The notes under the pieces were generated by a model. The model searched no databases. It saw nothing but the letters and a program-made list of their open reading frames with translations, and was not told the DNA's origin. This document shows positions 1 to 64,000 of a DNA stretch of 64,000 bases, one piece after another; position 1 is the stretch's first letter, and every line of letters begins with the position of its first letter. Source of the stretch: Arthrobacter crystallopoietes (GTDB taxonomy: Bacteria > Actinomycetota > Actinomycetes > Actinomycetales > Micrococcaceae). The position numbers were made by a program, and so were the translations under genes. The stretch spans positions 1,116,001 to 1,180,000 of the forward strand of contig NZ_CP072014.1 of the NCBI RefSeq assembly GCF_017603825.1, read 5' to 3'.

Positions 1-2
1 AC

Positions 3-617
3 GACGGCGGTGCCTCCGACAATGCGCTGCCGGCACTTCCGCCCGTGGTCGCTACGCCGGGCGGAGCGGACCTCTCCGCCGGAGCCGGGCAACGCGTAGA
101 ACGCTCCGGCGGTCCGGTGCAGGCCGCGGCCAAGGAACCGGGCAACCCGCGCGGCAACGGTACCGACTCGCGGGTCCGAGCCAGCGGACAGCCGCCCGCT
201 GTTCCCGCCGCACCCGCTGTGCCGGATTCGGCAGCGAAGGCTTCGGGCGGCAAAGGCCAGCCGGCCGGCGGCCAGGCCAAGGAAAAGGCCAAGGCGGATG
301 ACAACGCCCACGACAAACCGAAGGCCAACAAGCCCGAAACCAAGCCCCAGAAGCTTGCCGACGAAGCAGTCCGAAACGCCGTGCCGAACGCCGGGAAGGC
401 GCAGCAGCCCGTGAAGCGGCTCGTGCGGCGCGCCGTCGAGGGTGCCCCGCTCGTCAACAGGGGCCAGGACAAGCAGGCGCCCGGACAGGCCGAGGACAAG
501 GGCAGCGGAGCGGCGGAAAAGCAGTCCGGTCCGGTCGAAAAGATCGTGGAAAAAGGCGTGGACCCAACCGCGGATCGGTTGGGCAGAACCATGGGCAACG
601 TAGCAGACAGGGACTGA
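3..617 (+). CDS. 3' end of an Ala/Pro/Lys-rich low-complexity protein (partial)
   Basis: The reading frame is open from the window edge to a TGA at 615-617, so the gene most likely begins upstream; the GTG at 45 is only the first possible start codon inside the window. The visible ~204 residues are almost entirely Ala, Pro, Gly, Lys and Gln with no hydrophobic segment, no cysteine and no motif I recognise. The composition is that of a disordered, charged tail or linker of a secreted or wall-associated protein. It converges on the peroxidase gene and shares a bidirectional terminator with it. Function unknown. Confidence 0.55.
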   Translation, partial: DGGASDNALPALPPVVATPGGADLSAGAGQRVERSGGPVQAAAKEPGNPRGNGTDSRVRASGQPPAVPAAPAVPDSAAKASGGKGQPAGGQAKEKAKADDNAHDKPKANKPETKPQKLADEAVRNAVPNAGKAQQPVKRLVRRAVEGAPLVNRGQDKQAPGQAEDKGSGAAEKQSGPVEKIVEKGVDPTADRLGRTMGNVADRD

Positions 618-633
618 GCCGCAGAACTCAGGC

Positions 634-668
634 AAAAGCCAGGCCCCGGTTTCCCGGAGCCTGGCTTT
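634..668. terminator. bidirectional intrinsic terminator
   Basis: An 11-bp inverted repeat (AAAAGCCAGGC ... GCCTGGCTTTT) with a short GC-rich loop lies between two convergent genes. It has A-runs on the left and T-runs on the right, so it works in both directions. Confidence 0.85.
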
Positions 669-686
669 TTAGGTGGCCGGTTCGGC

Positions 687-3600
687 TCAGAACAGGATGC
701 TCATCGCATTCCAGCCGCTGTTGCCGATGACCTGCGGGCTGAGCAGCCTGCCGGTCCCGTTACCGGGGTAGAGCAGCAACCGTCCGTCACCATCCCGGGC
801 GATCACGTCCGGGTTGGTGTCGCCGTTGAGGTCACCGGGGCTGAAGATGGCGCTCATGGAGTTCCACCCCGTCCCGATCTGGATCCGCGGATCCAGCCTG
901 CCGGTGCCGGTGCCCGGGTACATCCACAGCCGTCCGTCCGTGGTCCGTGCCACCAGGTCCGAGTTGCCGTCCCCGTCGAAGTCGCCGGGGCTGTGCAGGC
1001 TGGTGATGGAGTTCCACCCGCTGGAGCCCATCAGCTCGCGCGGCTCGAAGCGGCCCGCGCCGTTGCCCGGGTAGAACCAGAGCCGGCCCGAGGTGTCACG
1101 GGCAATCAGATCCGTGTCGCCGTCGTTGTCCGAATCGCCGCCGCTGAAGACGGCGTTGATGGAGTTCCAGCCGCTGGAGCCGATAAGGATCCGGGTGCCG
1201 AGCCTGCCTTCGCCGTCGCCGGGGTAGAGCCAGAGCCGGCCGGAGCCGTCGCTGTCCTTGGCGATGATGTCCGCCTTGCCGTCCCCGTCGAAGTCGCCGG
1301 GGCTGGCGATGGCGTTCATGGAGTTCCAGCCGCTGGCGCCGAGCACGGTTCGGGCCTGCAGGTTGCCTTCGCCGTCGCTGCGGTACAGCCACAGCCGGCC
1401 GTTGCCGTCGCGCGCCACCAGATCGGCGAAACCGTCGCTGGTGAAGTCGACGTTCTTGACCGTGGCAGGCTTGCCGGCCTCCGTGGTGAAGCTCCAGGCG
1501 GTGGTTGCCACCGGGTTGTCGAAGGCATCCCGGATGGCCGTGGCGCCGCCAGTCACCGTGACCTGGTACTGGGTGTTGGCAGCCAGGTCGGCAACCGGAT
1601 CGAGTACCGCCGTCATGTTCCCGTCGGTGTAGGTCACGGTGGCTTCTACGGTTGCGTTGGTGGCGGCGTTGCGCAGCACCATGGTGGTGCCGTTGACGCC
1701 GGTCACCGGTTCGCTGAAGGTCACCGTGGGATTGGTGCCGATCAGGATTCCCGTTGCCGCATCCGCCGGGGTCTTGGCAGTAACCGTCGGAGCTACTGTC
1801 TCCACCGGTGTGACTGCGTTCGACTCTGCGGAGAAGGTTCCCGTGCCCACCGCGTTCACCGCGGCGACCAGGAACCGCAGCGAGCTGCCGGCCGGCAGGT
1901 CGGTGACCACCATGCTCGTGGCGGTGGCTCCGGCGTTCCGGAGGGCACCCACCTGGGCATTGGCGGCGTCGATCACCTTGATGGTGTAGCCCGTGATTGC
2001 CGAGCCGCCGTTGGTTGCCGGAGCGCTCCAGCGGACCGTGGCCTGCTGGTCGCCGGCGGTGGCGGTGCCGATGGCCGGGGCAGCGGCCGCAACCGGAGCC
2101 GGGGTCACCTGCGCACTCGGAGCGGAGTAGGCGCCAGCGCCTGCTTCGTTGACCGCGCGGATCTGAAAGCGGTACGCCGTCCCGTTGGTCAGGCCGTCCA
2201 CCAGCAGCGACGTCGTGGTGGCATCGACCCGCCGAAGCGCGCCGACCTGGGCACCGTTGGCATCCAGGACCCGGACATCGAAAGCGGTGATGGAGGAACC
2301 TGCCGGTGCAAACCAGCCCACGGTCGCCGAAGCGTTGCCGCCGGTGGCCGTGACGCCGGTGGGCGCCGCCGGTACCTGCGTGTCGGCGAACACCAGACGC
2401 TCAATGTTGCGCAGGGTGTCGGTGCCGTCGCCGGTCAGGGCTGCGTCATCTCCATCAGTCACGTTGTGCGTGACGGTGGTGACGCTGCCCGCCGCGCCCG
2501 GCTGGGCCCCGGCCGGGGTGGTGGTGACGGTGTAGTTGCTGCTGATATCGCTGAACACCGCTACGTCCGCGTTACCCGGGGTCGCGCTGTCCACGATTTC
2601 ACGAACGACGACGATGTTGCCCGGATCCACCTTGCCGGCAAAGACCGCCTGCTGCAGGGTCTCCGTGCTGCCGGCCATGTAGGGCTTTGTCAGGCCTGTT
2701 GCCGAGCCGATCTCGGTGGCTGCGTCGGATGCATTGGTCCGGACGCTGAGCCGGACTTTCAGTTCCTTGTCGCCGTCGAGAATATCGTCGGCCCCGCGTC
2801 CCTCGATGGTGTCGTTGCCGCCGCCGCCGAGGATGATGTTGCCTTCGCCCCAGACCGCCGTGCCGGACGTTGCACCGGCGGGCAGCAGGGCTTCCAAGCC
2901 GCGGATGCGTTTGACGCTGTCAGCGTCCAGCCAATTGCTTCCGGAGAAGCCCTCGGCCACCGCGGTCCGGGGCACCACGCTGTCGCCGCGCAGGATGTCG
3001 TTCCTGCTGCCGCCCGAGAGCCCTTCGATTTCCGCATGGCGGTCGCGCAGGACGTCCACCGGAAGCGGGACACCCAGCAGCTTCAGCTCCAGGTCCGCAT
3101 CCGCGGGCAGTTCGTCGAACTCGTAGCTGGACCAGTCGAACCCGGCCGCTCCCGCGTTGCGCTCGATGCCGGGGCCGGCGAGCATAATGTCGTCTCCGCC
3201 TTCAGCGTCGTAATCATCATCGCCGTTCTGGCCGTTGATGACGTCGTGGCCCGGTTTGTTGGGATCGTCGAAGAAGGGAGCGCCGGAATCGCCCTGCAGC
3301 AGGTCGGCCCCGTCACCGCCTTCGATCCAGTCATCGCCGGAGTCGGCGAACACGGTGTCTGCTCCGCCGCCGGCGATGATGAAGTCATCGCCCGGTCCGC
3401 CGAAGTGCTCGTTGGTGTTGGCCCCGCCGTTGAGGAGGTCCTTGCCGTCGCCGCCCAGGATGATGTCCAGGCCTGGTCCGGCATCGATCGCGTCATTGCC
3501 GGGGCCGCCCTTGGGAACGTCGTCCCCGGCCGCGTCCGTGATGATGTCGTTGCCCTCGCCGCCGAGGGCGGTGTCGGCGCCGTCGTTGCCTTCGATGCGG

Positions 3601-6545
3601 TCATTGCCCGGGCCGCCCCAGAACGTGTCATTGTCGACGCCGCCCCAGACCAGGTCCCTGCCGTCGGTACCGTTGAAGACGCTTTGGCCATTGATGCCCG
3701 GAGGGTCGATCGAGTTCATCGTGCGGTAGCGGATGGTGCCGTCCGGCATCCGGATCAGCAGTTCGGTCTCGTTGCATTCCGACGCCGGGTCATCCGCGAT
3801 GTTCGTGCCGGTGCCGCCCAGGTTGGCCAGCTGGAACTTGCAGTCGGCGGTGGAGAACACGTCGGCCGTGATGGAGTGCGCGTTGGTGTTGCGCATGATC
3901 ATCTCGCCGAAGGAGTTGCCTTCCAGCTGGGAGAACAGGTTCATGCCCGGCGTACGCACCAGGTAGTAGAACCGGTCGCCGTTCTGCAGGTCGAGCATCT
4001 GCTTTTCAAACACGTAGTTGAAGGTCGAGCCCAGCAGGCCGCCGAACAGGTTGGTGCGTTCGGCGAGGCCGCCCATCCAGAGGTCTACGGTGTCCAGGCC
4101 GGTTGGCTTGTCCGCCCAGGTTCCGGTGGCGCCCATGAAGTCGCCTGCATCGGCGGGAATGGATTCCGGCGCGGTGTCGAACGGCGGATCCACGATCAGC
4201 CGGGCGGCCTCCCGCTTCTGAGCCAGCGTGGTCTTGGATGTGATGGTTTCGTGCGTGCCGTAGGCGGCAACGAAGTTCACCAGCGACTCGGGATGCTTGA
4301 TGTTCAGCCCGAAGTCGATCCAGTTCTTGTAGGGCATCAGCTGGCTGTCATTGGTCTTGCCGTACAGCTCCTTGCGCAGGTCGTTCAGCGAGGGCAGGCC
4401 GGTTTCCCGGGCCCGGGCCATGTTGATGGCGGCCAGATCCAGCGGCAGGCCCAGCAGGTTGCTGCGCAGTGTGTCGGTCACGAACTCGTCGAGCTCGTTG
4501 CCCACCTGGTTGGACATGCCCATGGCGATGCTGCCGGCCGCGGACTTGGAGTCCAGGACGCCGGCGGAACCGCCGTCGGTATAGGCCACCGGGTTGAGGA
4601 AGCCGTTCAGCAGCGGCGTATCGTTCGATGAGCCGTCCTCGTTGGTGCGCGCGATCGTGTCGGTGAGCATCGAGTGGCCGAACCGGTACACGGCGTGGGC
4701 AAACTCGGCGCTGATCGCGGAGTTCACGTCGTCGTGGTAGCCGGAGAACGGTTCGATGAGCGGTTGGACCTTGCGGGCAAACTCCTCGAAGGCCAGGTGC
4801 TGGTATTCCATCTCGGTGATGAAGCGGGCGGCCTGGAACAGGCGCTCGCCGTGCCAGCCACCAGCGCCGGCGGCCAGCTGCCATTCCTTGAGGGCGGCGT
4901 CGCCCCGGGCATTGCCGGTGTCTTCGGTGAGGACCTTCTGGATGTCATCCACCAGGCGGTTGTGCTCTGAGTGGAAGATCTGGTGGATCGAGGTCAGGCC
5001 GATGTTCTCGTTGACGCGGCCGTCGCCGGCGACGAAGTGCCGGTCCAGCATCTCGTTGTCGTACGTTCCGGCGGTCTGGCGTGCGGTGGCCGGGGTGATG
5101 GCGGTGTCTGTGTCCGCGATCAGTCCCGGAGCGGGAACCGCGTTATGCGCGATGTCCTCGATGAAGGCTTCGCTGACGCGGTCAACGTTGGTGGGCGCTG
5201 GCACGGGGGCGGCGAGGTTGCCTTCCACGAGTCCGGTCGCCGTCACATACTGCGGGAGGCCGTTGGGACCCGGCACGAATTTGCCGTACGGATCGGTGAG
5301 GATCACCGGGATTTTCAGTGCGTCGGCGTCGACCAGCTTCAGGCCGAGCTGCTCTGCAGCCTGCTTCTTCAGCAGCTGCCAGGTGCCCATGCCGCCGTCG
5401 GCCGAGGTCAGCAGCTCGCCGGTGGAGACGGGTTTGCCGGCGGTGTTCTTCGCATAGGTGCGCAGGAAAACCTGGTGTGCCGGATGGGAAGCGTAGGTCT
5501 GGGACTGGTCCACGTAGGGATTGGTCCGGTTGGTGGCTTCCTGGATGTCGTCGGCGGTGCCCATCTGGCCGTCGGGGCCGGGCTGGTTGGTGGCCCGGGT
5601 CACTGCCATGAAGCGCAGATGCGGCGGCAGGTCATCGGCCGTGTTCAGCTTCCCGTCGCGTCCGGGGATCAGTGGGTCATCGTCCTTCAGCGGGACATAG
5701 ACCGTGCCGCCGGACTTGCTGACCAGGTCGAGGCCGTGGTCGAAGAACTGTCCGAAGAGTGTGAACAGCCCGTTGTATGGCGGCGAGAGTCCGACGTCGG
5801 TGGTGACATTCGGAATGAACAGTGTTTCCCCCGATGGAACACAGCCCTCGGGAAGGCCCGCCGTTGTCGGTGTTGGATCGGTGGTGCAGGGGACAACGCC
5901 GTCGGTGCCCTGGCTGCGCAAAGGAAAGCCCGCCGCCTTGACGGCTGCGGGGTTGGTGGACGTCTGGTCCACAATCAGGTTGCTGATGACGCGTGGCTGC
6001 GAGTCCCAAACGTCCTTCTTGGACGCATATCCAGGGTCGCCAGCGGCGGTAACGAACGGCGAGGTGCTGTCTTCGGCCGGCCGGAAGTCCGGCGTGGTGA
6101 GCCGCGGGAACTTCTCCTGCGCCGCACCGAAGTTTTCGCGGTCCTCCTGCAGGTTGTTGCAGGAACCGTCCACTGTGCGCAGGCCGTAGGAGACCAGTGG
6201 GCCCGGCACCTGGTTGGGGCCGTTGCCGAGCAGCGCTCCGCAGGGACCCGTGGCGGACGTCGTGTTGGCCACATGGGCCTCGGAAATCTTGATCTGCTTG
6301 AGAATGAACGCCAGATCCGCTGGCGTAACGGTAAATCCCTGGCCCACCACCCCAGCGTGGGCCGGACCTGCAAGGGCGGGAAGGCCCAGCGACGTGGTTA
6401 GTACAAGTGCGAGCATACCGGCGACGCCGCGGCGCCGGTACCCAGTTTGTTTCGTGGCCGGTTGCCCGGCACCAGCTTCACGGGAGGACGACTTGCGCCC
6501 CCGCGCATCCTCCCGCTTATTCCCCATAACCCTGTGAGTGAACAT
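687..6545 (-). CDS. secreted animal-type haem peroxidase with RTX, FN3, Ig-like and FG-GAP domains (MopA-like)
   Basis: A 1952-residue exported protein. The signal sequence ends near residue 64 (GPAHA). The peroxidase domain spans about 110-940: distal-His motif GQFFDHGLDL (His270), GLTSIHQIFHSEHNRLV (515-532) and proximal-His motif AVYRFGHSML (His624). The Arg of mammalian REHNRL is Ser here. RTX-type GGxGxD calcium-binding repeats follow at ~965-1120 and ~1240-1265, then two fibronectin III domains (~1395-1575), a bacterial Ig-like domain (~1580-1685) and C-terminal FG-GAP/VCBS repeats (~1690-1952) with a repeated SGWNSM motif. This layout resembles the RTX haem peroxidases (MopA) linked to Mn(II) oxidation. 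Start ATG 6545 has a GAGGGG Shine-Dalgarno; ATG 6527 is an alternative. Monocistronic. The peroxidase fold is secure; the substrate is inference. Confidence 0.85.
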   Translation of the reverse strand: MFTHRVMGNKREDARGRKSSSREAGAGQPATKQTGYRRRGVAGMLALVLTTSLGLPALAGPAHAGVVGQGFTVTPADLAFILKQIKISEAHVANTTSATGPCGALLGNGPNQVPGPLVSYGLRTVDGSCNNLQEDRENFGAAQEKFPRLTTPDFRPAEDSTSPFVTAAGDPGYASKKDVWDSQPRVISNLIVDQTSTNPAAVKAAGFPLRSQGTDGVVPCTTDPTPTTAGLPEGCVPSGETLFIPNVTTDVGLSPPYNGLFTLFGQFFDHGLDLVSKSGGTVYVPLKDDDPLIPGRDGKLNTADDLPPHLRFMAVTRATNQPGPDGQMGTADDIQEATNRTNPYVDQSQTYASHPAHQVFLRTYAKNTAGKPVSTGELLTSADGGMGTWQLLKKQAAEQLGLKLVDADALKIPVILTDPYGKFVPGPNGLPQYVTATGLVEGNLAAPVPAPTNVDRVSEAFIEDIAHNAVPAPGLIADTDTAITPATARQTAGTYDNEMLDRHFVAGDGRVNENIGLTSIHQIFHSEHNRLVDDIQKVLTEDTGNARGDAALKEWQLAAGAGGWHGERLFQAARFITEMEYQHLAFEEFARKVQPLIEPFSGYHDDVNSAISAEFAHAVYRFGHSMLTDTIARTNEDGSSNDTPLLNGFLNPVAYTDGGSAGVLDSKSAAGSIAMGMSNQVGNELDEFVTDTLRSNLLGLPLDLAAINMARARETGLPSLNDLRKELYGKTNDSQLMPYKNWIDFGLNIKHPESLVNFVAAYGTHETITSKTTLAQKREAARLIVDPPFDTAPESIPADAGDFMGATGTWADKPTGLDTVDLWMGGLAERTNLFGGLLGSTFNYVFEKQMLDLQNGDRFYYLVRTPGMNLFSQLEGNSFGEMIMRNTNAHSITADVFSTADCKFQLANLGGTGTNIADDPASECNETELLIRMPDGTIRYRTMNSIDPPGINGQSVFNGTDGRDLVWGGVDNDTFWGGPGNDRIEGNDGADTALGGEGNDIITDAAGDDVPKGGPGNDAIDAGPGLDIILGGDGKDLLNGGANTNEHFGGPGDDFIIAGGGADTVFADSGDDWIEGGDGADLLQGDSGAPFFDDPNKPGHDVINGQNGDDDYDAEGGDDIMLAGPGIERNAGAAGFDWSSYEFDELPADADLELKLLGVPLPVDVLRDRHAEIEGLSGGSRNDILRGDSVVPRTAVAEGFSGSNWLDADSVKRIRGLEALLPAGATSGTAVWGEGNIILGGGGNDTIEGRGADDILDGDKELKVRLSVRTNASDAATEIGSATGLTKPYMAGSTETLQQAVFAGKVDPGNIVVVREIVDSATPGNADVAVFSDISSNYTVTTTPAGAQPGAAGSVTTVTHNVTDGDDAALTGDGTDTLRNIERLVFADTQVPAAPTGVTATGGNASATVGWFAPAGSSITAFDVRVLDANGAQVGALRRVDATTTSLLVDGLTNGTAYRFQIRAVNEAGAGAYSAPSAQVTPAPVAAAAPAIGTATAGDQQATVRWSAPATNGGSAITGYTIKVIDAANAQVGALRNAGATATSMVVTDLPAGSSLRFLVAAVNAVGTGTFSAESNAVTPVETVAPTVTAKTPADAATGILIGTNPTVTFSEPVTGVNGTTMVLRNAATNATVEATVTYTDGNMTAVLDPVADLAANTQYQVTVTGGATAIRDAFDNPVATTAWSFTTEAGKPATVKNVDFTSDGFADLVARDGNGRLWLYRSDGEGNLQARTVLGASGWNSMNAIASPGDFDGDGKADIIAKDSDGSGRLWLYPGDGEGRLGTRILIGSSGWNSINAVFSGGDSDNDGDTDLIARDTSGRLWFYPGNGAGRFEPRELMGSSGWNSITSLHSPGDFDGDGNSDLVARTTDGRLWMYPGTGTGRLDPRIQIGTGWNSMSAIFSPGDLNGDTNPDVIARDGDGRLLLYPGNGTGRLLSPQVIGNSGWNAMSILF

Positions 6546-6722
6546 CTAAGACCCCTCGGTCTCGATTAGCGGCTCATCAGTCGACGCGGACTTCATCGAT
6601 TGTTAATGGGCCGGAGTTAATCGTCGAGGGAGGACCTTGGTAAAAACCTAGAGATGGGGGGTCTGCGGCATCCCCTAAATAAGGGGACCGGCGCGTTCCG
6701 GGTTGGATTGTAGGGAAACACA

Positions 6723-6762
6723 GAGGGGGCAAACGGTTGCCACAGGCACCGCTTGCCCCCTC
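6723..6762 (-). terminator. stem-loop after the CoA-binding protein gene
   Basis: A perfect 10-bp inverted repeat (GAGGGGGCAA / TTGCCCCCTC) lies 13 bases past the stop codon of the sfnG-metY-CoA-binding operon. There is no strong T-run on the exit side, so it may be a weak or Rho-assisted terminator. The remaining ~180 bases up to the peroxidase start hold its promoter region; I see no further gene there. Confidence 0.6.
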
Positions 6763-6774
6763 CAGATGGGTTAA

Positions 6775-7275
6775 TCAGGCTGTCAGCTGGCGTTTCGAGG
6801 AGATAACTCCGGTATCGAAACCGGCCAGGTGCAGACCGCCATGGAAGCGTGCATGCTCGATCTTGACGCAGCGGTCCATGACCACGTTCAGCCCGGCCGC
6901 CTCCGCCTTGGCCGCAACTTCCTCATGCCAGGAACCGAGCTGGAGCCAGATGGTCTTCGCGCCCACGGCGATGGACTCATCCAGCACGCCGGGGAGGTCA
7001 TCGTGCTTGCGGAAGACCTCCACGAGGTCCGGAACCTCGGGCAGGTCCGCCAGCGAGGCGTAGACCGGCTGGCCCAGGATCTCCTTGGCTACCGGGTTCA
7101 CAAAGTAGACCTTGTACTTGCTCGACGAGAGCAGGTAGGTGGCCACAAAGTAGCTGGCCCGGCTCGGCTTGTCCGAGGCGCCCACAATGGCGATGGTCTT
7201 GGTGTTGCGCAGAATGTTCAGGCGCTCCGGTGCGGACGGCCCGACCCATTTGCGCTCTGGCGCGGATACGCTCAC
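6775..7275 (-). CDS. CoA-binding domain protein (YccU family), sulfur operon
   Basis: A 166-residue cytosolic protein of the YccU/CoA-binding Rossmann family. IAIVGASDKPSRASYFVA (~29-46) is the nucleotide-binding loop; VGAKTIWLQLGS and AGLNVVMDRCVKIE are the other family blocks, the latter with a conserved Cys. The molecular function of this family is not established. Its ATG overlaps the metY stop by 4 bp, so it should be translationally coupled to the O-acetylhomoserine sulfhydrylase and belong to the SAM-riboswitch operon. A paralogue sits at 18074-18490 in the same locus. The partnership with sulfur genes suggests a role in sulfur or CoA-thiol chemistry (inference). Confidence 0.8.
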   Translation of the reverse strand: MSVSAPERKWVGPSAPERLNILRNTKTIAIVGASDKPSRASYFVATYLLSSSKYKVYFVNPVAKEILGQPVYASLADLPEVPDLVEVFRKHDDLPGVLDESIAVGAKTIWLQLGSWHEEVAAKAEAAGLNVVMDRCVKIEHARFHGGLHLAGFDTGVISSKRQLTA

Positions 7276-8747
7276 TTGGCAGCTCCTTCTTCGGCTTCGA
7301 CGAGATCCTCGACCGACTCGACCACCCGCGTGCCCGGCTCGGTGTGCGCACTGCGGGCCGCCGGAACGGTGCAGGATTCACCGGCATAGGCAGGTGACGC
7401 GAACTCCGAGGTATCGAAGACGTCGTCTTCATGGTCCCGGCTGGGGCCATGCTCGGCGCCGGCATGCTGGGACTCGGCCAGGGCCTGGTCCAGGTCCCAC
7501 AGGATGTCGTCCACGTCTTCGAGACCCACGGAAATGCGGATCAGGTCCTCGGGCACCCCGGCGGCCAGCAGTTGTTCGCCGGTCAGCTGCTGGTGCGTGG
7601 TCGAGCCCGGGTGCAGGACCAGGGTCCGCGCGTCGCCGATATTCGCCAGGTGGGAGGCCAGCTGCAGGGACTCGATGAACTTCTGTCCCGCAACGCGGCC
7701 GCCCTTGACCCCGAAGGAGAACACCGATCCGACACCTTGCGGGAGGTACTTCCGGCCGCGTTCGTGGTGCGGGTGCGAAGGCAGGCCTGCATAGTTGACC
7801 CAGGAGACGCGCTCGTCCGCCTCGAGCCATTCAGCGACCCGGCGGGCGTTCTTCAGGTGCTCGTCCATCCGCTGCGGCAGCGTCTCCACGCCCTGCAGCA
7901 GCTGGAACGCGGACTGCGCCGACAGCGACGGCCCGATGTCGCGCAGCTGCTCCGAGCGCAGCTTGGTCAGGAAGCCGTACTCGCCGAAGTTGCCCCACCA
8001 GGAGACATTGCCGTACGAGGGCACCGGCTCCGTCATCTGCGGGAACTTGCCGTTGCCCCAGTTGAAAAGACCGCTTTCGACGACGACGCCGCCCAGCGTG
8101 GTGCCGTGGCCGCCAAGGAACTTGGTGGCCGAGTGGATGACGATGTCCGCGCCGTGCTCGATCGGACGGATCAGGTACGGCGTACTCAAGGTGGCGTCGA
8201 CGATCAGGGGGATCCCGGCGTCGTGCGCTACCTTGGCCAGGCCCTCAAGATCGGCAATGTCGCCGGACGGGTTGGCGACGATCTCCGTGTAGACGGCCTT
8301 CGTGTTCTCCTGCACTGCCGCGGCGAAATCTGCCGGATCATTGCTGTCGATGAACGTGGTCTCCACACCGAAGCGGCGCAGGGTGACGTCGAGCTGGGTG
8401 ATCGTCCCGCCGTAGAGCTTCGAAGAGGCCACGATGTGGTCCCCGGCACCCGTCAGTGCGGCGAAGGTGATGAATTCCGCGGCCATGCCGGAGGACGTGG
8501 CGACGGCGCCGATGCCGCCTTCGAGCGAGGCGATCCGCTCCTCGAACGCGGCCACCGTGGGGTTGCCGATCCGCGAGTAGATGTTGCCGTACTTCTGCAG
8601 CGCGAAGAGGTTGGCGGCGTCGTCGGTGTCCTTGAAGACGAAGGACGTGGACTGGTAAATCGGTACGGCGCGGGCACCGTGCTCGGCATCGGGAGTTCCA
8701 CCCGCATGCAGGGCACGGGTGCGGAAGCCGAATGTGCGTTCAGCCAT
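7272..8747 (-). CDS. metY: O-acetylhomoserine sulfhydrylase (PLP-dependent)
   Basis: Cytosolic enzyme that condenses O-acetylhomoserine with sulfide to give homocysteine. It belongs to the Cys/Met-metabolism PLP family. Visible features: IYSRIGNPT (56-64), SSGMAAEF (85-92), LIVDATLSTPYL (181-192, usually DNTFATPYL) and the PLP lysine in HSATKFLGGHG (Lys209). At 491 residues it is ~55 longer than usual, because of an acidic C-terminal tail after ~435. The ATG overlaps the sfnG stop by one base (TAATG), and the gene overlaps the CoA-binding gene downstream by 4 bp. A SAM-I riboswitch upstream of sfnG controls the operon. A cysteine-synthase side activity is known for the family. Confidence 0.92.
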   Translation of the reverse strand: MAERTFGFRTRALHAGGTPDAEHGARAVPIYQSTSFVFKDTDDAANLFALQKYGNIYSRIGNPTVAAFEERIASLEGGIGAVATSSGMAAEFITFAALTGAGDHIVASSKLYGGTITQLDVTLRRFGVETTFIDSNDPADFAAAVQENTKAVYTEIVANPSGDIADLEGLAKVAHDAGIPLIVDATLSTPYLIRPIEHGADIVIHSATKFLGGHGTTLGGVVVESGLFNWGNGKFPQMTEPVPSYGNVSWWGNFGEYGFLTKLRSEQLRDIGPSLSAQSAFQLLQGVETLPQRMDEHLKNARRVAEWLEADERVSWVNYAGLPSHPHHERGRKYLPQGVGSVFSFGVKGGRVAGQKFIESLQLASHLANIGDARTLVLHPGSTTHQQLTGEQLLAAGVPEDLIRISVGLEDVDDILWDLDQALAESQHAGAEHGPSRDHEDDVFDTSEFASPAYAGESCTVPAARSAHTEPGTRVVESVEDLVEAEEGAAK

Positions 8748-9931
8748 TAAACAGTGGCTCCTTCAAAGTTGGTTTCGGGCAGCAGGTCCGTGTTCAGCTC
8801 CGTGCCGTTCTTGCGGGCCAGGTCTGCCTCGAGTTCGCGGACGATCGGCAGGACGTTGCGGCCAAAGGCTTCGACCTCTTCCTGGAAATGCAGGTAGCAG
8901 GTCAGCATCAGGTTCACGCCGATCTTCTTGAAGTCCACGATACGTTGGGCGATCTGCTCCGGCGTACCTATAAGTCCTGTCTTGAAGCCGTCGTTGTACT
9001 GGACCAGGTCCTCGTAGCTCGAATCGGCCCACATGCCCTTGCCGTCCTTGGTGGAGGCACCGGCTTCCTGGACTGCGGCGCGGAAACCTTCGACGGCGGG
9101 GCGGTGTGCCTTCTCCACGATTTCGCGCAGGGTGTCCTTGGCCTCGGTTTCGGTGTCGCGGGCGATGACGAAGCCGTTCAGGCCGAACTTCGGGGTGTGG
9201 CCGACGGCGGCCGCAGCGGCGGTGACGCCGGAGATGTTGTCCTCGAAGCCCGCCAGGTCCTTGCCGTTGGAGAAGTACCAGTCGGCGGTGCGGCCGGCGG
9301 CGGCCTGGGCGGCGGTGGAGTTGCCGCCGAAGAAGATCTCCGGGTGCGCCCGGCCGGGGATGTCCAGCGGCGCCGGGTTCAGGGTGAAGTTGTTGATGTT
9401 GTAGTACTTGCCGGACTGCGAGTACTCCTGCTCGGTCCACAGGCCGCGCAGCACACGGATGAACTCCTCGGTGCGGACGTAGCGCTCGTCATGCTCAAGC
9501 CACTCCAGGCCGAAGTTCACGAACTCGTCCTTGAGCCAGCCGGAGACAACGTTGACGGCCGCCCGACCGCCGGAGATGTGGTCCGCCGTGATGATGAACT
9601 TGGCCAGCACGCCCGGATGCCACATGCCCGGGTGGACAGCGGAGATGACCTTGAGCTTTTCGGTGGCGCCGAGCAGGGCCAGCGAGAAGCTGGTGGCCTC
9701 GTGCTGCTTGTCCGCGCCGTAGCTGGCGGCGTAGCGGGTCTGGGTCAGGGCGTATTCGAAGCCGGAGTTCTCGGCGATCCGGGCCAGCTTCTTGTTGTAG
9801 TCGAAGTCCCAGCTGGTGCGCTGTTCAATGGTGGAAACCACCAGCCCGCCGGAAACGTTCGGGACCCAGTAGGCGAATTTCAGCGGGGTTTCGAGATCAG
9901 CTACCTGGCTGACCGAGGTGTTGGTGCTCAT
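8747..9931 (-). CDS. sfnG: FMNH2-dependent dimethylsulfone monooxygenase (LLM family)
   Basis: A 394-residue bacterial luciferase-like monooxygenase. N-terminal KFAYWVPNVSGGLVVS, GFEYALTQTRY, AVNVVSGWLKDEF, EHDERYVRTEEFIR and LVQYNDGFKTGLIGTP match the SfnG type, which converts dimethylsulfone to methanesulfinate, more closely than SsuD alkanesulfonate monooxygenase. It needs FMNH2 from a separate flavin reductase, which is not in this window. The start is the ATG at 9931, preceded by GAAGGAATTC; a longer in-frame extension runs back into the riboswitch. It is first in an operon with metY and a CoA-binding gene. SsuD-like activity on small sulfonates is an alternative. Confidence 0.85.
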   Translation of the reverse strand: MSTNTSVSQVADLETPLKFAYWVPNVSGGLVVSTIEQRTSWDFDYNKKLARIAENSGFEYALTQTRYAASYGADKQHEATSFSLALLGATEKLKVISAVHPGMWHPGVLAKFIITADHISGGRAAVNVVSGWLKDEFVNFGLEWLEHDERYVRTEEFIRVLRGLWTEQEYSQSGKYYNINNFTLNPAPLDIPGRAHPEIFFGGNSTAAQAAAGRTADWYFSNGKDLAGFEDNISGVTAAAAAVGHTPKFGLNGFVIARDTETEAKDTLREIVEKAHRPAVEGFRAAVQEAGASTKDGKGMWADSSYEDLVQYNDGFKTGLIGTPEQIAQRIVDFKKIGVNLMLTCYLHFQEEVEAFGRNVLPIVRELEADLARKNGTELNTDLLPETNFEGATV

Positions 9932-10052
9932 GGCGAATTCCTTCAGAGTCTGCGCCGCGGCGCGATGTGCGGGAATCCCGGGCAATGACGATCCATCGGG
10001 CGCCAGGCCGGACAGCCTTGCGCCATCCGGATCAAAGATTGCTTGCGCTCTC

Positions 10053-10143
10053 TCCATCGCTTCTGGCGGTAGCACCTCTCCGGTGGAGTCCGGATGGTTG
10101 CTGCGGCGTCAAAGAGCCAGATCTCTCGGCCGCTCGGGATGGT
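10053..10143 (-). ncRNA. SAM-I (S-box) riboswitch of the sfnG-metY operon
   Basis: Read on the minus strand, CCATC (P1) is followed by the core CGAGCGGCCGAGAGATCTGG, TTGACGCCGCAGCAACC, a variable arm, GAGGTGCTACCGCCAG and the closing GATGG. This is the S-box layout. About 120 bases separate the aptamer from the sfnG ATG (expression platform and leader). SAM binding should switch the operon off. The 9932-10292 interval holds only this leader and the promoter region. Confidence 0.9.
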
Positions 10144-10292
10144 CCCGACTATTCTCGCAACTGTTACGGCGCGCTACCAAGAATGTTTAGTCGCATTGCG
10201 TTCTCCCGTGGGTTTGCCGAAAACGTTGGACAGGCCTCTGCCGTTTTCCACACTTCCGAAGAGGTGCTGGCCGTGGAACTACCCCTCAGTCC

Positions 10293-11138
10293 ATGCTCAT
10301 ATGCATGCAGACGTTGGATCCCATCGCTGAGCATGTGACCCGGTACGGGGGTACTCTCCAGGTTGCGGACTTGGCCAAGGCAGGCTTCGGGCCGGATCGC
10401 ATCAGGGCGGCCATCGCGAGTGGGGCCATCGTTGTGCTGAGGAGGGGACTAGTTGGAACGCCAAATGCTGACCCGGTCCTCCGGGCTGCGCTAATGCCTG
10501 GCGGGTTGCTCACTTGCGTCTCAGCCGCCAAGGAGCTCGGCTTATGGACCCTTAAGGATCCGAGCCAGGTTCACGTCTGGACACACAACGGACGGCACGC
10601 CGGCCCCTTCGTCAAGCACCGTGGCCAACTGTTGGCCGAGCGAGGGCCGGGCAATTACGTCGCGGTCCTCGACTGCGTCCTTCATGCCATTCGTTGCCGT
10701 CCCCGGCTGGAAGCACTGGTGATTGCAGAGTCGGCGGTGCGGCGAAAAGCAGTAACCCGAGATCAGTTGTTGGAACTCTTGCCAGGTAAACGGAACGGTG
10801 TCCGCCGGGAAGTGGTTTGTGGCATCGGGGACGATGCCGACTCACCGCTTGAAGTCATTGCCCGGGATCTGTTCCGCACGGCAGGACTTCATGTAGAAAC
10901 GCAGGTGCAAATCCGTGGCCTTGGACGCGTGGACATGATTGTCGAAAGATGCCTCATCGTCGAGCTAGACGGCTTCGACTTTCACTGGGACCGCGCATCC
11001 TTTCGAAAAGACCGAAAGCGAAACAATGCTGGAGTCCTGAGCGGCTATCCTACTTTGCGCTATGTGTTCGAGGACCTGGTATTCACACCGGAGAAAGTCG
11101 TGGCGGAAGTGAAGGCGGCAGTTCGTCGAGCGGCCTGA
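10293..11138 (+). CDS. AbiEi-like N-terminal domain plus DUF559 (PD-(D/E)XK-like) protein
   Basis: A 281-residue protein common in actinobacteria. Residues ~1-75 resemble the AbiEi-type winged-helix domain (VADLAKAGFGPDRIRAAI ... VVLRRGLVGTP). The C-terminal part (~190-275) resembles DUF559/Vsr-like nuclease folds, with LGRVDMIVE and LIVELDGFDFH giving the acidic residues. No AbiEii toxin gene lies beside it, so a working type IV toxin-antitoxin pair is not supported. ATG 10305 is an alternative start; neither has a clear Shine-Dalgarno. It interrupts the sulfur locus on the opposite strand. Biological role unknown. Confidence 0.7.
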   Translation: MLICMQTLDPIAEHVTRYGGTLQVADLAKAGFGPDRIRAAIASGAIVVLRRGLVGTPNADPVLRAALMPGGLLTCVSAAKELGLWTLKDPSQVHVWTHNGRHAGPFVKHRGQLLAERGPGNYVAVLDCVLHAIRCRPRLEALVIAESAVRRKAVTRDQLLELLPGKRNGVRREVVCGIGDDADSPLEVIARDLFRTAGLHVETQVQIRGLGRVDMIVERCLIVELDGFDFHWDRASFRKDRKRNNAGVLSGYPTLRYVFEDLVFTPEKVVAEVKAAVRRAA

Positions 11139-11265
11139 AGCCAGTTGACGCGCGAACGATGCATACTCGAGCCCAAGTTCAGGCGTAACGGTCCATGTTT
11201 TGGGATCCGTTGGCTCTCTGATCAGGCATGATGCAAAAGCCTCCTTCAAAACATGGGCCCGAGCA

Positions 11266-11289
11266 GGGCGTGGGGCCGGCCCCACGCCC
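11266..11289 (-). terminator. palindromic stem after acs
   Basis: A perfect 12-bp palindrome (GGGCGTGGGGCC / GGCCCCACGCCC) lies 11 bases past the acs stop codon. It has no T-run. It probably marks the end of the ssuBAC-acs transcript. Confidence 0.55.
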
Positions 11290-11299
11290 GGCCCCGGGG

Positions 11300-13339
11300 C
11301 TACCGCGCCTCGCAGATCTCCTTGATGTCGGCGATGCAGGGCTCATTCTGCAGGCTCGTGGTGTCGCCCAACGTGCTGCCCTCGAACAGCTGGGTCAGCA
11401 GGCGCCGCATGATCTTGCCGGACCGGGTCTTGGGCACGTCCGGAACAAACACGATCTCGCGCGGCTTGGCGATCGGCCCGATCTGCGTCGCAACATGAGC
11501 GCGCAACTCCGCAGCCGCCGCAGCCTGCTCAGCCGTTGGCTCCGCGGCCGTGGACGCGGCGATCAATGACTTGTCCGCCGGCACCACAAACGCGGTGGCC
11601 GCGTGGCCGGTCTTCGCGTCAAACGTGGGGCACACGCCGGCCTCCACCACCGCCGGGTGCGAGACCAAGGCGGACTCGATCTCGATGGTGGACAAGCGGT
11701 GGCCGGAAATATTGATCACGTCATCCGTTCGGCCCAGGATCCAGGTGTCGTCGTCGTCGTCGAAACGCGCGCCGTCGCCAGCCAGGAACCAGCCCTGGTC
11801 AGCGTACTTCTCCCAGTAGGACGTGAAGTAGCGCTCGGGATTACCCCACACCGTCCGCGCCATCGAGGGCCCGGTTTTGGTGACCACGATGTTGCCCTGG
11901 ACGTTCGCGCCCACGCGGGCACCGGCGTCGTCGACAATATCGGTGGCAACGCCGGGCAGGGCGCGGGTGGCGCAGCCGGGCTTGAAGGACGCGTCCGTCT
12001 GGCGCGGCGAGAGGATGGTCGCGCCGGTTTCGGACTGCCACCAGGTGTCCACCATGGGAACGCCCGACGCCGGATCGCCGGCTACCAGCGAATCGCGCCC
12101 CACCTGGGTGCGCAGCCAGCGCCACGCCTCGGGGTTCACGGCCTCGCCGACCGTGCCGCACAGGCGGATGGAGCTGAGGTCGTAGTCGGCGGGGATGCCG
12201 TCCGGGAACCAGCCCATCAGGGAGCGGACCAGCGTGGGAGCGGTGTAGTAGCTAGTCACGCCGTAGCGCTGGATGATCTCGAAGTGGCGGCCCGGGTGCG
12301 GCGTGTTCGGCGTGCCCTCGAAGATGACCTGCGTGACGCCGTTGGACAGCGGGCCGTAGATCTCGTAGGTGTGCGCCGTGACCCAGGCCAGGTCCGCGGT
12401 GCACCAGTGGACGTCGCCGTCGCGCTGGGCCGGATCCGGGTTGCTGAACAGGTACTCGTGGCTGAAGGAGGCCTGGGTCAGGTAGCCGCCGGTGGTATGG
12501 ACCAGGCCCTTCGGCTGGCCGGTGGTGCCGGAGGTGTACATGATGAACAGCGGGGTCTCGGCGTCGAACGCCTCGGGCTCGTGGACCTCAGAGGCGGTGT
12601 CGACGACGTCGTGCCACCAGACATCGCGGCCCTCCACCCAGTTGATGTCCGTGTGGCCGGTCCGGTTGATTACCAGCACGTGCTCAATAGCGTTGTCCCC
12701 GGCAACGGCTTCATCGGCATTGGCCTTGACCGGGACGGCCTGGCCGCGGCGGAACTGGCCGTCGGTGGTGACCAGCAGCTTGGCGCGGGTGTCCTCCACA
12801 CGGAACTTCAGTGCCTCGGAGGAGAAGCCGCCGAAGACCAGCGAGTGGACGGCGCCGATCCGGGCGCACGCCAGCGTGATGACCACGGTCTCCACGATCA
12901 CCGGCAGGTAGATGACCACGCGGTCGCCCTTGGTGATGCCCAGGGCCAGCAGGGCGTTGGCCGCCTTGGAGACCTCGCGCTGCAGGTCGGCGTAGGTGAT
13001 GGTGCGGCGGTCGCCGGGCTCGCCCTCGAAGTGCAGGGCCACCTTGTCGCCGCGGCCGGCCTCCACGTGGCGGTCGGCGCAGTTGTAGGCGGCGTTGATC
13101 TTGCCGCCGTCGAACCAGCGCAGCTCCGGCCCGCGGCGCGCCTCGGTGTCCACGGGGGTGGAGGAGTGCGCGGTGTGCCAGGGCTCGGCCCAGTCCAGGC
13201 GCCGGGCGGACGCCTCCCAAAAGGCGATGCGCTCGGCCTCGGTCTGCGGCTCAGTCCAGACGGTGGCCGGGAGCTCCGGCGCGGGGGTCTGTCCGGTGGT
13301 GGTTTCGGCTACGTTTATGCCCATCGTTTTACTGCCCAT
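11300..13339 (-). CDS. acs: acetyl-CoA synthetase (AMP-forming)
   Basis: Converts acetate, ATP and CoA to acetyl-CoA. At ~679 residues it has the usual Acs length. Visible motifs: the phosphate-binding loop MYTSGTTGQPKGLV (267-280), DTWWQSETG (431-439; the Trp that limits the pocket to acetate is kept), the hinge and A8 region YWEKYADQGWFLAGDGARF, and the C-terminal PKTRSGKIMRR lysine loop, the usual site of regulatory acetylation. The start (ATG 13339, or 13324) overlaps the 3' end of ssuC, so it is translated as the last gene of the sulfonate-transport operon and should share its SAM riboswitch. That placement is unusual for acs. It may supply acetyl-CoA for O-acetylhomoserine, or activate acetate released from organosulfur compounds (inference). 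Confidence 0.9.
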   Translation of the reverse strand: MGSKTMGINVAETTTGQTPAPELPATVWTEPQTEAERIAFWEASARRLDWAEPWHTAHSSTPVDTEARRGPELRWFDGGKINAAYNCADRHVEAGRGDKVALHFEGEPGDRRTITYADLQREVSKAANALLALGITKGDRVVIYLPVIVETVVITLACARIGAVHSLVFGGFSSEALKFRVEDTRAKLLVTTDGQFRRGQAVPVKANADEAVAGDNAIEHVLVINRTGHTDINWVEGRDVWWHDVVDTASEVHEPEAFDAETPLFIMYTSGTTGQPKGLVHTTGGYLTQASFSHEYLFSNPDPAQRDGDVHWCTADLAWVTAHTYEIYGPLSNGVTQVIFEGTPNTPHPGRHFEIIQRYGVTSYYTAPTLVRSLMGWFPDGIPADYDLSSIRLCGTVGEAVNPEAWRWLRTQVGRDSLVAGDPASGVPMVDTWWQSETGATILSPRQTDASFKPGCATRALPGVATDIVDDAGARVGANVQGNIVVTKTGPSMARTVWGNPERYFTSYWEKYADQGWFLAGDGARFDDDDDTWILGRTDDVINISGHRLSTIEIESALVSHPAVVEAGVCPTFDAKTGHAATAFVVPADKSLIAASTAAEPTAEQAAAAAELRAHVATQIGPIAKPREIVFVPDVPKTRSGKIMRRLLTQLFEGSTLGDTTSLQNEPCIADIKEICEAR

Positions 13340-14241
13340 TTCTCCGCGACTCCCAGGAGCGCGTCGGTTATCTTTCCAATCACAGCCAGCAGGACGATTG
13401 CCAGCAGCAACCGGTCCGTGCGGCCATTATTTTGTGAGTCCGTCAGCAGGAAGCCTAGTCCCATCGAGGACGCGATCAGTTCCGCCGCCACCAGGAACAA
13501 CCACGCCTGTGCCAGCGCGAGCCGAAGTCCGGAAAAGACCGAAGGAACGACGGCGGGAAGCTGCACCGTGGTCAGCAGTTTCACTCCCTTGAGCCCGAAG
13601 GCCCGGCCGGCTTCCACCAGGTTGCGGTCCACGTGGCGCAGCGCCAGCGACACCGTGGTGAAGACGGGGAAGAAGGCGCCGATCAGGATCAGCGTGACCT
13701 TGGAATCCTCGCCGATCTTCATCCACAGGATCAGCAGCGGGACCCACGCCAGGGAAGGGACCGCACGCAGGGCGCCGATCAGCGGCGCCAGCAGGACGTC
13801 GGCCCAGCGGGAGAGTCCCACGAGTGCGCCGAACGCCAGGCCCAGAGCGGCACCGAAGGCGAAGCCGATCAGCACGCGCTGGGTCGAGATCGCAATATGC
13901 ATGGCCAGCTCGCCGCGCTGGATCAGGTCGGCCGCGGCCTCGAACACCATGGCCGGCGGCGGCAGCTGGACCACGCTGAAGAGGCCCGCGGAAGTGCTCC
14001 ACTGCCAGGCCGCGATGAGCGCGGCGGGAATGAGCAGTCCAAGGAACAGGCGCGCCCAGCCATTGTCCAGTACCCCGGCCGGGGACCATCCGTTTGCCGG
14101 GGAGCGGTCCTGTGAAGGACCCTCCGGACCCGGCTGGGCTGCGCCTGCGGTTGTTATCGTCACGGCAGTAGCCTCGAGGCCTTCTTTATTGGTGGCGATA
14201 ACGCTGTTGCCGGTGGCTCCAGGATTTCCGAGATGCGTCAT
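13315..14241 (-). CDS. ssuC: aliphatic sulfonate ABC transporter permease
   Basis: A 308-residue membrane permease of the SsuC/TauC type. A ~70-residue cytosolic N-terminal extension precedes about six hydrophobic helices (first at ~71-90, ARLFLGLLIPAALIAAWQW). The EAA-type coupling loop that contacts the ATPase is near VEAGRAFGLKGVKLLTTVQLP. It works with SsuA (binding protein) and SsuB (ATPase) to import alkanesulfonates. The ATG overlaps the ssuA stop by one base, and the 3' end overlaps acs. Confidence 0.88.
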   Translation of the reverse strand: MTHLGNPGATGNSVIATNKEGLEATAVTITTAGAAQPGPEGPSQDRSPANGWSPAGVLDNGWARLFLGLLIPAALIAAWQWSTSAGLFSVVQLPPPAMVFEAAADLIQRGELAMHIAISTQRVLIGFAFGAALGLAFGALVGLSRWADVLLAPLIGALRAVPSLAWVPLLILWMKIGEDSKVTLILIGAFFPVFTTVSLALRHVDRNLVEAGRAFGLKGVKLLTTVQLPAVVPSVFSGLRLALAQAWLFLVAAELIASSMGLGFLLTDSQNNGRTDRLLLAIVLLAVIGKITDALLGVAEKWAVKRWA

Positions 14242-15287
14242 CAGGATTCCTTGATGGCTGACGGGTCAGCCTTGAGCACCAGCGAGTCTACGAGAAGCGT
14301 GTCGACGGCGTCGTCGATCTGCTTCTGGCTGGCCACGTCGCCGGTTTCGACGAAGGCCGGGCCAATCTTCTCCAGCACGGCGCGCTGCACCTCGCCCGGC
14401 GCCGGGTCGACGTCCAGGTTGCTGCGCTCCGTGATCACCGTGGTGGCTACCTCGAGATCCAGTCCTGCCACGTCGGCGAGGATCTGCGCGGTTTCTTCCG
14501 GGTTCTCGGCGGCCCAGGCGCGCGCCTTCTCGTACGCGTTGACCACGGTCTGCGCCAGTTCCGGCTCTTCTTCGAGGAAGGATTCGGTGGCGTTCAGGAA
14601 GCCGTAGGTGTTGAAGTCGAGGTTCCGGTAGAACAGCTCCGCGCCCTCCTGCTCGGCGCCGGCCATGATCGGATCCAGGCCGGACCACGCGTCCACGGAG
14701 CCGTTGTTCAGCGCGCTCCAGCCGTCGGCGTGCTGCAGGTTCTGCACGGTCACGTCCTCGGGGGTCAGCCCGGCTTCCTCGAGCGACTGCAGCAGGAAGA
14801 AGTACGGATCGGTGCCCTTGGTAGCGGCCACCGACTTGCCCTTGAGGTCCTCGACCGACTCGATGCCGGATTCCGGCAGCGCCACCAGGGCGGACCACTC
14901 CGGCTGGGAGTAGAGATCGATGGTCTTGATCGGCGAACCGTTGGCACGGGCCAGCAGGGCGGCGGAACCGGCCGTGGATCCAACGTCGACGGCGCCCGAA
15001 CGCAGCGCCTCGTTGGCCTTGTTGGAACCGGCGGACTGGATCCAGTTGATCTCAACGCCGTCCTCCGCCAGGGTGGCTTCGAGCCAGCCCTTTTCCTTGA
15101 TGATCAGGCTCAACGGGTTGTAGGTGGCGAAGTCGATGTTCAGGACACCGTCGCCGGCGGCACCTGCGGCAGCGGTGGCTTCGGAATCCTCGCCGGCCAC
15201 GCAGCCGGTCAGGGCCAGGGAAGCGGAGGCGGCAACGGCGGCGGCACCGAAGAGGGAACGGCGGGAAAAGCGGCTGGCAAGCGACAT
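14241..15287 (-). CDS. ssuA: aliphatic sulfonate-binding lipoprotein
   Basis: A 348-residue extracellular solute-binding lipoprotein of the SsuA/TauA family. The N-terminus SRFSRRSLFG has a twin-arginine pattern followed by a hydrophobic stretch and the lipobox LTGC (Cys29), so Tat export with lipid anchoring is likely. The core shows FATYNPLSLIIKEKGWLE, the binding-fold start, then GAVDVGSTAGSAALLARANG and FLNATESFLEEEPEL. The ligand could be alkanesulfonates, taurine or a sulfone; the sequence does not decide. It lies between ssuB and ssuC. The 141-base gap to ssuB holds only its ribosome-binding region and GC-rich sequence. Confidence 0.88.
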   Translation of the reverse strand: MSLASRFSRRSLFGAAAVAASASLALTGCVAGEDSEATAAAGAAGDGVLNIDFATYNPLSLIIKEKGWLEATLAEDGVEINWIQSAGSNKANEALRSGAVDVGSTAGSAALLARANGSPIKTIDLYSQPEWSALVALPESGIESVEDLKGKSVAATKGTDPYFFLLQSLEEAGLTPEDVTVQNLQHADGWSALNNGSVDAWSGLDPIMAGAEQEGAELFYRNLDFNTYGFLNATESFLEEEPELAQTVVNAYEKARAWAAENPEETAQILADVAGLDLEVATTVITERSNLDVDPAPGEVQRAVLEKIGPAFVETGDVASQKQIDDAVDTLLVDSLVLKADPSAIKES

Positions 15288-15428
15288 GATTGATCCTTCA
15301 AAAGTAGTGCGGAACAGGAGACGTTCCGCGGAACACGGGTGGATCCGGGCCGCAACGGACCCGGCATAGCTCAGGGGAAGCAGGGGGAGTACAACGGCGC
15401 GGCCGGCCGCCGCACCAGTCGGGCGGCG

Positions 15429-16268
<840 letters not shown>

Positions 16269-16276
16269 GAGATCAC

Positions 16277-16445
16277 TCCATCGATCCTGGCAGTAGCACC
16301 CTACGGATCAAGCCTTGCGGCGCAGCTTTCGCTTAGCCGTTCCCGTGGCTTGTCACCTCGTTATCGCCGGGAACCGGGGGAGGTTTCCAACGACCAGGGT
16401 TGCTGCGGCTTCATCGATCCAGGTCTCTCGGCCGCTCGGGATGGT
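16277..16445 (-). ncRNA. SAM-I riboswitch of the ssu operon (expanded arm)
   Basis: On the minus strand: CCATC, CGAGCGGCCGAGAGACCTGG, GATGAAGCCGCAGCAACC, a variable region of ~90 bases, GGTGCTACTGCCAG, then GATGGAG. The core is that of an S-box. The variable arm makes this copy ~170 nt, against ~90-110 for the other three. The closing P1 strand contains the ssuB Shine-Dalgarno. Confidence 0.9.
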
Positions 16446-16496
16446 CAAGGCCAACTAAACTGCACGCAGGGCCCATTCGGCAAGGCGGCTGTAACA

Positions 16497-16577
16497 ATGC
16501 CGCGTAACAAAAGCGCGCTGGCGTTCCAGGTGTACGCGGACCCCGCCGGGAATCCGTTCTGCTTCTGCTGGGACTAA
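16497..16577 (+). pseudogene. remnant of a VOC (glyoxalase-like) protein C-terminus
   Basis: A 26-codon frame encodes VYADPAGNPFCFCWD before a TAA. This closely resembles the C-terminal signature of many VOC/glyoxalase-like proteins (DPAGHPFCLC). The rest of the gene is absent; upstream lies the promoter region of the ssu riboswitch on the other strand. It is probably debris of a deleted gene. Chance resemblance is possible. Confidence 0.5.
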
Positions 16578-16584
16578 AAGACTA

Positions 16585-16630
16585 ACGACGGCGGCGCCTC
16601 CTCCCGCCCGGAAGGAGACGCCGTCGTCGT
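16585..16630 (-). terminator. hairpin after the MetE-like gene
   Basis: ACGACGGCG ... CGCCGTCGTCGT inverted repeat just past the stop codon of the minus-strand MetE-like gene. On the exit side (AGTCTTTTAGTCC) it has a short T-run. Confidence 0.7.
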
Positions 16631-16643
16631 GCTCCGGCGGAGG

Positions 16644-17855
16644 CTACTTCCAGAGGCGCTTGGTGGCGAGTTCCGCGCCCTGGCCCAGCGCCTCAAGCTT
16701 GGCGATCGCGATCTGCGGGTGGACGCGTCCGCCGAGTCCGCAGTCGGTGGAGGCAATGACGTTTTCGCGGCCCACCAGGCGGGCGAAGCGCTCGATCCGG
16801 TCTGCCACCAGTTCGGGATGCTCGACGACGTTGGTCGCATGGGAGACCACGCCCGGAATAATGGACTTGCCCTCGGGCAGCTTGGTGTCTTCCCAGATGC
16901 GCCATTCGTGCTCGTGCCGGACATTGGCGGCCTCGAAGGAGTAGGCGCCGGCGTCGATCTGCAGCACCGAATCGATGATGTCCGCGAACGGGATGTCGGT
17001 GGTGTGCGGGCCGTGCCAGGAACCCCAGCAGACGTGCAACCGGATCTGCTCCTGCGGCAGGTCGCGCAGCGCCCAGTTGGTGGCCTCGACGCGCAGCTGG
17101 ATGAACTTCAGGTAGTCCTCCAGGCTGGGCTCCGGGTTGATCTGGTCCCAGCTCTCTGCCAGTGACGGGTCATCGAGCTGGACCGTCAGGCCGGCGTCGA
17201 TAATCGCTTTGTATTCCTCACGCATGGCATCGGCGCAGGCGTACAGCAGCTCTTCGTCCGTCTTGTAGTACTCGTTGGCCACGCGGGCGCAGGACCCGGG
17301 GGACAACGCGGCCACGAAGCCTTCCGACAGCCCGGCGGCGTCAAGTCCCTTTTTCAGGTTAGTCACGTCCGACTTCACTAGATCATGCCCGGTGTAGGTC
17401 AGCGGGCCGGCGATCTTGGGCTGGGTGACGGACTTGCGGTGCGCCAGGATGCCGGAGGACGGATCGTTGTAGGCGTCGTTGAACTTCTGCCGGTCGCGGC
17501 GGTCCGGGAAGGACGTGAGCACAATGTTGCCGGGGGAGGAGCGGTGCACTTCGGCGTCGGCCCAGCGGTCCACATTGGTCGGCTCCAGTCCGCCCAGGCG
17601 CGCGAAGGAGTAGTTCCACCAGGCGCCGTAATCAACCGAGCTGGCCATGGCATGCCCGTACTCGCCGTCGTTCGGTATATCGATGCCCAGGTTCCGCTGG
17701 CGTGCGACGACGTCGATCACCGAGGTTTCCAGCAGGTCCAGGAATTCCGGCGTGATTCCGTTGGCTTCCTTGGCTTCGTTGGCGGCCAGCAGCTCGGGCG
17801 TGCGGGGCAACGAACCGGCGTGGGTGACGCGGATGTGGTCGGTGTTTGAGGACAT
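16644..17855 (-). CDS. MetE-like (YxjG/YxjH-type) methyltransferase
   Basis: A 403-residue protein of the cobalamin-independent methionine synthase C-terminal (catalytic) barrel family. It lacks the N-terminal half of full-length MetE (~750 residues). The zinc-ligand set is intact: His274 and Cys276 in LHVCWGSW, Glu308 in SFEAANVRHEHE and Cys372 in STDCGLGGR. It probably methylates homocysteine (or a related thiol) to methionine; the methyl donor for short MetE-like proteins is not settled. The start is ATG 17855 behind AAAGGA; a longer frame into the riboswitch is unlikely to be used. It is preceded by a SAM-I riboswitch, as B. subtilis yxjG/yxjH are. Confidence 0.85.
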   Translation of the reverse strand: MSSNTDHIRVTHAGSLPRTPELLAANEAKEANGITPEFLDLLETSVIDVVARQRNLGIDIPNDGEYGHAMASSVDYGAWWNYSFARLGGLEPTNVDRWADAEVHRSSPGNIVLTSFPDRRDRQKFNDAYNDPSSGILAHRKSVTQPKIAGPLTYTGHDLVKSDVTNLKKGLDAAGLSEGFVAALSPGSCARVANEYYKTDEELLYACADAMREEYKAIIDAGLTVQLDDPSLAESWDQINPEPSLEDYLKFIQLRVEATNWALRDLPQEQIRLHVCWGSWHGPHTTDIPFADIIDSVLQIDAGAYSFEAANVRHEHEWRIWEDTKLPEGKSIIPGVVSHATNVVEHPELVADRIERFARLVGRENVIASTDCGLGGRVHPQIAIAKLEALGQGAELATKRLWK

Positions 17856-17868
17856 GGTGGAGTTCCTT

Positions 17869-17979
17869 TCCATCGGTCCTGGCAGTAGCACCGTTGCCCG
17901 TGTTCAGCCTGACGGCTCGTTCAAGGGGGCGGGTTGCTGCGGCTTCATCGATCCAGGTCTCTCGGCCGCTCGGGATGGG
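17869..17979 (-). ncRNA. SAM-I riboswitch of the MetE-like gene
   Basis: On the minus strand: CCATCCCGAGCGGCCGAGAG, ACCTGGATCGATGAAGCCGC, AGCAACC, a variable arm of ~35 bases, GGTGCTACTGCCAGGACC and closing GATGG. The Shine-Dalgarno of the downstream gene (AAAGGA) starts right after P1, which fits translational control. Confidence 0.92.
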
Positions 17980-18061
17980 TCCTCCCACTAAATGGCATTT
18001 CGAGTTGCCGGCGCAAGTCCGTCAACCGCGCCCCGCCATTCCCGAGTGAATGTGACGCAGG

Positions 18062-18067
18062 TAGGCT
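18062..18067 (+). promoter_or_regulatory. -10 element for a leaderless transcript
   Basis: TAGGCT lies exactly six bases before the ATG at 18074, with no Shine-Dalgarno between. This is the TANNNT-N6-ATG arrangement of leaderless actinobacterial mRNAs. Confidence 0.65.
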
Positions 18068-18073
18068 GGCGGC

Positions 18074-18490
18074 ATGGCGCATCAGAATGATCCCGAAGTC
18101 ATCAGGCGGCTGCTGAGCACCCCGGCACGCTGGGCCGTGGTCGGCCTCTCCAACAACCCGCGCCGCGTGGCGCTGAGCGTGTCCCGATACATGATGGACC
18201 GGCTGGGCATGGAGATCATTCCGGTCAGCCTCAAGGGCGACGACGTCCACGGGCAAAAAGGGTACAAAAAGCTGGCGGAGATCCCGGGCGAGATCGACGT
18301 GGTGAACTGCTTTGTGAACTCGCAGAAGGTCGGCCCCGTGGTGGACCAGGCGATCGAGGTCGGGGCGAAGGCCGTATGGCTGCAGCTCGGCGTGATCGAC
18401 GAAGCCGCAGCGGAACGGGCCAAGGCCGCCGGGCTCGACGTCGTGATGGACACCTGCCCGAAGATCGAGGCGCCGTACCTCGGCTTGTAG
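18074..18490 (+). CDS. CoA-binding domain protein (YccU family), second copy
   Basis: A 138-residue Rossmann-fold protein, paralogous to the one at 6775-7275. WAVVGLSNNPRRVALSVSRY is the nucleotide-binding loop; VGAKAVWLQLGV and AGLDVVMDTCPKIE match the other copy, including the conserved Cys. The family is thought to bind CoA; its physiological role is unknown. The gene appears leaderless (TAGGCT six bases before ATG). It sits between the MetE-like gene and the SAM-IV-controlled flavoprotein operon. Confidence 0.82.
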   Translation: MAHQNDPEVIRRLLSTPARWAVVGLSNNPRRVALSVSRYMMDRLGMEIIPVSLKGDDVHGQKGYKKLAEIPGEIDVVNCFVNSQKVGPVVDQAIEVGAKAVWLQLGVIDEAAAERAKAAGLDVVMDTCPKIEAPYLGL

Positions 18491-18575
18491 CGGCGTGCAG
18501 CTGCGGCGGGCGGCTGCCCGATTCACATAACTTCATCTTTGTTTCGGGGAGCCCGGCTCCTCGGCATACTGAACT

Positions 18576-18700
18576 CCAAGATCAAGAGTCCCAACGACAA
18601 GCTCTGGCTGGTTGGGCGGCAACCCTCTCCCGTAGTGGGGTGCCCCAGATGAGGATCTGGCCGTGCACAAACCGTGTCCGGCAAGTACGGCCCCCTCCCG
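18576..18700 (+). ncRNA. SAM-IV-like riboswitch of the DszC-like operon
   Basis: CCAAGATC ... GATCTGG forms the basal stem. Inside are AGAGTCCCAACGACAAGCTC, TGGTTGGGCGGCAACC, CTCTCCCGTAGTGGGGTGCC and CCAGATGAG. This order (AGAGTC, CAACGACAAGC, GGCAACCCTC, GGGGTGCCCC) is typical of actinobacterial SAM-IV and differs from the S-box copies nearby. A downstream GGCCGT ... ACGGCC helix fits the extra 3' stem of the class. It lies ~70-110 bases before the ATG at 18769. Confidence 0.78.
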
Positions 18701-18768
18701 GCTGCGTCCCCTTCCTTTGGGTTGCTGCGCGCCGCAGGCAGGCGGGAGCCTCTGCCCAGGAGCACATC

Positions 18769-20010
18769 ATGACCTCCCCTGTTATCGAAAAGACCGCGCA
18801 CACCGTCCAGCGTTCGCCCTGGTCCGGACAAGCAAGCAAGGAAGAACTGGCCCACTGGCGCCAGATCGCCCAAGGAGTCGCGGCGGCCTTGAGCCCGGAC
18901 GTGCTGGAGCGCGACCGCCGGAACGAAGACCCCCACACCGAGGTGGAGTTGCTGCGCAATTCCGGCCTGATCAACCTCATCATTCCGCGCGAATGGGGCG
19001 GCGAGGGCGGTCACTGGGAAAGCGCGCTGCACGCCGTGCGGATCCTTAGCCGGGTAGATGCCTCCATTGGCCAGATCCTTGCCTACCACTACGCAAATCT
19101 GGGCGCAGTCGTTTTCTACGGCAGCCCGCAGGTGCAGGAGCTCTGGCTTCGCCGTTCGGCCCTGGGCCGCTGGTCCTGGGGTGACTCGGTCAACCCCGTC
19201 GACCCGAACCTGGAGCTCGTACCGGCAGGCGACGGCTACCGGCTCACCGGGGTCAAGCATTTCTCCACGGGGGCATCGGTGGGGGACGCCATCCTGGTTA
19301 ACGCCGTTGTCAACGGCGGCGCGGATAACGGGAAGTTCCTCGCCTTGGCGCTGGAACATGATCGCGAAGGTGTTCAGTTCCTCGGTGATTGGGACGCGCT
19401 CGGCCAGCGCCTCTCGGCCAGCGGCTCCGTAAAGTACGACGGCGTGCGCGTCACCTCGGCCGACATCATCGGCGAAGTGGGGGATGAGCCGTTCTCGACT
19501 TTGGTCACGCCGTACATCCAGCTGGCGTTCGGCAACCTCTATCTGGGCATCGCCGAAGGGGCGCTTGAGCGCGGCCGGCAGATCACCCTGGCCCGCAGGA
19601 ACTCCTGGTTCCTCAGTTCCGTGGAAACCTATGCCCAGGATCCGCTGACCCAGCGGGTGTACGGGGAACTCTCCTCGCGGATTGCCGCGGTCGAGGCGCT
19701 CGCCGACAAGATCGGTACGGAGTTCGATGGCGTCATTGCTCGCGGAAATGAACTGACCGCCGAAGAACGCACCCGCATCGCCATCAGCATCGCGCAACTG
19801 AAGGTTGTCTCCACCGAAGTGGGAGTCGAGGTGGCCAACAGGATCTTCGAGGTCACTGGCTCCTCCTCCGCAAAGACGGAAACCGGGCTAGACATCTTCT
19901 GGCGCAACGTCCGCACCCACACCCTGCACGACCCGGTGGACTACAAAAAGGTCGAGGTGGGCGCGAACTACCTGCTCGGCGAAGTTCAGCCCATCTCCCT
20001 CTACACCTAA
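18769..20010 (+). CDS. DszC/MsuC-like FMN-dependent monooxygenase (acyl-CoA dehydrogenase fold), copy 1
   Basis: A 413-residue cytosolic flavoprotein of the acyl-CoA dehydrogenase superfamily, DszC/SfnC/MsuC branch. It has an N-terminal helical domain (IIPREWGGEGGHWESALH near 65-82), a central beta domain (WSWGDSVNPVDPN, LTGVKHFSTGAS) and a C-terminal helical domain ending FWRNVRTHTLHDPVDYKK. The acyl-CoA dehydrogenase catalytic Glu is not evident. Family members use reduced FMN and O2 to oxidise sulfides, sulfones or sulfinates. The start is ATG 18769 with AGGAG; a longer frame passes through the riboswitch. It is first in an operon with a paralogue and an APC permease under a SAM-IV-like riboswitch. 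The exact substrate (methanesulfinate, dibenzothiophene-like or another) cannot be read from sequence. Confidence 0.8.
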   Translation: MTSPVIEKTAHTVQRSPWSGQASKEELAHWRQIAQGVAAALSPDVLERDRRNEDPHTEVELLRNSGLINLIIPREWGGEGGHWESALHAVRILSRVDASIGQILAYHYANLGAVVFYGSPQVQELWLRRSALGRWSWGDSVNPVDPNLELVPAGDGYRLTGVKHFSTGASVGDAILVNAVVNGGADNGKFLALALEHDREGVQFLGDWDALGQRLSASGSVKYDGVRVTSADIIGEVGDEPFSTLVTPYIQLAFGNLYLGIAEGALERGRQITLARRNSWFLSSVETYAQDPLTQRVYGELSSRIAAVEALADKIGTEFDGVIARGNELTAEERTRIAISIAQLKVVSTEVGVEVANRIFEVTGSSSAKTETGLDIFWRNVRTHTLHDPVDYKKVEVGANYLLGEVQPISLYT

Positions 20011-20039
20011 ACGATCCGAACGAGCCCCAGGAGCACATC

Positions 20040-21287
20040 ATGACCGAGAACGCATTCGCCAAGGCCGCAGCCAAGTACCGGCCGATCTTCGCCCGCATTG
20101 CCACCGGCGCACTGGACCGTGAACAGGCCAGGGAACTCCCGTTCGAGCAGATCGGTTGGCTGAAGGAAGCCGGCTTCGGCGCCGCCCGCATCCCTGCGGA
20201 ATTCGGCGGGGACGGCCTCAACTGGGAAGAATTCACCCAGCTGCTCATCGAGCTCGCGGCCGCCGACAGCAACATCCCGCAGGCCCTGCGCGCGCACATC
20301 GCCCTGACGGAGGAACACCTCTACCACCATCACCGCGAAGACCGCAGCGTCTGGCTGCAGCGCTTCGCCAACGGCCAGCTGGCCGGCAACGCGTGGACCG
20401 AGCCCGGCGCCGGCGGCACCGGAACTCTGCTCGACGAAGCCTCCGGCAAGCTGGTGCTGAACGGACGCAAGTTCTACACCACCGGCACCATCTTCGCCGA
20501 CTGGATCGACGTGACCGCCAAGCGTCCGGACGGTTCCGACGTCTCCGTCATCATCTCCACCAAGACCGCAGGCGTTGAGACCTTCGACGACTGGGACGGC
20601 TTCGGCCAGCGGCTGACGGGCAGCGGGACCACGGTGTTCACCGACGCCGAAGTGGACCCGGCCAACGTCGCTGCGTTTGCCGACCGCTTCCCCTACCAGA
20701 CGGCCCTCTACCAGCACATCCTGCTGGTCAGCCTGGCCGGCATCGCCAAGGCCGTGGTCACCGACGTCGCGGCGAACGTACGCGAGCGAAAGCGCGTCTT
20801 CGGCCACGGCAACGCCCCGCTGGTGCGCAACGACGCCCAGATTCTGCAGGTTGTCGGCGAAATCAGCGCCAAGGCCTACGCTGCGGAAGCCACCACCCTC
20901 CGCGTGGCCCAGAGCCTCGACCGGGTCTTCGCTTCAAGACTGGAAAACGACGACGCCGAAAAGGCGGCCAACATCGCCGTCGAACTTGAATCCGGCCAAG
21001 CGCAGATTGTGCTGAGCGCTCTGGTGCCCGACGCGGCGGGAGCCCTGTTCAATGTGCTGGGTGCATCCTCGACCAGCACGGGGAAAGCGCTGGACCGGCA
21101 CTGGCGCAACGCCCGTACCGTGGCGACGCACAACCCGTTCATCTACAAGTCGCGGATCGTCGGCGACTGGGAGGTCAACGCCACCGAACCGCCCTATGTC
21201 TGGACCATTGGTGTCGCCGGCGCCGATGCAGGCCGGGAAGCTACGGCCACGCGTGCCGAAGCCAACCATGTGGGAGCAGCGAAGTGA
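20040..21287 (+). CDS. DszC/SfnC-like FMN-dependent monooxygenase, copy 2
   Basis: A 415-residue paralogue of the preceding flavoprotein: FEQIGWLKEAGFGAARIPAE, WTEPGAGGTG, LNGRKFYTTGTIFADWID and the C-terminal ALDRHWRNARTVATHNPFIY typical of DszC/SfnC proteins. It probably oxidises a different organosulfur substrate or a product of copy 1, with FMNH2 supplied in trans. Its translation start (CCAGGAGCACATCATGACC) is identical to that of copy 1, which points to tandem duplication. It is followed by the permease with a 4-bp GTGA overlap. Confidence 0.8.
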   Translation: MTENAFAKAAAKYRPIFARIATGALDREQARELPFEQIGWLKEAGFGAARIPAEFGGDGLNWEEFTQLLIELAAADSNIPQALRAHIALTEEHLYHHHREDRSVWLQRFANGQLAGNAWTEPGAGGTGTLLDEASGKLVLNGRKFYTTGTIFADWIDVTAKRPDGSDVSVIISTKTAGVETFDDWDGFGQRLTGSGTTVFTDAEVDPANVAAFADRFPYQTALYQHILLVSLAGIAKAVVTDVAANVRERKRVFGHGNAPLVRNDAQILQVVGEISAKAYAAEATTLRVAQSLDRVFASRLENDDAEKAANIAVELESGQAQIVLSALVPDAAGALFNVLGASSTSTGKALDRHWRNARTVATHNPFIYKSRIVGDWEVNATEPPYVWTIGVAGADAGREATATRAEANHVGAAK

Positions 21288-22720
21288 GTTTTTCCAGCCC
21301 GCCGACGATTGTCCCGGAGACAAAGACAGACACTCCACGGTTGTCCGGCCGTCTTGGCGTTGCAAGCATCGTCTTGATCGTTGTAGCCGCCGCGTCGCCC
21401 CTCGGCGTCATCGGCGGCACCGTGCCGTTGGCCATAGCCGGCGGCAACGGGGCCGGGCTGCCATTCATTTATCTGCTGGCGACGGGCATCCTCCTGCTGT
21501 TCTCCGTCGGCTTCACCACGATGACGCCGCATGTTCCCACGGCCGGTGCGTTCTACAGTTACATTGAGCGGGGGCTGGGCCGACGCGCAGGCTTGGGTGG
21601 CGCGTTCGTGGCGCTGCTGTCCTACCTGGCCTTGGAAGCCGGGGTTTACGGGCTGTTCGCACCAGCCGTCGACGAAGTGGTGCGCGCCTACGGTGGACCG
21701 TCACTGCCCTGGTGGTTCTGGGCCGCCGCGGCCCTTGCAGCCGTGGCATGGCTGGGACACCGGAACATCGAAGTCTCAGGCAAAGTGCTGGCCGTCCTGC
21801 TGGTCGCCGAAGTCGTGATCGTCTTGGCGCTGGACGCCTTCATCGTCTTCGGCGGAGGTGGTCCGGAGGGCCTGTCAACGGGGTTCGTCACGCCGTCCAC
21901 AGTCCTGTCCGGCGCCCCGGGCATCGCGTTGCTGTTCGCCATCCTCAGCTTCATCGGCTTCGAGGCCACCGCGATTTTCCGTGATGAAGCCCGCGATCCG
22001 GATAAGACAATTCCCAAGGCCACCTATCTCGCCTTGATCATGGTGGGCGGCTTCTATGCCCTCTCTACATGGTTGCTCATCAGTGCCTGGGGAGACGGAA
22101 CGATCGTGCAAAAAGCCACGGACGCGCCTGGCACATTGTTGTCCGAAACGACCGCCCTCTACCTTGGGACAGCGGGGAGCCACATCGTCCAGGTGCTGCT
22201 GGCCACCAGCCTATTCGCCTGCATCCTGTCGTTCCACAACATCGGATCGCGCTACTTCTTCCAGCTGGCGGGACGGGACGTCTTTCCGCGGAAGCTCGCA
22301 GGGACACATGCCCGGCACAACTCGCCGCACCTGGCTTCCATGGCAGACAACGCGGTAGTGGCCCTGTTTCTGCTGGCCGCCGTTGTCGCTGGCTGGGATC
22401 CGATCGTGCAGTTCTACACGTGGTTTGCCGGTTTCGCCTCCCTCGGGATCATGGTCCTGATGACATTGACCAGTGTGGCGGTGCTCGTCTTCTTCCGGCG
22501 CCGGCAGGCAGCTGTGTCCGATTGGAAGCGCTCGGTCGCCCCGGCGCTCGGATTCGTGGGGCTCCTGGCAATTCTGGCGCTGATCCTGCAGAATCTGCCG
22601 TCGCTGGTCGGTAACAGCACCGCACTGGCGGTCGCCGTCGTCGTTCTCATCCTGGTCTGCTTTGCTGCCGGTGCCGTCATCGCTTCGAGGCACCGGAGTG
22701 GACAAAAAGCGGCCAGGTGA
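21284..22720 (+). CDS. APC-family permease of the organosulfur operon
   Basis: A 478-residue membrane protein with about twelve hydrophobic helices. The APC hallmark is GLPFIYLLATGILLLFSVGF in helices 1-2 and FIGFEATAIFRDEARDPDKT in helix 6 and its loop. The GTG start overlaps the stop of the second DszC-like gene by 4 bp, so it is co-translated and under SAM-IV-like control. APC permeases usually carry amino acids or amines. Here the partner genes suggest uptake of an organosulfur compound such as a sulfur-containing amino acid or its oxide (inference). Confidence 0.82.
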   Translation: MSFSSPPTIVPETKTDTPRLSGRLGVASIVLIVVAAASPLGVIGGTVPLAIAGGNGAGLPFIYLLATGILLLFSVGFTTMTPHVPTAGAFYSYIERGLGRRAGLGGAFVALLSYLALEAGVYGLFAPAVDEVVRAYGGPSLPWWFWAAAALAAVAWLGHRNIEVSGKVLAVLLVAEVVIVLALDAFIVFGGGGPEGLSTGFVTPSTVLSGAPGIALLFAILSFIGFEATAIFRDEARDPDKTIPKATYLALIMVGGFYALSTWLLISAWGDGTIVQKATDAPGTLLSETTALYLGTAGSHIVQVLLATSLFACILSFHNIGSRYFFQLAGRDVFPRKLAGTHARHNSPHLASMADNAVVALFLLAAVVAGWDPIVQFYTWFAGFASLGIMVLMTLTSVAVLVFFRRRQAAVSDWKRSVAPALGFVGLLAILALILQNLPSLVGNSTALAVAVVVLILVCFAAGAVIASRHRSGQKAAR

Positions 22721-22781
22721 TTACCCGGTGTGACGTATTGATTTCGCCCCCGCCGCCGTACTGCGGTGGAATGGTCAAGTA

Positions 22782-22868
22782 ACCATCCAGAGCGGCTGAG
22801 AGACCTGGCTCGTTGACGCCGCAGCAACCCCCTCTTTGAGGAAGGTGCTACCGCCAGGACCGATGGAG
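22782..22868 (+). ncRNA. SAM-I riboswitch of the DszA/NtaA-like gene
   Basis: CCATCCAGAGCGGCTGAGAG, ACCTGGCTCGTTGACGCCGC, AGCAACC, a short variable arm, GGTGCTACCGCCAGGACC and closing GATGG. This is the most compact S-box in the window. The gene's ATG lies 90 bases downstream with its own Shine-Dalgarno, so control may act on transcription or through the leader. Confidence 0.93.
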
Positions 22869-22955
22869 AAGTTTGATCTCTCGTTGGTTCGCAGCAGGCA
22901 GATGCCGCTGTCGATCGCCGGCGCGGGCTCTTCTCTTCAAGAAAAGGAGCCTGAC

Positions 22956-24362
22956 ATGACACTCAACCAACCGCAGCGCCATATCCGCTTCAACGCCTTC
23001 GACATGAACTGCGTTGGACACCAATCGCCCGGTCTGTGGCGCCATCCCCAGGACAAGTCCGCCGACTACAAGACCATCGGCTACTGGACGCACCTGGCGA
23101 AGGTGCTGGAAGAGGGCCTCTTCGACGGCCTCTTCATCGCCGATGTGCTGGGCACCTACGACGTGTTCGGCGGCTCCAACGAAGTGACGCTCCGTGCGGG
23201 TACCCAGGTCCCGGTCAATGATCCGTTCATGCTGGTTTCCGCCATGGCCGCCGTGACCGAGAACCTCGGTTTCGGCGTCACCGCGGGGACCGCCTATGAG
23301 CACCCGTACCCCTTCGCCCGCCGGCTGGCCACGCTGGACCATCTGACCAACGGCCGCGTCGGCTGGAACGTAGTCACCGGCTATCTGCCCTCGGCCGCGC
23401 GCAACATGGGCCAGACGGACCAGATGGAGCACGACGAGCGGTACGCCCACGCCGACGAATATCTCGAGGTCATTTACAAGCTGCTTGAAGGTTCCTGGGA
23501 AGAAGACGCCGTGGTCAAGGACCGGGAGGCCGGTGTCTTTGTGGATCCGGCCAAGGTGCACGAGATCGGCCACGAGGGCAAGTACTTCAAGGTCCCCGGC
23601 ATTGCCATTACCGAGCCGAGCCCGCAGCGCACCCCGGTGATCTTCCAGGCCGGCGCGTCCAAGCGCGGAACCGAGTTCGCGGCAACGAATGCCGAAGCCG
23701 TTTTCGTCACGTGCCCGACCAAGGAAATGCTGGCCGCTTCGGTCAAGAAGATCCGCGACGCGGTGGAGGCAGCAGGCCGCGGCCGTTACGACGTCCGCAT
23801 CTACGCGATGCAGACCGTTGTGACCGGTCCGGACAACGCCACCGCGCAGGCCAAGTTCGAGGACTACAAGTCCTACGCCGACGTCAACGGTGCGCTGGCC
23901 CTGATCTCGGGCTGGATGGGTGTGGACCTGTCCAGCTATGGGCCGGACGATGTGATCGGCGAGAACGTGAAGTCCAACGCCATCCAGTCCTCCGTGGAGA
24001 CGTTCCAGAAGGCCTCGGGCGACGACGGCAAGCCGTGGACCATCCGGCAGCTGGCCGAATGGGTCGGCGTCGGCGGTTTTGGCCCGATCACCGTGGGTTC
24101 CGGCGAAGAAGTTGCCAAGAAGCTCATTGAGTGGGTGGACGAGACCGATGTGGACGGCTTCAACCTGGCCTACGCCATCACGCCGGGCACCTTTGAGGAC
24201 ATCGTCGAATTCGTCGTGCCGGAACTGCAGAAGCGCGGCGCCTACCCGACCAAGTACGCGGAAGGAACGCTGCGCAACAAACTGTTCGGCAAGGGTGACC
24301 GGCTGCCTGAGCAGCACCGAGGTGCCGGCTACCGCCTCGGCGCAGCCGTCGCCGCGTCCTGA
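22956..24362 (+). CDS. NtaA/SnaA/DszA-family FMNH2-dependent monooxygenase
   Basis: A 468-residue luciferase-like monooxygenase of the NtaA/SnaA/DszA(SoxA) branch: KVLEEGLFDGLFIADVLG, VTAGTAYEHPYPFARRLATL, LTNGRVGWNVVTGYL, EHDERYAHADEYLEV and TPVIFQAGASKRGTEFA. DszA cleaves the C-S bond of dibenzothiophene sulfone, while NtaA acts on nitrilotriacetate. The SAM-I riboswitch upstream favours an organosulfur substrate. The start is ATG 22956 after AAAGGAG; the in-frame extension back into the riboswitch looks non-coding. Monocistronic. No flavin reductase gene accompanies it. Confidence 0.82.
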   Translation: MTLNQPQRHIRFNAFDMNCVGHQSPGLWRHPQDKSADYKTIGYWTHLAKVLEEGLFDGLFIADVLGTYDVFGGSNEVTLRAGTQVPVNDPFMLVSAMAAVTENLGFGVTAGTAYEHPYPFARRLATLDHLTNGRVGWNVVTGYLPSAARNMGQTDQMEHDERYAHADEYLEVIYKLLEGSWEEDAVVKDREAGVFVDPAKVHEIGHEGKYFKVPGIAITEPSPQRTPVIFQAGASKRGTEFAATNAEAVFVTCPTKEMLAASVKKIRDAVEAAGRGRYDVRIYAMQTVVTGPDNATAQAKFEDYKSYADVNGALALISGWMGVDLSSYGPDDVIGENVKSNAIQSSVETFQKASGDDGKPWTIRQLAEWVGVGGFGPITVGSGEEVAKKLIEWVDETDVDGFNLAYAITPGTFEDIVEFVVPELQKRGAYPTKYAEGTLRNKLFGKGDRLPEQHRGAGYRLGAAVAAS

Positions 24363-24431
24363 CGCGGGCCAAACTGACGCAGACCAAGGCGGCTGGAGAA
24401 AACCGATCCGCATAGGCCCGGCCCGTGCCCG

Positions 24432-25271
24432 CTACATTTTGCCGTAGCGGGCACGGGCGCCCAGGTACAGTCCGTAGCAAATGAGGCCGAGGGCCACCAC
24501 AATCAGCGCGGCGTCGCCGAAGGGCTGTTCTTTCAGCGCCTTCAATGCGCCGTCGAGGCCCTTGGCTTCCTGGGGATCCTGCTGGAACGCTGCAACCGAG
24601 AACAGGATGCCGAGCACCAGCAGTGCGGCACCCTTGCCCACGTAGCCGAAAGAACCGGCCCAGCTGATGCCGATCCTCGCGCCGCCCGGCGGCAGGGATT
24701 TCAGATCGTCCAGGAACTTCTGCGTAATGCCCTTGTAGATGTAAAAGACTCCGGCGATGGCTATGCCGGCGCCGATCAGGAACAGAACCAGCGTTCCGCC
24801 GGGAAACGCCATCAATTGCGCGCTGGCGTCCTGTGAGGATTGACTGCTGTCGCTCTTGCCGCCAAGGGCATAGATGCCGAACGTGAAACCGATGGCGGCG
24901 AAGACGATTGCCAGACCGGCTGCCTTGAACCGTTTGCCCCACTTCTTTTTGGTTTCCAACCCGCGGTAGCCGAATGCGGCGTCGGCTAGTTGCCAGAGCG
25001 CCAAGGCGGCGCAGGCGATGAGCCCGGCCCAGAGCAGGAAAACTCCTCCCGGTGTGCTGGCCAGCTGGGAGATCGCACCGGCCTGGTCTGCTTCCCCCGA
25101 TGCCCCGAGGCCCAGCCGAAAGGCAATATAGCCGATCAGCAGATGCATCAACCCGTTGGCGGCCCAGCCAAAGCGCGCCACCACTTCCAAAGTCTTCGAC
25201 TCGGAGGCTTCCTCCGCGCCGTCTTTCGCCCTTTTCGCCTGGTGCTTCGCCTTCTCCACTCCGCCGCTCAT
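24432..25271 (-). CDS. DUF1206 membrane protein
   Basis: A 279-residue integral membrane protein with three tandem DUF1206 units, each of two hydrophobic helices: FGWAANGLMHLLIGYIAF, LAIVFAAIGFTFGIYALGG and FGYVGKGAALLVLGILFS. Function unknown; the family is widespread in actinobacteria and cyanobacteria. ATG 25271 is chosen because GGAGGT precedes it; the longer frame upstream overlaps the divergent MmcQ-like gene. The N-terminus is a charged cytosolic helix (KAKHQAKRAKDGAEEAS). Confidence 0.85.
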   Translation of the reverse strand: MSGGVEKAKHQAKRAKDGAEEASESKTLEVVARFGWAANGLMHLLIGYIAFRLGLGASGEADQAGAISQLASTPGGVFLLWAGLIACAALALWQLADAAFGYRGLETKKKWGKRFKAAGLAIVFAAIGFTFGIYALGGKSDSSQSSQDASAQLMAFPGGTLVLFLIGAGIAIAGVFYIYKGITQKFLDDLKSLPPGGARIGISWAGSFGYVGKGAALLVLGILFSVAAFQQDPQEAKGLDGALKALKEQPFGDAALIVVALGLICYGLYLGARARYGKM

Positions 25272-25442
25272 GCGCCGCACCTCCGCCTGCCTCGCGTTGC
25301 CAAAGGGCAACGCGCCCCCAACAGGGCGTGCCGCCGTCGTACTCTTGTCAACCATCCTCCCATCAAAGACTTGGACCGGACTTGGAAAGCCGGACTTCTC
25401 CATAGGCGGTCCGTCAATCTTCCTGACCCCGGCCGCCGGCGG

Positions 25443-25448
25443 TAGGCT
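25443..25448 (+). promoter_or_regulatory. -10 element for a leaderless transcript
   Basis: TAGGCT seven bases before the GTG start at 25456, with no Shine-Dalgarno. Confidence 0.6.
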
Positions 25449-25455
25449 CGATGGG

Positions 25456-25848
25456 GTGGACGGATCAACGCTGCGCGGCATGTGCCTGGACCTGCCGGGC
25501 GCCTTCGAGGACTTTCCCTTCGGGCCCGAGGCCTCGGTGTTCAAAGTGCGCGCCCGCAGCGGCCCCGCGAAGATGTTTGCGCTCTCGGACCTGGGCGCGG
25601 ACCCGCTGAGCATCAGTCTCAAGTGCGAACCGGCGCTGGCCGAGCAGCTGCGCGCCGCCCATCCGGAGATCACCGGCGCGTACCACATGAACAAAACGCA
25701 CTGGAATGGCGTCCGCTGCGACGGCGACCTGCCGGATGACATGATCCGCGACATGATCGAGGACTCCTATGACCTGGTGGTGGCAGGTATGCCCCGCCGT
25801 GACCGGGAATCCCTGGGCTGGACCAGACTCGCGCGGGAGGAAGCGTGA
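25456..25848 (+). CDS. MmcQ/YjbR family protein
   Basis: A 130-residue single-domain protein of the MmcQ/YjbR fold (MCLDLPGAFEDFPFGPE, FALSDLGADPLSISLKCEP, YHMNKTHWNGVRCDG, YDLVVAGMPRR). The family has a DNA-binding-like fold but no firm function. The start is GTG 25456, apparently leaderless. Its stop overlaps the next gene's GTG by 4 bp, so the two are coupled. Confidence 0.82.
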   Translation: MDGSTLRGMCLDLPGAFEDFPFGPEASVFKVRARSGPAKMFALSDLGADPLSISLKCEPALAEQLRAAHPEITGAYHMNKTHWNGVRCDGDLPDDMIRDMIEDSYDLVVAGMPRRDRESLGWTRLAREEA

Positions 25849-26387
25849 TCTCCCAGGACCTGCTCGATGAACTGTGGGACTTCTCGGATCCGAAGGGGTC
25901 GGAACAGCGGCTGCGGGCGGCGGACACCAACAGGTTTGCGCTGCGTACCGACCGCAACGAGCTGGCCACCCAGATCGCCCGGGCCCTCGGGATGCAGTCC
26001 CGGTTCGCGGAAGCGCTGCACCTGCTGGAGCGGATTGACGACGGCGAACCGGTGGTCCTGGCCCGGATCCTGCTGGAACGCGGAAGGATCCTGAACGCAA
26101 GCGGACACCGGGCGGAGGCCGTGGGCCTGTTCGAAGACGCAGCGCACTTGGCCGCCGAGATCGGACAGGACTTCATCGCCGTGGACGCCATGCGGATGGT
26201 CGGTCAGGCGGACCCCTCGCTGGCCGAGGAATGGGCGGAAAGCGGGCTGGCAGTGATCGCCCGCAGCCAGGATGCGCGGCTGGAACGCTGGGCCAGGGAC
26301 TTCCACACGGATCTGGGTGATGCAATGTACGACGGCGGTGCTGGCCAAGGTGCGCCCGGCCGCTCCCAGCAGCGTCGGGACAGCTGA
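25845..26387 (+). CDS. TPR-like hypothetical protein
   Basis: A 180-residue cytosolic, helix-rich protein. ATQIARALGMQSRFAEALHL and ARILLERGRILNASGHRAEA look like two tetratricopeptide-type helical hairpins (~42-110). No catalytic motif is seen. The GTG start overlaps the MmcQ-like stop, and the next gene starts two bases after its stop, so all three appear co-transcribed. Function unknown. Confidence 0.65.
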   Translation: MISQDLLDELWDFSDPKGSEQRLRAADTNRFALRTDRNELATQIARALGMQSRFAEALHLLERIDDGEPVVLARILLERGRILNASGHRAEAVGLFEDAAHLAAEIGQDFIAVDAMRMVGQADPSLAEEWAESGLAVIARSQDARLERWARDFHTDLGDAMYDGGAGQGAPGRSQQRRDS

Positions 26388-26389
26388 CA

Positions 26390-26941
26390 ATGACGATGAA
26401 GGACGACAGGTTCGACGTGGATGCAGAACTGACCTACCCCGAGCACGGCTGGACGCAGAGCAGCCGAGCGCCAGGGGGCTACCGGATTGCCCGGCATCGT
26501 GTGGCCGTGGGCGCGGGACAGGACGCGTTCAACCGGCTGGCTGAGGGCATTCTGGGGTGGGAGCTGCACCGGCTGGCCGGGCTCAGCGTCAGGGCCGAGG
26601 CTCCCCGGGCAGCGGCGGACGTTCAAGTGGTGCCCGGCTTCGGTTTCGGGAAATTGCGGCTGGCGGCGCCGTGCAGGGTTGTCTGGGTAGAGGAAGGCAC
26701 CACACGTGCCGGGTTTGGCTACGGTACATTGCCCGGCCATCCGGAAACGGGAGAAGAGAGTTTCGTGGCGGTGCTCGACCCGGACGGCCAGGTGTATTTC
26801 GAGTTGTTCGCCTTCAGCCGGCACTCTAACTGGTTCTACAAGCTCGGCGGAGCGGTTGCCTCGGCCTGCCAGCGATTGGTCACCGGCCGGTATCTGGCAG
26901 CGGCACGAAAACTGGCTTCCGGCATGTCGAAGGATGCGTGA
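26390..26941 (+). CDS. DUF1990 family protein
   Basis: A 183-residue protein of the DUF1990 family (LTYPEHGWTQ, FNRLAEGILGWELHRLAG, RVVWVEEGTTRAGFGYGTLPGHPETGEE, and a C-terminal FSRHSNWFYKLGG). Conserved in actinobacteria, function unknown. ATG 26390 is two bases after the preceding stop. Confidence 0.8.
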   Translation: MTMKDDRFDVDAELTYPEHGWTQSSRAPGGYRIARHRVAVGAGQDAFNRLAEGILGWELHRLAGLSVRAEAPRAAADVQVVPGFGFGKLRLAAPCRVVWVEEGTTRAGFGYGTLPGHPETGEESFVAVLDPDGQVYFELFAFSRHSNWFYKLGGAVASACQRLVTGRYLAAARKLASGMSKDA

Positions 26942-27006
26942 AAGGATGAAAGGACAGTTCTGATCGGAGCCGTGGCCGGCTTCGCCCAACAGGAAGGCAA
27001 CAATCC

Positions 27007-27327
27007 GTGATCTTTATTGTGGTCAAGTTCAAGGTCAAGCCCGAGTTTGCAGACCAGTGGCCGGAGCTCGTCCGGGAGTTCACTGAAGCTACGCGGGCGG
27101 AGCCGGGCAATCTGTGGTTCGACTGGTCCCGTAGCGTAGACGATGCCAACGAGTACGTCCTGGTGGAAGCTTTCCAGGATGACGCAGCCGGCACGCACGT
27201 CAACAGCGAGCATTTCAAGAAGGCGATGGCCGAACAACCGCAGTACCTGCAGGAAACCCCGCGGATCATCAGCCGCCAGATCGACGGCGACGACTGGGAC
27301 CAGATGGGCGAAATGACCGTCGCCTGA
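27007..27327 (+). CDS. antibiotic biosynthesis monooxygenase (ABM/YgiN-like) domain protein
   Basis: A 106-residue ferredoxin-like dimeric ABM domain: IFIVVKFKVKPEFADQW, NLWFDWSRSVDDANEYVLVE, HVNSEHFKKAMAE. Members include quinol monooxygenases such as YgiN and orphan oxygenases that need no metal or cofactor. A quinol substrate is plausible but not shown. GTG start at 27007. It converges with the serine hydrolase. Confidence 0.82.
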   Translation: MIFIVVKFKVKPEFADQWPELVREFTEATRAEPGNLWFDWSRSVDDANEYVLVEAFQDDAAGTHVNSEHFKKAMAEQPQYLQETPRIISRQIDGDDWDQMGEMTVA

Positions 27328-27338
27328 TCCAGGCTGAA

Positions 27339-28670
27339 CTACGGGTCAGGGGTTCCGGCCGGGGCGTATAGTTCCCCAATCAATTCGCGGGCAATGGCCG
27401 CGGCCGGATCCCGCCCATCCGCTGCGGGTGCCAGGTTCGTCCACACCACCAGGGTCAGATCGTTGCCCGGATCATGCCCCGCGAATGAGTTGAAGCCTGG
27501 CAGCTCGCCGGTGTGGCCGTACAGCTCGCCGAACTTCGCTATCGCCAGGCCGTACAGCAGCGAGTTCGGGTCGTCCGGGTTCACCGGCTGGAGGCTGTCC
27601 AGCCGGGTCTTCTGCATTTCCTCGTTCAGAATGCCGCCACCGGCGAGGGCTTCTGCCCAATCCGCCAGGTCGCCCGCCGTTGACGTTCCCTGTCCGGCAG
27701 CCCACGTCCACGAGGCGTTCTCGTCTGTGACATCCTGCGGTTCCAGCGTTCCCTCCTGCGCCTGCGCGATCAGGTCCGCCGGCAGCTTGGTGCTCGCGAT
27801 GGTCATCACGTTGTTCATGAACATGTAGCCGCGCGGGTGCGGTGAAGGGATGGGTGTGGAGTCCGACGGCGGAAAGGTCGATTCAGTCAGATCAAGCGGT
27901 TCGAGGATGCGGTCCTGGACGATCTCCGCCAGTGGTTTGCCGTCGAGCTCCTCGGCAATCAGGCCGAGCAGCACGGTGTTGGTATTCGAGTAGTGGTAGC
28001 CCTCGCCCGGAGGGAAATACACCGGCAGCGGCAGCGCGATGTCCAGCAGTTCTTCCGGTGTCCAGACTCGCTCCGGGGTCTCGTCGAGGGCCAGGTTGAG
28101 TTCGTAGGACTCCGAGTAGTTGTAGAGGCCGCTGCGCATGTTGAGCAACTGCTCGATGGTGATGTTCTCGCCGTTCGGCACGTCATCCCTGTACTTAGAT
28201 ACCGGGTCATCCAGCTTGAGCTTGCCTTCCTGGACCAACTGCAGGATGACCGTTCCCGTCCAGGTCTTGGTGATTGAGCCGATCCTGACGTGGTCCTCCA
28301 GCATGACAGGTTCGCTGCCGTCCAGTGCGTCCGTGCCGTAGGTGAAGGTGAGCTCGTCCTCCGGCGTCCGCAGCAGCATTACGGCGCCCGGAACCAGCAG
28401 TTCACCGGCCATGCTCTCGAAGATCCCGCGAAGCCTTTCCCCATCCACCGGCCGCAGGGTGGTAGCGGCAACTTCCACCGACTGGGTCTTCGACGTCGCC
28501 CCGCCTGATGCTTCCGCCGGCGTCACCGGCTCAGCCTCCACCGTCTCCATCGACTGCGGCGGGCCTCCCGACGTGCACCCAGTGGCGCAGAGGAGGGCGG
28601 CCGCTGCAAGGCAAAGGGCGGGAAACAACTTACCGCGGGAACGGTTTCTGGGGCTGGATGATCGGGGCAT
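27339..28670 (-). CDS. beta-lactamase-like (S12) serine hydrolase lipoprotein
   Basis: A 443-residue secreted lipoprotein with lipobox CATGC (Cys32). The penicillin-binding/beta-lactamase fold has the catalytic SxxK at Ser132-Ile-Thr-Lys135 (RIGSITKTW), a YHYSN box for the tyrosine motif, and HTGELPGF replacing KTG. This is the class C/DD-peptidase-like group; the substrate may be a peptidoglycan stem peptide or an ester. ATG 28670 is chosen because a CGGAG and a proper signal peptide follow; the longer frame has no sense as a leader. It lies downstream of purL behind a terminator. Confidence 0.85.
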   Translation of the reverse strand: MPRSSSPRNRSRGKLFPALCLAAAALLCATGCTSGGPPQSMETVEAEPVTPAEASGGATSKTQSVEVAATTLRPVDGERLRGIFESMAGELLVPGAVMLLRTPEDELTFTYGTDALDGSEPVMLEDHVRIGSITKTWTGTVILQLVQEGKLKLDDPVSKYRDDVPNGENITIEQLLNMRSGLYNYSESYELNLALDETPERVWTPEELLDIALPLPVYFPPGEGYHYSNTNTVLLGLIAEELDGKPLAEIVQDRILEPLDLTESTFPPSDSTPIPSPHPRGYMFMNNVMTIASTKLPADLIAQAQEGTLEPQDVTDENASWTWAAGQGTSTAGDLADWAEALAGGGILNEEMQKTRLDSLQPVNPDDPNSLLYGLAIAKFGELYGHTGELPGFNSFAGHDPGNDLTLVVWTNLAPAADGRDPAAAIARELIGELYAPAGTPDP

Positions 28671-28807
28671 GACAGACTCCGGGTTGAAGTTTTCCGCCCC
28701 CGCTTCGGCTTGGCCGCAAAGCGCGCCAAGCGCTACCGCCAAGATACTCCCTTTGGCCGCCGGGCAGAATAGCTGGGAGCCCGGCCCTGGCGAAAACACC
28801 GAAGAAG

Positions 28808-28847
28808 CAGCTGATGCCCTCCCCGGAAGCGGGAAGGACATCAGCTG
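28808..28847 (-). terminator. terminator of the purSQL operon
   Basis: A 9-bp perfect outer arm (CAGCTGATG / CATCAGCTG) with a GC-rich inner stem lies 26 bases past the purL stop. Confidence 0.75.
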
Positions 28848-28872
28848 ATCAGCGGATCGGAAGGAGGAGAAC

Positions 28873-31263
28873 CTACGCGAAGTACTTCGGCAGGGTGCCC
28901 TCGTGGGCTTCCTTCAGCTCGGCCAGCGGAAGGGAGAACTGGTCCTGGAAGTCCAGTGCCTGGTTCTCGGTGTCCACCACGCCGATACGGATGTGCGCGA
29001 AACCGCGGGCGCTGCACATGTCCTTGAAGCGGACCTCTTCGCTGCGGGCCACGCTAACGACGGCGCGTGCCTGGCTTTCGGAGAACAGTGCGGTAAACAG
29101 GTCCACACCATCGCGCTCGCAGACCTCGCCCAGACCGATGCGGGCGCCGACGCCGAAGCGCAGGGCCATGTCGGACAGGGCAGCGGCGAGGCCGCCCTCG
29201 GAGAGATCGTGCGCGGCATCGATCATGCCGTCACGGGAAGCGTTGATCAGCAGTTCAGCCAGCAGCTTCTCGGCAGCCAGATCCAGTGCCGGCGGCTTGC
29301 CGCCCAGGTGGCCGCGCAGGTTGGCCCATTCGGAACCATCCAGCTCGTCCTTGGTGACGCCCATCAGGTAGATGGCCTGTCCGTCTTCACGCCAGCCGGA
29401 GGGAGTGCGCCGGGCGACGTCGTCGAAGCGGCCCAGCACGCCCACCACTGGGGTGGGGTGGATGGCCACGCCGCCGGTCTGGTTGTACAGCGAGACGTTG
29501 CCGCCGGTCACCGGGATGCCCAGTTCCTGGCAGCCGTCGGCCAGGCCGCGGACGGCCTCGGCGAACTGCCACATGACCTCAGGGTCCTCGGGGGAGCCGA
29601 AGTTCAGGCAGTCCGAGACGGCCATCGGCACAGCGCCGGTGGTGGCGACGTTGCGGTAGGACTCGGCCAGCGCCAGCTGCGCGCCCTGGTACGGATCCAG
29701 GTAGGTGTAGCGGCCGTTGGCATCGGTGGAGACGGCGACACCCAGACCTGTCTCTTCGTCCACGCGGATCACACCGGCGTCGTCCGGCATGGCCAGCGCG
29801 GTGTTGCCCTGGACGTAGCGGTCGTACTGGTTGGTGACCCAGTCCTTGGAGCACATGTTCGGCGAAGCCATCAGCTCCAGCACGGCGGCCTTGAGTTCCT
29901 CACCGGAGGCGGGGCGCTCGGCGGCGCTGCTGTTGAACGTGTCGGCCTGTACGCCGTCCAGCCACTCGGGGCGGTGGTACGGGCGGTCGTAGACCGGGCC
30001 TTCGTGCGCCACGGTGCGGGGGTCGACGTCGACAATTTTTTCGCCGTCCCACTCGATGATCAGGCGGCCGGTATCGGTGACCTCGCCCAGCCAGGAGTAC
30101 TCGACGTTCCACTTGTCCATGATTGCCTCGAACGCGGCGACGTTCTCCGGCGTCACCACGGCCATCATGCGCTCCTGCGACTCGGACATGAGGATCTCGC
30201 CCGGGGTCAGGGACGGATCCCGCAGCAGCACCGAGGTCAGTTCAACATGCATGCCGCCGTCGCCATTGGAAGCCAGCTCCGAGGTGGCGCAGGAGATGCC
30301 TGCGGCGCCGAGGTCCTGGATGCCCTCCACTACGGAGGACTTGAAGAGTTCGAGGCAGCACTCGATGAGCACCTTCTCCGCGAACGGATCGCCCACCTGC
30401 ACGGCGGGGCGCTTGGCCGGCTTGCCGTCGTCCTCGAAGGACTCGGACGCCAGCACCGAGGCGCCGCCAATGCCGTCGCCGCCGGTGCGTGCACCGAAGA
30501 GGACCACCTTGTTGCCGACGCCGGACGCGTTGGCCAGGCGGATGTCCTCGTGGCGCATCACGCCCACGGCCAGCGCGTTGACCAGCGGGTTGCCCTGGTA
30601 AACGGAGTCGAAGACCACCTCGCCGCCGATGTTCGGCAGGCCCAGCGAGTTGCCGTATCCACCGATGCCGGCCACGATCCCGTGGACCAGACGCGCGGTG
30701 TCCGGGTGGTCGATCGCGCCGAAACGCAGCGGATCCATCACGGCTACCGGGCGGGCACCCATGGAGATGATGTCGCGGACAATGCCGCCCACACCGGTCG
30801 CGGCGCCCTGGTACGGCTCCACGAAGGACGGGTGGTTGTGGGACTCAATCTTGTAGGTCACGGCCCAGCCGTCACCGATGTCCACGACGCCGGCGTTCTC
30901 GCCGATGCCCACCATCAGGTGCTGCTTCATGTCCTCGGTGACCTTCTCGCCGAACTGGCGCAGGTGGACCTTGGAGGACTTGTAGGAGCAGTGCTCACTC
31001 CACATCACCGAGTACATGGCGAGCTCTGCCGCGGTGGGGCGGCGGCCCAGGATCTCGACAACCCGGTTGTACTCGTCTTCCTTCAGGCCCAGTTCGGCCC
31101 AAGGCAGCGCGGTGTCAGGGGTCTCCTCCGCGTGCTTGACGGTGTCGATGTTGAACTTGCGTCCTTCAATATTCTCGACGGCGTGCGCGATGTCGCCGAA
31201 TTCCGCGTGCTCGTTCCTCGCCTCGTCGGCGGATTCCAAGCGGGCGTCCACTCGTTCACTCAT
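28873..31263 (-). CDS. purL: phosphoribosylformylglycinamidine synthase subunit PurL
   Basis: A 796-residue small-type PurL, the ATP-dependent synthetase that converts FGAR to FGAM in purine synthesis using ammonia from Pur[17 protein letters not shown] (~83-98) is the conserved catalytic-His block; also [28 protein letters not shown]-like [11 protein letters not shown] and the second-domain [11 protein letters not shown]. It works in a complex with PurS and PurQ. Its ATG overlaps the purQ stop (TAATG). Confidence 0.97.
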
Positions 31264-32045
31264 TACTTGGCACCTGCCACAATCTTCGTCAGTACAGAGG
31301 TGAAAATTCCCAGTCCGTCCGTGCCGCCGCCGAGCTCAACATCGCCGAATGCGGAGGAGTCCGGGCCGAAGCCGGCTTCCACGGCGTGCTCGGGGTGCGG
31401 CATGAGGCCCACAACGTTCCCGGCCGCGTTGGAGATGCCGGCGATGTCCCGGCGCGAACCGTTCGGGTTTACGTCGACGTAGCGGAAGACCACGCGGCCT
31501 TCGCCCTCGAGCTCGTCCAGCGTCTTTTCGTCCGCGACGTACTGGCCGTCCTGGTTCTTCAGCGGCACCACAATCTCGGAGCCCGCCGCGTACTCGGAGG
31601 TCCACGCGGTGTTGCTGTTTTCCACGCGCAGCTTCTGGTCGCGGCAAAGGAAGTGCAGGTGGTTGTTCTTGATCATGGAACCGGGCAGCAGGTGTGCCTC
31701 GGTCAGGACCTGGAAACCGTTGCAGATGCCCAACACGGGCAGCGGGTTCTGCTTCGCCTTCGAAGCCTCGGCAACCTGCTCCATCAGCGGGGCGAAGCGG
31801 GAAATGGCGCCGGCGCGCAAATAGTCGCCGTAGGAGAAACCGCCGGGAATTACGACGGCGTCAACGCCCTTCAGGTCATGGTCGCCGTGCCAGAGGCTGA
31901 CGGCCGTACCGCCGGCGATGCGGACCGCGCGGGAAGCATCCCGGTCATCCAGCGTGCCGGGGAAGGTGATGACGCCAATGCGGGCACCGGACAAGCCGCT
32001 GTCGGGCACGGGCGAGAAGTCGCCGATCAGGGGAGTTTCAGTCAT
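31263..32045 (-). CDS. purQ: phosphoribosylformylglycinamidine synthase subunit PurQ (glutaminase)
   Basis: A class I glutamine amidotransferase that supplies ammonia to PurL. Catalytic Cys108 is in LGICNGFQ and the His/Glu pair in MPHPEHAVE (His217, Glu219). At 260 residues it is ~25-30 longer than most; the first ~20 residues (before [11 protein letters not shown]) are an extension. The TAATG overlap with purS supports the annotated start. Confidence 0.96.
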
Positions 32046-32317
32046 TACTCGCCGGCTCCGATGGTGGCCTCGACAATGACCTCAACGCGGGTGACGTCTT
32101 CAATCACGGGGTTTGACAGCAGGGTGGTGGCCGCGTGGCGGGCCTGCTCCAGGATCTCCGCGGTCACTTCGCCGTCGACGGTGAGCTCAAAGCGCTTGCC
32201 CTGGCGGACCTCGCTGAAGCCGGTCTGGCCCAGTCGTTTCAGCGCGCCGGCAATGGCTTTGCCCTGCGGATCAAGAATTTCGGGCTTGGGCATGACATCA
32301 ACAACGATCCGGGGCAT
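32045..32317 (-). CDS. purS: phosphoribosylformylglycinamidine synthase subunit PurS
   Basis: A 90-residue PurS that bridges PurQ and PurL and helps ammonia transfer. [20 protein letters not shown] and [10 protein letters not shown] are diagnostic. The start is ATG 32317 behind AGGAG; the longer frame is rejected. First gene of the operon. Confidence 0.95.
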
Positions 32318-32496
32318 CCGGTAACTCCTGTGCTTGGAATCTGGCTCTTCAACGAAGCGAGGCGCGCGGAAACCGTGCCGTCTCACGCTGATCCAGCGCT
32401 CCGCGAGCTTGCATCCTTCATTCTACCGGCTTTGGCAAACCGCAAATTCTACGTGACCGCGGCCCCAAACCGGTGCCAAAAACGCGCACGTGCCCG

Positions 32497-32502
32497 TACG
32501 AT
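32497..32502 (+). promoter_or_regulatory. -10 element for a leaderless transcript
   Basis: TACGAT exactly six bases before the ATG at 32509, with no Shine-Dalgarno. Confidence 0.6.
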
Positions 32503-32508
32503 TGCGCC

Positions 32509-32679
32509 ATGGCCGAGAAACCCAAGTCCCTGCTCCTGCCCATCATGGCGGCGGCCATTGCCGGCGGCCTGGCCCGCACGGTGGTCCAAAAGTACCGCGC
32601 GGACAAGCAGGCCGAGCGTGCCGCCCACGAGGATCTTGCCCGCAGAGTCAGCGAGGCCGTGCGCAACCCCCGCCGCTAG
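32509..32679 (+). CDS. small hypothetical protein with one hydrophobic segment
   Basis: 56 residues. KSLLLPIMAAAIAGGLARTVV (~6-26) is a short hydrophobic stretch, followed by a basic/acidic helix. It may be membrane-associated. It appears leaderless (TACGAT six bases before ATG), which is the main reason to accept such a short gene. No function recognised. Confidence 0.55.
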   Translation: MAEKPKSLLLPIMAAAIAGGLARTVVQKYRADKQAERAAHEDLARRVSEAVRNPRR

Positions 32680-32754
32680 CCGGCGCCCGCACAGCCAACA
32701 ACGACGCCGCAACCCGGCTGCCGCCGTCGTCCTCCTTGCTCTTCGGCTGGCAGC

Positions 32755-33321
32755 CTAGACCGCTCCGCCGATCCCGCCGAGCAGCGCCTCCATGGCGTGC
32801 CACTCGGAGATCTTGCAGCCGTCGGTGAGGGAGAAGTGCTTATCCACCGGCTTCCCGTTGAGCGTTCCCGTAACGTGCGCCTGCTGCGGCCCGCCGTACT
32901 CCTGGGTGCAGATCAGATTCGGATCCGGCAGTCCGAAGAACACTTTCTCGCCGGCATTCGCCAGGGCTTCGCAGGCGGCTTCCGGCTCCCGCACCGTGGA
33001 ACTTTCAAGCGGCTGCGAGTCTGCGCACTCAAGGGTCCGTTCCTGCACGGCATCGGACCCCGCAGAGGTCAACTCGATCCTCAAGGCGGCATCGACCATG
33101 GCTGTTCCTTCCTCTGGGCTGGTCGGCGGAGCGCTTCCCGGCTCCGAGGGGGATGGCGAACCCGGCTCCGAAGGCGAGGCGGGCGCCGTCGTTTGCGGCG
33201 GGGACGTGGTCGGAGGAGGTTCCTCTTCCGGCGGTGTGCACCCGCCCAGCAGCAGGGCCAGTGCCAGCGGCACGGCCAGCAGAGCCCGCGTTGCCCTTGT
33301 TGCAGCGCAATTGCCGTTCAT
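32755..33321 (-). CDS. subtilisin-inhibitor (SSI)-like lipoprotein
   Basis: A 188-residue lipoprotein: signal peptide, lipobox LGGC, then a Pro/Ser/Glu linker (~30-73) and a C-terminal domain whose four cysteines (LECADS, EAACEAL, LICTQEY, DGCKIS) match the two-disulfide pattern of Streptomyces subtilisin inhibitors. At the reactive-loop position SSI has CPM|VY; here it is CTQ|EY, so the P1 residue would be Gln, unlike known subtilisin inhibitors. ATG 33321 begins 4 bp after the stop of the gene at 33326, so the two are co-transcribed. A subtilase lies 1.3 kb away on the other strand. Confidence 0.72.
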   Translation of the reverse strand: MNGNCAATRATRALLAVPLALALLLGGCTPPEEEPPPTTSPPQTTAPASPSEPGSPSPSEPGSAPPTSPEEGTAMVDAALRIELTSAGSDAVQERTLECADSQPLESSTVREPEAACEALANAGEKVFFGLPDPNLICTQEYGGPQQAHVTGTLNGKPVDKHFSLTDGCKISEWHAMEALLGGIGGAV

Positions 33322-33325
33322 GATC

Positions 33326-34285
33326 TCACCTGTCCATACGGTCCAGACTGTCCAAGTTGTCCAGCGCGGCCAGCAGCCGGCCACGCAGTTTTTGTGACTC
33401 TTCCGAGAAGCCGCGCTGGGCGGCGGCGTACTGGGCCCGGCCCTCGGCCGTTTCGATCCGGATCGGCTCGTAGCCCCAGGCGGTCAGATCGTACGGCGAG
33501 GCCTGCATATCCATTTCGCGGATCCGCCAGGACAGTTCAAAGCAGTCCATCACCAGTTCGCTCGGCAGGGCGGGGCTGAGTTTGTAGGCCCACTTGTACA
33601 GGTCCATGTTGGCGTGCAGGCAACCGGGCTGTTCCATGTCGCGCTGGTTCTCGCGGCTGGGCCGCAGCGTGTTCAACGGCGCGGCCTGGGGTGTGTAGAA
33701 GCGGTAGGCGTCGAAGTGCGAGCAGCCGATCCGGCTTTGTTCCACCACGGTGTCCGTCCCCTCGGCGCCGAGCCGCAGGTCCAGGTATTCGTGCCGCACC
33801 CCGTTGAGCCGGGACTTGTAGACCATGGCCCATTCGTGCAGCCCGAAGCAGGCGAACCGCGCCGGACGGGCGGCGGTACCGGCCAGGATGACCCGCGCGA
33901 AGGCGACGATCTCGGCCCGCTCCCGGCGGAACTTTTCGTGATCGAAGGTGACTGCGCCGGCGTCGTTAGCCAGGTCCTCGGTTGGCAGCCCCAGGACCCC
34001 GCGTTCCGCCGGGGACAGCGGGCGGTAGTACTTCCAGCCCTGCCGTTCCATTGCTGCGTCACCGGTCACGACGACGCCGGCGCCCGGGTGCCAGCGCAGC
34101 AGCTGCCCGGGTTTGTGGCTGTAGTAGGTGAAGAGGAAGTCCTCCACGGGATGTTTGCGCCCGGCCGAACGCCGCTGAAGGTACGGCTCCGTAAAGCGGG
34201 CAGCCCTGCGCTGGTGCTCCTTCGCCCGGAGCAGCCACTCCTCCGGCGCGAGGACTTCCGGCCGGACCAACTGCCTTTGCCACAT
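33326..34285 (-). CDS. conserved actinobacterial protein (often named 3-methyladenine DNA glycosylase)
   Basis: A 319-residue cytosolic protein. KHPVEDFLFTYYSHKPGQLL, RWHPGAGVVV, FACFGLHEWAMVYKS, SHFDAYRFYTPQA and CLHANMDLYKWAYK are strongly conserved in actinobacterial homologues that databases name 3-methyladenine DNA glycosylase. I see no helix-hairpin-helix or Tag/AlkA motif to support that name. Its many His, Trp and Tyr residues suggest an enzyme. ATG 34285 is chosen over the GTG 36 bases upstream. Function unknown. Confidence 0.6.
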   Translation of the reverse strand: MWQRQLVRPEVLAPEEWLLRAKEHQRRAARFTEPYLQRRSAGRKHPVEDFLFTYYSHKPGQLLRWHPGAGVVVTGDAAMERQGWKYYRPLSPAERGVLGLPTEDLANDAGAVTFDHEKFRRERAEIVAFARVILAGTAARPARFACFGLHEWAMVYKSRLNGVRHEYLDLRLGAEGTDTVVEQSRIGCSHFDAYRFYTPQAAPLNTLRPSRENQRDMEQPGCLHANMDLYKWAYKLSPALPSELVMDCFELSWRIREMDMQASPYDLTAWGYEPIRIETAEGRAQYAAAQRGFSEESQKLRGRLLAALDNLDSLDRMDR

Positions 34286-34462
34286 GTATCCATTCTCGCA
34301 GGTGTGCGCCGCCTGTATCACTACGCCTATATCACTATCCCGGGCGCGGCGCTACACTCAGATCACGGATTGGTGGCGCCGTGAAGGAAGTAATTCGGAA
34401 ATACCTGAAAGGCTTCTTTGAGAAAAATTTCTGCTGTATTTTGAGCTCACGGGCCCGCCAAA

Positions 34463-34476
34463 GTGACTCCGGTCAC
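34463..34476. promoter_or_regulatory. candidate CRP/GlxR-type site upstream of the subtilase
   Basis: GTGA-N6-TCAC, the core of the actinobacterial GlxR/CRP consensus, lies 144 bases before the subtilase ATG. The 334-base gap 34286-34619 holds no other gene. A single motif match, so tentative. Confidence 0.4.
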
Positions 34477-34619
34477 GCCGTTGGGGGAAGGGGGCCGGCT
34501 TCAGAGCCGGATCGCACGCCGTCCGGTGAATCGTTTGTTTATCGGAGGGCGGGCAGCCTGGCGGGCCTGCGGAGCGGATCAAGTTGGTTCGGTCCACAGG
34601 ATGAAAGGCGTTCCTTCTC

Positions 34620-37600
34620 ATGACCATGCAAAGCAACAGCTTTGTGCGGCGGCGCAGCATCCGCGCCGCCACAGCACTCGCACTGGGGCTGCCTCTGCTA
34701 CTTTCCGGCTTGGCCGGACCGGCCGCAGCAGCGCCACCCGCCATATCCACCACGATTCAAAACTCCCCGCTGGCGGAAGTGCCCGAGCTCTACCAGGACG
34801 GGCACTACATCGTCATGCTCGAAGCGCAGCCAGTGGCAACGTACGACGGCGGGGTGGCGGGTATCGCTCCCACCAAACCGGAGAAGGGCCGCAAGCTTGA
34901 CGTAGGCAACGCCAACGCGAAGAAATACCAACAGCACCTGAAGAAGAGGCAGCAGGCGGTAGCGGCCGAGGAGGGCGTAGAGATCCGCAAGAGCTTCACT
35001 ACCGCGGTAAACGGATTCGCTGCGGACCTGACCGGCGTGCAGGCGGCCGCGCTCGCCAAGACTCCCGGCGTACTGGCCGTCGCCGAAGACGAGCAGCACC
35101 ATCCGGTCTACTCCAGCGTGGATTATCTGGGGCTGTCCGGGGAGAAGGGCGTCTGGAACGAGCAGTACGGGTCGGAGAAGAACGCGGGCAGGGGCACCGT
35201 GGTCGGCGTGATCGATACCGGCTACCACCCGCAGAACGAATTCCTTGCCGGCGGGGAAGTCGCGCCGCTCAGGGGCAAGCCGAAGGTTGGGGTGCCCTAC
35301 CTGGACGTCGAGGGCAAGATCGCCATGCTCAAGTCGGACGGCTCCACCTTCATCGGCGAATGCCAGCCGGGTGCGGCCGGCTCGGGGTTCACCGGCACCG
35401 AATGCAACAGCAAGGTCCTGAGCGCGCGCTACTACGCCGATGATTTCCTCAAGTTGGTGCCGCCGGAAAACCGGCATCCGAAGGAGAGCATTTCACCTCT
35501 GGACCTTGACAGCCACGGCACCCACACGGCCTCAACGGCCGCCGGCAACAGCGGTGTGAAAACCGAGGTGGACGGCCGGGACTTCGGCACCGGCTCCGGT
35601 GTGGCGCCGGCAGCTAAGGTCTCCGTCTATAAAATCTGCTGGCAGGACAACAACACGGCGACCGGCGGCTGCTACTCCTCGGCCGCCATTGCCGCCATCG
35701 AGCAGGCCATCAAAGACGGCGTGGATGTGCTGAACTACTCCATTTCCGGCAACAACAACTCGGTGATCGACCCGGTGTCGATGGCCTTCCTGAGTGCGGC
35801 GGAAGTCGGCATCTTCGTCTCCGCTGCGGCCGGCAACGCCGGCCCGGCCGACACCACCGTGAACCATAGTGCCCCGTGGCTGACCACCGTCGCGGCCAGC
35901 ACGTTCTCCAACGAGCTGCAGGGCACGGTGGAACTCTCCGACGGCACCAAGTACCGCGGTACTTCGATCATGAGCTCCGAACTGGGGCAGACCGCGCTGG
36001 TCCTGTCCAAGGACGCCGGAACGGCCGCGGCCAAACCGGAGGACGCGGCCTTGTGTACCCCCGGTTCCCTGGACCCGGCCAAGGTCCGCGGCAAGATCGT
36101 CATCTGCGACCGCGGCGTCATCGCCCGCGCCGAGAAGTCGGTGGCGGTGAAGCAGGCCGAAGGTGTGGGCATGGTCCTGGTCAACACAGTGCCCGGTTCC
36201 CTGGACCTCGATCTCCATGCCGTGCCGACGGTCCATATCGGAGACCCGGGCATCAAGGACAAGGTTGCCCAGGACCCGTCACTTACTGCCGCTCTGGTTG
36301 ATTCGGATACCACCGGCCTGCCGGACAGCCCGGTGCCGCAGGTGGCGGCCTTCTCATCGCGCGGCCCCTCCACAGCCGTCGGATCGGATCTGCTCAAGCC
36401 GGACGTCGCGGCTCCGGGCGTCAACGTGCTCGCCGGCGTCTCGCCTGTTGAGGGCGAGGAGAATTTCGGCTTCATGTCCGGAACCTCGATGGCCGCACCA
36501 CACGTTGCCGGTTTCGGTGCCCTGCTGCTGGGCAAGAATCCGCTGTGGTCGCCCTCCACGATCAAGTCCGCGCTGATGACCACGGCCGGCGATCTCGTGA
36601 ACGAGGACGGCACAACGAATACGGACAACTTCGCCACCGGTGCCGGTCAGGTGGACGTCCGTCGGATGGCGGATCCGGGGCTGGTCTATGACTCGGGCGT
36701 CGAAGACTGGTACGGCTTCCTGCAGGGTGCGGTGGGCGACATCGGGCTGGACGAAGACCTCGCCATCGAGGCCAAGGACCTGAACGTGCCCTCGATTGCG
36801 CTGGGGTCGCTGACCGGTGAAGTTTCCGTGACCCGCTCGGTGACGGCCCTGAAGTCCGGGACCTACCGGGCCAGCGTGGAGCTGCCGGGTATCGAAGCCA
36901 CGGTGGAGCCCTCGGTGCTGAGGCTGCGGAAGGGCCAGGAGGCCTCCTTCACCGTGACCTTCAAGAACGACGGCGCAGCGTACGGCGAGTTCGCAATGGG
37001 CGAGTTGGCGTGGCAGGACGGCAGGCATTCGGTGGCGTCGCCGATCGCCATCCGGCCCGTGGCCGTGCTGTCGCCCGAGACCGTGGTGGTCGATTCGGTC
37101 GCGGGCGAAGGCTCGGCGTCCATTGAGGTCACCTCCGGAACCGACCAGCCCATCGACGTCGCGGTGGAGGGCATGGCGAAGGCCAATGCAATCACCGCTG
37201 AGCGGACGGCGGATCCGAATGCAGTCACCGCCAAGAGCGCGATTGTCGCCAGTCTGGTGGTCCCCGAGGGCGCCACCATGGCCCAGATGTCCATCAACGC
37301 GGCGGTTCCCACCGCGGACTGGGACCTCTACGTGATCACTCCCGCCGGTGAACAGTTGACCCAGGCCACGGCCAATTCCAGCGAGACCTTGGTGCTGAAC
37401 CAGCCGAAACCCGGCACATACCGGGTGATCGGGCATCTTTGGGGCACCTCCGATGGTGCTACTACAAGTACCGGAACAGTTAATACGGTGGCCCTGTCCG
37501 GCGATGCGGGCAACCTAACAGTAAGCCCGGACCCGTTGGAACTGCCCAACGGGGAAACAGGTTCTGTTGAGGCCAGCTGGGCTGGCCTGGGAGCAGGCAG

Positions 37601-37664
37601 TTGGGTTGGCCTAATCCGGTTCGGCGACAGTGCCAGCACTGCACTGACGGTGAACGTCCCGTAA
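34620..37664 (+). CDS. secreted subtilisin-like serine peptidase (S8) with PA insert
   Basis: A 1014-residue exported protease. Signal peptide to ~37 (GPAAA), I9 inhibitor-type propeptide (~55-160, HYIVMLEAQP ... VNGFAADLTG), then the S8 catalytic triad: Asp199 in GVIDTGYHP, His299 in DSHGTHTAS and Ser623 in SGTSMAAPH. A PA domain is inserted around 440-580 (KIVICDRGVIARAEKSVAVK). The ~300-residue C-terminal part has FN3-like and pre-peptidase-like segments (WDLYVITPAGEQLT). The layout matches plant-type (cucumisin-like) subtilases. Probably extracellular protein degradation. It is monocistronic, with a shared terminator downstream. Confidence 0.92.
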   Translation: MTMQSNSFVRRRSIRAATALALGLPLLLSGLAGPAAAAPPAISTTIQNSPLAEVPELYQDGHYIVMLEAQPVATYDGGVAGIAPTKPEKGRKLDVGNANAKKYQQHLKKRQQAVAAEEGVEIRKSFTTAVNGFAADLTGVQAAALAKTPGVLAVAEDEQHHPVYSSVDYLGLSGEKGVWNEQYGSEKNAGRGTVVGVIDTGYHPQNEFLAGGEVAPLRGKPKVGVPYLDVEGKIAMLKSDGSTFIGECQPGAAGSGFTGTECNSKVLSARYYADDFLKLVPPENRHPKESISPLDLDSHGTHTASTAAGNSGVKTEVDGRDFGTGSGVAPAAKVSVYKICWQDNNTATGGCYSSAAIAAIEQAIKDGVDVLNYSISGNNNSVIDPVSMAFLSAAEVGIFVSAAAGNAGPADTTVNHSAPWLTTVAASTFSNELQGTVELSDGTKYRGTSIMSSELGQTALVLSKDAGTAAAKPEDAALCTPGSLDPAKVRGKIVICDRGVIARAEKSVAVKQAEGVGMVLVNTVPGSLDLDLHAVPTVHIGDPGIKDKVAQDPSLTAALVDSDTTGLPDSPVPQVAAFSSRGPSTAVGSDLLKPDVAAPGVNVLAGVSPVEGEENFGFMSGTSMAAPHVAGFGALLLGKNPLWSPSTIKSALMTTAGDLVNEDGTTNTDNFATGAGQVDVRRMADPGLVYDSGVEDWYGFLQGAVGDIGLDEDLAIEAKDLNVPSIALGSLTGEVSVTRSVTALKSGTYRASVELPGIEATVEPSVLRLRKGQEASFTVTFKNDGAAYGEFAMGELAWQDGRHSVASPIAIRPVAVLSPETVVVDSVAGEGSASIEVTSGTDQPIDVAVEGMAKANAITAERTADPNAVTAKSAIVASLVVPEGATMAQMSINAAVPTADWDLYVITPAGEQLTQATANSSETLVLNQPKPGTYRVIGHLWGTSDGATTSTGTVNTVALSGDAGNLTVSPDPLELPNGETGSVEASWAGLGAGSWVGLIRFGDSASTALTVNVP

Positions 37665-37703
37665 GGGCAGCGGCCGTACCGATAAAGCGGTACCAACAAC
37701 AAA

Positions 37704-37743
37704 GCAGGTGGAGGCCCGCGGGAAACCGCCGGCCTCCACCTGC
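37704..37743. terminator. bidirectional terminator
   Basis: A 13-bp perfect inverted repeat (GCAGGTGGAGGCC / GGCCTCCACCTGC) between the convergent subtilase and ohrR-like genes. Confidence 0.8.
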
Positions 37744-37747
37744 AGTG

Positions 37748-38191
37748 TTAGTGCGCGGCGGCAATCAGATCCCGCATGGACTCGTTGAGCGCCACCAGCT
37801 TCTCGCGGTCCAGGCCGAGCCGCTGCAACATGGTGCCCGGCACCGCCAGGGCATCTTCCCGCAGGGCTTTACCTTTGACTGTCAGTCCAATGGCCAGGGC
37901 GCGTTCGTTTCCCGGTACCCGGTCGCGGGTGATCAGTCCGGCTGCTTCGAGCCGCTTGAGCATCGGCGAGAGCGTGGCGGGCTCCTGGGCCAGGACTTCG
38001 CCCAGATCCTTGACCATCCGGGGGCTCTCTTCCCACAGTGCCAGCATCACCAGGTACTGCGGATGGGTGATGCCGAGTTTTTCGAGGACCGGCTTGTATG
38101 CGCCGATCACACTGCGCGAGGCTACCGACAAAGCGAAGCAGAGCTGGTGTTCGAGCAGCAGGTCCTCGTCCCGCTGTACGGCTGCGGTCAT
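37748..38191 (-). CDS. OhrR-type MarR-family organic peroxide regulator
   Basis: A 147-residue winged-helix repressor. LEHQLCFALSVASR carries the single reactive cysteine (Cys18) at the OhrR position, and KLGITHPQYLVMLALWE is the OhrR-type helix that positions it. The DNA-binding wing is around LGEVLAQEPATLSPMLKRLE. No ohr peroxidase gene is beside it; two small paralogous genes diverge from it. ATG 38191 is preferred to an upstream GTG. A dyad in the shared upstream region may be its operator. Confidence 0.82.
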   Translation of the reverse strand: MTAAVQRDEDLLLEHQLCFALSVASRSVIGAYKPVLEKLGITHPQYLVMLALWEESPRMVKDLGEVLAQEPATLSPMLKRLEAAGLITRDRVPGNERALAIGLTVKGKALREDALAVPGTMLQRLGLDREKLVALNESMRDLIAAAH

Positions 38192-38212
38192 CCGGATCAC
38201 ACCCCTTCAAAT

Positions 38213-38228
38213 AGTTAGCGCACTAAGT
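38213..38228. promoter_or_regulatory. candidate MarR/OhrR operator
   Basis: AGTTAG-CGCA-CTAAGT, an inverted repeat with one mismatch, lies 22 bases upstream of the ohrR-like start and ~60 bases upstream of the first small gene. Confidence 0.45.
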
Positions 38229-38289
38229 GTTAGCCTATGCTGGAAGCAGGAATCGTTCCAATCCGCAGTGCAGACGTAAGGGGGCCCAC

Positions 38290-38499
38290 ATGGCCGGCAA
38301 GAAGAACTCGGTGCAGAGGTTCATGAACATCACCGGCAAACTTCGTGTGATCTTCGGCCCCGCGCAAAAGAGCGGCGTGGACCATCCCATGACCGAGGAC
38401 AACCGGCGCCTGCTCCAGGAACGTGAAGCGGATGCGGCGCAGTGGGAAACCGTCCGCCGGGCGGACGGCAGTACCTACATCGTGCCCAAAAAGCAGTAG
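38290..38499 (+). CDS. small conserved hypothetical protein A (paralogue pair)
   Basis: 69 residues, cytosolic. It shares the pattern RFMNIT ... FGPAQKSGVDHP and a C-terminal RRADGSTYIVPKK with the next small protein, so the two are tandem paralogues. No known domain recognised. Divergent from the OhrR-type regulator with a dyad between them, so peroxide-linked expression is possible. Confidence 0.65.
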   Translation: MAGKKNSVQRFMNITGKLRVIFGPAQKSGVDHPMTEDNRRLLQEREADAAQWETVRRADGSTYIVPKKQ

Positions 38500-38550
38500 A
38501 AGTCGTACACTGGTCATACGGATAACAGCCTCGTCAAGAAGGTGATTCAG

Positions 38551-38769
38551 ATGGCTGAGAATTCGCGCTTCCTCCGCACATTCATGCGTATAACCGCGGA
38601 GGCCGCCAAAGTGTGGGGTCCAGCAGACCGGATCGATTCTGATACCCCAGTGGTCCACAGGCACGACGACGCCGAGAAGGCCTCGGAAGAGCAGCTTGCG
38701 GAAATCGAAGTGGAGCGGGACGCGGAAGGCCATGCCTATGCAATCCGCAAACGCCACAACGTGGCCTGA
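38551..38769 (+). CDS. small conserved hypothetical protein B (paralogue pair)
   Basis: 72 residues; paralogue of protein A (TFMRIT ... WGPADRIDSDTP, then VERDAEGHAYAIRKR). ATG 38551 has AAGGTG at the right distance; the GTG nine bases earlier is less likely. It ends before a strong bidirectional terminator. Function unknown. Confidence 0.65.
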   Translation: MAENSRFLRTFMRITAEAAKVWGPADRIDSDTPVVHRHDDAEKASEEQLAEIEVERDAEGHAYAIRKRHNVA

Positions 38770-38788
38770 GGCCAAATCTGCCAAATAG

Positions 38789-38851
38789 CCAAAAAGAAAG
38801 ACCGACGGTGGTTCCCGTGCATGCGGGACAGCCGTCGGTCTTTCTTTTTGG
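38789..38851. terminator. strong bidirectional terminator
   Basis: A 20-bp perfect inverted repeat beginning CCAAAAAGAAAGACC and ending GGTCTTTCTTTTTGG, between convergent genes. Confidence 0.92.
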
Positions 38852-38862
38852 TCAGTGCCGGA

Positions 38863-40149
38863 TTAGCGCCCGGTGCCGCCGTACACGGTGGCCTCGTCCT
38901 CGGAGTCCAGGCCGAAGGCCGCATGGACGGCGCGCACGGCGGTGTCCAGCAGGTCGGCGTGGGTGACGATCGAGATACGGATTTCGGAGGTGGAGATCAT
39001 GTCCACATTCACGCCCGCTTTGTGCAGGGCATCGAAGAACTTGTAGGAAACGCCGGGGTTGGAGCGCATGCCCGCACCGATCAGGGAGAGCTTGCCCACC
39101 TGGTCGTTGTAGTCGATGCTGTCGAACCCGACTATGTCCTGGGAGGCCCGGAGCGCTTCCAGGGCTTCCTTCCCTTCCACCATGGGAAGCGTGAACGAGA
39201 TGTCCGTCTTGCCGGTTCCCTTGGTGGAAACGTTCTGCACGATCATGTCGATGTTGGAGTGGGCGCCGGCGACAATGCCGAACAGCTCTGCCGCCTTGCC
39301 GGGGATGTCGGGCACGCCGATGATGGTGACCTTGGCTTCGGAACGGTCATGGGCCACTCCGGAAATGATGGGCTGTTCCATGGGTTCTCCCTCTTGGATC
39401 TTGATCTTGTCGTCGGGGTTGGGCAGCACCCAGGTCCCTTCATTAGTGCTGAACGACGAGCGAACGTGCAACGGGACACCAAAGCGGCGGGCGTATTCCA
39501 CGCAGCGCAGGTGCAGGATCTTGGAGCCGGAGGCCGCCATTTCCAGCATTTCCTCGCTGGAGATCTCGTCGATCTTCTGCGCATTGGTGACAACGCGGGG
39601 ATCCGCGGTGTAGATGCCGTCGACGTCCGTGTAGATCTCGCAGGAATCGGCGTTCAGCGCCGCGGCCAGTGCCACTGCGGTGGTGTCGGAACCGCCGCGT
39701 CCCAGCGTGGTGATGTCCTGGCTTTCGCGGCTCATGCCCTGGAACCCGGCAACGATGGCGATGTCGCCCTTTTCCAGCGCCGTCTTCACCCGGTGCGGGG
39801 AGACATCGATGATGCGGGCTTTGCCGTGGATGGCATCGGTAATCATGCCGGCCTGGCTGCCGGTGAAGGACTGCGCCGTGGCGCCCTGCTCCTGGATGGC
39901 CATGGCCAGCAGGGACATGGAAATTCGTTCGCCGGCGCTCAGCAGCATATCCATCTCGCGTGCGCTGGGGGCGGAGGTAACCTGGTCAGCAAGATCAAGC
40001 AGCTCGTCGGTGGTGTCGCCCATCGCGGACACAACAACCACAACTTCGTTGCCGGCAGCCTGCGTGTCGACCACGCGCTGGGCAACCCGCTTGATGCCTT
40101 CGGCGTCCGATACTGAGGAACCACCAAACTTCTGCACTATCAAGCTCAT
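38863..40149 (-). CDS. lysC: aspartate kinase
   Basis: A 428-residue enzyme that phosphorylates aspartate, the first step towards lysine, threonine and methionine (through homoserine). KFGGSSVSD (7-15), [16 protein letters not shown] and the C-terminal tandem ACT domains ([40 protein letters not shown]) are all present; the ACT domains bind lysine/threonine for feedback control. In actinobacteria an internal start often gives a separate beta subunit. ATG 40149 is chosen; the 67 residues upstream in the frame have no family match. asd, the usual partner, is not next to it. Confidence 0.95.
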
Positions 40150-40335
40150 GCGCTCTCTAAACAACTCCTGGATTGGGGCCCACCGGCAGCCTGGCACGGT
40201 AGGCAATTGGGAAATCTGCCGATGCATACACGTCGGCTGCAGACGCACTCGGCAAGGAAAGTCTAGCGCCGCGGAGCTATCCGCGGTGAATAGATTTGAA
40301 CAAACAGGCCAGTGTGACCTTCGGAAAATCAGGAA

Positions 40336-40384
40336 CAACGACGGCGGCAAGCTGGCTTACGCACTGCAGTCGCCGCCGTCGTTG
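40336..40384 (-). terminator. terminator after the ABC-importer operon
   Basis: CAACGACGGCGGC / GCCGCCGTCGTTG, a 13-bp perfect inverted repeat past the ATPase stop codon. The rest of 40150-40401 is the lysC leader and promoter region. Confidence 0.75.
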
Positions 40385-40401
40385 GTTGGGTTGTATCGGT
40401 G

Positions 40402-41247
40402 TCAGTGCGTGCCGATCTGGCCTTCACCGGTGCCGAGTACGGCGCGTAGGAAGGCCTTGGTGCGCTCGTGTTCGGGGCGCGTGAACATGACTTCCGGCGG
40501 CGCTTCCTCCACAACCCGGCCCCCGTCGAACATCATGACGCGGTTGGACACATCGCGGGCGAACTGCATCTCATGCGTGACTATGAGCATGGTGATGTCG
40601 GTGGTGTCGGCGATGTGCTTCAGGATGCCGAGCACTTCGCCGACGATTTCCGGGTCCAGCGCCGAGGTGACCTCGTCCAGCAGCAGGATGTCCGGATCCA
40701 TGGCCAGTGCTCGGGCGATGGCAACGCGCTGCTGCTGGCCGCCGGAAAGCTGCAGCGGATGGGCGTTGGCCTTGCCCGGTAGCCCCACGCTTTCGAGCAG
40801 TTCCATGGCGCGCTTGGTGGCGTCAGCCTTGGACTGGCCGAGCACGTGGACCGGCGCCTCGATGATGTTTTCCAGCACTGTCATGTTGGGAAACAGGTTG
40901 AACTGCTGGAAGACCATGCCGATGCGCTTGCGGATCTGCTTCTGGGCCTTGTCGCTGCGGGCTACCCGCTTGCCGTCGCGCAGCTCGTGCGTAAGCGGCT
41001 CGCCGTTGATGTAGATGTAGCCGTCACTGAGGCTTTCCAGCGTCATGACCAGGCGCAGGATTGTGGTCTTGCCCGAGCCGCTGGGCCCGATCAGGGTGAC
41101 GCGGTCGCCCTTGGCCACCTCGAAATTGAGGTCCTTGAGGACCACGTTGTCGCCGAACCGCTTCTCCACATTCTCGAACCTGATGGCCGGAACGGCGGCC
41201 GCGGAGCCGTTACCGGCCGCGGTGTGGGGATCAGTAGTTGTAGGCAA
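40402..41247 (-). CDS. ehuA: amino-acid/ectoine-type ABC transporter ATPase
   Basis: A 281-residue polar amino-acid-type ATPase: Walker A GPSGSGKTT (54-62), signature LSGGQQQRVAIARAL, Walker B DILLLDEVTSALD. It is last in a binding protein-permease-permease-ATPase operon that resembles ectoine/hydroxyectoine EhuBCDA. The only start in range is TTG 41247, preceded by GGAAAAG and overlapping the permease gene by 17 bp. The ehu name rests on the binding protein. Confidence 0.72.
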   Translation of the reverse strand: MPTTTDPHTAAGNGSAAAVPAIRFENVEKRFGDNVVLKDLNFEVAKGDRVTLIGPSGSGKTTILRLVMTLESLSDGYIYINGEPLTHELRDGKRVARSDKAQKQIRKRIGMVFQQFNLFPNMTVLENIIEAPVHVLGQSKADATKRAMELLESVGLPGKANAHPLQLSGGQQQRVAIARALAMDPDILLLDEVTSALDPEIVGEVLGILKHIADTTDITMLIVTHEMQFARDVSNRVMMFDGGRVVEEAPPEVMFTRPEHERTKAFLRAVLGTGEGQIGTH

Positions 41248-41884
41248 GGCGCTTTTCCAATCTGGAGATGAGCAGGGAGGTCGGGTAGCTGGCGAGGAGG
41301 AAAATCACGCCGGCCAGGGTGATTGCCTCCATATATCTGAAGTTGTTGCCGCCGAACGTGAGCCCGGCCCGGACCATTTCCACCACGCCGATGGTTAGCA
41401 GGAACGGGGTGTCCTTGAACATCGAGATGGCGTAGTTTCCCAACGCCGGGATCGTTGCCCGCAGGGCCTGCGGAACGATAACGGCAGTCCAGGTTCGCCG
41501 CTTGGACATGGACAGCGCGGTGGTTGCCTCCCACTGGCCCTTGGGTACCGAGTCGATGCCGGCCCGGTAGACCTCGGCCATGTAGGTGGAGTAGTGGATG
41601 CCGAAGACCACGATGCCGATGGTCAGCGGTTCGACGGTCAGGAAGGTCCAATACGCGAACAGCAGCTGCACCACGATCGGCGTCATCCGGATGAAGTCGC
41701 CGATGAAAGTGATGACGGCGGCAATCGGTTTCGGCACCGACATGCGCAGGATCGCGATGAAGAGTCCGAGCACGGCCGCGATGGCGGTGCTCAGCACAGT
41801 GACAATCAAGGTGACCTGGACGAAGGCCAGGAGCAGTTCGGGCAGTACCGCCCAGGCGGCGTCCCAATCCCATAAGCCGTTCAT
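41231..41884 (-). CDS. ehuD: ectoine-type ABC transporter permease 2
   Basis: A 217-residue His/Glu/Gln-type inner-membrane permease with about five helices (LLLAFVQVTLIVTVLSTAIA, VQLLFAYWTFLTV). The EAA loop GQWEATTALSMSKRRTWTAV contacts the ATPase. The opening WDWDAAWAVLPELL resembles EhuD. The ATG overlaps the permease 1 stop by 4 bp. Confidence 0.75.
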   Translation of the reverse strand: MNGLWDWDAAWAVLPELLLAFVQVTLIVTVLSTAIAAVLGLFIAILRMSVPKPIAAVITFIGDFIRMTPIVVQLLFAYWTFLTVEPLTIGIVVFGIHYSTYMAEVYRAGIDSVPKGQWEATTALSMSKRRTWTAVIVPQALRATIPALGNYAISMFKDTPFLLTIGVVEMVRAGLTFGGNNFRYMEAITLAGVIFLLASYPTSLLISRLEKRLAYNY

Positions 41885-42612
41885 GCTTTCAGGCCTCCTT
41901 CCGCTGCGGCGGTCTCCGGGGTCTTCGGGGTCAGCGCCTCGCGCAGCGATTCGCCGCGGCCGAGGCGGTGCTTGGCCCGTACCTCAAGAGCGTTCATGAT
42001 CAGCGTCAGGATGTACGCGATGACGAAGTAGATCACCAGGCTCACGCCGTACGCGAAGAAGGTGTCCGTCTGCTCGCGCAGTTGCTCGGTGTGGTAGGTC
42101 AAGTCCGCAAGGGTGATGAAGCTGACGATCGCCGTGCCCTTGAGCATGTGGATGAGGTAGTTGGTCAGGGAGGGAATCATCAGGGCCCACGCCTGCGGGA
42201 AGATGACACGGATCATCTGCTGCGACTTGGACATGCTCAACGCCGTGGTGGCTTCCCATTGCCCTGTCGGAACCGAATTGATGGATCCGCGCACTACCTC
42301 GGCCGCGTAGGCGCCGTAGTTCAGCCCGAGGCCGAGGATGCCGCAGACCATGGCCGGCAGCTCCAGCCCCAGCTGCGGCAGAACGAAGAAGAAGAAGAAC
42401 AGCTGGACTACCAGCGAAGTGCCGCGGAAAAATTCCATGATCGCCCGGCACAGGCCGCGGAGCACAATGTTGCGCAGCCGCGAGCCCAGGCCGAGGATCA
42501 CGGCGATAACCATGGCCAGCAGGGCGCCGCCGAGGGTCAGCTGGAGGGTAATCCACAACCCGTCCAGGATTCTTGGCCACGCCTCTGCCAGCGCTTCGAA
42601 ATTGCTTTCCAT
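41881..42612 (-). CDS. ehuC: ectoine-type ABC transporter permease 1
   Basis: A 243-residue permease of the same type (LWITLQLTLGGALLAMVIAV, VVQLFFFFFVLPQLGLELPA, GQWEATTALSMSKSQQMIRV). It should pair with the EhuD-like subunit to form the membrane channel. A ~30-residue charged tail follows the last helix. Starts nine bases after the binding-protein stop. Confidence 0.75.
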   Translation of the reverse strand: MESNFEALAEAWPRILDGLWITLQLTLGGALLAMVIAVILGLGSRLRNIVLRGLCRAIMEFFRGTSLVVQLFFFFFVLPQLGLELPAMVCGILGLGLNYGAYAAEVVRGSINSVPTGQWEATTALSMSKSQQMIRVIFPQAWALMIPSLTNYLIHMLKGTAIVSFITLADLTYHTEQLREQTDTFFAYGVSLVIYFVIAYILTLIMNALEVRAKHRLGRGESLREALTPKTPETAAAEGGLKA

Positions 42613-42621
42613 GGAAGTGGA

Positions 42622-43551
42622 CTAGCCCAGTTCTCCGGAGCAGAGCTGCTCGGTGGTCAGATCCTTTGGCGGCAGGTTCTCGGCGGTGAAGCCGAAGTCG
42701 CCGACTACGTCCACGTAGGTCTCTTCGGACTCGGTGATCTTGGCCAGCTCGGCGTTGTAGGCTTCCAGCAGTTCCGTGTCGCCTTGGCGGAAGACCGTGG
42801 CACCGGCGCCGATCTGCTCCACGCCGTCGATGACCTGGACAAATGGCTGCGTCACTTCCACTCCGGCATCCGGGTTCTTGTCGGCCAGCCAGTTCAGGGA
42901 GATAGCCGTCATGGCGAAGGCGTCAGCGCGGCCCGCCGCGACGGTGTCCATGCCGTCCTGGGCATTGCCAACGGACTGGACATCCAGGCCCAGCTTGTCG
43001 GCGTAACCGGCTTCGATGCCGCCGGAGAGCACTGCCAGCTTGATATCCTCGCCGCCTTCTTCAGCCGCGACAACCGAATCCAGGTCCGTCAGGTTCTTCG
43101 GGTTACCCTCCTGGACCATCAGCGCAGTGGTGTACATGATTTCCGGGTCGCTGAAAGCGGCCTGCTCGCAGCGCTCCGGCAGGATGGACATGCCGGCACT
43201 GACAACGTCGAACCGGCCTGCATTCAGACCCGGGATCAGTGCGTCCCAGTCCACCAGGAGTGCTTCAACGTTCTCGACGCCGAGCTCGCTGAAAATCTTC
43301 TCGTGCATGGCAATGGTCGCGCCTGTGGGCTTGCCGCCTTCCTGGAAGGAATACGGGGCCTCGCCCGCGATGCCAACGGTGACCGTGCCCGACTCCTGGA
43401 TTTCCGCCAGCGTGTTGCCTGCAGCCGGGCTTTCCCCGCCGCCGCCGCCCTGCTCGATCTGTCCGTCGCCGCAGCCGGCCATCAGCACCAGCGCCAGCAC
43501 GCTCCCCGCGGCCATTGCCGCCCGGGACTTAGTAGTACGAGCGTTCATCAT
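42622..43551 (-). CDS. ehuB: ectoine/hydroxyectoine-type substrate-binding lipoprotein
   Basis: A 309-residue lipoprotein (lipobox LMAGC) with a family 3 solute-binding fold. VTVGIAGEAPYSFQ, LGVENVEALLVDWDALIPGL and AGRFDVVSAGMSILPERCEQ match EhuB proteins more closely than glutamine or arginine binders. It captures the compatible solute outside the cell for EhuCDA. The first gene of its operon, with 326 bases of regulatory DNA to a divergent GntR gene. Another polar ligand cannot be excluded. Confidence 0.72.
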   Translation of the reverse strand: MMNARTTKSRAAMAAGSVLALVLMAGCGDGQIEQGGGGGESPAAGNTLAEIQESGTVTVGIAGEAPYSFQEGGKPTGATIAMHEKIFSELGVENVEALLVDWDALIPGLNAGRFDVVSAGMSILPERCEQAAFSDPEIMYTTALMVQEGNPKNLTDLDSVVAAEEGGEDIKLAVLSGGIEAGYADKLGLDVQSVGNAQDGMDTVAAGRADAFAMTAISLNWLADKNPDAGVEVTQPFVQVIDGVEQIGAGATVFRQGDTELLEAYNAELAKITESEETYVDVVGDFGFTAENLPPKDLTTEQLCSGELG

Positions 43552-43666
43552 GTTCCTCTTTCGGTCGTGAAATGGGCGAAGCCACCCGGTCTACGCACGT
43601 GCGCACCCAGCCGACCCGACCCGAATTTGGGATGACTGAGGTCAACGCTAGTAATTTTCGCCACCA

Positions 43667-43698
43667 CATACAATCTGCAAGTCTGCATGTATGATTGT
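43667..43698. promoter_or_regulatory. nested palindromes, candidate GntR operator
   Basis: CATACA ... TGTATG (43667-43672/43688-43693) and the overlapping ACAATC ... GATTGT (43670-43675/43693-43698) lie in the 43552-43877 intergenic region between the divergent importer operon and GntR gene. No other gene is visible there. Confidence 0.5.
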
Positions 43699-43877
43699 CG
43701 ACAGCAGTGCGATCCGGAGTATTTCGCCCCGGTTACGGGCTAAAATCCGCGTACTTCCGCGGATGTCGGCCCTCACACTTATACTGATTACGATTTGGCC
43801 ACGATGCGGATTCATCCCCAACCTGTGCACTGTGCAGGAGTAATCCGGCGCCAAACGCAAGACACGTAAGGACCCAG

Positions 43878-44657
43878 ATGCCCCATCCCTCTGCACACCG
43901 CAACGCGCCGGCCGTCCTGAGAGTGCATCGTCCCTCGACCGTGGACCTGATCGCCACGGAACTGCGTAACGCCATCTATTCCGGTGCGCTGGCCGTGCGT
44001 TCGCCGCTGCGCGAAGTAGAGATTGCCCGGCAGCTTGGCGTAAGCCGCAGCCCCTTGCGGGAAGCCGCCCAGCGTTTGGTCCAGGAAGGGCTGCTGACGG
44101 CCAAGCCGGGGCAGGGGATGCGCGTGGCGGTGGTCGGCGAAGACCGGCTGGATGACCTGTTCGAGGCCCGGGTCGCGGTGGAGAGCCACGCGGCCAGGAT
44201 GATCATCGATAAGCACGACGACGCCGCCGTCGCCAAGGTGCAGCGCGCTTTCGAGCACCTGCTGCAGGCGGCGGAAGGCAATGATGCCCGGGCCATCGGC
44301 GACGCGGACCTGGATTTCCACTTTGCCCTTGTCGACGCCGCGGGCAACGCGCATTTGAGCCGCTACATGTCAACGCTCGTCGCGGAGACCCGGCTGGCGG
44401 CCTTCAGCAGCAAGCGCGGCTATATCGTGCGTAAGGACATTACCCAATCGCACCATGGCATCATGGCGGCCCTGCAGGACTGGGACGCCGAGGCCGCGGC
44501 CGATGCCATCAGGGAACACATGGTGGAAGCAGTGGACCGGCTGACCGGCGTGCTCGAAGAGCGGGGTGTTCACGTGGAAACGGTCACCGAGGAACCCGCT
44601 CCCGCAGGAGCCTACGCGCTGGGGCCGATCACCCAGCCGCTGACGGAGCTTTCCTAA
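43878..44657 (+). CDS. GntR/FadR-family regulator (FCD domain)
   Basis: A 259-residue repressor: N-terminal winged helix (~22-85; PLREVEIARQLGVSRSPLRE) and C-terminal FCD domain with metal-ligand residues in DLDFHFALVDAAGNAHL, SHHGIMAAL and REHMVEAV. ATG 43878 has AAGGA upstream. It is divergent from the ectoine-type importer, so it probably controls that operon and itself through the palindromes between them. Confidence 0.85.
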   Translation: MPHPSAHRNAPAVLRVHRPSTVDLIATELRNAIYSGALAVRSPLREVEIARQLGVSRSPLREAAQRLVQEGLLTAKPGQGMRVAVVGEDRLDDLFEARVAVESHAARMIIDKHDDAAVAKVQRAFEHLLQAAEGNDARAIGDADLDFHFALVDAAGNAHLSRYMSTLVAETRLAAFSSKRGYIVRKDITQSHHGIMAALQDWDAEAAADAIREHMVEAVDRLTGVLEERGVHVETVTEEPAPAGAYALGPITQPLTELS

Positions 44658-44663
44658 ACTTGG

Positions 44664-45260
44664 CTAACTGAGCTGGCGCCGGCCTTCGAAGGCACGGCCC
44701 AGCGTCACTTCGTCGGCGTATTCCAGGTCTCCGCCGACGGGAAGTCCTGAAGCCAGCCGGGTTACCTTGATATCGAAGTCCTTGAGCAGCCGCGCGACGT
44801 AGGTTGCTGTCGCCTCGCCCTCCAGATTCGGATCCGTGGCGATGATGATTTCCTGAACCCGGCCATCGGTGAGCCGGGTCAGCAGTTCCCGCATCCGCAG
44901 CTGATTAGGGCCGACGCCGCCGATCGGATTGATGGCTCCGCCGAGCACATGGTAGCGGCCCCGGAAGGACCGGGTGCGCTCAATGGCGACGACGTCCTTC
45001 GACTCTTCCACCACACAGATTTGGGTGGGATCCCGTCGGGGATCACGGCAGATGTTGCAGGTCTCCTCCTCGGAGACGTTGCCGCAGATCGAACAGAACT
45101 TCACCCGCTCCTTGACGTTGGTGATGGCCTGCACCAGTTGCTGCATATCGGCCGGATCGGCTTCCAGGATGTGGAAAGCGATGCGCTGGGCCGACTTTGG
45201 TCCAATACCGGGGAGCCGGCCAAGCTCGTCGATTAGCTCCTGGACGGCACCTTCGTACAC
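44664..45260 (-). CDS. recR: recombination mediator RecR
   Basis: A 198-residue protein that works with RecF and RecO to load RecA at gaps. Helix-hairpin-helix [18 protein letters not shown] (13-30), a four-Cys zinc motif (Cys56, 59, 68, 71) and a Toprim domain with [17 protein letters not shown] start. It lies 22 bases after dnaX, the classic dnaX-recR pairing. Confidence 0.97.
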
Positions 45261-45282
45261 TGAACCTCAATCTCCAAACAGT

Positions 45283-48200
45283 TTAGGAACCGTCGAGGCT
45301 CTGCTCCTCAATCAACCGCCCGCCCAGTATCCGTTCAATGGCGGCGCGGCCTACCAAGCCCGAGTCTTCGATGGCTAAGTCATCTTCACTGGGAATGTCC
45401 TCGACGTGACTCAAGTTTAGGCCACTGCCGCCCCTGCTGCCGAAGCCGGGCCCGGCGGGAGCGCCGGCGGGCCGGCTCTGCGCTTCGGCAGCTCTGGCCT
45501 GGTTCAGCAACCGCTGGTACCGGCTCATGGGTTTGTTGGGATCCGGTGCAGCAGCCGTGTCAGGCGTCTGGGCTGAAGTTGGAACAGCAGCCGGCGACGG
45601 CGCGGGGGCTCGGGACGCTGCCGGGGCCTGCGGGGATGCTTGGGCCGCGGCAGGCGGCGATGGCTGCGCGGGGACCTGCGGCCGCCTTGGCTCGAAGTCC
45701 GGGCTGGCGTCCCATTCTTCCGACGGCGGTTCCTCATCCGAGAAGGGAATGTCGTCGTAGGGAGACTGAGGCACATTCGGCGCAGCAGGCTTTTCAGGCT
45801 GCGGCCCACTGGTTGCAGGATGCTGTCCGTTGTGGGCGGGGGCTTGCGGCGCAGATGCCGCGCCGTATGCCCGGGGCGGTTCCCATACCGTTGGCCTGGC
45901 GGCTTCAGGCTGCCCCTGGGCAAGGTGGCCGAATACCGGCCGTTCCCCGGGCGCCGGCGGCGGTACGGCCACCGGTTCCGCTGCTGCAACTGGACGGGAT
46001 GACGCAGCGGACGGTGCGCTTGCGGCGGACGGGGCGCTCTGCGCGGAGGCGCTGCTGGTAGCCGACGTACTGCTCTGGATTGACGGTGCGCTTTGTGCGG
46101 ACGCGGCACTGGTTCCAGACGGACTGCTGGCGGGGGACGGGGCGCTCTGGGCGGACGTTGCACTGACCCCCGACGGTACGCTGCCCGCCGATGGCGCACT
46201 TTGCCCCGATGCCATGCTGCTGGCGGAGGCCGCGCTCTGAGCAAAAGGTTCGCTGAGCGCCGATGGAGTCCTGGCGGGGAGTGTGGTGGTTGCGGTAGCC
46301 GCACTCGCTGACTGAATACCGGCGGAGGCGGAGTGCGCGTCCGGAATGGGAGCCACGGGTCCCCACACATTGCCGGCGTTCTGCGCAGGAACTGCCTGAC
46401 CGTTCTGGGCAGGGCCGGTGGCAGTAACAGCCCTGTTCTGGTCGGCATTCTGCGCCGGGGCAGGGGCCACAGCCGGCGCGGCAGGGGAGGCGGCGGCGGG
46501 CATGGCCGGTGCGGGCGCGTTCATGCTCCGTGGTGCCGCACCGTCTGCCGGCGGCTGCCAGCTAGTAGGTACTTTTGGGGCGGGTTCACCCGCTGCCCGG
46601 GCTGAGCCTCCGGCCGTAACGTCGATTGCACAATCGACGCCGAGCACCTTGAAGATGCATTGCCTGAGGATTCCGGCGTTCTCCTGCTTGCTGCTGAAGG
46701 CATTCATCGCGCCGGAGTTCGAGAAGGCCACTGTCAGCGTCCGGCCATCGAAACCGGCAAGCGAGGTGTGCGGTTCGACTGTCATCCAGAGGAACTTCTT
46801 CTCGGTTTTCAGGACATCCATGATTTCCGGCCACGCACGGCGGAACATCTCCACTGATCCGGTAGCGCCAGAAGCAGCAGGGCGCTGTTGGGATGCAGCG
46901 GCCGGGGAACCCGATTGTGCCGGCGCGGGAGCTTGGTGGGCTGTCGGTGCACCCGGCTGTGCCGCGGGTCGCGGGCCTGACTGCGCTGGGGAAGAGGGGC
47001 CTGCTTGTGCTGCCGCGGGTACAGCTGGCTGGCCTGGCGCAGGTTGTTGTGCCGGTGCCGGTGCCGGAGCTGGCTGGCCTGCTGCTGCCTCCTCTGTAGG
47101 AACCGTAGGAACGGCAGGCGCGGGGGTGGCGGGTTTTGCCGGTTCGGGCTCGGGAGCCGCGCCCCAGGTGCCGCCCCAATCACGCGAGGCCGGCCGCTCT
47201 TCTGGCTGCGGCGCGGCAGGAGCCGGGGAGGCGGCGGGTGTCGACTGAGGACCAGCCTGCGCAGTTTCCTCGGCCGTTGGTTGCGGCTGCTGCCGCGGTT
47301 CCTCCGAGGGCTGGATAGGAGTGGGAGCGTTTTGGATCGAGGGCTGGACGGGGGCCGGCGAGGGCTGCGATTCCGGTGCCGGTTCCGCTGATGGCGCTGG
47401 TTGGGTGCGGGCGGCGCGAAGCGCTTCCCGGACCTGGGCCGCCCCGCTGACGCCTTCGGCACTTGATACGGAAGGCGCGGACCCGGCGTCGTAATTGGTT
47501 TCCGCGGCGGGCGGAGCATGGTTGGGCGCTCCGGCGGGAAGCTCGCCGGCATACGCGAGCCGGCGTTCGATCCGGTCCACGCGGGCCGCGACGCCTCGTT
47601 CGGCCTGGTCGGCGACTGGCAGCAGGATGCGGGCGCAGAGAAGTTCCAGGTGCAGGCGCGGCGACGTGGCACCGGTCATCTCGGTGAGCGCCTGGTTGGT
47701 GATGTCGGCGGCGCGGGAGAGTTCGGAGGAGCCGAGCTGGTTGGCCTGGGTCTGCATCCGCGCGATCTGGTCTTCGGGCACACCACGGAGGATGGCGTGG
47801 GCGCTCTCCGGCATGGCCTTGACGATGATCAGGTCGCGGAAGCGCTCGAGCAGGTCCTCGACGAAGCGACGCGGATCGTGGCCGGTCTGCACCACTCGGT
47901 CCACGGCGCTGAATACGGTGGAGGCGTCCTGGGCGGCAAAGGCGTCGACGACGTCGTCGAGCAGCGAGGCGTGGGTGTAGCCGAGCAGCGAGACGGCCAG
48001 TTCGTAATCCAGCCCTTCCGGTCCGGCGCCGGCCATGAGCTGGTCCAGCACGGAGAGCGAATCGCGCACCGAGCCGCCGCCGGCTCGGACGACGAGCGAG
48101 AGCACGCCGGGGGCTACCGGCACGTTTTCCTGGTTGCACAGCAGTTCCAGGTACTGCATCAGCGGCTCCGGCGGCACCAGCCGGAACGGGTAGTGGTGCG

Positions 48201-48711
48201 TGCGCGAGCGGATGGTCCCGATGACCTTGTCCGGCTCGGTGGTGGCGAAGATGAACTTGATGTGTTCCGGCGGCTCTTCGACGATCTTCAACAGGGCGTT
48301 GAAGCCGGCCGAGGTGACCATGTGGGCCTCGTCGATGATGAAGATCTTGTAGCGGTCCCGGACCGGGGCAAAGGTGGCGCGTTCGCGCAGGTCGCGGGCG
48401 TCGTCCACGCCACCGTGGGAAGCAGCGTCGATCTCGATGACGTCCAGGCTGCCCGGGCCGCCGCGGCCGAGCTCGACGCAGGAATCGCATTGTCCGCAAG
48501 GGGTCGGCGTCGGGCCTTGGGCGCAGTTGAGGCAACGGGCCAGGATCCTGGCGGAGGTGGTCTTGCCGCAGCCGCGCGGGCCGGAGAACAGGTAGGCGTG
48601 GTTGACGCGGTTCTTCTGCAGAGCGGCCATCAAGGGATTGGTGACATGCTCCTGCCCAATAACGTCCGCGAAGGAATCGGGGCGGTAACGACGGTAGAGG
48701 GCTGTACTCAC
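45283..48711 (-). CDS. dnaX: DNA polymerase III subunit gamma/tau
   Basis: 1142 residues. Clamp-loader ATPase with Walker A SGPRGCGKTTS (43-53), zinc Cys63/72/75/78, IIDEAH Walker B and SRC-type arginine motif region, then domain III to ~380. A very long Pro/Ala/Gln/Ser-rich tau segment (~400-600 and ~690-1100) surrounds a folded island at ~610-690 (AWPEIMDVLKTEKKFLWMTV). It contains an 18-residue repeat (see repeat entry). No slippery frameshift site was sought in detail. Upstream is SRP RNA, downstream recR. Confidence 0.96.
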   Translation of the reverse strand: MSTALYRRYRPDSFADVIGQEHVTNPLMAALQKNRVNHAYLFSGPRGCGKTTSARILARCLNCAQGPTPTPCGQCDSCVELGRGGPGSLDVIEIDAASHGGVDDARDLRERATFAPVRDRYKIFIIDEAHMVTSAGFNALLKIVEEPPEHIKFIFATTEPDKVIGTIRSRTHHYPFRLVPPEPLMQYLELLCNQENVPVAPGVLSLVVRAGGGSVRDSLSVLDQLMAGAGPEGLDYELAVSLLGYTHASLLDDVVDAFAAQDASTVFSAVDRVVQTGHDPRRFVEDLLERFRDLIIVKAMPESAHAILRGVPEDQIARMQTQANQLGSSELSRAADITNQALTEMTGATSPRLHLELLCARILLPVADQAERGVAARVDRIERRLAYAGELPAGAPNHAPPAAETNYDAGSAPSVSSAEGVSGAAQVREALRAARTQPAPSAEPAPESQPSPAPVQPSIQNAPTPIQPSEEPRQQPQPTAEETAQAGPQSTPAASPAPAAPQPEERPASRDWGGTWGAAPEPEPAKPATPAPAVPTVPTEEAAAGQPAPAPAPAQQPAPGQPAVPAAAQAGPSSPAQSGPRPAAQPGAPTAHQAPAPAQSGSPAAASQQRPAASGATGSVEMFRRAWPEIMDVLKTEKKFLWMTVEPHTSLAGFDGRTLTVAFSNSGAMNAFSSKQENAGILRQCIFKVLGVDCAIDVTAGGSARAAGEPAPKVPTSWQPPADGAAPRSMNAPAPAMPAAASPAAPAVAPAPAQNADQNRAVTATGPAQNGQAVPAQNAGNVWGPVAPIPDAHSASAGIQSASAATATTTLPARTPSALSEPFAQSAASASSMASGQSAPSAGSVPSGVSATSAQSAPSPASSPSGTSAASAQSAPSIQSSTSATSSASAQSAPSAASAPSAASSRPVAAAEPVAVPPPAPGERPVFGHLAQGQPEAARPTVWEPPRAYGAASAPQAPAHNGQHPATSGPQPEKPAAPNVPQSPYDDIPFSDEEPPSEEWDASPDFEPRRPQVPAQPSPPAAAQASPQAPAASRAPAPSPAAVPTSAQTPDTAAAPDPNKPMSRYQRLLNQARAAEAQSRPAGAPAGPGFGSRGGSGLNLSHVEDIPSEDDLAIEDSGLVGRAAIERILGGRLIEEQSLDGS
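45988..46203 (-). repeat. 54-bp (18-residue) tandem repeat in dnaX
   Basis: Four consecutive 18-residue units each beginning QSAPS (residues ~837-908), e.g. QSAPSAGSVPSGVSATSA and QSAPSPASSPSGTSAASA, in the Ser/Ala-rich tau linker. It probably varies in copy number between strains. Confidence 0.75.
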
Positions 48712-48774
48712 GATAAGAACCCTATCGGTTGCGGCTCGTACTTTGCATCAGGCATCCCGGCGCTGGGGATGGAC

Positions 48775-48867
48775 GTAAAAGACCCCTCATGCACCTGCCA
48801 GAGCCCGCTTACCCTTGCTACCTTCCGGTCCTGGGGGAGTTCACAGGATGACACCACATGAGGGGCC
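48775..48867 (-). ncRNA. ffs: signal recognition particle RNA (small bacterial type)
   Basis: On the minus strand GGCCCCTCATGTGG pairs with the 3' GCATGAGGGGTC. The conserved apical domain has ACCGGAAGGTAGCAAGGGTA and AAGCGGGCTCTGGCAGG. A TCTTTT follows. It lies just upstream of dnaX, as in many Gram-positive genomes. It binds Ffh for membrane-protein targeting. Confidence 0.93.
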
Positions 48868-49007
48868 GTCCAATAGTCTACCCGAGATGGACGGGTGGCC
48901 GAAAATCGGTCCTGCGCGGAAGGGCCGGTAGTGATGTGCATCGCGCGATTCGCCACTTTCGGAAGCCGTCAGGTAGTCTTGTACCTGCTCTTGTTGAGCA
49001 AACATCT

Positions 49008-49092
49008 GGAGGATTCGCCTAGCGGCCTATGGCGCACGCCTGGAACGCGTGTTGGGTTCACGCCCTCGGGGGTTCAAATCCCCCATCCTCCG
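49008..49092 (+). tRNA. tRNA-Ser(GGA)
   Basis: Acceptor stem GGAGGAT / ATCCTCC with discriminator G, anticodon GGA in CCTGGAACG, a long variable arm of the class II type, and T-loop GGGGGTTCAAATCCCCC. No encoded CCA. Followed by a terminator. Confidence 0.95.
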
Positions 49093-49100
49093 CGGATAGG

Positions 49101-49134
49101 AAAAAGTCCCGCCCCTGTGGCGGGGCTTTTTTCT
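49101..49134. terminator. bidirectional terminator after tRNA-Ser
   Basis: AAAAAGTCCCGCCCC / GGCGGGGCTTTTTT hairpin with A- and T-runs on the two sides. Confidence 0.88.
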
Positions 49135-49157
49135 TTAACTCCCAGCCGCCGGCCAGG

Positions 49158-49721
49158 TTAGACGGGGTAGGTGCGCTCGATGGCGCGCAGGGCTGTTTCG
49201 TAGGCGGCGGCCCAGTCGGTGCCGGGGACGTTTGCGAGTTCCAAGCTGACGAGTCCGTGGACCTGACCCCAGATGGCGGCGGCAACCAGCGGTACGGACT
49301 CCTCGGAGCCGGCCGCGGCGAGAGCTTTGCCCACTGCCTCGTACAGGGGCTGTATGGCATTCGAGGATGCGTCCGGACTTGGTTCGCAAGGGATCTGCGC
49401 GGCTGTGGAGCCGAACATCAGCGTGTAGAACGCCGGGTGCTCCAGCGCCCATTGGCGGTAAGCCCTGCCCAATGCCGCCAAGCCCCCGGGGGAGGCGGCG
49501 CGCTGGGAATCCCCGAAGGAGCGGAAGGCGTCGTCGACCACCGCCGTCAGCAACTGCGACTTACCGCCGAAAAGGGAGTAGACCGCCGTCGTCGATGTGG
49601 CGGCTGCGGCTGCGACATCGCGCAACGCCACCCGGCTGGGGCCCTGTTCGGCCATGAGGTTTGCCGTCGTTTCGATGAGCCGCTGCCGCAGGTCGGAATC
49701 ATAAACAGTAGGTCTTGCCAT
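49158..49721 (-). CDS. TetR/AcrR-family regulator
   Basis: A 187-residue repressor: N-terminal HTH (LIETTANLMAEQGPSRVALRDVAAAAATSTTAVYSLFGGK, split here over ~15-53 as LRDVAAAAATSTTAVYSLFG) and an all-helical ligand domain of the WHG/TetR_C_33-like type. ATG 49721 is used; an in-frame ATG nine bases upstream is possible. It diverges from a DUF4188 gene, with a dyad between them. Confidence 0.86.
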   Translation of the reverse strand: MARPTVYDSDLRQRLIETTANLMAEQGPSRVALRDVAAAAATSTTAVYSLFGGKSQLLTAVVDDAFRSFGDSQRAASPGGLAALGRAYRQWALEHPAFYTLMFGSTAAQIPCEPSPDASSNAIQPLYEAVGKALAAAGSEESVPLVAAAIWGQVHGLVSLELANVPGTDWAAAYETALRAIERTYPV

Positions 49722-49749
49722 AGCTCCCATTGTTCCATAACATTGTTTT

Positions 49750-49762
49750 ATAACGTCGTTAT
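49750..49762. promoter_or_regulatory. candidate TetR operator
   Basis: ATAACG-T-CGTTAT, a perfect palindrome in the AT-rich gap between the divergent TetR and DUF4188 genes. Confidence 0.55.
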
Positions 49763-49797
49763 TAAATAAATCGGCAACAAGAACGTAGGAGAAGGCC

Positions 49798-50292
49798 ATG
49801 GGCCAGGGCATCATTCCCGGAAGATTTACCGCGGTCCCGGAGACAGAGACCGTGACAGTTTTCCTGATCGGTATGCGGGCCAACCGCTGGTGGAAATTCG
49901 GCAAACTGCTGCCCATGTCTACGGCCATGGCGCGCATGCTCAACCATCTGGTGGCCACGCCGGAAGCGGGGCTGCTGGGCTTCCATTCGTGGTTCGGCAG
50001 GACCACCATCATGCTCAGCTACTGGGAAAGTCCCGAGCACATCCAGCGCTTCGCCACGGATCGGACGGCCCCGCATCTTGAACCCTGGCGGAAGTTCATG
50101 CGGGAATCGGCCGGCAGCGGCGACATCGGCGTGTGGCATGAGACCTACCAAGTCGCCGTGCGCGACCAGGAGTCCGTTTACAGCGATATGCCGCCGTTCG
50201 GCTTGGGCGCAGCGACCAAGAGCGCACCGATCGGGCGCGGCAGCAATACCGCGCGGCAGCGGCTGGGCAGGCAGAAGCCGGCCAAGGTCTGA
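49798..50292 (+). CDS. DUF4188 family protein (ABM-like fold)
   Basis: A 164-residue protein: GRFTAVPETETVTVFLIGMR, MLNHLVATPEAGLLGFHSWF, YWESPEHIQRFATD. The family resembles dimeric alpha-beta-barrel monooxygenases. A GGAG precedes the ATG. Probably controlled by the divergent TetR. Substrate unknown. Confidence 0.78.
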   Translation: MGQGIIPGRFTAVPETETVTVFLIGMRANRWWKFGKLLPMSTAMARMLNHLVATPEAGLLGFHSWFGRTTIMLSYWESPEHIQRFATDRTAPHLEPWRKFMRESAGSGDIGVWHETYQVAVRDQESVYSDMPPFGLGAATKSAPIGRGSNTARQRLGRQKPAKV

Positions 50293-50315
50293 GGCTTTGC
50301 GAACCGGACTGGGAC

Positions 50316-51221
50316 TTAGGCATTCTGCTGGGACAGCCGGGAGATCCGGTGGCGGGCAGAAATTTCGCTCGGTGGTTTCCGTCCGAGCCCCAGCCGCACG
50401 AATGCCAGCACCAACCGGGTGGCCGCACGCACCGGAAGCGGGAAGGGCCCAAGCGAAGATTTCTTCAGGCCGAGCAGTTCCAAATAGTACGGTTCCAGCG
50501 TGTCGACCGCGCCGGCGAACAGGATCCGGTAGCCGAGCCGTTGGGAGCGGGGGAGCGGCGGGCGGCGGATGAACTCCACCGCCTCCGCCACCTTGGCGTC
50601 ATGCAGCAGTTCCGGGCGGAAGGCGGCCAGCCGCTCATCCAGTTCCGCTCGGTTTCGGGGTGGATGGGGAACCTGCATCAGCTCTCCGGCCTTGGCCCAC
50701 TCGGCGACGTACTGGTCGTGGCCACCCGGTATCGGTTTTCCATATGCGGTGTGTGCGGCGAGGAAGGCCTCGACGAAGGCCAGATGTACCCAGCTGAGCA
50801 GGTCAGGATCATTGGCGTAGTAGCTGCGCGTTTCTCCGCGGGCATCCGTGTAGGTGCCGCGGACCCTTTCGTGCAGTTTCAGGATGCGCTCGCAGGCTGT
50901 ATACGCCGAGGTCTTGTCGCCATAGGTGACCGTCATGATCCAGCGGCTGGTGGATGCCAGCCGGACCAGCGGCCGTTCGCGGTACATGGAGAAATCGTCC
51001 ACGCCGGCCAACGCGCCCGGATGCAGAGATTGCACGAGCAGCGCCCTGATCCCTCCGACCAGCGTGGTCACGGAGCCGTGTACAGCCCAGACGGCCGAAC
51101 CCGGGGCAAAGAAACCTTCGTCCTTCCCCGCGGCGAGATCCAGGGCCCACTGCGGCACCTCCCCGTTGGTGGCCGACAACGTCCGCCGGAGCTCACGCCG
51201 CAGTGCCTTGAGTGCGCCCAT
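50316..51221 (-). CDS. MpaB-like (DUF2236) oxygenase
   Basis: A 301-residue protein of the oxygenase MpaB/DUF2236 family: ALLVQSLHPGALAGV, STSRWIMTVTYGD, LLSWVHLAFVEAFLAA and HPPRNRAELDERLAAF are family blocks, with conserved histidines. Latex-clearing protein relatives bind haem; this one's substrate is unknown. ATG 51221 has no Shine-Dalgarno; AATAAT six bases upstream suggests a leaderless start. The longer frame is rejected because it runs through a terminator. Confidence 0.78.
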   Translation of the reverse strand: MGALKALRRELRRTLSATNGEVPQWALDLAAGKDEGFFAPGSAVWAVHGSVTTLVGGIRALLVQSLHPGALAGVDDFSMYRERPLVRLASTSRWIMTVTYGDKTSAYTACERILKLHERVRGTYTDARGETRSYYANDPDLLSWVHLAFVEAFLAAHTAYGKPIPGGHDQYVAEWAKAGELMQVPHPPRNRAELDERLAAFRPELLHDAKVAEAVEFIRRPPLPRSQRLGYRILFAGAVDTLEPYYLELLGLKKSSLGPFPLPVRAATRLVLAFVRLGLGRKPPSEISARHRISRLSQQNA

Positions 51222-51290
51222 GACTTCATTATTGAACGGGCGGCAGCAACTGTCATCGCCGTCGGGCGGATTGGCCTGGATAACAAAAGC

Positions 51291-51336
51291 ACGACGCCGG
51301 GTGACCGGCGAATCTGAGCCGGGCACCCGGCGTCGT
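51291..51336 (-). terminator. terminator of the 2OG-Fe(II) oxygenase gene
   Basis: A 13-bp perfect inverted repeat, ACGACGCCGGGTG / CACCCGGCGTCGT, past the stop codon of the minus-strand oxygenase. Confidence 0.78.
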
Positions 51337-51375
51337 ACGCAGGTTATCGAAGCGCCGGGAAGACGGCGCGGGAAG

Positions 51376-52404
51376 CTACTTGGCGAGCAGCTCGGGGTAG
51401 TACTTTTCCGTCACGTCCGGATGGGCGCGCGCGCGTCCCTTGAGCATGTTGGCACCGAACTGGGCCAGCATCGGGTTGTTCGGATCGTCCGAGAGGCCGC
51501 GGGATTCGGACTTCAGCTCGTCCGGCAGCGGGATCGGGTCGATCACGGCGTCCAGGCGCGGGGACCAGAAGAACGGTACCGAGTAGCGGTCCACGCCGGG
51601 CGGCGGGGCCTGCACGCGGTGGATCGTGGCGGTGATGTAGCCTTCCGTGGCCACCTCCAGCATCTCGCCCAGGTTAACCACCAGCGCGCCTTCGATCGGC
51701 TCGACCGGCAGCCATTCGGTGGTGCCGGGAGGCTGGACCTCAAGGCCGCCGACCTGGTCCTGCAGCAGCAGCGTGATGAAGCCGTAGTCGGCGTGGATGC
51801 CCACGCCTTGGTCCCCGGCATCCTCCACGACGCCGCCGACGTAGTGCACCAGCTTGCCCATCCAGTGCGGGCTGCCGGAATACGCTGCGTCGAAATAGTC
51901 CTCGGGCAGGCCGAGGCCTACGCCGATGCCGGAGAGCAGTTCCCGGCCCACGGTGGACATCAGGTCCGCCCAAGCCATGGCCCTCTCGCGCAGATCCGGC
52001 TGTACCTGGTCCGGCCACTGGTTCGGGCCGCGCAGCAGCCAGTACTTCTGGTCCTCGGAGTAGTCGGTAACAGGTTCGGACTCCGGCGAGTAGTCCAGCT
52101 GCTCGCGGGCATCCGCTTTGCCCTGGGTGCGCTCGGTGCCCATCCGCGTGTAGCCGCGGAAATGCGGCGAGTTGCGGTTGTCCAGCTTCAACCGTTCCTC
52201 GAGCGGCAGGTTGAAGAAGCGCTTCATGGCGTCGAAGAGCTCCGCCACCTGGTGCTCGCCGGCGCCGTAGCCGGTGATCTGGAAGAAGCCGACCCGGTGG
52301 GCGGCGTCGCGCAGCTGGTCGACGAAGACGGGGTTGAAAGAGCCGTCCTCGAGGCGTGCAGTTCGGAGGTCTAGAACAGGTATGGTCCCCTGGTTGTTTG
52401 ACAT
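51376..52404 (-). CDS. isopenicillin N synthase-like 2OG-Fe(II) dioxygenase
   Basis: A 342-residue non-haem iron oxygenase. The iron triad is His204 and Asp206 (GIHADYGF) and His262 (TATIHRVQ); Arg273-Tyr-Ser275 binds the 2-oxoacid carboxylate. N-terminal IPVLDLRTARL and VGFFQITGYG are typical of the DIOX_N domain. Members hydroxylate or degrade small molecules such as amino acids, purines or plant hormones. Monocistronic. Substrate unknown. Confidence 0.88.
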   Translation of the reverse strand: MSNNQGTIPVLDLRTARLEDGSFNPVFVDQLRDAAHRVGFFQITGYGAGEHQVAELFDAMKRFFNLPLEERLKLDNRNSPHFRGYTRMGTERTQGKADAREQLDYSPESEPVTDYSEDQKYWLLRGPNQWPDQVQPDLRERAMAWADLMSTVGRELLSGIGVGLGLPEDYFDAAYSGSPHWMGKLVHYVGGVVEDAGDQGVGIHADYGFITLLLQDQVGGLEVQPPGTTEWLPVEPIEGALVVNLGEMLEVATEGYITATIHRVQAPPPGVDRYSVPFFWSPRLDAVIDPIPLPDELKSESRGLSDDPNNPMLAQFGANMLKGRARAHPDVTEKYYPELLAK

Positions 52405-52504
52405 GCTCGCAGACTAGCACTCGTCATACTTGACATCCGCGCGTCGGTTACGAAATGTGTTTTTCTGTCCCAGTCCGGGCCCAGTCTCCGCCGTTGGGCG
52501 GGCT

Positions 52505-53416
52505 TTAGAGCGTCTTGGCAATGGCGGCCCAGGTGCGCAGGAAAGCGCCGCCGGAATACTCGTGGATGGATTCCGGAAAGCCCAGGTGCGCGGCGGTCAG
52601 CACCGGGTACGGCTTCTGCGGGATGCCGTCTGCGGGGCGCACGTCCACGTGGACCACCGCGTGTCCGTTGTGGTGCAGGGTGTCAGCCATCGCGTAGTCG
52701 GTGCGGGAATCGCCCATGGTCCGCCACGCGTGCGGGATGACGCCCTCCGCCGCGAGCATTTCCAGGGCACGCTGGGCGCCGAGGTCCTTGCCCAGCCGGA
52801 TCGATTCGATATCGGTAGAGATAATGGTTGGATCCAGCCGGTAGTCCACCTGGTCATCGCTGTCCGGCGCATGGTGGTCCAGCCGGCTGGCACCCAAGTT
52901 GAACTTGCCCATCAAAGCCAGTGCCTCGGCGTCGAACTCTTCCTGCAGCTGCCGGTATTCGAGGTTGTCCGCCTCGACGACCTGTTCCACGGAGACCATG
53001 GCGTGCTTGGTCTCGTCAAAGAACATGTGGCTGGAGTAGCGGGTTGCTACCAGCTGCCGGATCTCCGCGGCGTAGTCCTGCGGGACGGACAGCGAGCGGT
53101 CAACGTGGATGGTGCCAGGGCCCTCTGCGCCGAAACTGAACCAGACCGCGCCCTTCTCGCACACGGCATGGAAACGGACGCCACTGGGGATGCCGGCGGC
53201 CAGCATCGGCTCCATGACCTGCTCGCGGATGAAGGCATCCGAGCGGCCGGTATTGAAGACCACCGGCCAGCCTTTCGATGCCATGGTCAGCAGGGCCTCA
53301 AGAATGCTCGTCGGCACTGTACGGCTGACCGGGCTGGCAATCGGACCGTCTACATCAAGCAGGAGACCGATGGGTGGCTGGGCAGGGCGGTGCGGTGTGC
53401 CGGCGGTGAGAGTCAT
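52505..53416 (-). CDS. HAD-family hydrolase (Cof-like)
   Basis: A 303-residue HAD phosphatase: motif I LLLDVDGPIA (nucleophile Asp21, acid/base Asp23), motif II NTGRS, and motif IV region MGDSRTDYAMADTL. The insert between motifs II and III (~80-200) is a C2 cap as in sugar-phosphate phosphatases. Substrate not evident. Diverges from the multicopper oxidase cluster. Confidence 0.82.
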   Translation of the reverse strand: MTLTAGTPHRPAQPPIGLLLDVDGPIASPVSRTVPTSILEALLTMASKGWPVVFNTGRSDAFIREQVMEPMLAAGIPSGVRFHAVCEKGAVWFSFGAEGPGTIHVDRSLSVPQDYAAEIRQLVATRYSSHMFFDETKHAMVSVEQVVEADNLEYRQLQEEFDAEALALMGKFNLGASRLDHHAPDSDDQVDYRLDPTIISTDIESIRLGKDLGAQRALEMLAAEGVIPHAWRTMGDSRTDYAMADTLHHNGHAVVHVDVRPADGIPQKPYPVLTAAHLGFPESIHEYSGGAFLRTWAAIAKTL

Positions 53417-53538
53417 GCTCTCATTATCTCAATCCGCCTCGCTGAGTCGAAGGCAGCCGGGCGACCCTACGTTTTCTCCAAGGTTTTGACGGCAAGCTGT
53501 TGGAACCACACCATCCAGACGTAGTTGGGGATACGGAA

Positions 53539-54207
53539 ATGATGACAGTAGTTGGGGAACATACTGTCGCGCCGGAGTCCGAAGGAACCGAGGTTCCAAC
53601 GGGCTTGACGCGCAGAGTTTTTGGAGTACTTGTAGGCGCCGGCGTGGCTGGCATTATCGGCGGAGGCAGCCTTCTCTCAGCCTCGAAGAACGCTGCGGAT
53701 ACGGGAGGGATCTCCCGCGGCTCCGGTGTTTGGACATCCTTCGGGAGTGTCCGCATCGTAGCCGCGGAAAGACAGTCGCGGATGCCGCAGACGCCCGGCG
53801 CGGGGGGTTCTACCGCGGCCGCTACCGGTGCAGCATCATCCGGCCACGACCATGGCGGCGCAGCCGCGTCCGGCACCCAACCGGCCAACTTCACATGGGG
53901 CGACCATGTGGTGCTGCAGCTGGAAGTCCACAACGGCCTGGACCGGCCGGTCCTCTTCTCGCCCGGCCAGCTGCGGCTGAAGGTGGGCCCTGACGGACCC
54001 ACTGTCACTAACAGGTCATCCGGCGCCGGCAAGGGTGCCCTGGATCCGGGCGCCACGAACAACTTCTGGATCAGCTTCCTGGTGCCCTCCGACATGGAGC
54101 AGCTCTCGGCCGAATTCACGGATCCCTGGTCTGACGGCGCGCCGCTGGCCCTGGAACTGCCCACCGTCCTTCGCCGGCCCGGATGGCTGGAGAACAATCA
54201 TGGCTGA
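53539..54207 (+). CDS. Tat-exported His-rich protein of the split multicopper oxidase cluster
   Basis: A 222-residue secreted or membrane-anchored protein. A twin-arginine motif (TRRVFG, ~24-29) precedes a hydrophobic segment (VLVGAGVAGIIGGGSLL). Then comes a His/Gly-rich stretch (SGHDHGGAAASG) and a beta-rich domain (~130-215, DHVVLQLEVHNGLDRPVLFS) that looks Ig-like, similar to DUF4352. It overlaps the next gene by 8 bp. Position and His-rich loop suggest a copper-handling or anchoring partner for the oxidase subunits (inference). ATG 53542 is an equal alternative start. Confidence 0.6.
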   Translation: MMTVVGEHTVAPESEGTEVPTGLTRRVFGVLVGAGVAGIIGGGSLLSASKNAADTGGISRGSGVWTSFGSVRIVAAERQSRMPQTPGAGGSTAAATGAASSGHDHGGAAASGTQPANFTWGDHVVLQLEVHNGLDRPVLFSPGQLRLKVGPDGPTVTNRSSGAGKGALDPGATNNFWISFLVPSDMEQLSAEFTDPWSDGAPLALELPTVLRRPGWLENNHG

Positions 54208-55783
54208 GTTCGAAAACAACGGCCAGCAAAACGACGACGGCGGGGCCCTCCTGGGCGAGGACGCGCCGGTGAGCCGCTGGAGCTTTGTGAAATACGGGGC
54301 TGCCGCGGGGCTTGGCGCGCTGGCGCTGGCCGGTGCGCAGCCGGCCTATGCGCGGACCGCGACGCCGACCGAAGAGGCTGTGGCACCCGAGCCCACCGAG
54401 CTAGCGACAGGTCTGGCGACCGGCGTGGCTACTGAAGAGGCTGAGGAGCTGGAGCCGACCGACGGGGCGACCGACGAAGCTGAGGACCTGGAGCCCACCG
54501 ACGAGGCGACCGACGAAGCGGAAGCTCCGGACGCAAAGCTGCTGGAATCGGACCGGGAAGTGCTGGATGTCTATATCAACGAGGGCTACCTCAAGATGGT
54601 GGATGACTCGCTGGTCTACTTCCGCGGGTTCGGCGACCGCCCCACGGAGAAGAACGACGCCAATCCCAGCCTCACCATCAAGCCAAAGGTCTTCCTGAAG
54701 GACGACACCTGGGTGGACAGCCGGATCTACCCCGTAGGTGCGCCGGAACCGCCACGTGGTACGCCGACGCCGCTGCAGCCGGATCCCGAGAATGCCGGCC
54801 AGTACTTGGTCCGCAGGGCCTACTGGGGCAGCTTCATGCCGGAGCGGGTCATCGTTGCCGAAAAGGGCAGCAAGATCAAGCTGCGGGTCCACAACCGGCT
54901 GGCCAAGGATCACGAGCTGGCCATCCACGGGGCCGGCGATGACGGCGAAGACGTCAGTACGGGCAAAATCGCGCCAGGTGCGGTGGGAACGCTGGAACTG
55001 AAAGCGCCGGAACCGGGGGTCTACATCTACAGCGATCCGGGCAACCAGCCGGTGGAACGGACCCTGGGCCTGTACGGCGCGCTGGTTGTCATGGACCCTT
55101 CGGACGCCTGGTGCATCTCGACGGACGGCGCCGAGTTCGAACGCCAGTGGGTCTGGCTTTGCCACTCTATCGATCCGGTGTGGGCAAACATCGAGGCCAA
55201 GGGCGGCACCGTGGACCCGGTCCGGCAGAAGGCCGTGCCGCGCTACTTCACGCTCAACGGCCGCAGCGGCTACGAGTCTATGGGCATGACCCGCAACGAG
55301 GCATTGAACCGGGCCGCCGATGAGGAGACCACCATTTCCGGGTACCCGCGGCAGTTCGACGCCCGGGAGTTCGCCCAGGGCTCGGTCATCGGCTCACTGC
55401 GCGGCGGGCAGTTGGTCCGCGTCGTCAACTGCGGGATTGTCTTCCATCAGATGCACTTCCACGGCAACCATTTGTGGACCGTGCGCTGCGATAACGAGGA
55501 CTGGAGCCGCGACGAAGGCCATGTGGGTGAGGACGGCTACGTCTGCATCCAGCAGTGGGAAGACGTCATCAAGGTCAGGGGGATGGAATCCAAGGATGCC
55601 ATCATCCCGATCAAGCGGCCGCCGGACGCGGTCGACAAGGTCTGGGACAACAGGAAAACAGACTGGGCGTACCCCATGCACTGCCACTCCGAATCTTCCC
55701 AGACCGCCGCTGGCGGCATGTACCCGGGCGGTCTGACTTCCCACTGGATCATTAAAGCGCCTCTCGAAGGAGCGACATCATGA
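54200..55783 (+). CDS. multicopper oxidase subunit with motifs 3 and 4 only
   Basis: 527 residues. A Tat-like signal SRWSFVK (RW in place of RR) leads a hydrophobic run to ~51. An acidic linker (~55-112) holds two copies of LEPTD-ATDEAE. Cupredoxin domain 1 (~150-300) has lost its copper motifs: IHGAG stands where HWHG belongs and YSDPGN where HSH belongs. The C-terminal cupredoxin keeps motif 3 (HQMHFH, His416/419/421) and motif 4 HCH (494-496), but the following HxxxxM is SESSQTAAGGM, so the second type 1 His is missing. The start is ATG 54200 with GGAG. It overlaps the next gene by 4 bp (ATGATG region). Alone it cannot form a trinuclear copper site. Confidence 0.78.
   Translation: MAEFENNGQQNDDGGALLGEDAPVSRWSFVKYGAAAGLGALALAGAQPAYARTATPTEEAVAPEPTELATGLATGVATEEAEELEPTDGATDEAEDLEPTDEATDEAEAPDAKLLESDREVLDVYINEGYLKMVDDSLVYFRGFGDRPTEKNDANPSLTIKPKVFLKDDTWVDSRIYPVGAPEPPRGTPTPLQPDPENAGQYLVRRAYWGSFMPERVIVAEKGSKIKLRVHNRLAKDHELAIHGAGDDGEDVSTGKIAPGAVGTLELKAPEPGVYIYSDPGNQPVERTLGLYGALVVMDPSDAWCISTDGAEFERQWVWLCHSIDPVWANIEAKGGTVDPVRQKAVPRYFTLNGRSGYESMGMTRNEALNRAADEETTISGYPRQFDAREFAQGSVIGSLRGGQLVRVVNCGIVFHQMHFHGNHLWTVRCDNEDWSRDEGHVGEDGYVCIQQWEDVIKVRGMESKDAIIPIKRPPDAVDKVWDNRKTDWAYPMHCHSESSQTAAGGMYPGGLTSHWIIKAPLEGATS
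54449..54526 (+). repeat. 39-bp acidic tandem repeat (two copies)
   Basis: Encodes LEPTDGATDEAED then LEPTDEATDEAEA (residues 84-109) in the acidic linker of the first multicopper oxidase subunit. Confidence 0.7.
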
Positions 55784-57447
55784 TGGAAACATTGCTCCCG
55801 GGCAGAAGGCTGAGCTTCCAGGAGCGGAAGGCCGCCGAAAAGAAGCGGAAGGAAGCCGCGGCGAAGAAGAAGCGGGAACAGGAGGCTCGGCGTAAGCGCG
55901 AGGCCGAGGCGAAGAAGCGGGCCGCGGAGGCGAAGAAGAAGCGGGAAGCTGAAGCGAAGAAGCGTGCTGCCGAAGCAAAGCGCAAGGCGGACGAGGCGAA
56001 AAAGCGGCGCGAGGCGGAAGCCAAGAAGCGTGCAGAAGAGGCTAAGCGGCGTCGCGAGGAGGATGCACGCCGGAAGCAGGAGGCCGAGGAAAAGCGCCGC
56101 CGCGAGGAAGAAGAAGCCAGCAAGCCCAAGCCGCCACCGACTTCGACCACGCCGCCTCCAGTAGACAAGCCCACGGAGCCGACCGAGCCCAAGGACCCGG
56201 GGGACAACACCGGGACCGATCCGGAAGAGAACACTGAGCCGACCGAACCGGACGAAGATCCGACGGATGGGGCGGAACCGGATCCCGCGCCGGACCCCGA
56301 GCCTGAGCCGGTGCCGGAGCTTCCCGTCGTGGAGGCGGAAGCACGGCACATCTTTGACAGCCAGGTGGACTTCAGCTCGAATCAGAACGAGCAGGATCAA
56401 CCGGTCACCGAATACAAGATGACCCCAAACATCAGCTACAAGCTCGACTTCTACGGGACCGATCTGAAGTTCGACGATGGCGCCGAAGTAGAGATGTGGA
56501 GCTTCGAAACCGACGATCAGCGCAAGTGCTTCCCCGGCCCGCTGATCAGGCCGAAGGAAGGCCAGATTTTCCATGCCAGTTTCAGCCCGAGCAAAGGCAA
56601 CCACACCATCCACTGGCACGGCATGGAACCGGACCCCCGGAACGACGGCGTGGGGCACACCTCCTTCGAGATCGCCGGAGACTACACCTACCAGTGGCAG
56701 CCCCAGAAGGGCACGCCGGGCGACGCAGACTGTGGGACGGCCGGAACCTACTTCTACCACTGCCATGTGAACACCACGCTCCATGTCCAGATGGGCATGT
56801 TCGGACCACTCATCATCGATCCGGTCGAGCATCCGGACTTCCCCGTCACGCCTGGCGCCCGGCGGGCATTTGTGGACGGACCGGAATACGACATCGACAC
56901 CGAAGCGCTCCTGATCCCGTACAGCATGGATACGCGCTGGCACGGCATGAATCACGCCGCCGGTTTGTCGGGCGAGGACGCGGGCCTGAACCACTTCCAG
57001 CCCAAACATTTCTATGCGCTGGGAGGGGAGCTGGCGCGCCGTCCCAGCGGGAAGGAAAAGGTCTGGTCAATGAAGTCACTGCGCGCCAACGTGTACAAAG
57101 CCGGTGATACTCGCAAGCCGACCCTGCTGCGGCTTCTGAACGCCAACTACCTGCCCACGATGCTGCGGTTCCAGGACAAGTCGGGCAACCCTGTGGCCAT
57201 GGCCGAGGTCATCGCCCATGACGGCAGGCCGTACCGCGATACGCACGCGAAGGACGGGTCCTCCCCGCCCTGCGGGGCTGCCGGATATCCGATGATGACC
57301 AGCGTGCTGGCGTCCGGTTCCGCCGAGCGGTATGACCTGCTGCTCCTTCCACCGGCCGCGGGGGAGTACCAGGTGGTGCTGGACTTCAAGGACTGGATCA
57401 CCGACGAGGTGATCGGCCAGCGCATTATCCCGCTGACCGCCTCGTAA
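55780..57447 (+). CDS. multicopper oxidase subunit with motifs 1 and 2 and a charged coiled coil
   Basis: 555 residues. The N-terminus has no signal peptide; residues ~13-112 are an uninterrupted Lys/Arg/Glu/Ala coiled coil (repeats of EAKKRAAEAKKK), then a Pro/Thr/Glu linker to ~185. Cupredoxin domain 1 keeps motif 1 HWHG (278-281) and motif 2 YHCH (326-329, Cys in place of the usual Ser) followed by MGMFGPLII. Domain 2 ends with the typical GSAERYDLLLLP. There is no third domain, so motifs 3 and 4 are absent. It overlaps the previous subunit gene by 4 bp. The two proteins together supply all four motifs, suggesting a heteromeric oxidase. Confidence 0.78.
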   Translation: MMETLLPGRRLSFQERKAAEKKRKEAAAKKKREQEARRKREAEAKKRAAEAKKKREAEAKKRAAEAKRKADEAKKRREAEAKKRAEEAKRRREEDARRKQEAEEKRRREEEEASKPKPPPTSTTPPPVDKPTEPTEPKDPGDNTGTDPEENTEPTEPDEDPTDGAEPDPAPDPEPEPVPELPVVEAEARHIFDSQVDFSSNQNEQDQPVTEYKMTPNISYKLDFYGTDLKFDDGAEVEMWSFETDDQRKCFPGPLIRPKEGQIFHASFSPSKGNHTIHWHGMEPDPRNDGVGHTSFEIAGDYTYQWQPQKGTPGDADCGTAGTYFYHCHVNTTLHVQMGMFGPLIIDPVEHPDFPVTPGARRAFVDGPEYDIDTEALLIPYSMDTRWHGMNHAAGLSGEDAGLNHFQPKHFYALGGELARRPSGKEKVWSMKSLRANVYKAGDTRKPTLLRLLNANYLPTMLRFQDKSGNPVAMAEVIAHDGRPYRDTHAKDGSSPPCGAAGYPMMTSVLASGSAERYDLLLLPPAAGEYQVVLDFKDWITDEVIGQRIIPLTAS

Positions 57448-57467
57448 CCTTTTGGGTACAAGAAGGG

Positions 57468-57502
57468 CACGCGCCGGATGAAATGTTTCGTTCGGCGCGT
57501 GT
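57468..57502 (+). terminator. terminator of the multicopper oxidase cluster
   Basis: CACGCGCCG / CGGCGCGTG stem followed by TCTTCTCT, 20 bases past the stop codon. Confidence 0.7.
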
Positions 57503-57508
57503 CTTCTC

Positions 57509-57514
57509 TACGCT
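57509..57514 (+). promoter_or_regulatory. -10 element for a leaderless transcript
   Basis: TACGCT exactly six bases before the GTG at 57521, with no Shine-Dalgarno. Confidence 0.6.
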
Positions 57515-57520
57515 GGATTG

Positions 57521-57820
57521 GTGATCTTCAAAGCCGTAGGCGACAGCCGCCCATATCCTGACCATGGTTACGAGAGCCCCAAGGACTGGGCCAGCGTACC
57601 TCCGCGCCAGGTCCGGCTCGACGAGCTCATCACCACTAAGAGCACGCTCGATCTGGAAGCGCTGCTGGCCGAGGACTCCACGTTCTTCGGCGACCTGTTC
57701 CCGCATGTGGTCCAGTGGCAGGGCAAGCTGTACCTCGAAGACGGCCTCCACCGGGCGGTCCGCACCGCCCTGCACCAGCGCGCGGTCCTGCACGCCCGGG
57801 TGCTCGTGATCGATGACTAA
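57521..57820 (+). CDS. conserved actinobacterial protein, ParB-N-like (sometimes called VapB-family)
   Basis: 99 residues: IFKAVGDSRPYPDHG, PPRQVRLDELITTKSTLDLE, GKLYLEDGLHRAVRTALHQR. The last block resembles ParB/Srx-type substrate loops (DGxHR). Homologues are sometimes labelled VapB antitoxins, but no VapC toxin is adjacent. The GTG at 57521 looks leaderless. The stop overlaps the LytR_C gene by 8 bp, a pairing conserved in actinobacteria as far as I recall. Confidence 0.62.
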   Translation: MIFKAVGDSRPYPDHGYESPKDWASVPPRQVRLDELITTKSTLDLEALLAEDSTFFGDLFPHVVQWQGKLYLEDGLHRAVRTALHQRAVLHARVLVIDD

Positions 57821-58487
57821 GCCCTCGAACCTGCCGCAGAAGCCGAAACGGAAACCAGCGGAAACGCTACGCTTGCAGGGCCGCAACATCATCACGGAGG
57901 ACGACTTGGACGAAGTCTTCCCCGACGACGGCAACGTGGAGAAGCCGGAGATCTACAGCCACCGGAAGATTTTGCACGGTGTTGTCCTGACGCTGCTGGT
58001 GGCTCTCATCATTGCCGCCGTCCTTACCGCCCTGGCTGTGGTCCGCGGCGACCTTAAGATCCCGGGGTGGTCCCACACTCCTGCGCCGGAGGCGACGTGC
58101 CCTGTAGCCGTGCATGAGTATCCGCCGAACGATTCCATTACTGTCAACGTATATAACGGCACGCAGGAGGAAGGCCTGGCCGGCCAGACTTCCGGCCTGC
58201 TTGCCAAACGCGGTTACGAGATCGGCGAAGTAGCCTCGAAGCGCATGAGCCGTACCGGGCTCACCGCCGTCATCATTTCGGGGCCCGCCGGGGAGGCCAA
58301 CGCGTTCAATCTGCAACGGAACATTCCGGAAACGGAATACGTGGCGGACCAACGCGCCGATGCCAGCGTGGACGTCGTGCTCGGGTCGAAGTTCAAGCAG
58401 TTCGTGCCCCCGGACAGCGTGGACCAGACTCCGGGGACCTTGAGCTGCCCGCGGCTCTCGCCCGAACCCGATGAAGTCGCCAAGTAG
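57813..58487 (+). CDS. LytR C-terminal domain membrane protein
   Basis: A 224-residue type II membrane protein: cytosolic ~52 residues, one helix (VVLTLLVALIIAAVLTALAVV, ~57-77) and an outside LytR_C domain (ITVNVYNGTQEEGLAGQTSG ... VDVVLGSKF). It lacks the LytR-CpsA-Psr catalytic domain, so it is not itself a wall-polymer ligase. Coupled to the preceding gene by overlap. Confidence 0.85.
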   Translation: MTKPSNLPQKPKRKPAETLRLQGRNIITEDDLDEVFPDDGNVEKPEIYSHRKILHGVVLTLLVALIIAAVLTALAVVRGDLKIPGWSHTPAPEATCPVAVHEYPPNDSITVNVYNGTQEEGLAGQTSGLLAKRGYEIGEVASKRMSRTGLTAVIISGPAGEANAFNLQRNIPETEYVADQRADASVDVVLGSKFKQFVPPDSVDQTPGTLSCPRLSPEPDEVAK

Positions 58488-58490
58488 GTT

Positions 58491-59705
58491 CTAGGCGGCG
58501 CGCGGCGGTCGATGTTTGCGGCCGTGGACCACGTAATAAAGTACGACGGCGGCCAGCACCAGAGCGCCCAGCGAACCGAACATTCCGGGGTAGCCCGTCA
58601 GCGGCAGGAGGGCGCCGAGGACCACCGGGCCCACGCCGACCCCCAGGTCGAGCATCAGGTAGAACGTAGATGTTGCCGTGCCGAGGCGCATTTCGGGTGC
58701 CTCGGTGACCGCGACGGCCTGGATACTGGGCGTGAGGGAGCCGAAGCCTAAGCCGCTAAGCACTCCGGCCGCGGCGATGGACCAAACGGCTGGCTCGAGG
58801 GCGAGCAATCCGAGGCCCACCGCGAAGACCGCCAGCGCCGGATAGATAATGGCGTTGTCGCCCCGGCGGTCGTGGATCCGGCCCACGAACAGGCGGGAGA
58901 CCAGCACGGCCACCGCGTAGACCAGGAAGAACATGCTCGCTGCGGAGGCGATTCCCTGCTCCAGCGCGTATGAAGTGAGGAAGGCCAGGAAGCCGGAGTA
59001 GGCCACGCCGCAGACCAGAATGACCGTCGAGACGGGCAGTGCGCCCGGCTCGAGTACCGCTGCCAGCGAGATCCGTCGCCGGCCGGTTCCCCGTTTCCGC
59101 GCGGACCCGGCGCGCCTCCTGGGTAGCTCCGGCAATCGCATGGCGAGGGCGATCAGGAACGCGGCCACCGAGCACGCCGCGCAGAAGAAGAACAGTCCAG
59201 CGTAATTGCCGCCGGCCGAAAGCAGCACGGCCAGGAACGGTCCCAGCGCAATGGACAATGTGGTGGACAAGCCGAAGTAGCCGGTCCCCTCGCTCCGCCG
59301 GGCCGGTGGGATCAGCGCCTGCACCGAGGCCGCCACGGCGGTGCTGCCCGCGCCGAACGCCATGCCGTGGATGATGCGCAGCGCCAGCAGCAAGGGCAGC
59401 GAGCCCGCCGGAATGTAGAGCAGGGAGGCGGCTACGAAGACCAGCAGGGCCGCCAGCAGCAACCGGCGCCGGCCCACCACATCGAGCAGCCAGCCGGCGA
59501 AAATCCGGGCGAACACGGAACCGATAATGAAAGAGCTGGAGGCCAGGCCGGCCAGCGTGTCCGAGGCGCGGAAGCGCTCCACCGCGTAAAGCGCCATCGA
59601 GGTCATCAGCAGGTAGAAGACCATCGAGATGAACAGGTTGACGGCGATCGCGAGAACGAAGTCCTTGGTCCAGAGCCTTCCGGATTGCCGGCCGCTCCCG
59701 CTCAT
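58491..59705 (-). CDS. MFS transporter
   Basis: A 404-residue major facilitator protein with twelve predicted helices. The helix 2-3 loop has GWLLDVVGRRRLLL, the MFS motif A (GxLaDrxGrrkxl). A basic central loop (RRRAGSARKRGTGRRR) separates the halves. Probably a drug or metabolite exporter; substrate unknown. Convergent with the LytR_C gene. Confidence 0.87.
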   Translation of the reverse strand: MSGSGRQSGRLWTKDFVLAIAVNLFISMVFYLLMTSMALYAVERFRASDTLAGLASSSFIIGSVFARIFAGWLLDVVGRRRLLLAALLVFVAASLLYIPAGSLPLLLALRIIHGMAFGAGSTAVAASVQALIPPARRSEGTGYFGLSTTLSIALGPFLAVLLSAGGNYAGLFFFCAACSVAAFLIALAMRLPELPRRRAGSARKRGTGRRRISLAAVLEPGALPVSTVILVCGVAYSGFLAFLTSYALEQGIASAASMFFLVYAVAVLVSRLFVGRIHDRRGDNAIIYPALAVFAVGLGLLALEPAVWSIAAAGVLSGLGFGSLTPSIQAVAVTEAPEMRLGTATSTFYLMLDLGVGVGPVVLGALLPLTGYPGMFGSLGALVLAAVVLYYVVHGRKHRPPRAA

Positions 59706-59727
59706 GAACTGTTCCCTTCGCCCACAC

Positions 59728-59761
59728 GCTGATGGGCCGGGAAAGCTCCCGGCCCATCAGC
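59728..59761 (-). terminator. terminator of the dsbA/permease unit
   Basis: A 14-bp perfect inverted repeat, GCTGATGGGCCGGG / CCCGGCCCATCAGC, between the DsbA-family gene and the MFS gene. Confidence 0.82.
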
Positions 59762-59783
59762 AATTATTCCCGGTCAGATGCGG

Positions 59784-60491
59784 TTAGTTGCAGCCGTCCG
59801 GGCCGCAGGTGGCGCCGTCGTCGTTGTTTCCGGAGAGCACGGTGAGCGGATTGCGTTCCGCCCAGGCCTGCGCCAGCGCCTGGCTGAAGCTTTCGGTGGG
59901 CTGGGCGCCCGAGATGCCGTACTTGCGGTCCAGCACGAAGAACGGCACGCCGGTCACGCCGAGCGCACGGGCCTCGGCGATGTCCGCCTGCACGTCCTCG
60001 GCGTAGCGGTCGCCCTCGAGCGCCGCGCGGATTTCCGCCTCATCCAGACCAAGTACGACGCCGGTGCGCACCAGATACTCCACGTCGCCGATGTCTTCGC
60101 CGTGTTCGAAATGGCCGGAGAGCAGCGCTTCCTTGGCCTGTGCGTCCAGGTTGTGGGCCTTGGCCAGGTGCAGGAAGCGGTGCGCGGTGAAGCTGTTGGC
60201 TACCACGATCTTGTCGAAATCGTAGTCCAGGCCTTCACCCGCAGCCTGCTCCGTGACATGCGCGAACATCTGGCGGACCTGCTCCTGCGGCATGCCCTTC
60301 ATCTGGCTCAGGTACTCGGTCTCCGTGCCGTCATAGTGCGCCTGCAGGGTGGGGTCCAGCTGGTAGCTGCGCCACTGGACGTCAATCTGGTCCTTGTGCT
60401 CGAACTTCTCGAGGGCTTTCTCGAAACGGCGCTTTCCGATGAAGCACCAGGGGCAGGCAATGTCGGACCAGATCTCAATCTTCATGGACAC
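59784..60491 (-). CDS. FrnE-like DsbA-family oxidoreductase
   Basis: A 235-residue cytosolic thioredoxin-fold protein: CPWC active site (Cys13-Cys16) in SDIACPWCFIGKRRFEKAL, cis-Pro loop GVTGVPFFVLDRKYG, and a C-terminal CGPDGC typical of actinobacterial FrnE proteins. It probably acts in thiol redox or polyketide-like isomerisation. GTG 60491 is chosen because AGGA lies eight bases upstream; ATG 60485 is possible. It follows the permease gene by ten bases, so they may be co-transcribed. Confidence 0.85.
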   Translation of the reverse strand: MSMKIEIWSDIACPWCFIGKRRFEKALEKFEHKDQIDVQWRSYQLDPTLQAHYDGTETEYLSQMKGMPQEQVRQMFAHVTEQAAGEGLDYDFDKIVVANSFTAHRFLHLAKAHNLDAQAKEALLSGHFEHGEDIGDVEYLVRTGVVLGLDEAEIRAALEGDRYAEDVQADIAEARALGVTGVPFFVLDRKYGISGAQPTESFSQALAQAWAERNPLTVLSGNNDDGATCGPDGCN

Positions 60492-60501
60492 GTCAACATT
60501 C

Positions 60502-61947
60502 CTAGCGGTCGATGTATTCCGGCTGGACGGTGCCGGTGGCGGGCCCGGTTCCCGTCCCGGTCTCGTCCACCAGCTCGGCCCGCACATGTCCCTTGCCCTT
60601 GATCCCGACGTGGTACGCCACGAACAGCACCGCGATCCATGCCACCCCGACAACCAGCGCCACGCGGGTGCCCGGCATGATGCCCAGCAGCACCACCACG
60701 AACACCATGAATGCCAGTGCAGCGTAGGACGCCACCGGCCAGAACGGCACCGCAAACTCGGAGGCCGGTAGCTTCTTCCGCGCAATCTCGCGCTTCATGG
60801 CGATGTGCGAGAGCAGGATCATCAGCCACACCCACACGGTGGCGAAGGTGGCGATCGAGGCGATGATCAGGAACAGGGACTCGGGCAGCAACGCATTGAG
60901 TACGACGCCGACCAGCAGCACCGCTGTCATCGTCGCCACCGTCATCCACGGCACGCCGTGACGGGAGATCTTCGCGAACGACGCCGGCGCGTGGCCCTGC
61001 TGCGCCAGCCCGTACATCATCCTGCCGGCCCCGAAGGTGTCCGAGTTGATGGCCGAAATCGCGGCAGTGATGACCACGGCGTTCAGGATGTGCGCGGCGG
61101 CCGGAATGCCCAGCGCGTCGAAGATCTGCACGAACGGGCTGGTCTCGCCGTCGATCTGGTTCCATGGGAAGATCATCATCAGCACACCGAGCGTGCAGAC
61201 GTAGAAGAGCAGGATGCGCACCGGCACGGTGTTGATCGCCGCCGGGATGGCCTTCTTCGGGTTCTCCGCCTCGCCCGCGGTAATGCCGATGGTCTCGATC
61301 CCGCCGAACGCGAACATCACAATGGAGAAGGAGGCCAGCAGGCCCCAGAACCCGTTGGCGAAGAAACCGCCGGAGGCGAGCATCGTCCCCAGTCCCGGGT
61401 TGGCCGCGTCCGGCAGCCCGAAGCCGAACACGACAATCGCGGCGCCGCCGGCGATCATCGCGATAATGGCGGCAACCTTGATGATCGAGAGCCAGAATTC
61501 GGTTTCGCCGAACACTTTGACCCGCATCAGGTTCAGCGCCGCGATGAGGCAGACGACGGCGAGGATCCAGATCCAGCGCGGCACGTCCGGGAACCAGAAA
61601 CCCATGTAGATGCCGAACGCTGTCACGTCCGCGATCGCCACGATCGCCATCTCGAACGCGAAGGTCCAACCGGTGATGAAGCCGGCGAACGGGCCGAGGT
61701 AACGGCTCGCATACTGTCCGAAGGAACCGGAAACCGGGTGCCGCACGGCCATCTCGCCCAAGGCCCGCATGACCAGGAAGACCGCGGCTCCGCCGATCGC
61801 GTAGGCCAGCAGGACGGCCGGACCGGCAGCCTGGATGGCGGCCGCTGAGCCGTAGAACAGTCCGGTGCCGATGGCCGAACCGAGGGCCATGAACCGGATG
61901 TGGCGGACCGTCAGGCCGCGCGCAAGTGCCTGGGCAAATTGTGCCAT
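60502..61947 (-). CDS. APC-family amino acid permease
   Basis: A 481-residue twelve-helix permease of the AAT branch: [20 protein letters not shown] (helix 1, the substrate-binding GSAIGTGL), [20 protein letters not shown] and [20 protein letters not shown]. It imports an amino acid by proton symport; which one is not evident. ATG 61947 is preferred to GTG 61968. Confidence 0.88.
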
Positions 61948-62082
61948 GGGAAACGTACCTAGTTTCACGAAAGGGAAGGGCCGGAAAGAAAAAGCGGCCG
62001 GTTAATCTTACGCCCGCGCGGTCGGGCCAATCTCACACTGAGCGGTTCCAGTGGCCAACCCCACAGCGCAAAGGAAGTCTCG

Positions 62083-62088
62083 TACGCT
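62083..62088 (+). promoter_or_regulatory. -10 element for a leaderless transcript
   Basis: TACGCT exactly six bases before the ATG at 62095, with no Shine-Dalgarno. Confidence 0.62.
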
Positions 62089-62094
62089 TCTGGA

Positions 62095-62745
62095 ATGGCC
62101 ATTATTTACGACGCAGTCCTGAATCCCTCAAAAATCGACCTCCTGGCATCATGGTTGCCGGATCAGCCGTGGTTCCCGCAGCTAGGGGAGCAGCGTTCGG
62201 AGCCAGGGGAGCAGCCGGCGTTGCAGCCCATCGGTGCGTACCGCTTCGACGACCCGACCGGCGACGTCGGCATGGAAGTCCACCTGCTGCGCCTCGAGGA
62301 CGGCACCATCCTGCAAGTGCCGCTGACCTACCGAGGTACGCCGCTGGACGGCGCCGAACCGTGGCTCGCCGGCACCATGGAACACTCTGTGCTCGGTAAG
62401 CGCTGGGTCTACGACGGCTGCGGCGACCCGGTCTTCGCGGCAGCGCTCGCCACGGCGATCCTGCAGGGCGGCACCGAGGCCGAACAGTTCCTCGATGTGG
62501 ACGGCAAGCTCGACCCCCTCGAGCGCACGGTCACCGTGCGCGGCAGCGGCGCTCCCGGCACCGAGGTCCCGCAAATTACGACGGCGGTGCCCGCTACCGT
62601 GGGTGCGGTTACCACCATCACTGCCGGACTGCTGGCCCTTTCCCTGTACCGCATCCCCGTAGCTGATGAACCAGGCACGCACGGGAACACCCTCACCGGC
62701 AGCTGGGGCGATCATCCTCCGGTTGTTCTGGCCTCCATTCCGTAA
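62095..62745 (+). CDS. maltokinase N-terminal cap-like domain protein
   Basis: A 216-residue protein resembling the N-terminal cap of actinobacterial maltokinases (LLASWLPDQPWFP, YRFDDPTGDVGMEVHLLRLEDGTILQVPLTYRG, LGKRWVYDGCGDPVF) without the kinase domain. Free-standing caps are common in this phylum; function unknown. Leaderless start. Confidence 0.75.
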   Translation: MAIIYDAVLNPSKIDLLASWLPDQPWFPQLGEQRSEPGEQPALQPIGAYRFDDPTGDVGMEVHLLRLEDGTILQVPLTYRGTPLDGAEPWLAGTMEHSVLGKRWVYDGCGDPVFAAALATAILQGGTEAEQFLDVDGKLDPLERTVTVRGSGAPGTEVPQITTAVPATVGAVTTITAGLLALSLYRIPVADEPGTHGNTLTGSWGDHPPVVLASIP

Positions 62746-62772
62746 CTCCCCAATTTTCGGCAGACACTGCCT

Positions 62773-62802
62773 ATTGACCCTGCTGCCAGGGAGGACTAAT
62801 CT
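62773..62802 (+). promoter_or_regulatory. promoter of the ArsR/AHSA1 pair
   Basis: TTGACC, 17 bases, TAATCT. The -10 lies only eight bases before the ATG at 62811, giving a leaderless or nearly leaderless mRNA. Confidence 0.7.
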
Positions 62803-62820
62803 ACAACCAAATGGTTGTAG
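62801..62820. promoter_or_regulatory. ArsR operator overlapping the start codon
   Basis: A perfect dyad CTACAACCA-AA-TGGTTGTAG starts in the -10 box and includes the ATG of the ArsR gene. Binding would block RNA polymerase, and the site codes for the first residues. Confidence 0.8.
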
Positions 62821-63143
62821 ATCAAGTTTCCGATGCCGAGTTGGACCGCCTGTTCCAGGCGCTCGCCGACGCCACCCGCCGCGACATTGTCGCCCGGGTC
62901 CTCACCGGCGAGTATTCCGTCTCGGGGCTGGCTGCCGAATACGCCATGAGTTTTGCCGCCGTCCAGAAACATGTGGCGGTGCTGGAACGGGCTTCCCTTG
63001 TCACCAAGGAGAAGCGCGGAAGAGAGCAGATGGTGCGGATTCATCTCGAAGGGTTGAGAAGGGCGCGGCGGCTGCTCGATGACTATGAGGAGATCTGGCA
63101 GCAGCGTGTTGCCCGGATCGACGACATTCTCGCTGAGGGATAG
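62811..63143 (+). CDS. ArsR-family regulator
   Basis: A 110-residue winged-helix repressor: LFQALADATRRDIVARVL (~14-31) and the recognition region SVSGLAAEYAMSFAAVQKHV (~36-55). It lacks the metal-site cysteines (ELCVCDL) of classical ArsR/SmtB, as is usual for those paired with AHSA1 proteins. It is probably autoregulated through the dyad over its own start. Ten or so bases separate it from the AHSA1 gene. Confidence 0.88.
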   Translation: MVVDQVSDAELDRLFQALADATRRDIVARVLTGEYSVSGLAAEYAMSFAAVQKHVAVLERASLVTKEKRGREQMVRIHLEGLRRARRLLDDYEEIWQQRVARIDDILAEG

Positions 63144-63156
63144 AAAGGGCACCATC

Positions 63157-63654
63157 ATGCCGGTTATCAGTTCGGAAAAGGACGTCGAAGCGTTGCGCTT
63201 CACCATCGTCGCGGAGTTCGACGCAAGTGTTGAGCGCGTCTGGCAGATCTGGGAGGATCCGCGCCAGCTCGAGCGCTGGTGGGGCCCGCCCACCTGGCCC
63301 GCCACCTTCGAAAAGCACGAGTTCAAGGCCGGCGGCAAGGCCAACTACTACATGACCGGACCCGAAGGGGAAAAGGCCCGCGGGTGGTGGAAGTTCACCG
63401 CCATCGAAGCGCCGAACCGGCTCGAGTTCGACGACGGATTCGCCGACGAGAACTGGGCCCCTGTGGACGACATGGGCATCACCCACGCCTCCGTGACCCT
63501 GGAAAATATCGACGGCAAAACCCGAATGACTACGGTTTCTGGTTTCGAGTCCGCCGAGCAGCTGCAGAAGATGCTCGCCATGGGCATGGAAGAAGGAATG
63601 AAGGAGGCCATGGGCCAGATTGACGCCGTCATCGCCGCGCCCGCCCCGGCCTGA
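63157..63654 (+). CDS. SRPBCC (AHSA1-like) domain protein
   Basis: A 165-residue START/AHSA1-type ligand-binding fold: VAEFDASVERVWQIWEDPRQ, ERWWGPPTWPATF, and a C-terminal helix MGMEEGMKEAMGQID. It binds a hydrophobic ligand in its cavity; the ligand is unknown. ATG 63157 after AAAGGG. Co-transcribed with arsR; a very common pair. Confidence 0.88.
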   Translation: MPVISSEKDVEALRFTIVAEFDASVERVWQIWEDPRQLERWWGPPTWPATFEKHEFKAGGKANYYMTGPEGEKARGWWKFTAIEAPNRLEFDDGFADENWAPVDDMGITHASVTLENIDGKTRMTTVSGFESAEQLQKMLAMGMEEGMKEAMGQIDAVIAAPAPA

Positions 63655-63670
63655 CCCGAAGAGCGCAGAA

Positions 63671-63707
63671 AGCGATGCCCCGGACCAGCTTGGCCCGGGG
63701 CATCGCT
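63671..63707 (+). terminator. terminator of the ArsR/AHSA1 operon
   Basis: AGCGATGCCCCGG / CCCGGGGCATCGCT hairpin followed by CTATTTG. Confidence 0.82.
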
Positions 63708-63809
63708 CTATTTGAGTGAGTTACTGCTTCCGCACAGCCATCCGGCCCGCCCGGATTTCGGGCGAACTGTGGCGAATGAAGGACCGGACGGCTCTGCGGA
63801 AAGTTCAGG

Positions 63810-63858
63810 CCGGCGGCGGGGAGGCAGTTGCTGGCCGATGGTCCTCCCCGGCCGCCGG
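63810..63858 (-). terminator. hairpin after the malate synthase gene
   Basis: CCGGCGGCGGGGAGG / CCTCCCCGGCCGCCGG inverted repeat just past the minus-strand stop codon at 63864. Confidence 0.65.
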
Positions 63859-63863
63859 ACGGA

Positions 63864-64000
63864 TTAGGCGGCGACGAGCTCTTCGCGCTTTTCGTGCAGG
63901 TAGCGCTCGTACGCCGGGACGGTGAGGAAGGCCGGGAACTCTTCGCCCAGTGCCACTTCCTCGAAGATCTCGCGTGCGTCGTCGAAGAGGTCGTCTTCGA
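63864..64000 (-). CDS. aceB: malate synthase, C-terminal end (partial)
   Basis: The minus-strand frame, open to the window edge, ends DDLFDDAREIFEEVALG, EEFPAFLTVPAYERYL, then a short charged tail and TAA. This is the C-terminal signature of malate synthase A (FxxVALxxxFxxFLTxPAY), the glyoxylate-shunt enzyme that joins acetyl-CoA and glyoxylate. Only ~44 codons are visible, so the symbol rests on a short stretch. Confidence 0.72.
   Translation of the reverse strand, partial: EDDLFDDAREIFEEVALGEEFPAFLTVPAYERYLHEKREELVAA

Follow-up and report, generated by a model that had tools for sequence, protein, structure and literature searches.

Within the window, by which the whole analysed stretch of 64,000 nucleotides is meant, the oxidase locus is made up of three overlapping genes which, like every feature of the locus named below, lie on the forward (+) strand of a 4.38-Mb genome consisting of a single contig; among named organisms, the relatives nearest to the locus by tree belong to Arthrobacter. 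The first gene, orf0 (53539..54207), was read from its open reading frame as a small accessory protein of 222 aa, and its 3' end extends into the beginning of chain A. Chain A (54200..55783) encodes 527 aa in which motifs and profiles recognise two cupredoxin domains, the second carrying half of a putative trinuclear copper site, and chain B (55783..57447) encodes 554 aa in which the same kinds of evidence point to a long N-terminal tail followed by two cupredoxin domains. The stop of chain A and the start of chain B share the 4 bp ATGA, an overlap that the initial annotation had recorded correctly; an alternative ATG for chain B at 55780 would give a protein of 555 aa. Current domain models describe the pair incompletely: Pfam places one multicopper oxidase domain in chain A and two overlapping ones in chain B above cut-off, no NCBIfam model reaches its cut-off on either chain, and in the one annotated record inspected both pieces are named only "multicopper oxidase domain-containing protein". 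An Rfam scan of the window returned riboswitches and SRP RNA only elsewhere and nothing at the oxidase locus, and a copper-operator-like pattern has no match across the window. As an observation apart, one SAM-IV and three SAM riboswitches fall within about 13 kb of each other (window 18580-18693, 22780-22869, 10051-10145 and 17867-17981).

Chain A begins with a leader composed of SRWSFVK and a hydrophobic stretch ending in AYA-R (54272..54355), in which the twin arginine is degenerate (RW), followed by an acidic low-complexity tail with a net charge of -21 over 67 residues (52-118; 54353..54559). Its first domain, A1 (54560..55132, approximate bounds from alignment and motifs), is a cupredoxin without copper motifs, in whose place stand IHGAG (242-246) and YSDPGN (277-282). 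The second domain, A2 (55133..55780, approximate bounds from profile), is of the second-domain type and contains HQMHFHGNH (55445..55471), with H419 and H421 as predicted trinuclear ligands, and MHCHSESSQ (55676..55702), with H494 and H496 in the same predicted role, assignments that rest on motif and conservation. A-H416 occupies a type 1 position and is conserved less than the trinuclear His; no type 1 His follows 3' of MHCHSESSQ, and C495 is mostly lost in Proteobacteria. A profile built from 23 A chains aligns over both domains of the two-domain oxidases 3g5w and 2zwn, the HxH of A2 falling on the domain 2 HxH of 3g5w. Judged by its sequence, chain A is thus a two-domain oxidase in which only the second-domain half of the trinuclear site is left.

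Chain B opens with a Lys/Arg/Glu/Ala-rich tail (55783..56118) of net charge +19 over 112 residues, which is probably helical and has a weak TolA match; no signal peptide was seen on this chain in the window. The opposite charges of the acidic chain A tail (54353-54559) and the basic chain B tail (55783-56118) might serve for pairing or for cell-wall binding. The first domain, B1 (56338..56826, end approximate), is of the first-domain type by profile and motifs, with a type 1 site and half a trinuclear site: HTIHWHG (56602..56622) provides H274 as a type 1 and H277 and H279 as trinuclear ligands, and YHCHVNTTLHVQMGM (56755..56799) provides H326 and H328 for the trinuclear site and C327, H334 and M339 for the type 1 site, all as predicted. 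The best solved-structure matches of a profile from 23 B chains are to domain 1 of 3g5w and 2zwn, and the match covers HTIHWHG and YHCHVN..H..GM, Cys included. Domain B2 (56827..57444, start approximate), a cupredoxin without copper motifs, is recognised by matches across domains 1-2 of laccases (2hrg, 1gyc) and by the fold model. Chain B is accordingly read, from the same kind of evidence, as a two-domain oxidase that has retained its type 1 site but, of the trinuclear site, only the first-domain half. The motifs named in the initial annotation were found again, namely HQMHFH (416-421), HCH (494-496) and the domain 1 IHGAG and YSDPGN in chain A, and HWHG (277-280) and YHCH (325-328) in chain B, whose numbers on the 554-aa protein are one lower than those given there. 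Its inventory of chain B was correct for HWHG and YHCH and overlooked the complete type 1 site (H274, C327, H334, M339). What does not stand is its framing of the two chains as parts of one oxidase with three domains: both are degenerate oxidases of the two-domain type, and to describe chain B as having no domain 3 is to use the wrong frame, given that A and B are each built of a pair of cupredoxin domains.

The same genome encodes a fused A-B homologue, P0004, of about 800 aa, whose residues 28-425 match chain A (54% over 398 aa) and residues 430-796 match chain B (55% over 370 aa); full-length fused relatives measure about 760-810 aa from first to last domain and have four domains. The co-occurring pair, for which the initial annotation had proposed a database search, was found in other bacteria as well, encoded separately or fused. 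A scan of bacterial and archaeal genomes gave 359 pattern matches, among them 292 relatives, and the best 80 of these 292 fall into 78 loci. At 30 of these A and B are fused in a single ORF and at 42 they are split; three are broken in frame (L073, L102, L103) and three show B only, of which L108 is cut by a contig end and L104 and L105 have no A in 6.0 and 4.6 kb upstream. At all 42 split loci among these best 80, 26 from Actinomycetota and 16 from Proteobacteria, A is adjacent to and upstream of B on the same strand. Relatives occur in 10/10 genomes of the genus (the source genome included), in 15/149 of a family sample, in 3/297 of an order sample and in 5/296 of a class sample; the order and class figures are rough, as no more than three candidates per genome were scored in them and some of their matches are weak (E about 1e-11). 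In the genus and the family, the searches yielded 13 fused copies as single matches, G120 having a broken end, together with 17 A matches with an adjoining B, which include two pieces of one broken A and of which L019 and L043 are one frame with a longer linker. Six further A matches without B represent five loci, one of them in two pieces. Lone A-type loci occur in four of the ten genus genomes (L009:6358-7830, and also in G001, G003 and G007), each of which has a complete pair and a fused copy as well, and four intact lone A copies (P0005, L024, L026, L027) retain the four His. The three B matches without A are two ends of broken fused copies and the L105 locus.

Co-occurrence was also followed in 274 genomes from the class of L114, a locus in a Gallionellales genome, which GTDB places in Gammaproteobacteria. 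At a cut-off of E 1e-20, 22 of the 274 genomes have a B match, 26 matches in all, and A lies directly upstream in 16 of the 26; two of these 16 loci, L126 and L128, are L114 and L115 of the bacterial and archaeal scan. The other ten comprise one A gene of a counted pair, two B-like genes in tandem where a contig ends, so that an A ahead of them would be out of sight, six matches of 29-31% identity without an A in the stretch viewed, and one contig-end fragment. L138 is such a contig end, with two B-like oxidase genes in a row and no visible A. Two of the weaker lone matches, L142 and L143, have all four motifs in a single chain.

Conservation was counted over 87 A/B rows from Actinomycetota and Proteobacteria with less than 99% mutual identity, in P0004 numbering. 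In A2, H326, H328 and H331 are each present in 87/87 rows and H401 and H403 in 86/87 each, both of the latter being absent only from L139, in which the reading frame of A seems to lose register towards the end; in B1, H520, H523, H525, H572, C573, H574 and H580 are found in 87/87 and M585 in 82/87. Each of the eight predicted trinuclear His is therefore retained in 86 or 87 of the 87 rows. The type 1 positions of A2 are kept less strictly, C402 in 68/87 and H323 in 79/87, so that the Cys is lost in 19 rows and the residue corresponding to window His416 in eight; His416, which the initial annotation had counted among the trinuclear ligands, belongs to a type 1 position instead. A count over 96 rows, in which repeats were still included (36 fused, 31 actinobacterial split and 29 proteobacterial split), shows the same pattern, with Leu substituting the type 1 Met of B1, and among these 96 rows the positions of A1 and B2 that match copper ligands hold no such residue set; that set contained eight exact repeats reached by other routes, including the window pair, and L115 and L128 are one locus. 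Left out of the residue table and the trees were the broken frames L073, L102 and L103; L104, L105 and L108 are unpaired and have no whole A. Also omitted from the table were L126, L131, L135, L138, L142-L147 and L149-L151, which repeat the L114 locus, are cut-off copies, have no A in view, are weak lone matches or duplicate a locus. The full multicopper oxidase set, that is, eight trinuclear His plus the type 1 His2-Cys-Met, is complete only over A and B together. The presence of four trinuclear His in A2 and four in B1, in fused and split forms alike, while A2 may lose its type 1 residues, speaks more than anything else for a shared site whose type 1 copper sits in B1.

The fold was modelled on a fused relative, L048 (95% identical to P0004), for which AlphaFold2 with a 117-row alignment gave a pLDDT of 91.3 and a pTM of 0.93. 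The top Foldseek hits of this model are coagulation factors V and VIII, ceruloplasmin and MnxG (9bxa), all of them six-domain proteins or allied to such. When A2-B1 was modelled by itself, confidence was lower (pLDDT 75.8, pTM 0.77), and among the 50 matches listed for it, the six from factor V, factor VIII or ceruloplasmin score a TMq of 0.42-0.49 at an rmsd of 7-12 A, the other 44, which are two- or three-domain chains, scoring 0.18-0.30 at 15-23 A. The model weakly suggests that A2 and B1 face each other like consecutive domains 2-3 or 4-5 of six-domain proteins and, with the same reserve, that their contact may be unlike that between the two domains of one two-domain chain.

In a concatenated tree of 87 rows, a set which differs from the residue table in lacking L043, which has 87% identity with the row closest to it, and in keeping both L115 and L128, the pairs from Proteobacteria fall to the same side of one branch and the fused forms appear in three places. 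In a tree of 51 rows, further thinned by hand, the fused forms need at least three changes of state and come together in 0/200 bootstrap trees; a single fused clade was considered and rejected (p-AU 6e-55). Given split outgroups, about three fusions would be the shortest account, on a tree that by itself cannot separate gain from loss. That one neighbouring pair should have fused more than once is to be expected if the chains work as one body.

The best explanation overall, and one that we hold to be highly probable, is that A and B form one multicopper oxidase with its trinuclear site across the A2:B1 interface, the inter-chain sharing of that site being in itself very likely from the sequences. 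Such an enzyme would consist of four cupredoxin domains in the order A1-A2-B1-B2, with trinuclear copper bound at the A2:B1 interface by four His from A and four from B, and with a type 1 copper, the acceptor of electrons from the substrate, in B1. As neither chain holds the full trinuclear ligand set, the enzyme should be an obligate heteromer. The central claim of the initial annotation, that the two chains share one trinuclear cluster, is in this respect strongly, if indirectly, supported by sequence comparison, through the fused homologue, the split and fused loci, the near-invariant His and the polyphyletic fusions, as well as by the confident predicted fold of a fused relative. As to origin, a type C two-domain oxidase was probably duplicated, and the copies would have lost opposite halves of the site.

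Neither chain has all the motifs, and lone A copies and two B-only loci exist, observations that would fit two separate copper proteins, B serving for type 1 electron transfer or copper binding and A as a structural partner or chaperone, with no working trinuclear site between them. Yet the near-complete retention of the eight His, set against the loss of the type 1 Cys of A in 19/87 rows, is as expected of a shared site and not of isolated metal binding, and the repeatedly fused order sets A2 beside B1, so that we consider separate functions unlikely. The resemblance of both chains to two-domain oxidases, which are homotrimers, could likewise be taken to mean that A and B each assemble into a homo-oligomer of their own with a site between subunits, in the manner of the two-domain laccases; such an assembly would pair A2 with A1 or B1 with B2, however, and A1 and B2 lack the His, whereas the weaker lone matches L142 and L143 do keep all four motifs in one chain. 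We regard this reading as very improbable.

Two adjacent pieces might also result from faulty sequencing or from a recent frameshift within a fused gene, particularly as a fused homologue is present in the same genome and truly broken copies do occur (L073, L102, L103). This explanation, whose probability we put close to nil, is refuted by the conservation of the split state over 26 actinobacterial and 16 proteobacterial loci among the best 80 of the 292 relatives. Against it stand also a split pair 93% identical to that of the window in another Arthrobacter (L099) and the frames themselves: most actinobacterial split B frames start at least 100 residues before the first B domain and the 16 proteobacterial junctions have three different stop codons with a B start within about 90 bases. 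Stop-codon read-through joining A and B in Proteobacteria was considered separately, as many B frames there continue the frame of A, and was rejected on two grounds: the junctions use different stops (TGA, TAA, TAG), and B is provided with its own start within about 90 bases.

The export of an oxidase composed of A and B probably follows different routes in Proteobacteria and in Arthrobacter. In all 16 proteobacterial pairs of the 78-locus scan (best 80 of 292 relatives), A has a clear twin-arginine leader, judged by hydropathy and by eye, and by the same means no leader was seen on their B chains; with a Tat signal on A and none on B, B is probably carried out in complex with A on A's Tat signal. 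A pair from the search in the class of L114, L141, has a leader of its own on both chains and counters co-export as a general rule. In the split pairs of the Arthrobacter group, that of the window among them, most readable A leaders have another residue in place of the second Arg (SRWSFVK); L079 has an extra Arg one place early, the broken L103 has kept RR, and L093 and L100 are leaderless. Outside the Arthrobacter group, L090, L097 and L109 retain RR. Among the 30 fused forms a leader is present in L071 only, L077 being cut, and proteins of the P0004 type have neither a leader nor an orf0 directly upstream.

The product of orf0, for its part, carries a Tat-type leader with TRRVFG (53608-53625, by leader reading), and its domain has a weak DUF4352-like match (E 0.003, below cut-off). 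The gene lies directly upstream in 26/29 split or broken and in 14/30 fused loci, that is, in 40/59 loci with A, and of the 40 leaders 37 have a clear Tat motif by eye and 39 by a looser script pattern. At 13 of these 14 fused loci, 3-6 bases separate the orf0 stop from the start of the A domain, which leaves room for a leader only if it overlaps orf0. For Arthrobacter, a shift of the Tat signal to the upstream orf0 is probable, and orf0 may act as an export escort for the oxidase. A parallel is offered by Streptomyces, where, in the part of the source available (PMC2758597), the tyrosinase MelC2 hitchhikes on MelC1; the likeness, a Tat-signal helper encoded upstream of a leaderless copper enzyme, is one of arrangement. 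Taken jointly, a homotrimeric oxidase would have been duplicated and its copies would have lost opposite half-sites, giving an obligate heteromer that was fused several times and that in Arthrobacter is exported as a folded complex on the Tat signal of orf0 in a MelC1-like manner, a history that we put forward tentatively, at somewhat less than an even chance.

Hints at function come from relatives, the window locus itself offering none as to substrate. Among the 16 proteobacterial loci (best 80 of 292 relatives), an RND-type pump gene of one cluster is found at 5/16 and its neighbour at 4/16, these two genes being AcrB-family and CusB-like at L114, which hints at a link with copper. The alphaproteobacterial pair L124:9031-13959 lies near an animal-haem-peroxidase/RTX protein, and a gene of the same cluster lies near L112:6172-10392; the peroxidase with RTX repeats at L124 presumably resembles the manganese-oxidising MopA, and these neighbours hint at a link with manganese. 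That the substrate is a low-valent metal is a guess.

When compared with known oxidases, A and B have two cupredoxin domains per chain, as two-domain oxidases do, and their domains align with those of the blue copper oxidase of Nitrosomonas europaea (3g5w) and the laccase 2zwn, both "type C" two-domain oxidases; the likeness extends to the first-domain type 1 site HCH...H...M and to the second-domain HxH that aligns with that of A2. Type C enzymes have all motifs in one chain and form homotrimers with a trinuclear site at every subunit interface. Here, by contrast, the four copper motifs are divided between two related chains, with the second-domain His in A and the first-domain His in B, and only the A2:B1 interface can hold the site; as far as sequence goes, this division argues against a type C-like homotrimer. 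Because an interface site is already known in homotrimers, the novelty lies in the four-domain, two-gene form and not in the interface site itself. To the three-domain oxidases (CueO, CopA, laccase), which carry motifs 1-2 in domain 1 and motifs 3-4 in domain 3 of one chain, there are weak profile matches (CopA and CueO models, far below cut-offs), but no three-domain chain is present here and the motif order is reversed, the second-domain half coming first. The fungal heterodimeric laccases (POXA3), so far as the accessible portion of the record describes them, are likewise oxidases of two different subunits. POXA3 differs in that its large subunit is a full laccase by itself, the small one not being known to carry copper ligands.

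Among titles and the beginnings of abstracts of open-licence papers, none was found on a split, four-domain, two-gene or heteromeric oxidase. Multicopper blue proteins are divided into two-, three- and six-domain classes in the portion of the literature source at hand (PMC3600357). According to the same portion, MnxG-like oxidases unite six domains in a single chain, carry their type 1 site, in bacteria, in domain 2 and have, as in algal Fox1, a trinuclear site between the consecutive domains 2 and 3 (PMC3600357). In the A/B system the predicted ligand sets lie in domains 2 and 3 (A2 and B1), an arrangement that may correspond to theirs, and among the matches listed the A2-B1 piece resembles six-domain chains best. 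It differs in having four domains, in being often encoded by two genes, and in its putative type 1 site in domain 3 (B1). The family offers repeated natural comparisons of split and fused forms, through which it becomes testable how the interface site of a symmetric homo-oligomer turns heteromeric, and two chains that can be mixed, mutated or omitted singly provide a handle on the assembly of the trinuclear copper cluster. We rate the A/B system as a four-cupredoxin-domain, often two-gene oxidase related both to the type C two-domain and to the MnxG-like enzymes, a form that fills the gap between the two- and six-domain classes.
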